NCBI GenBank assembly: GCA_017458145.1
Contig: JAFTGA010000010.1
Coordinates: forward strand, 1 to 34,622
Direction: 5' to 3'
Length of the DNA stretch: 34,622 bases
Source: Bacteroidales bacterium
Lineage (GTDB): Bacteria > Bacteroidota > Bacteroidia > Bacteroidales > UBA932
Positions 1 to 34,622 of this stretch are shown here, one piece after another. The notes under the pieces were generated by a model. It did no database searches. It was given only the letters and a program-made list of their open reading frames with translations, and was not told where the DNA came from. The position numbers were made by a program, and so were the translations under genes. Within the stretch, counting starts at the first letter, position 1. Each line of letters opens with the position of its first letter.

Positions 1-42
1 AGGATTTTCAGTCCTTTGCTCTACCATCTGAGCTACAGCACC
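1..42 (-). tRNA. tRNA-Phe (GAA), 5' part only, runs off the left edge
   Basis: On the minus strand the sequence starts GGTGCTG (acceptor arm), then TA, a D-arm GCTC...GAGC and an anticodon arm AAGGA-CTGAAAA-TCC, which gives anticodon GAA for phenylalanine. The variable loop, T arm and 3' acceptor side lie outside the window. The fold is read by eye; the Bacteroidota promoter 18 nt upstream supports it as a real transcribed gene. Confidence 0.9.
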
Positions 43-59
43 ATTTCGTTTTGGGATTG

Positions 60-91
60 CAAATATAGGAACAGTTTAGCAAATCACCAAA
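60..91 (-). promoter_or_regulatory. Promoter of tRNA-Phe (TTTG-N20-TATATTTG)
   Basis: Minus-strand TTTG at 91-88, exactly 20 bp, then TATATTTG at 67-60 fits the Bacteroidota sigma-ABfr consensus (TTTG, 19-21 bp, TAnnTTTG). Transcription would start a few bases before the tRNA 5' end at 42. It serves as an internal reference for the other promoters called here. Confidence 0.75.
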
Positions 92-100
92 TTTTTTTTG

Positions 101-131
101 GGAGATTCCGGGTCAAGCCCGGAATGACGGG
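101..131 (-). repeat. Palindromic 3'-end repeat, copy 1
   Basis: On the minus strand, 14 nt after the stop of the EamA transporter gene, lies CCCGTCATTCCGGGCTTGAC followed by CCGGAATCTCC. ATTCCGGG and CCCGGAAT form a perfect 8-bp stem (105-112/118-125) with a 5-nt loop. The same element occurs at 12847-12895 and 26934-26961. No U tract follows here, so it is not a standard intrinsic terminator. Confidence 0.75.
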
Positions 132-145
132 TTCTTTAGGACGGC

Positions 146-1090
146 TCAGGATGGAAAGGTGCCGGTCTGTTCCCGCTGTCCGGCCAGGATGATGCCGCCG
201 AGGATCAGGACGGAGCCGATGGCACCGGCCGGGGTGAGGCGTTCTCCGAGCAGGGCCATCGCAGAAATCAAAGTAAATACCGGGTTGAGATAGACATAGT
301 TGGTGGAGGTGATGTTGCCGAGTTTGGACATCACCTGGTTCCAGGCCACAAAGCAGGCGAGGGAGGCGACCAGGCCGAGGAAGAGCAAGTTCAGCCAGAC
401 CCGGGGCTGCAGCAGAATCCCGCACAGGGCGGCCGGATCCTGGCCGTGCAGGAAGGGAAGGATGGTCAACAATCCGTAAATAAACACCTTGCGCGTGGCG
501 AAGACCGCTCCGTACTCTTCCGTCATCTTGCCCATGAACAGGCTGTAGAGCGCCCAGCAAAGGGCGGCGCCCAGAGCCAGCAGATCGCCGAGCAGCGAGA
601 CCTGCAGGCGCGCCCCGTCGAAGAGCATCAGGGCCATGCCGCTGAAGGCGAGCAGTGTGCCGCCGATGAGCGGGAAGCCCAGTCGGATGTCCTCCATCGC
701 TTCGGAGAAGCGGTCCCGGCGCACCCGCCGGTAGAGGAGGATGAGCAGGGCCGTGAGCAGGGGAGCGCTGCACACCAGGAAGGCCACGTTGCTGGCCTGC
801 GTGTAGGCGAGGGCCGTGTTCTCCGTCAGGAAATAGAAGGATCCGCCCGTGACGCCGAGAAAGACGAATATCAGTTCATCCTGCCAACTGCGTGCCCACA
901 GGCGCACCCGGCTGCGTTGGGCCAGGGTCAGCCCCCAGATTCCGAGATAGGCCAGGACAAAGCGGATGGCAAAAATCGTCGCCGGCCGCAGTCCGGAGCT
1001 GATCAGCACCTTCGTGCAGACGAAAGTGACGCCCCAGACCGCGACGACGGCGAGAGCCAGCAGGTGATATCCGAATTTCGAACGCCCCAC
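146..1090 (-). CDS. EamA/DMT-family membrane transporter
   Basis: Predicted inner-membrane exporter or permease of the drug/metabolite transporter superfamily (EamA, usually 10 transmembrane helices in two repeats, about 300 aa). Hydrophobic segments run through the whole product, and the second half has the typical stretch SLACFVAWNQVMSKLGNITS followed by an 'NPVFTLISAMALLGE' block. The gene is the last of the arginine operon and overlaps or abuts the carB stop at 1098. A GTG at 1090 gives a normal N-terminus (VGRSKFGYHLL...); an ATG at 1132 would overlap carB by 35 nt, so the start is uncertain. Substrate unknown; position next to carB suggests, but does not show, a link to arginine or pyrimidine metabolites. 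Confidence 0.85.
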   Translation of the reverse strand: MGRSKFGYHLLALAVVAVWGVTFVCTKVLISSGLRPATIFAIRFVLAYLGIWGLTLAQRSRVRLWARSWQDELIFVFLGVTGGSFYFLTENTALAYTQASNVAFLVCSAPLLTALLILLYRRVRRDRFSEAMEDIRLGFPLIGGTLLAFSGMALMLFDGARLQVSLLGDLLALGAALCWALYSLFMGKMTEEYGAVFATRKVFIYGLLTILPFLHGQDPAALCGILLQPRVWLNLLFLGLVASLACFVAWNQVMSKLGNITSTNYVYLNPVFTLISAMALLGERLTPAGAIGSVLILGGIILAGQREQTGTFPS

Positions 1091-1097
1091 GCAACTG

Positions 1098-4000
1098 CTA
1101 ATACTCGTCCCAGCTCTTGATGCTGATCTCATCCTGCGGCACGGCGCAGAAGGCGCGGATGTAGGCGGTCGCCAGGCGGCTGTTGGTAATCAGTGGCACG
1201 TTGAAATCGATCGCCGCACGACGCATCTGGTAGCCGTTGCTGAGCTCGCTGTGGGTGAAGTTCTTGGGAATGTTGATCACCAGTTCCACCTCGTGTCTGC
1301 GGATGAGATCCAGCGCAGATGGCGCACCGGCCTCCTGTTCGTTGGGCCAAAGGGCCCGCATGGCCGGGACACCGTTCTCGTTCAGGTACTTGCAGGTACC
1401 TGCGGTGGCGTAGATCGTGTAGTTCTTGTCAGCCAGCAGCAGGCAGGCGCGCAGCAGGTCCGCCTTCTGGATCGGATTGCCGGAAGAAATCAGGATGGAC
1501 TTCTGCGGGATGCGGTGCCCGACGGAGAGCATCGACTTGAGCAGGGCTTCGTTGATGTTGTCACCGATGCATCCCACCTCGCCGGTGGAGGTCATGTCCA
1601 CGCCCAGCACCGGGTCCGCCTTGCCCAGACGGGCAAAGGAGAACTGAGAGCATTTGATACCCACATAGTCCAGCTCGAAAGGATCGATGTCGATCTTCTC
1701 CGGCCGCTGCCCGAGCATACACCGGGTAGCCAGGTCGATAAAGTTGACCTTCAGCACCTTGGACACGAACGGGAAACTCCGCGATGCGCGCAGGTTGCAC
1801 TCGATGACCTTGATGTAGTTGTCGGTGGCGAGGAACTGGATGTTGAACGGACCGGTAATGTGCAGTTCGGCGGCGATGGCTGCCGCGGTCTTGCGGATCT
1901 TGGCGGCCGTGATGCCATAAATCTTCTGCGGAGGGAACTGGATGGTCGCATCGCCCGAGTGCACGCCGGCGAACTCGATGTGCTCGGAGATCGCATAGGC
2001 GATGACCTTGCCGCCGTCGGCCACGGCGTCGCACTCCAGCTCCTTGCAGCGCTGCATGAAGGAACTGATGACCACCGGATGCTCCTCGGAGACTTCAACG
2101 GCCATGTCGAGGAAGATGCGCAGGTCCTCCTTGCTGTAGCAGACGTTCATTGCAGCTCCGGAGAGCACGTAGGACGGACGGACGAGCACCGGGAAGCCGA
2201 CTTCGTCGACAAACTTGTCCACGTCCGCCATCGTGGTCAGTTCGCTCCAGCGCGGCTGGTCGATGCCGAGCTTGTCCACGATTTGGGAGAACTTGTTGCG
2301 GTCCTCCGCGCGGTCGATGTCGTGCGCCGTGGTACCGAGAATGTGCACTCCGGCACGCATCAGGGGTACCGCCAGGTTGTTCGGAATCTGGCCGCCCACG
2401 CTCACGATTACGCCATAGGGCTTCTCCAGGCCGCAGATCTCCATCACCGTTTCGAAACTCAGTTCGTCGAAGTAGAGCCGGTCGCAGACGTCGTAATCCG
2501 TGGACACGGTCTCGGGGTTGTAGTTGATCATAATGGCCTTGTAGCCGCTCTGGCGCAAGGTGTTCAGGGCATTGACGCCGCACCAGTCAAACTCCACGCT
2601 GCTGCCGATGCGGTAGGCGCCGGAGCCCAGGACGATGACCGTATTGGAGCCGTCCTCGAAACGGATGTCGTCCACTTCGCCGTTATAGGTGAGGTAGAGG
2701 TAGTTGGTCGAGGAAGGGAACTCGGCGGCCAGCGTGTCGATCTGCTTGACATAGGGGCGCAGGCCCAGGAAGGCGCGCAATTCGCGCACCTTGGCCTCGG
2801 GCGTGTGGAACACGCGGGCGATCTGGATATCAGAAAAGCCCTGGCATTTGGCCTTCTTGAGCAGGTCGAAACTGATGTCCGTCAGATTCTTGCAACTCTC
2901 GAGCTCGCGGTAGGTGCCTTCGATCCCGGCCAGCCGGCAGAGAAACCAGCGGTCGATCTTGGTCAGGTCGTAGATGCGGTCCACGGTATAACCTGCTTCG
3001 AAGGCAGCGGCGATGGCGAAGATGCGCACGTCCGTGGGATGGCGCAGCAGATCATCGAGTTCTTCGCTCTTGAAAGGCTTGTTGCACACGAAGCCATTGG
3101 CGCCCTGCCCGATCATGCGGAGGCCTTTCTGCATGGCTTCTTCGAAGGTGCGGCCGATGGCCATTACCTCGCCGACGCTCTTCATGCTGGAGCCGATCTC
3201 GCGGGACACGCCCTTGAACTTGGCGAGGTCCCAGCGGGGGATTTTGCAGACCACGTAGTCCAGGGCCGGCTCGAAGAAGGCGGGCGTGGTCTTGGTCACG
3301 GTGTTCTTGAGTTCGTGCAGTCCGTATCCCAGGCCGATCTTGGCGGCGATGAAGGCGAGGGGATAGCCCGTCGCCTTGGATGCCAGGGCGGACGAACGGC
3401 TCAGACGCGCGTTGATCTCGATCACCCGGTAGTCTTCGCCGTCGGGGCTGAAGGCATACTGGACATTGCATTCGCCCACGATGCCGACGTGGCGTACGAT
3501 CTCGATGGCTTTCTTGCGGAGGAAATTGCATTCGTCGTTGGTGAGCGTCTGGCACGGGGCCACCACGATGCTCTCGCCCGTGTGGATGCCCAGCGGGTCG
3601 AAATTCTCCATATTGCAGACGGCGATGCAGTTGTCGTAGCGGTCGCGCATCACCTCGAACTCGATCTCCTTCCAGCCGCGCAGGGATTTTTCGACCAGCA
3701 CCTGCGGCGAGAAGGAGAACGCCTTGCGGGCGACGGTCTCCAGTTCCTCCTCGTCCTCGCAGAAGCCGGATCCCAGTCCGCCCAATGCGTAGGCGGCGCG
3801 CAGGATCACGGGATAGCCGACCTCGCGGGCTGCCGCACGGGCTTCTTCGAGATTCGCCGCGGGGTGTGACTTGATGGTCTTGACATCGATTTCGTCCATC
3901 CGCTCCACGAAGAGTTCGCGGTCCTCCGTGTCGATGATGGACTGAACCGGCGTGCCGAGCACCTGGACGCCGTTTGCCTCCAGAATGCCGTTCTTGTACA

Positions 4001-4301
4001 GCTCGACGCCGCAGTTGAGCGCGGTCTGTCCGCCGAAAGCGAGCAGGATGCCTTGCGGCTTCTCCTTCTTGATGACCTTCTCCACGAAGAAAGGCGTTAC
4101 AGGCAGGAAATACACCTTGTCCGCGACCCCTTCGGAGGTCTGCACCGTGGCGATATTGGGATTGATGAGGACCGTCTGGATGCCCTCCTCGCGGAGGGCC
4201 TTGAGGGCCTGCGAGCCGCTGTAGTCAAATTCACCGGCCTCGCCGATCTTGAGGGCGCCCGATCCGAGCACCAGGACTTTCTTGATATTGGAGTCGATCA
4301 T
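1098..4301 (-). CDS. carB: Carbamoyl-phosphate synthase large subunit
   Basis: Makes carbamoyl phosphate from bicarbonate, ATP and glutamine-derived ammonia for arginine and pyrimidine synthesis in the cytosol. The 1067-aa length is normal. Two homologous ATP-grasp halves are visible: the first begins KKVLVLGSGALKIGEAGEFD, the second near residue 550 with NTVIVLGSGAYRIGSSVEFD. The last ~130 residues form the MGS-like regulatory domain (ILISSGNPIQKADLLRACLL; YATAGTCKYLNENGV). The ATG overlaps the carA stop by 4 nt, so the subunits are translationally coupled. Clustering with arg genes and absence of pyr genes suggest control by arginine. Confidence 0.98.
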   Translation of the reverse strand: MIDSNIKKVLVLGSGALKIGEAGEFDYSGSQALKALREEGIQTVLINPNIATVQTSEGVADKVYFLPVTPFFVEKVIKKEKPQGILLAFGGQTALNCGVELYKNGILEANGVQVLGTPVQSIIDTEDRELFVERMDEIDVKTIKSHPAANLEEARAAAREVGYPVILRAAYALGGLGSGFCEDEEELETVARKAFSFSPQVLVEKSLRGWKEIEFEVMRDRYDNCIAVCNMENFDPLGIHTGESIVVAPCQTLTNDECNFLRKKAIEIVRHVGIVGECNVQYAFSPDGEDYRVIEINARLSRSSALASKATGYPLAFIAAKIGLGYGLHELKNTVTKTTPAFFEPALDYVVCKIPRWDLAKFKGVSREIGSSMKSVGEVMAIGRTFEEAMQKGLRMIGQGANGFVCNKPFKSEELDDLLRHPTDVRIFAIAAAFEAGYTVDRIYDLTKIDRWFLCRLAGIEGTYRELESCKNLTDISFDLLKKAKCQGFSDIQIARVFHTPEAKVRELRAFLGLRPYVKQIDTLAAEFPSSTNYLYLTYNGEVDDIRFEDGSNTVIVLGSGAYRIGSSVEFDWCGVNALNTLRQSGYKAIMINYNPETVSTDYDVCDRLYFDELSFETVMEICGLEKPYGVIVSVGGQIPNNLAVPLMRAGVHILGTTAHDIDRAEDRNKFSQIVDKLGIDQPRWSELTTMADVDKFVDEVGFPVLVRPSYVLSGAAMNVCYSKEDLRIFLDMAVEVSEEHPVVISSFMQRCKELECDAVADGGKVIAYAISEHIEFAGVHSGDATIQFPPQKIYGITAAKIRKTAAAIAAELHITGPFNIQFLATDNYIKVIECNLRASRSFPFVSKVLKVNFIDLATRCMLGQRPEKIDIDPFELDYVGIKCSQFSFARLGKADPVLGVDMTSTGEVGCIGDNINEALLKSMLSVGHRIPQKSILISSGNPIQKADLLRACLLLADKNYTIYATAGTCKYLNENGVPAMRALWPNEQEAGAPSALDLIRRHEVELVINIPKNFTHSELSNGYQMRRAAIDFNVPLITNSRLATAYIRAFCAVPQDEISIKSWDEY

Positions 4302-5377
4302 AACTGGGAGATAAAATCGTCAAAGATGAATTCGGTATCTTCCGGGCCGCTGGAGGCCTCCGGATGGAACTGGGCGGAGAAGAAGGGCTTGGACTTGTGG
4401 CGGATGCCTTCGTTGGTGCCGTCGTTCATATTGATGAAGAAGGGTTCCCAATCCGCAGGCAGGGTGTCCTCCCGGATAGCGAAACCGTGATTCTGCGCCG
4501 TGATGTAGCAGCGGTCCGTGCCCGCCTGGCGGACGGGCTGGTTGTGGCTGCGGTGGCCGTATTTCAGTTTGTAGGTGCTCGCCCCGGCCGCAATGCCGAG
4601 CAGCTGGTTGCCCAGGCAGATGCCGCAGATGGGCTTGCCCGTCTGCATCGCCCGGCGGATGTTTTCCACCGTGACGGCACAGTGCACTGGGTTGCCGGGC
4701 CCGTTGGAGATGAACAGGCCGTCCCACTCCAGTTGGTTGAAATCATAATCCCAGGGCACGCGGATCACTTCCACGCCCCGCTTGACCAGGCATCGCAGGA
4801 TCTGGTGCTTCACGCCGCAGTCCACCAGGACAACCTTCTTGTCCCCGTGGCCGTAGCGGATCACTTCCTTGCAGGACACGAGGGCGACCTGGTTCTCCAG
4901 GTTGGGATCCGCCACGTCGAACGGACCGTCCGGCTCGTCCGCCGGGACAATCTTGCCGAGCATCGAGCCCTCTTCCCGCAGAATCTGGGTGAGCCGCCGG
5001 GTGTCAATGCCGCAGATGCCCGGAATCTTCTGCTCCGCCATCCAGTCGCCCAGGCTCCGGACCGCATCCCAGTGGCTGTATTCTTCGCTGTAATCGGTCA
5101 CGATCAGGCCGCGGATGTGGATCTTTTCGGATTCGAAGCCCTTGAAAAGGCCGTCGGCGTCACGCACCATCTTGGAAATGCCGTAGTTGCCCAGGATCGG
5201 GTAGGTCAGACAGAGGATCTGGCCCGAGAAGGAAGGATCCGTGAGACTCTCCGTGTAGCCTACCATCGCCGTAGAGAAGACGACTTCGCCGTCGCAGGGG
5301 CCGTCGTATCCGAAGCCCCATCCCTCCATTGTCCGTCCGTTCTGCAGGACGAGTTTTACTTTTTTGCGTGTTGCCAT
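4298..5377 (-). CDS. carA: Carbamoyl-phosphate synthase small (glutaminase) subunit
   Basis: Class I glutamine amidotransferase that releases ammonia from glutamine and channels it to CarB. The N-terminal CarA-specific domain (VVFSTAMVGYTESLTDPSFS) is followed by the amidotransferase domain with the nucleophile elbow CGICLGNQ (Cys254) and the catalytic HPE motif near the C-terminus (SAQFHPEASSGP). The 359-aa length is usual for the family. It lies 15 nt after argH and overlaps carB by 4 nt. Confidence 0.97.
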   Translation of the reverse strand: MATRKKVKLVLQNGRTMEGWGFGYDGPCDGEVVFSTAMVGYTESLTDPSFSGQILCLTYPILGNYGISKMVRDADGLFKGFESEKIHIRGLIVTDYSEEYSHWDAVRSLGDWMAEQKIPGICGIDTRRLTQILREEGSMLGKIVPADEPDGPFDVADPNLENQVALVSCKEVIRYGHGDKKVVLVDCGVKHQILRCLVKRGVEVIRVPWDYDFNQLEWDGLFISNGPGNPVHCAVTVENIRRAMQTGKPICGICLGNQLLGIAAGASTYKLKYGHRSHNQPVRQAGTDRCYITAQNHGFAIREDTLPADWEPFFINMNDGTNEGIRHKSKPFFSAQFHPEASSGPEDTEFIFDDFISQL

Positions 5378-5392
5378 ATCATTATTTGTTAC

Positions 5393-6712
5393 CTATTTCC
5401 ATTTAGAAGCCGCGTCCATCAGCGCGGCGATCCTGTCGTTGCAGAGGTTGCCTATGCTCCCCAGGTGCGTATGGCCGAGGTCCGAGGCTTTGAGCGAAGC
5501 CGTGTCGCCCCCGCTATAGCGGAAACGGCCTTCGTTGACTTCGATGCCGACCTGCCTGTAGGCCTCGCGGAAAGGCGTGCCGGAAAGCGTCCGCCGGTTG
5601 ACTTCCTCGACGGTGAAGAGATAGTCATACAGCGGATTATCCAGGATATGCCCGTTGACTTCGATGTAGCCGAGCATATAGTCGGCCATCTGCAGGCATT
5701 CGTGCATCAGCTCCAGGGCGGGGAAGAGGATATCCTTGAGCAACTGGTACTCGCGGTGGTAGCCGTGGGGCATGTTGCTGCACAGGAGCGAGATTTCGTT
5801 CTCGCAGGCGAGGATGCGGTTGCACTTGCCGCGCAGGATCTCCCACACGTCGGGATTCTTCTTGTGCGGCATGATGCTGGAGCCCGTAGTCAGTTCGTCC
5901 GGGAAATGGATGAATCCGAAATTGGGGCACATATACTGGCAGCAGTCCGCCGCGAATTTGTTGAGTGTCAGGGCCACGGCGCCCAGGGCGGAAGCAACGG
6001 CACGCTCCGTGCGGCCGCGCTGCATCTGCGCGGCGATGCTGTTGAAGACCGGCGAAGCGAAGCCCAGCAGGTCCGTGGTCATCTGGCGGTCCAGCGGGAA
6101 GGAATTGCCATAACCGGCAGCGGAACCGAGCGGGTTGCGGTCCACGACCTTGTAGGCGCCGCCCAGCAGGTACATGTCATCCACCAGGGCTTCGGCATAG
6201 GCGCCGAACCAGAGGCCGAACGAGGAGGGCATCGCTACCTGCGCATGTGTATATCCCGGCAGCAGGACCTCCTTGTGCTTTTCGCTGAGCGCCTGGAGCG
6301 TGCGGAACAGGGTCAGGACCTCGCCGCGCACCTGTTCGAGCTCATCGCGCAGGAAGAGTTTGACGTCCACGAGCACCTGGTCGTTGCGCGAACGGCCGGA
6401 ATGGATCTTCTTGCCCATTTCGCCGAGTTCGCGGGTCAGCAGAAGTTCGACCTGGGAGTGGATGTCTTCCACGTCGTCCTCCAGCACGAAGGTCCCGGCC
6501 TCGATGTTCTCGGCAATGCGTCCGAGTGCGGCCGTCAGGGCGGCGAGTTCGTCGGCGGTCAGCAGGCCGATATGCTCCAGCATTTGGATATGCGCCAGGG
6601 AGCCCTGCACGTCGTAGCGGGCGAGCCGGCGGTCCAGGATGCGGTCGTTGCCGACGGTGAAGCGGTCCACCGATTCGGTCGCGGAAGTACCCTTATTCCA
6701 AAGTGTTGCCAT
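5393..6712 (-). CDS. argH: Argininosuccinate lyase
   Basis: Cleaves argininosuccinate to arginine and fumarate, the last step of arginine synthesis. The fumarase/aspartase superfamily signature GSSIMPHKKNPD spans residues 281-292 counted from the ATG at 6724 (277-288 from the start used here) and carries the catalytic serine loop; HSGRSRNDQV is the second conserved block. Start chosen at ATG 6712 (MATLWNKG, as in many homologues); the upstream ATG at 6724 adds only four residues. Either start overlaps the end of argE, indicating translational coupling. Confidence 0.96.
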   Translation of the reverse strand: MATLWNKGTSATESVDRFTVGNDRILDRRLARYDVQGSLAHIQMLEHIGLLTADELAALTAALGRIAENIEAGTFVLEDDVEDIHSQVELLLTRELGEMGKKIHSGRSRNDQVLVDVKLFLRDELEQVRGEVLTLFRTLQALSEKHKEVLLPGYTHAQVAMPSSFGLWFGAYAEALVDDMYLLGGAYKVVDRNPLGSAAGYGNSFPLDRQMTTDLLGFASPVFNSIAAQMQRGRTERAVASALGAVALTLNKFAADCCQYMCPNFGFIHFPDELTTGSSIMPHKKNPDVWEILRGKCNRILACENEISLLCSNMPHGYHREYQLLKDILFPALELMHECLQMADYMLGYIEVNGHILDNPLYDYLFTVEEVNRRTLSGTPFREAYRQVGIEVNEGRFRYSGGDTASLKASDLGHTHLGSIGNLCNDRIAALMDAASKWK

Positions 6713-7784
6713 AAAATGTCTCAATAAATGCTATATATCTGTCAATACCTTCGGCGATCTCGCGCGTCAGGATGAATTCGTCCGCCTTGTGGGAACGCGA
6801 AGACTCCCCGGGGCCCATCTTGACGGCGTCGCAGGGGATGCGCATCCAGTCCGAGGTCGTGGGGGAGGAGTAGGTGGGGATGGACAGCGCCTGCGCCGCG
6901 GGGAGCAGGGGAGAGGCCGTCCGCGTGGCGGTAGAGCGGTTCAGCAGATTGCGGGCCGTCAGCCGGCTGCGGCAGAGCGCCTGGAGTTCGTCCAGGATTT
7001 CCGCATTGGTGTACTGCTCCGTAGGGCGGATGTCCACGACGAAACGGCAGCGGTCAGGGATGACGTTGTGCGCCCGCCCGGCCTCGATCTGCGTCACGCT
7101 CAGCCGGACGTCGCCCATCAGCGGGGAATGGCGCGTGAACGGATGCGCCTTCAAGGCGGCAATGTCGTCCAGGGCGATGTAGAGCGCATTTACGCCTTCG
7201 CCGCGGGCGGCGTGTCCGCTGACGCCCTGCGCCTCTCCGTCCAGGACCAGCAACCCGCGTTCGCTCGTGGCCGCCTGCATCCCCGTCGGTTCTCCGACGA
7301 TGACCCAGCGGGGCATCGGATACCCTCCGCCGGAAGCGAAGAGCCCGTCCGGGGCGAAAAGCCAACGGGTGCCGTCAGGCCCGGACACTTCTTCCTCCCG
7401 GGAGAGGATCAGCATCAGGTTGACCGGCATCTCCCGCTCAAAGAAATGGCGGAATGCAGCTATCATCGATACTACACTTCCGCCATCATCGTTGGAACCC
7501 AGACCATAAACAATATCGGGATTGCACCCGGGGTCGAAAGGATCACGCGTATAACCGTTGTTCACGGGGACTGTGTCCAGATGGGCGTCGAGGGCGAGCG
7601 TCGGCTTGCCGGGATCGAAGTGCTGGTTCAACGCCAGAAGATTGCTGCGGACGTTCTCATACGGAATACCGAAACTGTCCAGGGCGGCGCCTACGCAGGC
7701 AGCCACGGCCTCTTCCTCTCCGGAGAGGGAGGGGATGCGGACCATCTGCCGCAGGAGCTGTATGGAATCTTCGTGCAAACTCAT
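6693..7784 (-). CDS. argE: M20-family N-acyl-ornithine/citrulline deacylase
   Basis: Zinc-dependent M20 amidohydrolase that removes the N-acyl group from an arginine-pathway intermediate. Visible ligands and catalytic residues: H68 and D70 (LDAHLDTVP), D99 (GLGSNDDGG), the E130-E132 run (LSREEEVSGP), E165 (VGEPTG) and H332 (SRSHKADEF). Because the partner carbamoyltransferase is the succinylornithine type, the likely substrate is N-succinyl-L-citrulline rather than acetylornithine; this is inferred from context. The gene overlaps argB by 4 nt and argH by about 20 nt. Confidence 0.92.
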   Translation of the reverse strand: MSLHEDSIQLLRQMVRIPSLSGEEEAVAACVGAALDSFGIPYENVRSNLLALNQHFDPGKPTLALDAHLDTVPVNNGYTRDPFDPGCNPDIVYGLGSNDDGGSVVSMIAAFRHFFEREMPVNLMLILSREEEVSGPDGTRWLFAPDGLFASGGGYPMPRWVIVGEPTGMQAATSERGLLVLDGEAQGVSGHAARGEGVNALYIALDDIAALKAHPFTRHSPLMGDVRLSVTQIEAGRAHNVIPDRCRFVVDIRPTEQYTNAEILDELQALCRSRLTARNLLNRSTATRTASPLLPAAQALSIPTYSSPTTSDWMRIPCDAVKMGPGESSRSHKADEFILTREIAEGIDRYIAFIETFYGNTLE

Positions 7785-8560
7785 AGCTTCAATTCTGTAC
7801 CGGACGGGGTCGCGATGGCGGCGGCGCTGCGGATGACCACGCCCGCAGCCCCGTCCCGCAGGGCCTGGAAGGAATTGTCGAGTTTGGGAATCATCCCCTC
7901 GGCGACACGTCCTTCGGCCCGCAGGCGCTCGTATGCAGCCGGATCAAGGACAGGGATCACGCTGTCATCGTCATTCCGATCGTAAAGTACGCCATTTTTT
8001 TCGAAACAATAAAATAGTTTTGCGCCCAGGGCCACAGAAATCGCAGCGGCCACGGTGTCCGCATTGGTATTGAGCAACTGTCCCGCGCCGTCATGGTTGA
8101 TGGCACAGAACACGGGAACCAGCCCTGTATCAAGCAGTTGCTGGAGGAACCGGCGGTTGACCGAATCCGGAGTCACATCGCCCACGAATCCATAATCCAC
8201 CGTCGTGACGCCGTCCGAGAGGGTCTTCGGAGCGCGGCGGCGGGCCGTAATGACGGCCCCGTCGCAGCCGGACAGGCCGATGGCGTTGCAGTCGTATTTC
8301 TGCAGCCGGGCCACGATGTCTTTGTTGCACCAGCCGGCATAGACCATCGTCACCACTTCGAGGGTCTGCGCGTCGGTGACGCGGCGTCCTTCGATCTTGA
8401 CAGGCTCCTGCCCCAGGGACTTCTGCACCTGGCTGGCGCGGACACCGCCCCCGTGCACGAGCACCTTCGGTCCCGGAACTGCGGCAAATTCGCGGCAGAA
8501 ACGCTCCAGCGCCGCCGGATCGTCCACCACGTTGCCTCCGATCTTGTACAGACTGATCAT
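7781..8560 (-). CDS. argB: N-acylglutamate kinase (acetyl- or succinylglutamate)
   Basis: Amino-acid kinase family enzyme that phosphorylates the gamma-carboxyl of N-acylglutamate, second step of the pathway. The family's nucleotide/substrate motifs are present: YKIGGNVVDD at the N-terminus, VLVHGGG near residue 35, NTNADTVAAAISVALGA and the C-terminal GMIPKLDNSFQAL block. The 259-aa length is the short form without an N-terminal extension, which is usually associated with arginine-insensitive enzymes, so control may lie mainly at the transcript. Overlaps argF' and argE by 4 nt each. Confidence 0.95.
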   Translation of the reverse strand: MISLYKIGGNVVDDPAALERFCREFAAVPGPKVLVHGGGVRASQVQKSLGQEPVKIEGRRVTDAQTLEVVTMVYAGWCNKDIVARLQKYDCNAIGLSGCDGAVITARRRAPKTLSDGVTTVDYGFVGDVTPDSVNRRFLQQLLDTGLVPVFCAINHDGAGQLLNTNADTVAAAISVALGAKLFYCFEKNGVLYDRNDDDSVIPVLDPAAYERLRAEGRVAEGMIPKLDNSFQALRDGAAGVVIRSAAAIATPSGTELKL

Positions 8561-9519
8561 AGGCTCTCCAGCATCCGCTTCATTACCACCTGGGCGGAGA
8601 CGGCACGGTTGGCTGCCTCGGGAATGACCAGGCTGCGCGGCGAATCAATCACCTCATCGGAGACGATCATGTTGCGGCGTACGGGCAGGCAGTGCATGAA
8701 AAAGGCGTCATTCGTGACGGCCATATGGCGCGCGTCCACCGTCCAGCCCATATCCTTGCTCAGGATCCGGCCGTACTGCGCGGGATCGGTGACGCCCGGG
8801 CAGCTCCAATTCTTGGCGTAGACGAAGTCGGCGCCTTCCAGGGCCTTCATCTGGTCGTATTCGACGCGCGCATTTCCTGCAAAGGCCGGATCCAGTTCGT
8901 AGCCGCGCGGGTGCGTGATCACGAATTCCACATCCGCCGCGTTCATCCATTCGGCAAAGGAATTCGGTACCGCCTGGGGAAGTGCACGCGGGTGCGGAGC
9001 CCAGGTCAGGACGACCTTCGGGCGCTTCTTTTCCTTGTATTCGTCGATGGTAATCAGGTCGGCGAAGGCCTGGCAGGGGTGCACGGTGGCGGACTCCAGG
9101 CTGATCACCGGCTTGCCGCTGTATTCGAGGAACTGCCGCAGGACGGTCTCGTTGTAGTCAAAATTCCGGTCCTGCAGACCGGCAAATGAGCGCACGCCGA
9201 TGATGTCGCAGTAACTGGCCATCACGGGAATGGCTTCGCGCAGATGCTCGGACTTGTCGCCGTCCATCACGACACCCATCTCCGTCTCCAGTTTCCAGCT
9301 GTCCTGGCCGATGTTGAGCACGATGGGGTTCATCCCCAGGTTGAGCGCCGCTTTCTGGCTGCTCAGCCGGGTGCGGAGACTGCTGTTGAAGAAGACCAGC
9401 ATGATGGTCCTGTTCTCTCCGAGGTGTTTCCAGGCGAAGGGGGTCTCCTTGACCTGACGGGCTTCTTCAAGCGCTGCGCCGAGGTCGCCGATATCGCTGA
9501 CGTGGAAGAATGATTTCAT
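8557..9519 (-). CDS. argF': N-succinylornithine carbamoyltransferase (ArgF' type)
   Basis: Transfers the carbamoyl group of carbamoyl phosphate to an N-acylated ornithine. The 320-aa protein closely follows the Bacteroides fragilis succinylornithine enzyme as I recall it: SLRTRLSSQKAALNLGMN (carbamoyl-phosphate loop), the long MDGDKSEHLREA stretch, WAPHPRALPQAVPNSFAEW and FMHCLPVRRNM. Residue 90, which in this family sets acetyl- versus succinylornithine specificity (Glu versus Pro), is Ser here. A short insertion (SCPGVTDPAQ) follows AKNW compared with my memory of the B. fragilis sequence. It abuts argD and overlaps argB by 4 nt. An ordinary ornithine carbamoyltransferase is excluded by these motifs. 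Confidence 0.93.
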   Translation of the reverse strand: MKSFFHVSDIGDLGAALEEARQVKETPFAWKHLGENRTIMLVFFNSSLRTRLSSQKAALNLGMNPIVLNIGQDSWKLETEMGVVMDGDKSEHLREAIPVMASYCDIIGVRSFAGLQDRNFDYNETVLRQFLEYSGKPVISLESATVHPCQAFADLITIDEYKEKKRPKVVLTWAPHPRALPQAVPNSFAEWMNAADVEFVITHPRGYELDPAFAGNARVEYDQMKALEGADFVYAKNWSCPGVTDPAQYGRILSKDMGWTVDARHMAVTNDAFFMHCLPVRRNMIVSDEVIDSPRSLVIPEAANRAVSAQVVMKRMLESL

Positions 9520-10647
9520 TTACTGTGCGATTACTTCGTTGAACGCTTCGAGGAACCGGTCCGCCTCCGCCTTCATCAAGCAGAGCGGAGCGAGGAGCCG
9601 GATCATATTCTGGCCTGCGACGCCGGTGAAGATGTGCTTGTCGTAGAGGAGCGCCTGCCGCAGGGGCGCGACGCTTTCATTGAATTCGATGCCGAGCATC
9701 AGTCCCTTGCCGCGCACTTCCCGGATGCGGGGGCTCGCGGGCAAGTTCGCCTTGATGTATTCGCCGACTTCGAGCGCATTCTCCACCAGATGCTCCTGTT
9801 CGATGATGTCCAGCACCGCCAGGGCGCCCGCGCAGGCGAGGTAGTTGCCGCCGAAGGTGGTACCCAGCATGCCCTTGCGGGCCTGGAAGCGCGGGGAGAT
9901 GAGGATGCCGCCGCAGGGGAAACCGTTGGCGATGCCCTTGCCCATCGTGATGATGTCCGGGCGGATGCCGGCCCACTGGTGCGCAAAGAACTTGCCCGTG
10001 CGCCCATAGCCGCTCTGCACTTCGTCCAGGATGAGTGCGGCGCCATAGCGGTCACACAGGCGGCGGAGCGCCTGCAGGAAACCGGCCTGCGGCAGATGGA
10101 TGCCGCCGCAGCCCTGGATTCCTTCGACGATGACGGCCGCCACTTCGCCCTTCGCCAGTTCATCCTCCACGGCCTCGCCGTCGTTCAGGTCCACGAACGA
10201 GACACGATGATGGGTATTGAAAGGGGAGACGATCGCCGGGTTGTCCGTCATCGCCACGGCGCCTGAAGTGCGGCCGTGGAAACTGCGGCGGAATGCGATA
10301 ATGCGGTCCCGGCCTGTCTGGAAGGAAGCCAGCTTGGCGGCGTTCTCGTTGGATTCCGCGCCGCTGTTGTCCAGGAAGAGCGAATAGTCCTCGTAGCCGC
10401 TGGCGGCGCCGATACGGCGGGCCAGTTCCTCCTGCAGCGGGTTGCGCACGCTGTTGGAATAGAAGCCGATCTTGTCCAGCTGGTCCTTCAGGGCCTGGAC
10501 ATAATGCGGATGGCTGTGCCCCACGGAGATCACGGCGTGGCCGCCATACAGGTCCAGGTATTCCTGGCCTTGGTCGTCCCATACAGTACACCCGCGCGCG
10601 CGCTCGGGCGTGACATTGAAGAGGGAATAGACGTCGAAGAGTTCCAT
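9520..10647 (-). CDS. argD: N-acylornithine aminotransferase
   Basis: PLP-dependent class III aminotransferase that converts N-acylglutamate semialdehyde to N-acylornithine with glutamate as amino donor. Conserved features: YLDLYGGHAVISVGHSHPHY, FHGRTSGAVAMT, the PLP-aspartate block LILDEVQSGYGRTG and the Schiff-base lysine K237 in TMGKGIANGFP. Length 375 aa is typical. It starts 6 nt after argC and ends exactly where argF' begins. Confidence 0.96.
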   Translation of the reverse strand: MELFDVYSLFNVTPERARGCTVWDDQGQEYLDLYGGHAVISVGHSHPHYVQALKDQLDKIGFYSNSVRNPLQEELARRIGAASGYEDYSLFLDNSGAESNENAAKLASFQTGRDRIIAFRRSFHGRTSGAVAMTDNPAIVSPFNTHHRVSFVDLNDGEAVEDELAKGEVAAVIVEGIQGCGGIHLPQAGFLQALRRLCDRYGAALILDEVQSGYGRTGKFFAHQWAGIRPDIITMGKGIANGFPCGGILISPRFQARKGMLGTTFGGNYLACAGALAVLDIIEQEHLVENALEVGEYIKANLPASPRIREVRGKGLMLGIEFNESVAPLRQALLYDKHIFTGVAGQNMIRLLAPLCLMKAEADRFLEAFNEVIAQ

Positions 10648-10653
10648 ATCTTG

Positions 10654-11616
10654 TCAGAATGCTGATGCCTTCAGCTTGAGGCCGGTATTCTCGGGAATAC
10701 CGAAGATCAGGTTCATGTTCTGGACCGCCTGCCCGGACGCTCCCTTGAGTAGGTTGTCGATCACGGACGAGACGACCAGCGTACCGTCGTGCATCTCCGG
10801 CACGACGATGCACTTGTTGGTGTTGACCACCTGCTTGAGATCCACCGGCCGGTCGGAGACGTGCGTAAATACGGCGCCGGCGTAGAAACCACGATAGAGG
10901 TCCAGCGCCTGCCCGGCTTCGAGCGGGCAGTCCACGGTCACGGAAGCGAAGATCCCGCGGGCGAAATCGCCCCGCATCGGCACAAACCGGACCGGCGGAC
11001 AGGGCGCGCCCTGCAGGAGGGACAGGTTGCGGCAGATTTCCTTGAGATGTTGGTGCTCGAACACTTTGTAGGTCGAGAGATTGTCCGTCCGCCAGCTGAA
11101 ATGCGTCGTGGCGGAAGGCTTGACGCCGGCGCCTGTGGAGCCGGTGACGGCGGTCACGTTGACCGTTTCCTTCAGCAGTCCGGCGGAAGCCAGCGGCAGC
11201 AAGGCCAGCTGGATCGCGGTGGCGAAGCAGCCGGGATTGGCGATCAGCTGCGCGCCGCGGATGCGCCCGCGCTGCCATTCGGGAAGGCCGTAGACATAGC
11301 CCTCCGATTCGTCGCGATAGTCCTGCGCCAGATCGACCACCTTCAGGCCGGCGGGCCGGACGTTCTCCGCCCAGAACTCGCGGCTTTTGCCGTGGGCGGA
11401 GCAGAGGAAAAGCACGTCCACGGCCGAAAGGTCATATCGGTCGCTGAATTGCAGGTCCGTATCGCCCAGCAGGCCGCCGTGCACCTCGTAGAGATAATTG
11501 CCGGCGTTGCTGGTCGAGTGCACGAAGACGATCTCCGCTTCCGGGTGGTTCACCAGGATGCGGAGCAGTTCGCCTGCCGTATAGCCGGCACCGCCGATGA
11601 TACCGACCTTAATCAT
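10654..11616 (-). CDS. argC: N-acylglutamyl-phosphate reductase
   Basis: NADPH-dependent reductase producing N-acylglutamate 5-semialdehyde. The N-terminal dinucleotide-binding motif VGIIGGAGYTAGELL and the active-site block ANPGCFATAIQLALLP with the nucleophilic cysteine are clear. Start chosen at ATG 11616 (MIKVGIIGGAGY), which overlaps the argG stop by 8 nt; an ATG at 11631 would add MSSRK and a longer overlap. Length is then 320 aa, normal for the family. Confidence 0.96.
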   Translation of the reverse strand: MIKVGIIGGAGYTAGELLRILVNHPEAEIVFVHSTSNAGNYLYEVHGGLLGDTDLQFSDRYDLSAVDVLFLCSAHGKSREFWAENVRPAGLKVVDLAQDYRDESEGYVYGLPEWQRGRIRGAQLIANPGCFATAIQLALLPLASAGLLKETVNVTAVTGSTGAGVKPSATTHFSWRTDNLSTYKVFEHQHLKEICRNLSLLQGAPCPPVRFVPMRGDFARGIFASVTVDCPLEAGQALDLYRGFYAGAVFTHVSDRPVDLKQVVNTNKCIVVPEMHDGTLVVSSVIDNLLKGASGQAVQNMNLIFGIPENTGLKLKASAF

Positions 11617-12823
11617 CTTTCTTGAACTCATCCGCGTGGTTGCCGTAATACACCCGCAGCGGCGTGGATGTCACCTTGATGAAGCCCTTGGCTTCCTCGG
11701 CCGTCCAGCCCTTCTGCGTCTCGCCGTACTCGCCAAGCTTGCTCTTGACGAGGTCGTCGGGGGAGTCCACGCCCACGGTGGAGAAACCGTAGGGGCGCAG
11801 TTCGAGGGTCACGGTCCCGTTGACGTTGCGCTGGCTGTTCTCAAGCATCGCCTCGATGTCCCGCATCACGGGCTCGAGATACTGGCTCTCGTGCAGGAAC
11901 ATCCCGTACCAGTTCGCGACCTGGTCCTTCCAATACTGTTGCCACTTGGAGAGGGTGAATTTCTCGAGGAACTTGTGCGCGCCGATGATCAGCATCGGAG
12001 CAGCCGCTTCAAAGCCCACGCGGCCCTTGATGCCGATGATCGTGTCGCCGACGTGCATGTCGCGGCCGATGCCGTATGGGGCGCCGATGGCCTCCACGGC
12101 CTGGATGGCGGCGATCTTGTTGTCGTAGTCCACGCCGTTCACGCGCTTGAGTTCGCCTTTTTCGAAGCCCAGGGAAAGGATCTCGGAGCCGGTCTTGCTG
12201 ACCTGCTTGAGGTAGGCGCTCTCGGGCAGGCCCTGCCGGGAGTCGAGAATCTCGCCGCCGCAGATGGAGGTTCCCCAGATACCGACATTGTAGGAATACT
12301 TGAGCTTCGCGAAGTCAGCGTTGAAGCCGTGGGCGTTCAGGTAGTCCACCTCGTCCTTGCGGGAAAGGTTGCCGTCCCGGGTGAGGGTGATGATCTCCAT
12401 CTTCGGGCACATCACCAGGAAGGTCATGTCGAAACGGACCTGGTCGTTGCCGGCGCCGGTGGATCCGTGGGCAATGGCATCGGCGCCAATCTCGTTGGCG
12501 TAACGGGCGATGGCCATGCCCTGGAAGATGCGTTCGGAGGACACGGAGATGGGGTAGGTGCCGTTGCGCAGGACGTTGCCATAGACCATATACTTCAGGC
12601 TTTTGGCGTAGTATTCCTGCGTGACGTCGAGGGTGACATATTTCGTGGCGCCCAGCTTGTAGGCGTTCTCCTCATTGGTCTTCAACTGTTCGGCGCTGAA
12701 TCCGCCCGTATTGGCGCAGGCGGCGTGGACCTCATAGCCCTTCTCGCGGGCGAGGTACATCACGGTATAGGAGGTGTCAAGACCTCCGCTGAAGGCGACG
12801 ACGACTTTCTTTTTCTTTTCCAT
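11609..12823 (-). CDS. argG: Argininosuccinate synthase
   Basis: Condenses citrulline and aspartate with ATP to argininosuccinate. The N-type ATP pyrophosphatase loop VVVAFSGGLDTSYTVMYLA is near the N-terminus, and AHGSTGAGNDQVRFD is the citrulline/aspartate-binding block. Length 404 aa is normal. It follows the acyltransferase gene after 79 nt that contain palindromic repeat copy 2, the only sizeable gap in the operon, and overlaps argC by 8 nt. Confidence 0.97.
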   Translation of the reverse strand: MEKKKKVVVAFSGGLDTSYTVMYLAREKGYEVHAACANTGGFSAEQLKTNEENAYKLGATKYVTLDVTQEYYAKSLKYMVYGNVLRNGTYPISVSSERIFQGMAIARYANEIGADAIAHGSTGAGNDQVRFDMTFLVMCPKMEIITLTRDGNLSRKDEVDYLNAHGFNADFAKLKYSYNVGIWGTSICGGEILDSRQGLPESAYLKQVSKTGSEILSLGFEKGELKRVNGVDYDNKIAAIQAVEAIGAPYGIGRDMHVGDTIIGIKGRVGFEAAAPMLIIGAHKFLEKFTLSKWQQYWKDQVANWYGMFLHESQYLEPVMRDIEAMLENSQRNVNGTVTLELRPYGFSTVGVDSPDDLVKSKLGEYGETQKGWTAEEAKGFIKVTSTPLRVYYGNHADEFKKDD

Positions 12824-12846
12824 ATCTTTTGTTTCTTTATTTCTTT

Positions 12847-12895
12847 GAGATTCCCGGTCAGGCCGGGAATGACTGAGGGCAATGCCGGGAATGAC
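12847..12895 (-). repeat. Palindromic 3'-end repeat, copy 2, with an extra half unit
   Basis: Minus strand, 7 nt after the stop of the GNAT gene: a half unit GTCATTCCCGGC (12895-12884), then the full unit GTCATTCCCGGCCTGACC followed by GGGAATCTCA. ATTCCCGG/CCGGGAAT form a perfect 8-bp stem (12850-12857/12863-12870). It lies inside the operon between the acyltransferase and argG, where it could stabilise the upstream message or lower read-through; no U tract follows. Confidence 0.75.
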
Positions 12896-12902
12896 AAATG
12901 GA

Positions 12903-13463
12903 TTATTCCCCGGGATGATGGATCTCCAGGTGCTCTTTAGGGTCGTAGAGCAGTCCGGTGCAGATGCACATCTTGTAGTCGTGGCTCTGCAGGATATCGA
13001 AGTGGCGGCAGCCCTCGCAGCCCTTCCAGAACTCGGGGTCGTCCGTGAGTTCGGTGTAGGGGACGGGGCGGAATCCGAATTCGTAGTTCATCTTCATCAC
13101 CGCCGCGCCGGTGGTGATGGAGAAAATCTTGGCGTCAGGGAAGAGTCTGCGCGAGAGGATGAAGGTCTGCTCCTTGATGCGCTTGGCGATGCCCAGTCCG
13201 CGGAATTTGTGGGCGACGATCAGTCCGGAATTGGCGACGAAACTCTTGCCGCCCCAGGACTCGATGTAGGAGAAGCCGGCGAACTCGCCCTCGTCGGAGA
13301 GCGCGATCACGGCTTTGCCGGCCAGGATTTTCTCATTGATGTATTCCGGCGTACGCTTGGCGATGCCGGTCTTGCGCTCCAGCGAGGAGATATATATCTC
13401 CTGGCAGATTTCTTCCGCATAGCGGGTGTGGCTGGGTTCAGCCACCATGACTTGGATGTTCAT
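12903..13463 (-). CDS. GNAT-family acyltransferase, candidate glutamate N-acyltransferase (ArgA role)
   Basis: The product (186 aa) has a GNAT fold with an acyl-CoA-binding loop HKFRGLGIAKRI (R88-G89-L90-G91) and a C-terminal FSITTGAAVMKMNYEFGFRPV block resembling the end of ArgA. It is the first gene of the arginine operon and no other gene here supplies step one, so I infer that it acylates glutamate (acetyl or succinyl, undetermined). An odd tail holds C149-x2-C152 and C166-x-C168, which could bind a metal. There is no ArgA kinase-like domain. Function is inferred from context; the fold is well supported. Confidence 0.85.
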   Translation of the reverse strand: MNIQVMVAEPSHTRYAEEICQEIYISSLERKTGIAKRTPEYINEKILAGKAVIALSDEGEFAGFSYIESWGGKSFVANSGLIVAHKFRGLGIAKRIKEQTFILSRRLFPDAKIFSITTGAAVMKMNYEFGFRPVPYTELTDDPEFWKGCEGCRHFDILQSHDYKMCICTGLLYDPKEHLEIHHPGE

Positions 13464-13549
13464 TATTATACAATAAAGCCCCTAATGGCAAGACAAACCG
13501 AGATTGTCAATTGCAATTATTGAGCGAAAATTCATGATGGATTGGATTA

Positions 13550-13612
13550 CAGAATTTCCGAGGATGTGGGAGGGTTCTACGCCTCCTATCTTCGGTCTCG
13601 TCGGGAATTCTG
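13550..13612 (-). promoter_or_regulatory. Structured leader of the arginine operon (candidate attenuator)
   Basis: Minus-strand RNA: CAGAATTCCCGA (13612-13601) pairs with TCGGAAATTCTG (13561-13550), 11 of 12 positions. Inside, GGAGG (13586-13582) pairs with CCTCC (13573-13569). The left arm and the inner stem overlap the 3' half and stop codon of the Arg-rich leader ORF, so ribosome position would decide which stem forms. A CCCTCC tract could alternatively pair with AGGGG nearer the acyltransferase start. No U-tract terminator is visible, so the mechanism (translation, Rho or RNA decay) is open. Confidence 0.55.
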
Positions 13613-13630
13613 GCAATACACGTTAAACAT
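13586..13630 (-). CDS. Arginine-rich leader peptide, 14 codons
   Basis: ATG at 13630, 7 nt after the -7 box, opens the ORF MFNVYCQNSRRDRR ending in TAG. Four of the last five codons are Arg (CGA CGA GAC CGA AGA), directly before the stop and inside a foldable leader. This is the layout of amino-acid-sensing leader peptides such as those of his, trp and leu operons, here for arginine and in front of arginine genes. The transcript would be nearly leaderless at this ATG; a GTG at 13621 is an alternative start. Too short for homology; the call rests on position and composition. Confidence 0.6.
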   Translation of the reverse strand: MFNVYCQNSRRDRR

Positions 13631-13637
13631 AACTTTG

Positions 13638-13669
13638 CAAATGTAATTAAATAATTTAATATCTCCAAA
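13638..13669 (-). promoter_or_regulatory. Promoter of the arginine operon (TTTG-N20-TACATTTG)
   Basis: Minus-strand TTTG at 13669-13666, 20 bp, TACATTTG at 13645-13638: the same layout as the tRNA-Phe promoter. It predicts an RNA start near 13635-13630 and a leader of about 170 nt before the acyltransferase gene. The -7 box is half of a palindrome TAACTTTGCAAATGTA (13630-13645), which might also be an operator. Confidence 0.65.
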
Positions 13670-13712
13670 TCCCGGATAAAAACAGCGTCTCAAAACAAGT
13701 TTGCGGCAAGTT

Positions 13713-13746
13713 TGCGGGTGTATCCGGCGCTCCGGACACACCCGCA
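13713..13746 (-). terminator. Hairpin after the 5'-nucleotidase gene
   Basis: About 20 nt after the stop at 13768, on the minus strand, TGCGGGTGTGTCCGG pairs with CCGGATACACCCGCA (15 positions, one G-U wobble) around a 4-nt loop. The tail is only weakly U-rich (TTGTTTT further on), so it may be an imperfect terminator or an RNA 3'-end stabiliser. An 11-bp direct repeat CAAGTTTGCGG (13696-13706, 13707-13717) adjoins it. It separates this operon from the arginine operon promoter. Confidence 0.5.
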
Positions 13747-13767
13747 ACGAAAAGAAGCGGCGGACGC

Positions 13768-15231
13768 CTATTTGATGATGATCCGCTCCGTCTTGTCCAC
13801 CCGGATGAGGGGGACGCCGCTCATCCGCTCTTCGACGATCAAGTAATCCGAACTGGACAGTGTCTTGACGCGGCCGTTCTTCTTGACATCTTCTTTCTTG
13901 ATATGGAAGAACTGTTCGAGGCTGGCGTAGTGATAGTCGCCCATGCCGATCTTGATCAGGTCATCGTCCTGGATGCTTTTGTCGTTCAGTTCAAACTGTT
14001 CGATGCAGTGCGTTTTCTGGTCGTAGACGACCTTCACCCCCTTGGAGAGCTGATAGAATTCCCCGCCGTCGTAGGGAGCGTTGATGGACTCGTCCCGGAA
14101 AATCCACAGGAAGGCATCCCGGAGCTGCTTGCCCGTGACCTTGAGTTCGACGACTTTGTTGTCATAGGGGAAGACTTTCCGGAGGTCACCCTTCGTGACG
14201 ACCTCGCCGAGTTCCTTGCCGCGGATGGCGCCGCTGGAGATAAAGATGATATCGACACCGGTGCCTTCCTTGACGATGTCGGCGAACAGGTGGCCCAGCA
14301 TCGAATCCCGGTTCCGCCGGGTCTGGGTGTATACGCCGTCCAGGCGGGTAAGCACCTGCTCATAGACCGCGTCCGTCACCGATTTGTAGTCGTTCACGAC
14401 CTTTTCCAGCTCGAGGTCCCGCGGGCAGTTGTCAGCATTGATGGGAACGAGTTTCCAGGTGTAGGAGGCGATGGAATTCGTGTCCGTGTCGATGACCAGG
14501 TCGAAGCGTCCGATCTGGTCGGTGCCGACGGCCGCCTGGACGATGGGAATGCCGGCCACCACCGCAGGCTTGTCGATCAGGGTGTGCGAGTGGCCGCCGA
14601 TGATCAGGTCCACGCCCCAGTCCGGATCCAGCGCCGCGGCCAGTTTCTTGTCATTCTCGTATCCGATATGCGTCAGGAGGACCGTCAGGTCGATGTCTTC
14701 CGTCTGGTATGCAGTACAGATCCTGCCCACTTCCTCAGCCGCGTCCCTGATGCCGACCAGGGTGCTGATCAGCTTGTCGCTGCGCGTCGAGTTCAGCACT
14801 TCCTCGGTCAGGATGCCGATGAACATGATCTTCATCCCGTCGATCTCGATGATCCGGTGGGAATTGAACAGGCGCGTGTTATTGCTGGTCAGGAACATGT
14901 TGGCGTTGATGATCGGGAACTTGGCGCACTTCTCCAGGAACAGCAGGTGGGCGAGGCCGTAATCCACCTCATGGTTCCCCAGGGTGACGACGTCGGGAGC
15001 CAGCAGGTTCATGATCTCAATGGTGGAGATACCCCGGTACTCCTGGTCGATCAGGGAACCTTTGAACATATCTCCGGAGATGGCGTACAGCACATTTTTC
15101 TCCTCCTTCCGGGTTTTGGAGATATAGCCGGACAGCATTGAAACGCCACCGGTCAGTTTCTTATCGACATTCTCGGCAAGGAAGTCTCCATGCAGGTCAT
15201 TGGAGTGCAGCAGGGTGAGGCTCTTTTTCAT
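13768..15231 (-). CDS. Cytosolic metallophosphatase / 5'-nucleotidase family protein
   Basis: Two-domain 5'-nucleotidase/UshA-like protein of 487 aa. Metal-binding motifs of the calcineurin-like N-terminal domain are present: HSNDLHGD (D12, H14), SGDMFKG (D54), GNHEVDYG (N86, H87) and IIGGHSHTLID. The C-terminal half matches the 5'-nucleotidase C domain (SSGAIRG; VFPYDNKVVELKVTGKQLRD). There is no signal peptide: the first motif begins at residue 9, so it is probably intracellular, unlike periplasmic UshA. Likely a nucleotidase or cyclic-nucleotide/sugar-nucleotide phosphatase; substrate unknown. It is the last gene of an operon, 24 nt after the BASS transporter. Confidence 0.9.
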   Translation of the reverse strand: MKKSLTLLHSNDLHGDFLAENVDKKLTGGVSMLSGYISKTRKEEKNVLYAISGDMFKGSLIDQEYRGISTIEIMNLLAPDVVTLGNHEVDYGLAHLLFLEKCAKFPIINANMFLTSNNTRLFNSHRIIEIDGMKIMFIGILTEEVLNSTRSDKLISTLVGIRDAAEEVGRICTAYQTEDIDLTVLLTHIGYENDKKLAAALDPDWGVDLIIGGHSHTLIDKPAVVAGIPIVQAAVGTDQIGRFDLVIDTDTNSIASYTWKLVPINADNCPRDLELEKVVNDYKSVTDAVYEQVLTRLDGVYTQTRRNRDSMLGHLFADIVKEGTGVDIIFISSGAIRGKELGEVVTKGDLRKVFPYDNKVVELKVTGKQLRDAFLWIFRDESINAPYDGGEFYQLSKGVKVVYDQKTHCIEQFELNDKSIQDDDLIKIGMGDYHYASLEQFFHIKKEDVKKNGRVKTLSSSDYLIVEERMSGVPLIRVDKTERIIIK

Positions 15232-15255
15232 AAATCAGGGACGGTTATTGATGGA

Positions 15256-16101
15256 TTACTTTTTCTTTCTGACAATGCCGACATAGATCAGCAGGACGAC
15301 ATTCATCATCAGCGAATAGAGGATGGCGGGAATGGCCATCGTTTCGTTGGCGAAGATGAAGGGGCTGGATGCGATGGCTATGGCCTGAGCGGCATTCTGC
15401 ATCCCGACTTCGATGACCACCGTCCTGCGCTGTTGTGCGTTTGTCCTGACAAGCCGGGACAGCAGGGAAGCGCAGCCGATGGCCAGCAGGATGAGCACCG
15501 TCACGCACACGCCCAGCAGGCCGATATTCTCCAGAATGGTCCTGTGGTGCTGGATGTAGAAAACCGTGATCAGGACCAGCAGCAGCGGAAAAGCGAGTTT
15601 GCCCAGGAACTTGTCCGTTCTCTCAGCGGCCCGGGGCCAGGTGTAGTGCATGCCGATGCCCAACACCACCGGAAGGAGCATCAGCAACAGGTTCTGCTTG
15701 ACAAGGTTGCCTACAGGAAGCGAAATGCCGACACTCTCGCCGACCAGGTCCGTCGCCCAGCTCATGATGAGCGGAATGGTGAACAGTGTGACAAAACTGC
15801 TGATTGCCGTAAGCGTTACCGACAGGGCAACGTCACCTCCGGCAAGTTTGGAAAACACATTGGAAGAACTGCCGCCCGGGCAGCATGCAATCAGTACCAG
15901 GCCGATGAAAAAAACGGGCGTCAGACGGAACGCCCAGGCAACGCCAAGGGCGATGAGCGGGAGCAGGACCAGCTGCCCGAACAGGGCGATGACAATGGGC
16001 CAGGGCCGCTGAAAGACTTTTCCGAAATCCTCGAACTTCAGCGAAAGCCCGAGGTCGAACATCAGGAGCGTGAGAATGGGGAGTACGATCCAGATTGCCA
16101 T
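15256..16101 (-). CDS. Bile acid:sodium symporter (BASS) family transporter
   Basis: Membrane protein of 281 aa with about nine hydrophobic helices. Family signatures are clear: the crossing-helix motif LIACCPGGSSSNVFSKLAGG near residue 95 and the EVGMQNAAQAIAIA motif in the second half, both involved in sodium/substrate binding in the family. Members carry bile acids, pantoate, pyruvate or other organic anions; nothing here fixes the substrate. It lies 3 nt after the PatB-type lyase gene, so it may move a substrate or product of that enzyme. Confidence 0.92.
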   Translation of the reverse strand: MAIWIVLPILTLLMFDLGLSLKFEDFGKVFQRPWPIVIALFGQLVLLPLIALGVAWAFRLTPVFFIGLVLIACCPGGSSSNVFSKLAGGDVALSVTLTAISSFVTLFTIPLIMSWATDLVGESVGISLPVGNLVKQNLLLMLLPVVLGIGMHYTWPRAAERTDKFLGKLAFPLLLVLITVFYIQHHRTILENIGLLGVCVTVLILLAIGCASLLSRLVRTNAQQRRTVVIEVGMQNAAQAIAIASSPFIFANETMAIPAILYSLMMNVVLLIYVGIVRKKK

Positions 16102-16104
16102 GAC

Positions 16105-17292
16105 TTATGTCTCCAGTGCCGATTTCAACGATCCGAGCGCCGCCTGCAGGTTGGCTCGCGGGCAGCCCACATTGAGCCGCATGAATCCTAGGCCTTCTCC
16201 ACCGAAGACGGTACCGTCATTGAGCGCAAGCCGGGCCTTGTTGACAAACAGGTCCACCAGGGCAGGCTGGGGGAGTCCCAGTTTCCGGCAGTCCAGCCAG
16301 ACCAGGAAGGACGCCTCCGGGCGTACGGCGCGGATCTGCGGAAGGTTCGCACGCAGCCATCCATCCACGAAATCGATATTGCCCTGCACGTAATCCAGCA
16401 TCTCGGCACGCCAGGCCTTGCCCTGCGGCGTGTAGGCCGCGCGCGTGGCCTCGGCTGAGAAAATCGGCGGATAGTCAGTCTCATTGGATTCAAGGTAGCC
16501 GAAGAATTTCTCCGCCAGCTCAGGATCCTGGACGATGCAATAGGAACTCACGACGCCTGCAATATTGAAGGTCTTGGACGGGGCCATGAAGGTAATGGTG
16601 CGGCGGGCGGCCGCCTCGCTGACAGACGCGAAGGGATGATGCTTCCGGCCGCCGAGCAGCATTTCGCAGTGGATTTCATCCGAGAGCACGGTGATGCCAT
16701 GCCGGTCACAGATCTCGGCCAGGTCGCGGAGTGTCTCGCGCGGGAAAACGACCCCGCCCGGATTGTGGGGGTTGCACAGGATCAGCAGCCGGGTGCGGCT
16801 GTCAATCTTGCGCTCGAAATCCTCCAGGTCCATCTCATACCCTTTGACGAAGCCCTCGTCGTCATAGACCGGCCTGAGGGGATTGTTGACCACCTCGAAT
16901 CCGCTCATCTCCGTGACGATGCGGAATGGGTGATAGACCGGCTTCTGGATGATGACCTTGTCGCCGCCCTGCAGCAGGCAGCGCTCGGCAAAGCCGAAAC
17001 CCTTGACGATGCCGGGTACATACCGGAAACACGATGCGGGCACCTTCCAGCCATGCAGGTCCTCCACCCAGCGGGACACAATCTCGAAATAGTCCGCTCC
17101 CGTGGAAGGGTAGCCAAGCACCGGATGGTCCAGACGCCGCCGCAGGGCATCGAGAATGAAATCCGGCGTACGGAAATCCATGTCCGCCACCCAGAGCGGG
17201 TTGAGGTCGGCACGGCCAAACTCTTCCTGGAGCGTATCATATTTAATGCAACGAGTGCCGTGTCGGTCAATTAATTCGTCAAAATTGTACAT
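16105..17292 (-). CDS. PatB/MalY-type pyridoxal-phosphate C-S lyase
   Basis: Fold type I PLP enzyme (395 aa) of the PatB/MalY group, which splits C-S bonds (cystathionine or cysteine conjugates) to a thiol, pyruvate and ammonia. Seen: the group-specific N-terminal LNPLWVADMDFRTPDFI, NPHNPGGVVF, the PLP-aspartate SDEIHCE (D205) and the Schiff-base lysine K240 in MAPSKTFNIAG. It may supply homocysteine for methionine or degrade sulfur conjugates. A plain aminotransferase role cannot be excluded by sequence. First gene of a three-gene operon with the BASS transporter and a nucleotidase. Confidence 0.92.
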   Translation of the reverse strand: MYNFDELIDRHGTRCIKYDTLQEEFGRADLNPLWVADMDFRTPDFILDALRRRLDHPVLGYPSTGADYFEIVSRWVEDLHGWKVPASCFRYVPGIVKGFGFAERCLLQGGDKVIIQKPVYHPFRIVTEMSGFEVVNNPLRPVYDDEGFVKGYEMDLEDFERKIDSRTRLLILCNPHNPGGVVFPRETLRDLAEICDRHGITVLSDEIHCEMLLGGRKHHPFASVSEAAARRTITFMAPSKTFNIAGVVSSYCIVQDPELAEKFFGYLESNETDYPPIFSAEATRAAYTPQGKAWRAEMLDYVQGNIDFVDGWLRANLPQIRAVRPEASFLVWLDCRKLGLPQPALVDLFVNKARLALNDGTVFGGEGLGFMRLNVGCPRANLQAALGSLKSALET

Positions 17293-17318
17293 CGCTTGAA
17301 TTTCTTTTTTGCAGGAGA

Positions 17319-17326
17319 CAAATTTA
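17319..17326 (-). promoter_or_regulatory. -7 box TAAATTTG of the patB-type operon
   Basis: Minus-strand TAAATTTG matches TAnnTTTG and lies 26 nt before the ATG at 17292. No good TTTG is found 20 bp upstream, so the promoter may be weak or activator-dependent. It diverges from the box at 17340-17347. Confidence 0.45.
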
Positions 17327-17339
17327 CTGAAAATTTATA

Positions 17340-17347
17340 TAACTTTG
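17340..17347 (+). promoter_or_regulatory. -7 box TAACTTTG of the barrel-pot operon
   Basis: TAACTTTG fits TAnnTTTG and lies 37 nt before the ATG at 17385. The -33 region is unconvincing. The 92-nt intergenic region holds this box and the divergent one at 17319-17326 and nothing else recognised. Confidence 0.5.
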
Positions 17348-17384
17348 CGCCGAAGTTTCACCAACCCCCTTTTTATGGTAGGAA

Positions 17385-18419
17385 ATGAAGAAATACCTTT
17401 TATCGACTGCAGCCCTGCTGCTCGGCTTGCTTGCGTACTCGCAAGAGGCTGACGATCTCGGTAATCACGCCGAGATCACCATCATTCCGCGTCTGGATCT
17501 GGGCATCAACGCCGTCAAGGGATCTCCCGATGAATCTGGATTTAATCTCGGCAATTCTTCACTCTACACGCTTTTCGAGGGCTCCGCGTCGGAGCATTTT
17601 TCCTGGACCCTGGCCAACCACTGGTTCCAGGGGGAGCATTTTCTCGGAAGCAATGCCGATCCGTTTGCGCTGTTCAAGGGCCTGGGCCACTCGGACACAA
17701 CGAACTGGATTGACTTCATGAAGGTCGACCTAACCTTCGGCAGCTGGACCTTTACGCTCGGCAAGGACAGTATGTCCACCGGCGGCTTCGAGTACGAGCC
17801 CTGGGACTGGGACGTCCATCCCGTGACGGCCTCCCCCCTGTGGAATGATCTTTCCCCCTACCAATGGGGTGCGAAGGTCGCCTGGACGACCCCCTCGGAG
17901 CTGACCACCCTCAGCCTGCAGATGACCACTTCGCCCTTTGGCGAACGTCCGTTCGGAAGCGGCCTCTGGACCGGGTCATTCCAGTGGCGCGGCGAATATG
18001 ACTGGTATGCCCCGATCTGGAGCGTGTCCCTCATCGGCACCGCGCCCCGGCAGAATGCCTGGCTGGTAAGTCTCGGCAACCAGTTCCTGCTGGGCGACTG
18101 GACCCTCACGCTGGACTGGTCCAACACCTCCGGCATCAATGAGGACTACAACGGATTCCTGCACGGCTGCAATTTCCACGGCGTCGTCGAATACGCTCCC
18201 TCCGAGCGCTTCGACCTGTCCGTACGCGGCAACTACGCCATCAATTACGACCACGATCTCGCGCCCAACTGGTTCAAGGCCGGTGCGGTCTTCCAGTTCT
18301 ATCCCCTCCGCGAATCCCAGGACCTCCGGGTCCACGCACTGGCCCAGTACAACAGCCTGATGCAGGGGCTGGAGGCCACCATCGGCATCACCTACAATTT
18401 CCGCATCAAACTCTGGTAA
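17385..18419 (+). CDS. Outer-membrane beta-barrel protein linked to the polyamine transporter
   Basis: The product (344 aa) starts with a signal peptide (KKYLLSTAALLLGLLAYSQ, Q probably +1) and continues as short alternating strands rich in Trp, Tyr and Gly (FTLGKDSMSTGG; WTLTLDWSNTSG), ending in the aromatic ITYNFRIKLW, typical of an outer-membrane barrel. No named family is recognised. Its stop is 3 nt before potA, so it is almost certainly co-transcribed with potABCD. I infer a porin-like channel that lets polyamines cross the outer membrane; a structural or unrelated role remains possible. Confidence 0.8.
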   Translation: MKKYLLSTAALLLGLLAYSQEADDLGNHAEITIIPRLDLGINAVKGSPDESGFNLGNSSLYTLFEGSASEHFSWTLANHWFQGEHFLGSNADPFALFKGLGHSDTTNWIDFMKVDLTFGSWTFTLGKDSMSTGGFEYEPWDWDVHPVTASPLWNDLSPYQWGAKVAWTTPSELTTLSLQMTTSPFGERPFGSGLWTGSFQWRGEYDWYAPIWSVSLIGTAPRQNAWLVSLGNQFLLGDWTLTLDWSNTSGINEDYNGFLHGCNFHGVVEYAPSERFDLSVRGNYAINYDHDLAPNWFKAGAVFQFYPLRESQDLRVHALAQYNSLMQGLEATIGITYNFRIKLW

Positions 18420-18422
18420 GCA

Positions 18423-19811
18423 ATGGCGGGAGAACATATCATCGACCTCAAGCACGTCAGCAAGAGGTTCGGCGACAAGGTCGTCCTGGATGACATCAGC
18501 CTTTATATCCGCAAAGGAGAGTTCGTGACCCTGCTGGGCCCCTCCGGCTGCGGCAAGACCACGACACTGCGCATGATTTCGGGGTTCCTGGCCCCGGACG
18601 AGGGAGAAATCCTGCTCGACGGCAAGGATATCTCCAGCATTCCTCCTTATAAGCGTCCGTTCAACACGGTGTTCCAGCGCTATGCGCTCTTCCCGCACCT
18701 GGACGTCTATGACAACATCGCCTTCGGCCTCAAACTCCGGAAGACCCCGGAGGACGAGATCGAAAAGCGGGTCAAGAAGGTCCTCAAGCTCGTCAGCATG
18801 TCCGACTACGAAGACCGCGACGTTGAGTCGCTGTCCGGCGGCCAGCAGCAGCGCGTGGCCATCGCAAGGGCCCTGGTCAACCAGCCCAAGATCCTGCTGC
18901 TTGACGAGCCGCTCGCAGCCCTGGACCTCAAGATGCGAAAGGATATGCAGATCGAGCTCAAGGAGATGCACAGGGAACTGGGCATCACCTTTATCTATGT
19001 CACGCACGACCAGGAGGAGGCCTTGACGCTCTCCGATACCATCGTGGTAATGAACGAAGGCAAGATCCAGCAGATCGGCACCCCGACCGACATCTACAAC
19101 GAGCCGGTCAACTGCTTTGTCGCGGACTTCATCGGCGAGAGCAACATCCTGAAGGGCCGGATGCTCCGCGACCGCCGCGTGGCCTTTATCAAGCATGAAT
19201 TCGACTGCGTGGACGAAGGTTTCGGCGAGGATGTGCCGGTCGACGTCGTCGTGCGTCCGGAGGATATCTACTTCACCACGGACCCTGCCAAGTGCCAGTT
19301 CAAGGCCACCGTGGGCTCCTGCACCTTCAAGGGCGTCCACTATGAGATGTGGGTTGACACCGACACGGGCTATGAACTGATGATCCAGGATTACGATCCG
19401 TATCCGGTCGGCAGCGAGGTGATGCTCTACATCGATCCGGACGACATCCAGGTGATGCGCAAGGAGCGCACGTGCAATGTCTTCGAGGGCAAGATGGTTG
19501 ACGAAACGCACGTGGCGATGCTCGGAGCGGAATTCGGGTGCCTCCCGCAGGCAGGGCTTTCCGCCGGGGACGACGTCTCCGTTGAAGTCCGTTTTGAAGC
19601 CGTGGACCTGCAGGACCACCAGGAGGACGGCATCGTGGCCGGCGAAGTGCACTTCCTGCTCTACAAGGGCGACCACTACCACCTGACCATCCTCACCGAG
19701 GACGGAGACCATATCTGGGTGGACACCAACGACATCTGGGACAAGGGCGACCTGGTCGGCGTGAATATCGCACCTGCAGACCTCAAGATCGAGAAGCGAA
19801 ATGAAGCGTAG
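18423..19811 (+). CDS. potA: Spermidine/putrescine ABC transporter ATPase with duplicated TOBE region
   Basis: ATPase of the polyamine importer. Walker [10 protein letters not shown] (residues 39-47), signature [15 protein letters not shown], Walker [12 protein letters not shown] and switch THDQEEAL are intact. At 462 aa it is longer than the usual ~375. The extra length is a second copy of the regulatory region: residues 241-350 ([15 protein letters not shown]...[16 protein letters not shown]) and 352-460 ([15 protein letters not shown]...[16 protein letters not shown]) align along their length. Overlaps potB by 11 nt. Close relatives for other substrates exist, but PotB, PotC and PotD beside it support polyamines. 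Confidence 0.95.
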
Positions 19812-20568
19812 CCACTGGAGTATCCCTTACGTGGTCTTCCTGACCATTTTCGTGGTGCTGCCGCTGGTGCTGGTCCTGGTGTATGCCTTCCAGGACGGCA
19901 ACGGACATTTCACGATTGCCAACATCACGAAATTCTTCACCGACTCCGATGCGCTCGGCACCTTCGCCGTATCCATCGAAGTCGCCATCGAGAACACGCT
20001 GATCTGCATTTTGCTCGGTTATCCGGCCGCCTGGATTCTCTCGAACAAGGAACTCAACCGGAGCGCCGTAACCATCATCCTCTTCATCATGCCGATGTGG
20101 ATCAACGCGCTGATGCGTACTCTGGCCACGGCCGAACTCTTCAACATGTTCGGTATTACGCTGGGCAAGGGGACCCTGCTCTTCGGTATGGTCTATGACT
20201 ACCTGCCGTTCATGATCTACCCGATCTACAACGTGCTGAACAAGATGGACAAGTCCTACTCCGAGGCGGCCCAGGACCTGGGCGCCACGCCCTGGGAAGT
20301 GTTCTGGAAAGTAACTGTGCCGCTCTCGATGCCCGGCGTGTCCAGCGGCATCCTGATGGTCTTCATGCCTACGGTAAGCACCTTTGCCATCTCCGAGTTC
20401 CTGACCAACAACAAGATCAAGCTCTTCGGTACGATCATCCAGGAAAACATCAACTCCTCGATGTGGAACTACGGCGCTGCCCTGGCGCTCATCATGCTCA
20501 TCATCATCGGCATCACGACCCTGTTCTCCGATGACCAGAAAGAAACGGCGCAAGGAGGGCTGATCTAG
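19801..20568 (+). CDS. potB: Spermidine/putrescine ABC transporter permease PotB
   Basis: Inner-membrane permease (255 aa, about six helices) with the coupling-helix EAA motif [20 protein letters not shown] that docks on PotA. N-terminal [20 protein letters not shown] is the first helix. It starts inside the end of potA (11-nt overlap) and ends 1 nt before potC, so the transporter subunits are tightly coupled. Confidence 0.95.
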
Positions 20569-20569
20569 G

Positions 20570-21367
20570 ATGAAGAAGTTCATAGCGCAAACCTACATCT
20601 GGATCCTGCTGATCCTGCTTTACGCCCCGCTCGTGTTCATCGCGGTCTTTTCCTTCACGGAGAGCCGGGTGCTGGGCAACTGGACGGGCTTTTCTGCCCG
20701 GCTGTATGCCAATCTGTTCACCGGTGACATGCAGGGGAGCAGTTCGCTGCTCTCCGCCGTGGAGAACACACTCCTGATCGCGCTGATCGCCGCCGCCGTA
20801 TCCACGCTGCTCGGCACGGTGGCAGCCGTAGGCATCCACCACCTGCACGGACGCACCAAACAGGCTGTCACCTTCCTGAACAACATCCCGATGATCAATC
20901 CGGACATCATCACCGGCGTGTCGCTGTTCCTGCTTTTTGTATTCCTGCACTTCAGCCAGGGCTACGTCACCGTGGTACTCGCGCATATCACCTTCTGCAC
21001 GCCGTATGTCGTGTTGAGCGTAATGCCGAAACTCCGCCAGATGAATCCAAATATCTACGAAGCGGCCATGGACCTCGGCGCCACGCCGTCCCAAGCGCTC
21101 TGGAAGGTCCTTGTGCCGCAGCTGCGTCCCGGCATGGTTTCCGGTTTCATCCTGGCGTTTACCATGTCGCTGGATGACTTCGCGGTGACCTTCTTCACCC
21201 GCGGCACAATCGGACTGGATACGCTGTCCACTTTCATCTACACGGACGCACGCAAGGGCGGCCTTACTCCCGAGCTGCGTCCGCTGATGACCTTGATCTT
21301 CCTGATTATTCTCATTCTGCTGGTGGTGATCAATGTCCGCCAGGCCAAGACCAAAAGAACCGTATAG
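20570..21367 (+). CDS. potC: Spermidine/putrescine ABC transporter permease PotC
   Basis: Second permease (265 aa, about six helices) with EAA motif YEAAMDLGATPSQALWKVLV and the PotC-typical MSLDDFAVTFFTRG stretch before the last helices. It forms the membrane channel with PotB. Spacing to potB is 1 nt and to potD 13 nt. Confidence 0.95.
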   Translation: MKKFIAQTYIWILLILLYAPLVFIAVFSFTESRVLGNWTGFSARLYANLFTGDMQGSSSLLSAVENTLLIALIAAAVSTLLGTVAAVGIHHLHGRTKQAVTFLNNIPMINPDIITGVSLFLLFVFLHFSQGYVTVVLAHITFCTPYVVLSVMPKLRQMNPNIYEAAMDLGATPSQALWKVLVPQLRPGMVSGFILAFTMSLDDFAVTFFTRGTIGLDTLSTFIYTDARKGGLTPELRPLMTLIFLIILILLVVINVRQAKTKRTV

Positions 21368-21380
21368 CTAGTAGTATAAA

Positions 21381-22676
21381 ATGAAAAAAGCAATCACCTT
21401 CCTGGCTGCCGCAGCCTTGATCTGCGGCTGTGCACAGGACCGGAGCCAGATCCTGAAAGTTTACAACTGGTCCGACTACATCGACGAATCCGTCATCCCG
21501 GAATTTGAAGCCTGGTACGAAGAGCAGACCGGAGAGCCGGTCAAGGTCATCTACCAGACCTTCGACGTCAACGAGACGATGCTCTCCAAGATTGAGAAGG
21601 GACAGGAAGACTACGACGTCGTCTGCCCGTCCGACTACATCATCGAGCGGATGCTGCAGAACGACCTGCTCCTGCCGCTGGACCGCGATTTCGGTGACAC
21701 CCCCAACTACATCGACGGGAATCTTGCGCCCTACATCCGTTCCTGCTTCGACAAGATGGAGGCCGGCGGCAAGAATGCCAACGATTATTCGGTCGGATAT
21801 ATGTGGGGTACGACCGGAATCCTCTACAATGCCAAATATGTCACTGACGAAGAGGCATCGACCTGGGACATCCTCCGCAATCCCAAGTTCGCCGACAAGA
21901 TCTTCATCAAGGATTCCGCCCGCGACGTCTTTTCGCAGATCATCCTGTTCCTGCGCCAGCAGGACATCCTTGACGGAAAAGTCACGATGGACGAGTTGAT
22001 GCATGATTCCTCTGACGAGGCGATGGCTGAGGTCGAGAATTATATGAAGCAGGTCAAACCCCTAGTGGCAGGCTGGGAAGCCGATTTCGGCAAGGACCAG
22101 ATGACCCAGGAACGCGGCTGGATCAGCCTGAACTGGAGCGGAGACGGCGTGTGGGCCATCGAAGAAGCGGAGGAAGTGGGCGTAGAATTGCGTTATTCCC
22201 TTCCCAAAGAAGGCTTCACCGTCTGGTTTGACGGCTGGGTGATCCCGAAATATGCCCGGAATGTCAAGGCCGCCAAGTACTGGATCAATTTCATGAGCCG
22301 TCCCGACATCGTCATCCGCAATGTCGAGGAGACCGGCTACGTGTCCGTCAGCGGCGCCCCCGAAGTTATGGAGGCGTTCATTGATGAAGACTACGACCCG
22401 ATCGACCTGTCTTACTTCTTCGGTCCCGAGGCGACCGCCGTCTGTGCCAATCCCGTGCTTTATCCGGACCGTGCCGACATCGAGCGCAGCACCCAGGAGC
22501 ACGACTGGGGCGACCGCACGCCCGACCTGGTGGCGATGTGGAGCCGCGTGAAAGGGGAGAGCGCCAATGCCATGACGGGCATCGTCATCGGCGTCGTTCT
22601 CGCCGCCGCCCTGGCGTTCGCGCTCTACAAGCGCTTCGGCAACAGGCGCAGGAAAAGCAGCAAGAGGAACCGCTGA
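21381..22676 (+). CDS. potD: Polyamine-binding lipoprotein PotD with C-terminal membrane anchor
   Basis: Substrate-binding subunit. A lipoprotein signal ends ICGC (Cys17). Polyamine-site features known from E. coli PotD are recognisable: YNWSDYI (W30, Y33), CPSDYIIERM, DSARDVF, LNWSGDGVWAIEE and VWFDGWVIP (Trp-x-Asp). Unusually for the family, residues 398-431 form a hydrophobic helix (TGIVIGVVLAAALAFALY) followed by a basic tail RRRKSSKRNR, so the mature protein would be held by lipid at one end and a helix at the other. At 431 aa it is about 80 longer than E. coli PotD. Ends just before a strong terminator. Confidence 0.93.
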   Translation: MKKAITFLAAAALICGCAQDRSQILKVYNWSDYIDESVIPEFEAWYEEQTGEPVKVIYQTFDVNETMLSKIEKGQEDYDVVCPSDYIIERMLQNDLLLPLDRDFGDTPNYIDGNLAPYIRSCFDKMEAGGKNANDYSVGYMWGTTGILYNAKYVTDEEASTWDILRNPKFADKIFIKDSARDVFSQIILFLRQQDILDGKVTMDELMHDSSDEAMAEVENYMKQVKPLVAGWEADFGKDQMTQERGWISLNWSGDGVWAIEEAEEVGVELRYSLPKEGFTVWFDGWVIPKYARNVKAAKYWINFMSRPDIVIRNVEETGYVSVSGAPEVMEAFIDEDYDPIDLSYFFGPEATAVCANPVLYPDRADIERSTQEHDWGDRTPDLVAMWSRVKGESANAMTGIVIGVVLAAALAFALYKRFGNRRRKSSKRNR

Positions 22677-22691
22677 TAGCCCAGGATGCAA

Positions 22692-22732
22692 AAAGAGGTC
22701 GGCTCAAAAGTGAGCCGACCTCTTTTTTTTTT
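22692..22732. terminator. Strong bidirectional intrinsic terminator
   Basis: AAAGAGGTCGGCTCA (22692-22706) and TGAGCCGACCTCTTT (22711-22725) form a perfect 15-bp stem with loop AAAG, followed by T to 22732. On the minus strand the stem is followed by TTTTTGC. It ends the potABCD transcript and also the convergent threonine dehydrogenase gene. Confidence 0.95.
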
Positions 22733-22748
22733 CAGCGGCTGCTGTTCC

Positions 22749-23702
22749 TTACAGCAGCTTCTCCTTCAAGTGCTTGATCATGTCCTTGGTCATCGTCTCC
22801 AGGTTGTATGACGGAGACCAGCCCCATTCCTTGCGGGCGCACACGTCATCCATTTTGTTGGGCCAGGAGTCGGCGATGGCCTGGCGGACCGGGTCCACCT
22901 CATAGCGCATCCTGAATTCGGGATAATGCTTTCGGATGGCATCATAGACCCCTTCCGGATCAAAACTCATCGACGCGATATTGAAGGAGTTGCGATGCAC
23001 CAGATAGCGCGGGTCCGCCTCCATCAGGTTGATGGCGGCCTTGATGGCGTCCGGCATATACATCATGTCCATATAGGTGCCGTGCGCGAGCGGACAGACG
23101 AACTCCTCGCCCTTGACCGCGGCATAGTAGATCTCGACGGCATAATCCGTGGTCCCGCCGCCCGGCAGGGTCTTGTAGGAAATCAGGCCCGGGAAGCGGA
23201 CTGAGCGCGTGTCCACGCCGTATTTATGGAAATAATAATCGCTCAGCAATTCCGTTGCCACCTTCGTGACGCCGTACATCGAGGTCGGGCGCTGGATGGT
23301 ATCCTGCGGAGTGTTGTCCCGCGGCGTGTCCGGGCCGAAGGAGCCGATGGACGAGGGCGTGAAGACGGCGCAATGTTTCTCGCGGGCGACCTCCAGCACA
23401 TTGAGCAGGCCGTTCATCTGGATGTCCCAGGCCCTGAGTGGCAGGCGCTCGGCCGTGGCGGAGAGCAGCGCCGCCAGATTATAAATCGTGTCAATGTCAT
23501 ATTTGTCCACGATTTCGGCAATCTGCTTGCCGTTGCAGACATTGGCCTGCTCGGCGGGACCGCTTTCCAGCAGGTCGCCCGTCGGGGCGGAACCCGGAAT
23601 GTAGCCGGCGACGATGCGTCCGTGGCGGTAGGTCTTGCGGAGTTTCATCGTGAGTTCAGAGCCGATCTGACCGGTGGAGCCGATGATGAGAACATTTTTC
23701 AT
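22749..23702 (-). CDS. tdh: L-threonine 3-dehydrogenase, SDR/epimerase type
   Basis: NAD-dependent oxidation of threonine to 2-amino-3-oxobutyrate. The 317-aa protein is an extended SDR: NAD motif VLIIGSTGQIGSEL, catalytic YGVTK (Tyr-x3-Lys), SSIGSFGP, and the family-typical VRFPGLISYKTLPGGGTTDY. This is the short SDR type known from Flavobacterium and other bacteria, not the zinc alcohol-dehydrogenase type of E. coli. Divergent to kbl, which encodes the next step. A UDP-sugar epimerase is the usual misannotation; the GGGTTDY stretch and the kbl neighbour argue against it. Confidence 0.93.
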   Translation of the reverse strand: MKNVLIIGSTGQIGSELTMKLRKTYRHGRIVAGYIPGSAPTGDLLESGPAEQANVCNGKQIAEIVDKYDIDTIYNLAALLSATAERLPLRAWDIQMNGLLNVLEVAREKHCAVFTPSSIGSFGPDTPRDNTPQDTIQRPTSMYGVTKVATELLSDYYFHKYGVDTRSVRFPGLISYKTLPGGGTTDYAVEIYYAAVKGEEFVCPLAHGTYMDMMYMPDAIKAAINLMEADPRYLVHRNSFNIASMSFDPEGVYDAIRKHYPEFRMRYEVDPVRQAIADSWPNKMDDVCARKEWGWSPSYNLETMTKDMIKHLKEKLL

Positions 23703-23732
23703 AAGTATGATTAATTATGCGTATTTGTTATG

Positions 23733-23740
23733 CAAATTTA
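23733..23740 (-). promoter_or_regulatory. -7 box TAAATTTG of tdh
   Basis: Minus-strand TAAATTTG fits TAnnTTTG, 30 nt before the tdh start. It is separated by one base from the plus-strand box of kbl, so both promoters cannot be used by polymerase at the same moment. Confidence 0.5.
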
Positions 23741-23741
23741 T

Positions 23742-23749
23742 TAATTTTG
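23742..23749 (+). promoter_or_regulatory. -7 box TAATTTTG of kbl
   Basis: TAATTTTG fits TAnnTTTG, 32 nt before the kbl ATG. The nearest upstream TTTG (23724-23727) is at only 14 bp, too near for a standard -33 box. Confidence 0.5.
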
Positions 23750-23781
23750 TAGGAGAAAACGCTAATAAAACCACATAATTT

Positions 23782-24972
23782 ATGTACGGAAAATTTCAAT
23801 CTTTTCTTCAGAATGAGCTGAAGGCCATCGACGAGGCCGGCCTTTACAAGCGCGAACGGACCATCTGTTCCCCGCAAGGGGCTGAGATTACGCTCGATGA
23901 CGGCAGCAAGGCCCTGAACTTCTGCGCCAACAACTACCTCGGCCTCTCCGACAACCCGCGCCTGATCGAAGCGGCCAAGAAGGCGATGGACAGCCGCGGC
24001 TTCGGCATGTCCTCGGTCCGCTTCATCTGCGGGCGTCAGGATCTGCACCGGCAGCTTGAGGAGGCCATCTCCGCCTATTTCCATACGGACGACACCATTC
24101 TCTATGCCGCCTGCTTCGATGCCAACGGCGGCGTGTTCGAGCCGCTGCTCACCGCCGAGGACGCCATCATCTCCGATGCACTCAACCACGCCTCCATCAT
24201 TGACGGCGTGCGGCTGTGCAAGGCCGTCCGCTACCGCTACGCCAACTCCGATATGGCCGAGCTGGAGAAATGCCTCCAGGAGGCGCAGGCCCAGCGTTTC
24301 CGCGTGATCGTGACCGACGGCGTGTTCTCCATGGACGGCAACGTAGCCCCGATGGACAGGATCTGCGAACTGGCGGAAAAATACGATGCGCTGGTGATGG
24401 TGGACGAGAGCCACAGCGCCGGAGTCGTGGGCAAGCGCGGCCGCGGCGTGGCGGAACTCTTCGACCTCTATGGCCGTATCGATATCCACACCGGCACGCT
24501 CGGCAAGAGCTTCGGCGGCGCCGTCGGCGGCTTTACCACCGGCCGGCAGGAGATCATCGACATGCTCCGCCAGCGTTCCCGCCCCTACCTTTTCTCCAAT
24601 TCCCTTCCTCCGATGATCTGTGCCGCGGGCATCGAGCTCTTCAAGATGCTGGACGAGAGCGATGAACTCCACGACCGGCAGCAGGAGAACGTGGCCTATT
24701 TCCGCGACAGGATGATTGCGGCGGGCTTCGACATCAAGCCCACGCAGAGCGCCATCTGCGCCGTGATGCTCTATGACGCTCCGCTGAGCCAGCGCTTTGC
24801 CGCCGCCATGGCGAAGGAAGGGATTTTCGTGACCGGTTTCTACTATCCGGTCGTCCCCAAGGGACAGGCCCGCATCCGTGTGCAGCTGTCCGCGGCGCAT
24901 ACCCGCGAGCAGTTGGACAAGGCGATCGCCGCTTTCATCAAGGTCGGCAAGGAGCTGGGGGTCCTGAAATAG
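23782..24972 (+). CDS. kbl: Glycine C-acetyltransferase (2-amino-3-ketobutyrate CoA ligase)
   Basis: PLP-dependent alpha-oxoamine synthase (396 aa) that splits 2-amino-3-oxobutyrate with CoA into glycine and acetyl-CoA. Seen: NFCANNYLGLSDNP, MSSVRFICG, DESHSAG (PLP aspartate/histidine), Schiff-base lysine K242 in TLGKSFGGAVGG. With the divergent dehydrogenase it makes the complete threonine-to-glycine route. The KBL-specific N-terminus and the neighbour separate it from the related 8-amino-7-oxononanoate synthase. Confidence 0.95.
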   Translation: MYGKFQSFLQNELKAIDEAGLYKRERTICSPQGAEITLDDGSKALNFCANNYLGLSDNPRLIEAAKKAMDSRGFGMSSVRFICGRQDLHRQLEEAISAYFHTDDTILYAACFDANGGVFEPLLTAEDAIISDALNHASIIDGVRLCKAVRYRYANSDMAELEKCLQEAQAQRFRVIVTDGVFSMDGNVAPMDRICELAEKYDALVMVDESHSAGVVGKRGRGVAELFDLYGRIDIHTGTLGKSFGGAVGGFTTGRQEIIDMLRQRSRPYLFSNSLPPMICAAGIELFKMLDESDELHDRQQENVAYFRDRMIAAGFDIKPTQSAICAVMLYDAPLSQRFAAAMAKEGIFVTGFYYPVVPKGQARIRVQLSAAHTREQLDKAIAAFIKVGKELGVLK

Positions 24973-24987
24973 ATTCCCAATCCACTT

Positions 24988-25632
24988 ATGACCCCGACCG
25001 TAGGATACCTGGAAGAGCGCTTCAATGCATTCAACGAAATGTGTTTCGGGAGCGCTCTTCCGCGTATTTCGATCCGGCTGAGCAACGCCCGGTCTTTCGT
25101 CGGACGCCTGCAGTACCGCAGGGTGCGCAACTGGCGGGGGAGGCCCGTGCGGAACGAAGACTTCGTCCTGCGGATCAGCACCCGCTTCGACTTGCCGGAG
25201 GCGGAGATTGAGGATACCCTCATCCACGAAATGATCCACTATTATATCGCCTGGAAAGGGCTGCGGGATTCCTCGACACACGGCCGGATCTTCCGCGCGA
25301 TGATGCAGGAGATCAACGCGAAATACGGCCGCCACCTGACCATCTCCCACAAATCCGCTCCGGAGGAACTGGACGCCGACAAGCGGATCCGCGCACATTG
25401 CCTGTGCGTGTGCAAACTCGCAGACGGGCGCACCGCCGTGACCGTCTGCGCCACCACCCGTATCCGCTCCATCCAGCGGGCCTTCCGGCTGGCTCCGTCG
25501 GTCCTGTCACAACAATGGTATGTCTCCACGGATCCCTGGTTCAACCGCTTCCCGCGCTGCCGCACGCCCAAAGTCTTTCCGATTGAGGCCGACATCCTGC
25601 TTTCGCACCTCGAAGGGGCGGAAAAAATCTGA
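24988..25632 (+). CDS. SprT-like zinc metallopeptidase-domain protein
   Basis: A 214-aa protein with the SprT/gluzincin motif LIHEMIHYYIAWKG (HExxH near residue 77) and a downstream THGRIFRAMMQEIN block carrying the third ligand histidine. The family includes SprT of E. coli and the DNA-protein-crosslink protease Spartan; bacterial roles are mostly unknown. The C-terminal half has clustered cysteines (HCLCVCK, later VCATT, RCRTP) but not the regular CxxC zinc ribbon. It lies 15 nt after kbl, so it is probably co-transcribed without an obvious functional link. Confidence 0.85.
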   Translation: MTPTVGYLEERFNAFNEMCFGSALPRISIRLSNARSFVGRLQYRRVRNWRGRPVRNEDFVLRISTRFDLPEAEIEDTLIHEMIHYYIAWKGLRDSSTHGRIFRAMMQEINAKYGRHLTISHKSAPEELDADKRIRAHCLCVCKLADGRTAVTVCATTRIRSIQRAFRLAPSVLSQQWYVSTDPWFNRFPRCRTPKVFPIEADILLSHLEGAEKI

Positions 25633-25640
25633 GATTTTTG
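25621..25640 (+). other. AT-rich dyad over the stop codon of the SprT-like gene
   Basis: AAAAATC, TGA, GATTTTT: a 7-bp inverted repeat whose loop is the stop codon at 25630-25632. It directly precedes the -7 box of the next gene. It may be a weak terminator; the stem has only one G-C pair. Confidence 0.3.
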
Positions 25641-25648
25641 TATCTTTG
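25641..25648 (+). promoter_or_regulatory. -7 box TATCTTTG of the beta-propeller lipoprotein gene
   Basis: TATCTTTG is a strong TAnnTTTG match, 24 nt before the ATG at 25673. No TTTG is found at about 20 bp upstream. Confidence 0.55.
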
Positions 25649-25672
25649 CATCAAACCCATAAACCAATTCGC

Positions 25673-26911
25673 ATGAAACCGTTCCACCTGCTTTCTTTGG
25701 CAGCCGCCTTGACGTTCGTCGCCTGCCAGCCCCGGGTCAAAAGCCCGGAAGAATCCGCCCTGTTCAAGCCTTTTACCGATCCGGAATCCGGCGTCGTCTC
25801 CTATGTGCTTCAATACGGAGCCCCCGACGACAACCGCCAGTCCGTCTATTTCACCTGCAAATCGATGACCGAAGACGGGCGTTTCCTCGTGTTCTGGCAC
25901 ACCGAAGGCAATGAAAAGAAACCCGGCGGTCCGGGCCCCCGCCACCAGATGCTGGCCGACCTGGCCACGGACCAGGTTTACGACCTGGGCCTGTCGACCA
26001 TGACACCGTTCGTGGAGACCAAGGAGGACTATGTCGTCTGGGGCGACCGCGAACGCGGCTTTTTCCGCGTGGACTTCAAGGATCCCAAACACGAGGCGAA
26101 AAAGCTCTGCGACGTTCCTGCCGAGCTGAAAGCCCTCGGCGAAGTCCGCCGTCTGGCAACCCACCTCACGCTCACTTCCGACCGCACCCGCGCCTTCCTG
26201 GACACGGAAATCCTCACGCCGGAAGGGAAGTCCCGCTATATCCAGGGCATGCTCAATCTGCAGGACGGCTCCTGGGAAGAGTGGGGAGAGACAGAGTGGA
26301 ACTGCAACCACGGCCAGGTCAATCCGGTGGATGATTCGCTCGCGATGGTGGCCTGGGAAGGCTGCTGGGACGAGGCCGGACAGGCTTATCAGAAAGAGAC
26401 CGGCTGGTATCCCCGCATGTGGCTGGTCCGCAAGGGTTCCAAAGAGCTTCTTCCGGCAAAGGACATCAATTTCGCTTCCCACGAGATCTGGGATGATGAC
26501 GGCAAGGGCATTTCCTGGTGCGGCCACGGCTGGATCACGGAGGAGCAGTGTGTCTACCACCACGACCTCGCCACGGGTGAGCAGCAGGCCTGGGCCAAGG
26601 TGCCCGGGGCCCGGCACAATACCTGCTCTCCGGACAACAAATACGTCGTCACGGACCAGGCGCCCGAGACCTGGTGGCGCGGCTGCAAGTGGCGTGTGGC
26701 ATTCTACAACCGCGAGACGGGCAAATATGTATGGCTCTATTCCACGCGCGAGCCGCTGATGCCGCAGGACAACCAGTCCCGCCTGCATCCCGACCCGCAC
26801 CCCGCCTTCGTGATGAACGGCCAGTACATCGTCTGCACCGCCAACAACGCCGACGGCCACATGGACCTCTTCCTGACCCCCGTGGACCAGCTCATCGAGA
26901 AGACGAAATAG
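25673..26911 (+). CDS. Lipoprotein of the oligogalacturonate-lyase (PL22)-like beta-propeller type
   Basis: The product (412 aa) begins with a lipoprotein signal (FVAC, Cys18); the ATG at 25673 is chosen because upstream codons overlap the previous gene. The body resembles oligogalacturonate lyase propellers: NHGQVNPVDD (H213), SHEIWDDDGKGISW (H270), HNTCSPDNKYVVTD and a QSRLHPDPHPAF block (Q368, H372, H376), comparable to the Gln/His metal site of that family but with wider spacing. It could be a lyase acting on uronate oligosaccharides or a non-catalytic relative. No other polysaccharide-use genes are nearby. Family moderately supported, activity uncertain. Confidence 0.7.
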   Translation: MKPFHLLSLAAALTFVACQPRVKSPEESALFKPFTDPESGVVSYVLQYGAPDDNRQSVYFTCKSMTEDGRFLVFWHTEGNEKKPGGPGPRHQMLADLATDQVYDLGLSTMTPFVETKEDYVVWGDRERGFFRVDFKDPKHEAKKLCDVPAELKALGEVRRLATHLTLTSDRTRAFLDTEILTPEGKSRYIQGMLNLQDGSWEEWGETEWNCNHGQVNPVDDSLAMVAWEGCWDEAGQAYQKETGWYPRMWLVRKGSKELLPAKDINFASHEIWDDDGKGISWCGHGWITEEQCVYHHDLATGEQQAWAKVPGARHNTCSPDNKYVVTDQAPETWWRGCKWRVAFYNRETGKYVWLYSTREPLMPQDNQSRLHPDPHPAFVMNGQYIVCTANNADGHMDLFLTPVDQLIEKTK

Positions 26912-26933
26912 GTCCTGCCCGACCCGATTCTCC

Positions 26934-26961
26934 GTCATGCCCGGCTCCGACCGGGCATCTT
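26934..26961 (+). repeat. Palindromic 3'-end repeat, copy 3
   Basis: GTCATGCCCGGCTCCGACC, then GGGCATCTTC, 22 nt after the stop of the lipoprotein gene. ATGCCCGG/CCGGGCAT form a perfect 8-bp stem. Here CTTCTTTT follows, so this copy could end transcription. The stem has a compensated change (ATGC/GCAT) relative to copies 1 and 2 (ATTC/GAAT), which points to conserved structure. The rest of the 233-nt gap holds only the promoter box at 27098. Confidence 0.75.
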
Positions 26962-27097
26962 CTTTTCCGCCGCCAGGCGGGGTTGAAACCATCCGGCTCG
27001 TTTCAGAAACAGATCTACACGAAAGTGCCTTTCTGCTCGTGACCAGGAGGATCCGACAAGGATTCGTTTTTGCAACCCGATTGCATGGAGGCCCGGC

Positions 27098-27105
27098 TAT
27101 CTTTG
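27098..27105 (+). promoter_or_regulatory. -7 box TATCTTTG of the methyltransferase gene
   Basis: TATCTTTG fits TAnnTTTG, 39 nt before the ATG at 27145. A TTTTTG at 27067-27072 is 25 bp upstream, slightly too far for a standard -33 box. Confidence 0.5.
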
Positions 27106-27144
27106 CATCGGAACAAAGTGACAAACCCTTAAATAACTCTGCCG

Positions 27145-27972
27145 ATGTCCAGATTTCAAGGCGTACCGGATACGCTCTATATCCCGCTCGTTGCAAGGAT
27201 TTACGCCTCCAGGCGGTTTCCGGAGTATTTCTACGACCCCAAAGCGCTTTCCCTGGAAAGCGAAATCCCTTCCGACAGCATCCAGAAAGCCGCCGGAGAA
27301 TACTTCAATCTCGCCTCCGTGGCCCGCTATCATAACCTGGATGCCATCACACGGGAGTTCCTCTCGCGCACAGGCGGCCGGGGGAATGTCGTGAACCTGG
27401 GATGCGGGCTTGACACTGCATGCGACCGGATCGGGGAGAGGGGAGCGCATTTCTACAGTTCCGACCTTCCGGAGGTGATCGCCACGCGGGAGCGGGTCAT
27501 CGGCACCGGGCCCAATGAGACGCTGATCCCGGCGGACTTGTTTTCCCTCGACTGGGCCGACGGCATGGACTCCACCCTTCCGACACTCATCCTCGTCTCC
27601 GGTGTTTTCCAGTACTTTCCCCACGCAAAGGTCACAGGCTTTGTAAAAGCCCTGAAAGGGCGGTTTCCAGAAGGAGAATTGGTCTTTGATGCCGCCGACA
27701 AACTGGGACTGGCCGTCGCCAACCGTTTCGTCCGGAAATCCGGGAACACCTCGGCCATGATGCATTTCTACGTCAACGACGCCCAAGCCTTCGCCGAAGA
27801 GACCGGCACCGTTCTGGCCGAATGCAGATTGTTCTACACAGACACCCGAAAGCTGCTGCGGGGAAAGGTCAAGCCGGGCACCGCATTCCTGATGTGGGGC
27901 AGCGACCTCCTCGGAAACGGGAAAATACTTCACCTGTCCTGGAGGTCTGCCCACGAATCATCCGGGAACTAA
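27145..27972 (+). CDS. Class I methyltransferase of the leucine carboxyl methyltransferase (LCM) family
   Basis: SAM-dependent methyltransferase (275 aa) of the LCMT/TcmP family. Seen: the N-terminal TLYIPLVARIYASRRFPEYF, the SAM-binding VVNLGCGLDTACDRIG (usually GCGLDTR), the acidic SSDLPEVI after strand 2 and SGVFQYFP. Family members O-methylate carboxyl groups of proteins or small molecules; the bacterial substrate here is unknown. Its stop overlaps the stop of the convergent GLUG-repeat gene by 2-4 nt. Confidence 0.85.
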   Translation: MSRFQGVPDTLYIPLVARIYASRRFPEYFYDPKALSLESEIPSDSIQKAAGEYFNLASVARYHNLDAITREFLSRTGGRGNVVNLGCGLDTACDRIGERGAHFYSSDLPEVIATRERVIGTGPNETLIPADLFSLDWADGMDSTLPTLILVSGVFQYFPHAKVTGFVKALKGRFPEGELVFDAADKLGLAVANRFVRKSGNTSAMMHFYVNDAQAFAEETGTVLAECRLFYTDTRKLLRGKVKPGTAFLMWGSDLLGNGKILHLSWRSAHESSGN

Positions 27973-29309
27973 CCGTTCTCGACGATGTATTTCATCTGCA
28001 TCCCGTTGTATTCGAAAGCGGGGACCGCTCCGCTGCCGCAAATCGCCTCCTCGATGAGATTCCCCACATTATCGGCGTGGAAAGTGCCTTCGGCCCGGTT
28101 GTCTTTCAGAACGGTTTCCGTGACTCCCTGCATCATGCCGAACACCGCATACTGGAAATTGTATTCTCCGAGGATACCGCCTGCCTGAATGCTGCGTGTT
28201 CCTTTGGCCTGGATGCTCGTCCGGGCGGTGTTTCCGCTCACGATTCCGTACCGTTCACTGCCTGCCAGGCCGCCGACTGCCACCTGGCCACTGCCGTTGT
28301 CTCCGCTGACGGAGATGCTGCCTTCGGCCAGACTGTTTTTGATGTAGGTAGAACCCGCCTGCAGACCGCCGATATAGGATGTCTGTTCGCCTTCAGCATC
28401 CGCCCTGTCGTATTCCACGTCAATCTCCACACGGGCGGAACAGCTGTCTGTCTGGCTGTACGACTCTCCGGCCAGACCGCCTGCGAAGAGGATGCCGCCT
28501 GCCCGGTTGGCCGTCCTGACCTTGATCCGGCCATCGGCCTGGCAGTTTTGAATCGTTCCGTCCCAGACACCGGCGATCAGGCCGGCAACGCTGATGTATG
28601 TCGTCCGGGCTTCCCGGTCAATTTCCACGCAAGTCTGCATTCCTTTTACGCAGATTCCTTCCAGGATGCAATGGCGCCCCCTGTCCTGGCGCATCATTCC
28701 GGCGACGGTGCCCGCGTACAGAACCGCCCCCTTCACATTGATGAAAGGCGCCGAAATGACGAGATTATGCACCTCGCCGTTGGAAATGGCGCCGAAAAGA
28801 CCGCACTGGCAGAACGGAAACGCTCCTTCGATCCGCATCCTGCTTATGGTATGCCCGTTGCCGTCCAGGCGGCCTTTGAAGGCATGTACCCACCATTCGG
28901 CATCGGCATATTCATAGTCGGGCTCATAGTTTCCGATGGGCTGCCACTGGCCGAAGGAAGACAGGTCGATGTCATTGTACAGGACATACCAGCCATAAAG
29001 GTCCTTGCGCACAGCATCCAGTTCTTCAGCAGTACGGATAGGGACGGGAGCCGCCCAACGGGCATACAGGGTCATGGAACGGGTGACGGGCATCCATTCA
29101 ACCGGGGGTTTCATGAATTCCGGGGTCTTGGCTCCGAACAGCCATTCCTTCGTGCACGCGCGGTCTTCGTACCAGCCCGCGAAACGGTAGCCCGAGCGTT
29201 CAGGAAGCGGCTTCTGGGAAAGGGCCATTTCCTTGTCCTTGGGCACGGTGACAGGCTGAGGGGCCGCTTCGTCGGTATTGTAGTTGAGATCGAATTGAAC
29301 AGTGTACAT
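27969..29309 (-). CDS. GLUG-repeat protein with an N-terminal Listeria-Bacteroides repeat, no signal peptide
   Basis: The product (446 aa) starts directly with an InlB B-repeat/Flg_new module (YTVQFDLNYNT...GYRFAGWYEDRACTKEW...LYARW, about residues 2-86). Then comes the WYVLYNDIDLSSFGQWQPIG...GRLDGNGHTISRM entry typical of GLUG proteins, and several GLUG-like repeats (LFGAISNGEVHNLVI; AGLIAGVWDGTIQNC; GGLAGESYSQ; GGLAGSERYG; GGILGEYNFQ). Such proteins are normally exported adhesin-like surface proteins, but no signal peptide or lipobox is seen. With the decayed lipoprotein gene just upstream it may be a truncated remnant. Confidence 0.75.
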   Translation of the reverse strand: MYTVQFDLNYNTDEAAPQPVTVPKDKEMALSQKPLPERSGYRFAGWYEDRACTKEWLFGAKTPEFMKPPVEWMPVTRSMTLYARWAAPVPIRTAEELDAVRKDLYGWYVLYNDIDLSSFGQWQPIGNYEPDYEYADAEWWVHAFKGRLDGNGHTISRMRIEGAFPFCQCGLFGAISNGEVHNLVISAPFINVKGAVLYAGTVAGMMRQDRGRHCILEGICVKGMQTCVEIDREARTTYISVAGLIAGVWDGTIQNCQADGRIKVRTANRAGGILFAGGLAGESYSQTDSCSARVEIDVEYDRADAEGEQTSYIGGLQAGSTYIKNSLAEGSISVSGDNGSGQVAVGGLAGSERYGIVSGNTARTSIQAKGTRSIQAGGILGEYNFQYAVFGMMQGVTETVLKDNRAEGTFHADNVGNLIEEAICGSGAVPAFEYNGMQMKYIVENG

Positions 29310-29332
29310 TTTTATTCACATTTTAAGAGTTG

Positions 29333-29632
29333 CTACGGAGCAGGATAAATCAACGGACTGGCCGCAAGGTAGGTGTTGCCGCCGTTCTGGTAGTCCGATC
29401 CGCTGAACGGCTCGCTGGGAGTCAATATTCAGTCTTTTCCGCCGTCAAACTCCAGGGAGACATATTTGCTGCCGATACCGTCGAAGAAGACAAGAATTCT
29501 CCCAGACGGCATTCTCCGCCTTGGTCTCCAGGACATTGATATCAAAAGAGATCGGCGTATCCGCAGAGGGCATCTGCTTGCCGCAGGATGCCATCCAGCA
29601 GGCAAGGCCGATCAACAGAAAAATCTCTTCAT
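29333..29632 (-). pseudogene. Decayed surface lipoprotein gene (fimbrillin-like?)
   Basis: From ATG 29632, one missing base in the T run (29619-29623) breaks a clear lipoprotein signal that would read MKRFFLLIGLACWMASCGKQ. The next frame continues PISFDINVLETKAENAVW. A second shift near 29494-29503 (GAGAGA to GAGA is enough) leads to ILVFFDGIGSKYVSLEFDG, then an in-frame TGA (29431-29429) where TGG is likely ancestral, and on to SDYQNGGNTYLAASPLIYPA and TAG at 29333. Resemblance to fimbrillin-type lipoproteins is an impression only. Sequencing error could explain a single shift, less easily three lesions. Confidence 0.65.
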
Positions 29633-29650
29633 AGTTCTATTCGTATTACA

Positions 29651-30259
29651 CTACCACTTGTCATAGTGGATGTTCTCCGGCTTCCATTTGTCCTTCGGCT
29701 GCTCCTCTCCGGCAGGATAGCCCACAGGGATGATACAGTAGGGGGTGACGCTGTCCGGCAGGCCGAGCACGGTGCGGGCCTGGGTCATCCGCTCCTCATA
29801 AGGGTAGCAGGCAGTCCAGACGGCTCCCAGGCCGAGCGCCTCGGCCGCCAGCAGGAGATTCTCCGCGGCAGCGGCGCAGTCGGCGTTCCAGTTGCCGTTC
29901 GGCACCATCGGGGGCTCGGCGCCTTCCTGCACGGGGCGCCCTTTCATCATCGTCTCGCCGCAGACCACGAACACGGCCGGCGCCTTGGCGCTCAGTCCGC
30001 CCAGGTCCCGGCGGACCTCCGCGTCGGTCACGACCACGAAGCGCCAGGGCTGCAGGTTCATCCCGGACGGCGCGGACATCGCGGCGCGGAGCAGCGTTTC
30101 AATCTGTCCGGAAGAAAGAGACTGCTCCGTATAGGAGCGGACGCTCTTGCGGTTGAATATGTTCTGCAGGGCGGCATTTTCGTCCTGGTCGGAGGCAGGG
30201 GAGCAGGCGACGGCGGCAAAGGCCAGTGCAAGCAAAGCGAATTGGATCTTTTTCATCAT
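29651..30259 (-). CDS. Nitroreductase-family lipoprotein
   Basis: The product (202 aa) has a lipoprotein signal ending AVAC (Cys19), then a nitroreductase domain: FNRKSVRSYTEQSLS with the FMN-phosphate RxSxR motif, APSGMNLQPWRFVVV, AAAENLLLAAEALGLGAVW and a C-terminal IPVGYPAGEEQPK. The family uses FMN and NAD(P)H to reduce nitro groups, quinones or flavins. Export of such an enzyme is unusual, since it needs FMN and a reductant outside the cytosol. It follows the MFS gene after 10 nt, so both are probably one operon. Confidence 0.88.
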   Translation of the reverse strand: MMKKIQFALLALAFAAVACSPASDQDENAALQNIFNRKSVRSYTEQSLSSGQIETLLRAAMSAPSGMNLQPWRFVVVTDAEVRRDLGGLSAKAPAVFVVCGETMMKGRPVQEGAEPPMVPNGNWNADCAAAAENLLLAAEALGLGAVWTACYPYEERMTQARTVLGLPDSVTPYCIIPVGYPAGEEQPKDKWKPENIHYDKW

Positions 30260-30269
30260 TTAAATAATG

Positions 30270-31547
30270 CTATTTCCGGGTTTTCTGCGGATCTTTGAAG
30301 AGGATGGCGAAAAGGATGCCGACCACCAGGGCATAGGCGGCAAAGATGTACCAGGCGGTGCTCCAGGACGGCTCGGCGGCATTGTAAACGAAATGGTTGA
30401 CCACACGTCCGGCCGCCCAGGTGCCGATCGAAGCGCCCAGGCCGTTGGTCATCAGCATGAAGAGCCCCTGGGCCGAGGACCGGATACCCTTGTCAGTGTT
30501 CTCGTTGACGAACAGGGAGCCGGAGATGTTGAAGAAGTCGAAGGCCACGCCGTAGACCAGGCAGCTGAGGACGAACATCCACACGCCGCCGCCCGGATTG
30601 CCGGCGCCGAAGAAGCCGAAGCGGAACACCCAGGCGAACATGGCGATGAGCATCACCTTCTTGATGCCGAATTTTTTCATGAAGAAGGGGATCAGCAGAA
30701 TGCAGAGGGTTTCGGAGACCTGGCTCAGGGAAATCAGCGCATTGGCGTTGTTAGCCCCCCAGGCATTCGCATAGAGCGGGTTGTCCTTGAAGGAGGTGAT
30801 GAAGGTATTGGCGTAGCCGTTGGTGACCTGCAGGGAGGCGCCGAGCAGCATCGAGAAGATGAAGAACACGGCGAACTGGCGGTCCTTGAAGAGCCGGAAG
30901 GCACTCAGGCCGGTGGCCTCGGCGAAGGACTGCGTGCCTTCAGACTTCGGCTTACACGGGCAGTTCGGCAGGGTCAGGGCATAGCCGCAGAGCAGCAGGC
31001 TGATGATACCGGACACGAAGAACTGGTTGTAGGTATGCTGGAATTGGACGCCGTCGGATCCCTTGACGAAATTGACAAAAAGCATCGTCAGGATGAAGCC
31101 CACGGTGCCGAACACGCGAATCGGCGGGAAGTCCTTGACCGGATCCTTGCCCGCCTTCTCCAGCGCGTTGTAGGCCACGGAATTGGAAATGGCGATCGTC
31201 GGCATGAAGAATGCGATGCTCAGGGCATACAGGGCATAGAACGGTCCGAACTGGATGCCGGCGCCGGCGCGCATGGCATAGAAGCCCGCTCCCAGCATCG
31301 CCAGGCCGGCGACGCCCTGACAGAGCGAGAGCACCTTCTGGGCGGGGATCCACTTGTCGGCAATGATGCCCATCAGAGCGGGCATGAAAATCGAGACAAA
31401 GCCCTGCGTGGCGAAGAAAAGCCAGATCTGCGGGCCGAAGCCGCTGCGCGCAAGGAAACTTCCCATCGAGGTGAGGTAGGCGCCCCACGCGGCGAACTCC
31501 AGGAAGTTCATGATGATCAGTTTGACACTGACGTTGGATTGGTTCAT
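30270..31547 (-). CDS. Nucleoside:H+ symporter-like MFS transporter (NupG family)
   Basis: Twelve-helix MFS protein of 425 aa. The N-terminus VKLIIMNFLEFAAWGAYLTSM, PALMGIIADKWIPAQKVLSL and the helix-10/11 block GVAFDFFNISGSLFVNENTD match the NupG/XapB nucleoside:H+ symporter family. Probable proton-driven nucleoside import through the inner membrane; exact substrates cannot be read from sequence. Divergent from tgt. Confidence 0.9.
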   Translation of the reverse strand: MNQSNVSVKLIIMNFLEFAAWGAYLTSMGSFLARSGFGPQIWLFFATQGFVSIFMPALMGIIADKWIPAQKVLSLCQGVAGLAMLGAGFYAMRAGAGIQFGPFYALYALSIAFFMPTIAISNSVAYNALEKAGKDPVKDFPPIRVFGTVGFILTMLFVNFVKGSDGVQFQHTYNQFFVSGIISLLLCGYALTLPNCPCKPKSEGTQSFAEATGLSAFRLFKDRQFAVFFIFSMLLGASLQVTNGYANTFITSFKDNPLYANAWGANNANALISLSQVSETLCILLIPFFMKKFGIKKVMLIAMFAWVFRFGFFGAGNPGGGVWMFVLSCLVYGVAFDFFNISGSLFVNENTDKGIRSSAQGLFMLMTNGLGASIGTWAAGRVVNHFVYNAAEPSWSTAWYIFAAYALVVGILFAILFKDPQKTRK

Positions 31548-31575
31548 AAAAGCTGTTTCGTTAGAGTTGTATCTA

Positions 31576-31583
31576 CAAAAGTA
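31576..31583 (-). promoter_or_regulatory. -7 box TACTTTTG of the nucleoside transporter gene
   Basis: Minus-strand TACTTTTG fits TAnnTTTG and lies 28 nt before the ATG at 31547. No -33 TTTG at the expected distance. Confidence 0.45.
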
Positions 31584-31605
31584 CGAGTTTTTCGCGGGAT
31601 TTCAC

Positions 31606-31613
31606 TATCTTTG
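31606..31613 (+). promoter_or_regulatory. -7 box TATCTTTG directly before tgt
   Basis: TATCTTTG ends only 4 nt before the ATG at 31618. Transcription would begin at or just after that ATG, so the tgt message is predicted to be leaderless or to use the second ATG at 31627. Confidence 0.5.
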
Positions 31614-31617
31614 AAGG

Positions 31618-32748
31618 ATGAAATTTATGAAGACAGCGGCCGATCCGCATTCCAGCGCCCGCGCGGGCGTGATCGAAACGGACCACGGCCGGATCCATAC
31701 ACCCATTTTCATGCCCGTCGGGACCGTCGGCTCCGTCAAGGGCGTCTATCACCGGGACCTTCGCGAGGATATCCGGGCGGAGATCATCCTGGGCAACACC
31801 TACCACCTCTATCTCCGTCCCGGCCTGGACACCCTCCGGGCGGCCGGAGGACTGCACAGATTCGAAGCGTGGGACCGTCCGATCCTGACCGACAGCGGGG
31901 GCTTCCAGGTCTTCTCCCTGAGCCCGATCCGCAAGCTCACCCCGGACGGCTGCACGTTCCGCAGCCACATCGACGGCTCCCGGCACAGCTTCACTCCCGA
32001 GAACAACGTGGACACGCAGCGCATCATCGGCGCCGACATCATGATGGCGCTAGACGAGTGCTGCCCCGGCGACGCCGACCACGCCTACGCCCGCAAGAGC
32101 CTGGACCTGACCAAAGGCTGGCTGGAGCGTTTCGCGGAGCGCTTCCGGCAGACGGAGCCGCTCTACGGCTATTCGCAGACCTTCTTCCCGATCATCCAGG
32201 GATGCGTCTATCCCGACCTGCGCCGGGAAGCGGCGGACCACGCCGTCCAGCTGGGGGCCGAAGGATATGCCATCGGCGGCCTGGCGGTGGGGGAGCCCAC
32301 GGAGAAGATGTACGAGATGCTCGAGCTGGTCTGCCCGCTGCTGCCGGACGACCGTCCGCGCTACCTGATGGGCGTCGGTACCCCCGCCAACATCCTGGAA
32401 GGAATCGCGCGCGGCGTGGACATGTTCGACTGCGTGATGCCGACACGCAACGGACGGAACGGGATGCTGTTCACCTGGGACGGCATCATGAACATGCGCA
32501 ACGCCAAGTGGGCGGAGGATTTCTCCGAACTGGACCCGGACGGCGCCTCGTTCGTGGACCACACCTACACCCGGGCCTACCTGCACCACCTTTTCGTGGC
32601 CGGGGAGATGTTCGCCGCGATGCTCGCCAGCGAGCACAACCTCGCTTTCTACCTGGACCTGGTCCGTACCGCGCGCCAGCATATCGAGGCCGGTGATTTT
32701 GCAGCCTGGAAGGAGCAGACGCTGGAGCGCGTGACAAGAAGACTGTAA
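31618..32748 (+). CDS. tgt: tRNA-guanine transglycosylase lacking the zinc cysteines
   Basis: Exchanges guanine-34 of GUN-anticodon tRNAs for a queuosine precursor. Conserved: TDSGGFQVFSL (D92, general base), the nucleophile D271 in MFDCVMPTRNGRNG, YAIGGLAVGEP and RAYLHHLF. In ordinary bacterial Tgt a CxCxxC motif lies between the 'DP' after the nucleophile block and 'YLHHL' and binds zinc with a later histidine; here the segment reads DPDGASFVDHTYTRAYLHHL with no cysteine, and none occurs after C272. Length 376 aa is normal. The second ATG (31627) may be the true start because the promoter box ends at 31613. First gene of tgt-lptG-dut-murF. Confidence 0.93.
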   Translation: MKFMKTAADPHSSARAGVIETDHGRIHTPIFMPVGTVGSVKGVYHRDLREDIRAEIILGNTYHLYLRPGLDTLRAAGGLHRFEAWDRPILTDSGGFQVFSLSPIRKLTPDGCTFRSHIDGSRHSFTPENNVDTQRIIGADIMMALDECCPGDADHAYARKSLDLTKGWLERFAERFRQTEPLYGYSQTFFPIIQGCVYPDLRREAADHAVQLGAEGYAIGGLAVGEPTEKMYEMLELVCPLLPDDRPRYLMGVGTPANILEGIARGVDMFDCVMPTRNGRNGMLFTWDGIMNMRNAKWAEDFSELDPDGASFVDHTYTRAYLHHLFVAGEMFAAMLASEHNLAFYLDLVRTARQHIEAGDFAAWKEQTLERVTRRL

Positions 32749-32752
32749 CGGC

Positions 32753-33844
32753 ATGAACACGGGCATCACCAAAATCGACTGGTACATCGCGAAGAAGTTC
32801 ATCTCGGCCTTCTTCCTGTCGCTGCTGCTCATCATCGTCATCGTGATCATCTTCGACCTGTCGGAAAAGATCGACTACTTCGTCAAGAACGAGGCCCCGC
32901 TCAAGGCCATCGTCTTCGACTACTATTTCAATTATATCCCCTACCTGGTCAATATGTTCGCGTCGCTGTTCGTGTTCATCACGGTGATCTTCTTCACCTC
33001 CAGGATGGCCGCAAACTCCGAGATCATCGCCATTCTCTCCTGCGGCGTCAGCTTCCACCGGATGATGGTGCCCTACATCGCCTCCGCGGCCCTGATCGCC
33101 GTCCTGTCCCTCGGGCTGAACCTCTACATCATCCCGCGCTCGAACGCCACGCGCATTGAATTCGAAGCCAAATACATCAAGCGGCACAACAACTACAACC
33201 TGCGTAACATCCACTACCAGATCTCTCCCGGACAGTTTGTCTATATCGAGTCCTTCAGCCGCTGGAACAACACCGCCTACAAGTTCACCATTGAAGATAT
33301 GGACGGGCACCGGCTGGTGCGCAAGGTCAGCGCGGAGACGGCCGCCTGGGACACCACGATGGACGGCTGGCACCTGCGCAAGGTCTTCACCCGAGAATAC
33401 AGCGAAGGGCTGCAGGACCGCGTCTCCTACAAGGAGAAGCAGGACACCGTCATTGCCTTGAAAATCAAGGACCTGTTCAACAACGAGAAGACCGTGGAGA
33501 CCCTCACCATCCAGGAACTGAACGAACTGATCCGCCGCCAGCAGATGCGCGGCGACGCCAATATCATGTATGCCCGGATCGAGAAACAGCGGCGGATGAC
33601 GATGCCCTTCTCAGCTGTCATCCTGACCATCATCGGCGTGTCCCTGTCCGCCCGCAAACGGCGCGGAGGCATCGGATGGAACATTGGGATCGGAATCGGT
33701 CTGGCCTTCTCGTATATTTTCTTCCTGCGGATCAGCGAGATGTTCGTCTACACGGACACCCTTCCGCCCGGAGTCGCCATGTGGCTGCCCAATGTCTTGT
33801 TTACAATCGTAGCGGCGTTCCTGTATAGGAGGGCCTGCAAATAA
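32753..33844 (+). CDS. lptG: LptF/LptG-family permease of the LPS export machine
   Basis: Inner-membrane permease (363 aa) that with an LptF partner and LptB lifts lipopolysaccharide from the membrane to the periplasmic bridge. Three N-terminal helices ([57 protein letters not shown]), a periplasmic beta-rich domain (about residues 125-265) and three C-terminal helices are visible. [17 protein letters not shown] is the family's conserved cytoplasmic loop. LptG rather than LptF is my preference because of the tgt neighbour common in Bacteroidota. It starts 4 nt after tgt. Confidence 0.88.
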
Positions 33845-33857
33845 TGTCCCTGAGAAG

Positions 33858-34292
33858 ATGAAAGTCAAAGTAATCAACCGGAGCGGCAATCCGCTGCCCG
33901 CCTATGCCACGGCGCTCTCCGCCGGACTGGATATCCGCGCGGCCAATGAGACCCCGATCATCCTTCCGCCGCTTGGCCGGGCGATGGTCCCGACCGGGCT
34001 ATACCTTGAGATCCCGGCCGGATACGAAGTGCAGGTGCGCCCGCGCAGCGGCCTGGCCGCCAAGCGAGGCGTGACCGTGCTCAATGCGCCCGGCACCATC
34101 GACGCCGACTATCGCGGAGAGGTCTGCGTGATCCTGGTCAACCTCAGCGGGGAGGCGTTCACCGTCGAGCGCGGCGAGCGCATCGCCCAGCTTGTGCTGG
34201 CCCGGCACGAAGTGATCGAATGGGAGGAGACCACCGAACTGGCCGCCTCGGAGCGGGGTGCGGGTGGATTCGGCAGCACCGGAGTAAAATAG
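33858..34292 (+). CDS. dut: Deoxyuridine 5'-triphosphate nucleotidohydrolase (dUTPase)
   Basis: Hydrolyses dUTP to dUMP and pyrophosphate. All five motifs of trimeric dUTPases are present in order: [43 protein letters not shown] and the C-terminal arm [10 protein letters not shown]. Length 144 aa is normal. It lies 13 nt after lptG and is followed at once by murF. Confidence 0.97.
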
Positions 34293-34293
34293 A

Positions 34294-34622
34294 ATGTATG
34301 ATATGGAACAACTGTATGCGAAATACTGTGCCTGCGGCTGCCGGGTCACGACCGACAGCCGGGCCATCCGCGGCGGAGAGCTTTTCTTCGCCCTGCGGGG
34401 AGAGAATTTTGACGGTAACGACTATGCGCTCAAGGCCCTGGAAGCCGGAGCCGCCTGGGCGGTGGTCAATGCCGACGCCCCCTTCGACCGGGAAGAGGAA
34501 CGCCTCATCCGCGTGCCGGACCCGCTCACGACCCTGCGCGACCTGGCCATCTGGCATCGTACGCACGTGCGGGACGGCCAGCTGCCCGTGCTCGGCCTGA
34601 CGGGCACCAACGGCAAGACCAC
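34294..34622 (+). CDS. murF: UDP-N-acetylmuramoyl-tripeptide-D-Ala-D-Ala ligase, 5' part
   Basis: The reading frame from ATG 34294 (MYDMEQLYAKYC) or ATG 34303 (MEQLYAKYC) runs off the right edge after about 109 codons. It shows the MurF N-terminal uridine-binding domain (VTTDSRAIRGGELFFALRGE; FDGNDYALKALEAGA) and reaches the ATP-binding P-loop GLTGTNGKTT at the very end. MurF adds D-Ala-D-Ala to the peptidoglycan precursor in the cytosol. TDSR...G..FFAL followed by early P-loop is shared with MurE, but spacing and the short N-domain favour MurF. Confidence 0.88.
   Translation, partial: MYDMEQLYAKYCACGCRVTTDSRAIRGGELFFALRGENFDGNDYALKALEAGAAWAVVNADAPFDREEERLIRVPDPLTTLRDLAIWHRTHVRDGQLPVLGLTGTNGKT

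Follow-up and report, generated by a model that had tools for sequence, protein, structure and literature searches.

A short arginine-coding leader precedes the arginine genes of many uncultured gut bacteria in which ArgR is nearly always missing

Described leader-peptide systems and layout of the locus

The attenuators of the his, trp, leu, thr and ilv operons place codons for the end product in a short ORF between promoter and operon, with competing RNA structures overlapping these codons. The locus described here is alike in the first respect and, in the window's subclade, may be so in the second. It differs from them in preceding an arginine operon, in having a rare CGA codon near the stop and not a long run, in the position of its AUG close to the predicted RNA start, in the lack of a visible intrinsic terminator and in the presence of an additional invariant element, P3. 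Several less classical systems are compared here for the parts of the sources that were available. Poly-cysteine leaderless short ORFs are known from mycobacteria (Canestrari 2020, as cited in PMC9031893), and cys leaders devoid of terminators have been described (PMC1262725). These share with our locus a leaderless or terminator-free layout and end-product codons near the stop, but concern another amino acid and another phylum, and the conserved hairpins P1, P1b and P2 and the element P3 are found here. The orf34 leader of Salmonella speF contains consecutive Arg codons at which ribosomes pause at low arginine, with alternative RNA structures (PMC6386406). Consecutive Arg codons are common to both loci, as ribosome pausing and alternative structures would presumably be, whereas orf34 targets an ornithine decarboxylase and has been shown to involve Rho and RNase G. 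Rare Arg codons also sense arginine in the leader ORF of Staphylococcus aureus rbfL (PMC13009471); there, a stalled ribosome prevents use of a downstream start and a biofilm regulator is repressed, while here derepression of synthesis would be the outcome.

Within Bacteroidota, the Bacteroid-trp RNA (RF01692) figures among RNAs with a likely cis-regulatory role (PMC2864571) and hints of leader peptides were noted before amino-acid operons of Flavobacterium psychrophilum (PMC9723704). Both belong to the phylum of our locus, but the parts described do not concern arginine. The leader region had no match among 4227 Rfam families, whether at the gathering score or credibly to E 10; the matches obtained overall were a partial tRNA at positions 1-42 of the window (the whole stretch of 34,622 nucleotides that was analysed) and a chance-level CRISPR repeat (E 6.1, far below cut-off). 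Among the matches listed for the open-licence literature, none described a Bacteroidota arg operon with an arginine leader. If the reading proposed below is true, it brings leader-peptide control by arginine to an arginine synthesis operon of this phylum.

The first-pass annotation of the window had placed an Arg-rich leader peptide directly after a promoter and about 120 nt ahead of a ten-gene arginine and carbamoyl-phosphate operon. This layout was recovered (Table 1). The promoter is present as claimed, its TTTG-N20-TACATTTG arrangement being one that we take to be the Bacteroidota-type -33/-7 boxes, and the leader ATG lies 7 nt past the -7 box. Re-read on the minus strand, the 14-codon ORF ends in CGA CGA (GAC) CGA AGA, and 122 nt separate its stop from the operon's first gene downstream. 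In Bacteroidota, transcription starts a few bases past the -7 box; if it does so here, the leader is almost leaderless. The best NCBIfam matches agree with an arginine/carbamoyl-phosphate operon of ten genes, then an EamA transporter, although argG, argD and the deacylase score under the curated cut-offs. At E 0.001, neither Pfam nor NCBIfam gave a match to the first gene, which is well conserved and was called GNAT in the first-pass annotation.

Table 1. Coordinates of the leader, hairpins, P3 and operon in the window
Feature	Position	Strand	Basis or remark
Promoter, TTTG (13669-13666)-N20-TACATTTG (13645-13638)	13638..13669	-	Sequence
Leader ORF MFNVYCQNSRRDRR and stop, apparently near-leaderless	13586..13630	-	Sequence; kept in relatives
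CGA Arg codon, second before the stop	13592..13594	-	CGA in all 102 leaders scored
P1b, extension CCGAAGAU/AUCCUCGG	13558..13595	-	Pairs last Arg codons with downstream RNA
P1 core hairpin, GGAGG-CGUAGAAC-CCUCC	13569..13586	-	Invariant in 36/36 aligned subclade loci
P2 hairpin, CGGAAAUUC/GAAUUUUCG	13525..13560	-	94% of cells paired; z -1.89
P3, AAUU-GCAA-UU-GACAA-UCNNGGU-UUGUC-UUGC-CRUU, drawn as bulged hairpin	13484..13518	-	Near-invariant; 28-nt core 13514-13487
First operon gene	12903..13463	-	ORF; no family match; ATG 13463
argG, argC, argD, N-acetylornithine carbamoyltransferase, argB, M20 deacylase, argH, carA, carB	1098..12823	-	Best NCBIfam matches

Leader conservation, codon choice and distribution of ArgR

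Related loci were located through P3 and near-identical ones were merged over the stretch from 41 nt upstream to 60 nt downstream of the P3 start, giving 117 distinct loci, among which leaders without P3 are under-sampled because all were found through it (L202 proved to be a cut copy of L101, itself merged with L096). Three loci with short upstream DNA (L035, L046, L095) were set aside from leader scoring. The 114 scored loci comprise 105 from the window's genus, taken as Candidatus Cryptobacteroides, and 9 from a scan of named records; since they are related, their counts do not represent independent events. A short ORF with Arg adjoining its end was found in 106 of them. The ATG stands 6-10 nt past a -7-like box in 102/114 loci (box relaxed in 9 of those), and these box-spaced leaders are ORFs of 11-33 codons that all have CGA near the stop, at codon -2 in 99. 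L036, L061, L117 and L118 also have an Arg-ending ORF, but no box lies at the usual distance from it. The regular leader is missing from eight P3 loci (L004, L043, L044, L073, L081, L100, L105 and L194), although a terminal Arg is retained in two of them (L044, L194). The run of Arg codons noted at first holds for the window's subclade; beyond it, the common feature is a single CGA near the stop.

The reading frame was followed between an ATG at the usual distance from the -7 box and an anchor, CGANNNTAGGAGG or CGANNNTAAGAGG, both chosen blind to frame. The two lay in a single open frame in 97/97 loci, 17 of the 114 being left out (anchor absent in 13, ATG absent in 4). The ATG-to-CGA distance takes 13 different values among these 97 loci, all in phase, which indicates indels in multiples of three nucleotides. 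Among 99 distinct leaders, the two alternative frames are open in just 31% and 71%. The first-pass annotation had proposed to test whether relatives retain an Arg-ending ORF as the remaining sequence diverges; this was borne out, and the 14-codon ORF is real and conserved. That it is a chance ORF without function, a view for which its shortness alone speaks, is contradicted by this conservation and constancy of frame, by the lesser openness of the other frames and by the CGA enrichment described below, and its probability is negligible.

Relatives that have the same operon and promoter but no Arg ORF, which the first-pass annotation had named as evidence against a leader, do exist to some extent. 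Besides the eight irregular P3 loci, leader-less close relatives were found (L260, L262, L263-L268 and others). L262, whose first gene is 92% identical, has lost the leader that would stand between its promoter and that gene.

The Arg residue close to the leader end could also act within the nascent chain. Precedents for arrest peptides are TnaC with tryptophan and SpeFL with ornithine; here the chain together with free arginine would stall the ribosome at the stop codon. The penultimate place of Arg in 99 of the 102 leaders and the frequent ending V-R-L/I-stop are in keeping with it. Against it, Arg alone is common to the subclades and is fixed as the CGA codon, not merely as the residue. Moreover, in L084, L110 and L138 the UAG was lost and the stop lies three codons later with the CGA retained, which suggests that the codon matters more than the position of the stop. 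We regard arrest by the peptide as decidedly unlikely. In L038, L040, L125 and similar leaders of 30 codons, Arg residues cluster a second time in mid-leader (as VRRG or VRRS, encoded by GTCCGACGA), possibly within a hairpin of their own.

The choice of codon is as marked as its place. CGA is the rarest Arg codon, with 5/309 Arg codons in 14 genes of the window and 25/944 in 99 first-gene ORFs, and it makes up 183/306 Arg codons in 99 distinct leaders. Outside the last two leader codons there are 84 CGA among 180 Arg codons against 7 CGT, an excess hardly explained by base composition. In a Salmonella his-leader assay CGA was slower to read than CGU or CGC (PMC4046918) and theory ties sensitive attenuation to rare regulatory codons (PMC1183508), as far as the available portions of these articles go.

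ArgR and the leader tend to replace each other in front of the same gene. A search with the first-gene protein gave matches in 33/61 genomes, from which 30 loci were read by eye: argR lies upstream of the first gene in 19 (divergent in L005, fused with it in a single frame in some), leader and/or P3 in its place in 8 (P3 only in L004), and neither in 3. In L007, L008, L015 and others ArgR and the first gene of the arg operon form one open frame of 329-375 codons, apparently a fusion. Among 400 genomes of the genus, ArgR (PF01316) was found in 140 and argG (PF00764 over cut-off) in 262, the argG lists having run to the family cut-off and been judged by E-value. The 262 argG-positive genomes divide into 121 with ArgR only, 113 with P3 only, 2 with both and 26 with neither, a contrast for which the Fisher test treats genomes as unrelated; the 138 genomes without argG include 17 with ArgR and 2 with P3. 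No PF01316 match was found in 115/117 P3 genomes or in the window's own bin, which is 80.5% complete. In G178 and G393, the two genomes with both, argR accompanies a second arg locus that lies on a different contig. Among the 26 with neither, L276-L278 have a leader without regular P3 and the leader is lost in L262; L028 and L280 have the C-terminal part of ArgR at a contig edge, L279, L283 and L284 are cut by contig ends, and the remaining ones show no ArgR and no leader by eye. A TTAGTTAGT-like motif stands just ahead of the first gene in L264, L269, L275, L281 and L282, loci devoid of both ArgR and leader, as well as before hisG in L288; it may belong to start regions in general.

On a tree of 221 first-gene proteins, near-copies included, 12 changes of the leader/P3 label are required, and well-supported branches force no fewer than 4 of these; the contrast between ArgR and leader is therefore not one ancient split. 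The leader precedes the arginine genes in many uncultured gut bacteria, nearly always with ArgR missing. If the leader is the sensor, the genus provides a large natural experiment in which the same operon is under either a protein repressor or a ribosome sensor.

Hairpins P1, P1b and P2 and the element P3

The structures were examined on an alignment of 36 loci of the window's subclade, out of 37 picked from it, L095 having come out empty. The P1 core begins with the final G of the leader UAG stop. In other loci the P1 arms are often longer and matched, e.g. GGAGGGUAA/UUACCUUCC in several loci outside the subclade. A comparison of arm length with shuffles was discarded as too lax, 60% of shuffles reaching 5 pairs, so that the P1 core rests on its conservation and matched arms. 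Its extension P1b pairs CCGA of the Arg codons with UCGG. Together, P1 and P1b have 89.7% of cells paired versus at most 63% when slid, and the fold is stable (z -3.16). Two-sided changes in P1b amount to 7 cells against a shuffled mean of 1.8, with 0/500 shuffles as high, although they are confined to 2 pairs, a pair count that does not exceed that of shuffles (218/500). One of the 8 pairs fails in 17/35 sequences, where some of the misses are misaligned rows by eye (L055, L068, L165). P2 and P3 together have 97.5% of cells paired versus at most 54% when slid. In the aligned loci of the window's subclade, covariation in P2 was not above shuffles, and P2 as drawn is absent from other subclades. 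Full P1b and full P2 are mutually exclusive, since both use CGG (13560-13558). In the window's subclade, P1b overlaps the Arg codons and P2 would compete with it through CGG, although folds with a masked ribosome footprint are non-uniform: in 8 loci no uniform switch was seen, and masks for a CGA stall and for the stop codon gave the same fold in several of them.

The most conserved part of the region is the 28-nt P3 core, which was missing from the first-pass annotation. In all 117 loci 23 of its 28 positions are identical, the differences being confined to the second base of the bulge, three bases in the loop and the final one; this count allowed 3 substitutions anywhere, an earlier regular expression having fixed most letters. 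The block GCAATTGACAATCNNGGTTTGTCTTGCC, with at most 3 mismatches, occurs in 117 of the 400 genus genomes, in single copy except in G370 (two), and a reversed control pattern had no match in these genomes. P3 was found in 0/293 genomes of other genera of the order, the two matches among the 295 scanned belonging to the window's genus. The scan of named records gave at least 118 P3 stretches. Among the matches listed, 80 P3 records are labelled as uncultured Bacteroidales or Bacteroidia, including 7 Candidatus Cryptobacteroides, 2 Rikenellaceae and 1 Alistipes. P3 lies on the coding strand of the operon's first gene and leads into it in 114/117 loci, the rest being two contig ends and L142. In the latter, also at a contig end, a whole leader and P3 precede a 5'-nucleotidase-like gene (by eye) and not an arg operon.

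P3 is a conserved module separate from the leader: eight of the 114 loci have P3 without a regular leader and three (L276-L278) have the leader without a regular P3. In L276 and L277, P1 and P3 are fused: the 5' strand of P3 is gone and GGTTTGTCTT(G)CCGTTA is kept in a new hairpin, TAACGG...CCGTTA. P3 could be the actual regulator, a ligand- or protein-binding RNA element acting with P1, with the ORF secondary. Its rank as the most conserved part, its single copy in 116/117 genomes and its persistence where the regular leader is missing agree with this. Such a role leaves aside the frame, start and CGA kept in 97/97 testable loci across peptides of 11 to 33 residues, and the three loci that hold a leader without a regular P3; we consider it unlikely.

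Whether P3 acts as RNA bears on another reading, a DNA operator for a repressor replacing ArgR, with the leader merely tuning. The near-palindromic and almost unvarying sequence of P3, its ordinary fold energy (z -1.36) and the lack of covariation in its helix among the aligned subclade loci are all compatible with an operator; as the stems do not vary, the hairpin is a drawing and not proven (the folds of L047 and L031, which began inside P3, say little). An operator would, however, not be expected to keep to one copy per genome in 116/117 and to the first gene's coding strand in 114/117 loci. Nor does it fit the spacing, P3 following the -7 box at a distance of 73-189 nt in 97 loci or lying right at the predicted RNA start in L004, L081 and L105, or the fall of the variable bases at the loop and bulge of the RNA model. 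This reading is very improbable.

Two further roles of P3 were rejected by eye. It is not a second promoter, no TAnnTTTG following it, and pairing of its loop with the leader CCGA fails where the loop has A at that place. Pairing of the P3 3' strand with the strand nearer the first gene gave mean z values of -0.79, -0.07, -0.69 and -1.14 in four groups (of 27, 29, 43 and 15 loci); it is striking in L140, L034 and L009, with a long duplex in L068, but the variable loop base does not covary by eye. P3 is an almost letter-perfect RNA (or DNA) element.

The arginine site of TAR RNA has an A-U pair, a pyrimidine bulge, a G-C pair and an A-U pair in this order. P3 as drawn has A-U, a UU bulge, G-C and A-U, the same arrangement, a resemblance found post hoc; these letters are fixed save the second bulge base, while the drawn helix is of modest stability and does not covary. 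The available part of one account describes an arginine sandwich motif in HIV TAR and 7SK (PMC6189040). A two-input switch replacing ArgR can be imagined, in which the leader ribosome would read Arg-tRNA charging and a TAR-type P3 would bind free arginine, P3 acting by itself at the RNA start in some species (L004, L081 and L105). This combination, too, seems unlikely.

Proposed mechanism and leaders for other amino acids

We hold it highly probable that the locus is an arginine-sensing leader-peptide attenuator standing in for ArgR, the ribosome itself probably acting as the arginine sensor. The attenuator proposed at first is supported by the kept ORF, its CGA near the stop and its constant frame. 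Sequence comparison is what supports the conservation of frame and CGA, the choice of CGA, the pairing within P1 and P1b and the complementarity with ArgR. We infer the stalling, the sign of the response, the output step and, for the window's subclade only, the switch between P1b and P2.

Judging from the box spacing, transcription would begin a few bases before the leader ATG, so that ribosomes would load at the RNA 5' end. With ample arginine, the ribosome would pass the slow CGA codon(s), finish at UAG and depart; the RNA behind it would then fold into P1/P1b, a structure that encloses both the Arg codons and the stop, and expression of the operon would stay low. When Arg-tRNA is short, the ribosome would wait at CGA and cover the 5' arm of P1, and the 3' arm of P1b (CGG) would be freed to complete P2, favouring expression. 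In the window's subclade, the position of the ribosome could in this way decide between P1b and P2.

A classical attenuator with an intrinsic terminator was ruled out, there being no terminator before the first gene: no terminator-like site was found on the minus strand at 13463-13640 and no U-tract was seen by eye after P1, P2 or P3. The output step would thus be of another kind, our first guess being Rho-dependent termination, with translation or mRNA decay as alternatives. Rho is present in 15/15 genus genomes of 97-100% completeness, 12 of which carry P3, and was not found in the window's own bin (80.5% complete). It is a likely partner where a terminator is not seen.

The genome of the window (G000) also has leaders of the same layout for other amino acids, and the arginine leader seems to belong to a set (Arg, His, Trp). 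No Thr leader was seen around two homoserine dehydrogenase matches in this genome, and neither the his nor the trp leader locus has an Rfam match. A common near-leaderless layout would thereby be added for Arg, His and Trp leaders in uncultured gut bacteria. A near-leaderless His leader, MRITTAYHHHHRV followed by a stop (HHHH), precedes hisG (L288:1177-1218, plus strand, C4); its box is TACCTTTG with a gap of 6, and a GC-rich hairpin follows it by eye. A near-leaderless Trp leader, MNYHASAYWWWRLLQLPEVVRG followed by a stop (WWW), lies at L289:3259-3327 (minus strand, C36), with the box TACATTTG and a gap of 7, some 1.4 kb ahead of trpE, from which a trpB-like gene separates it (by eye).
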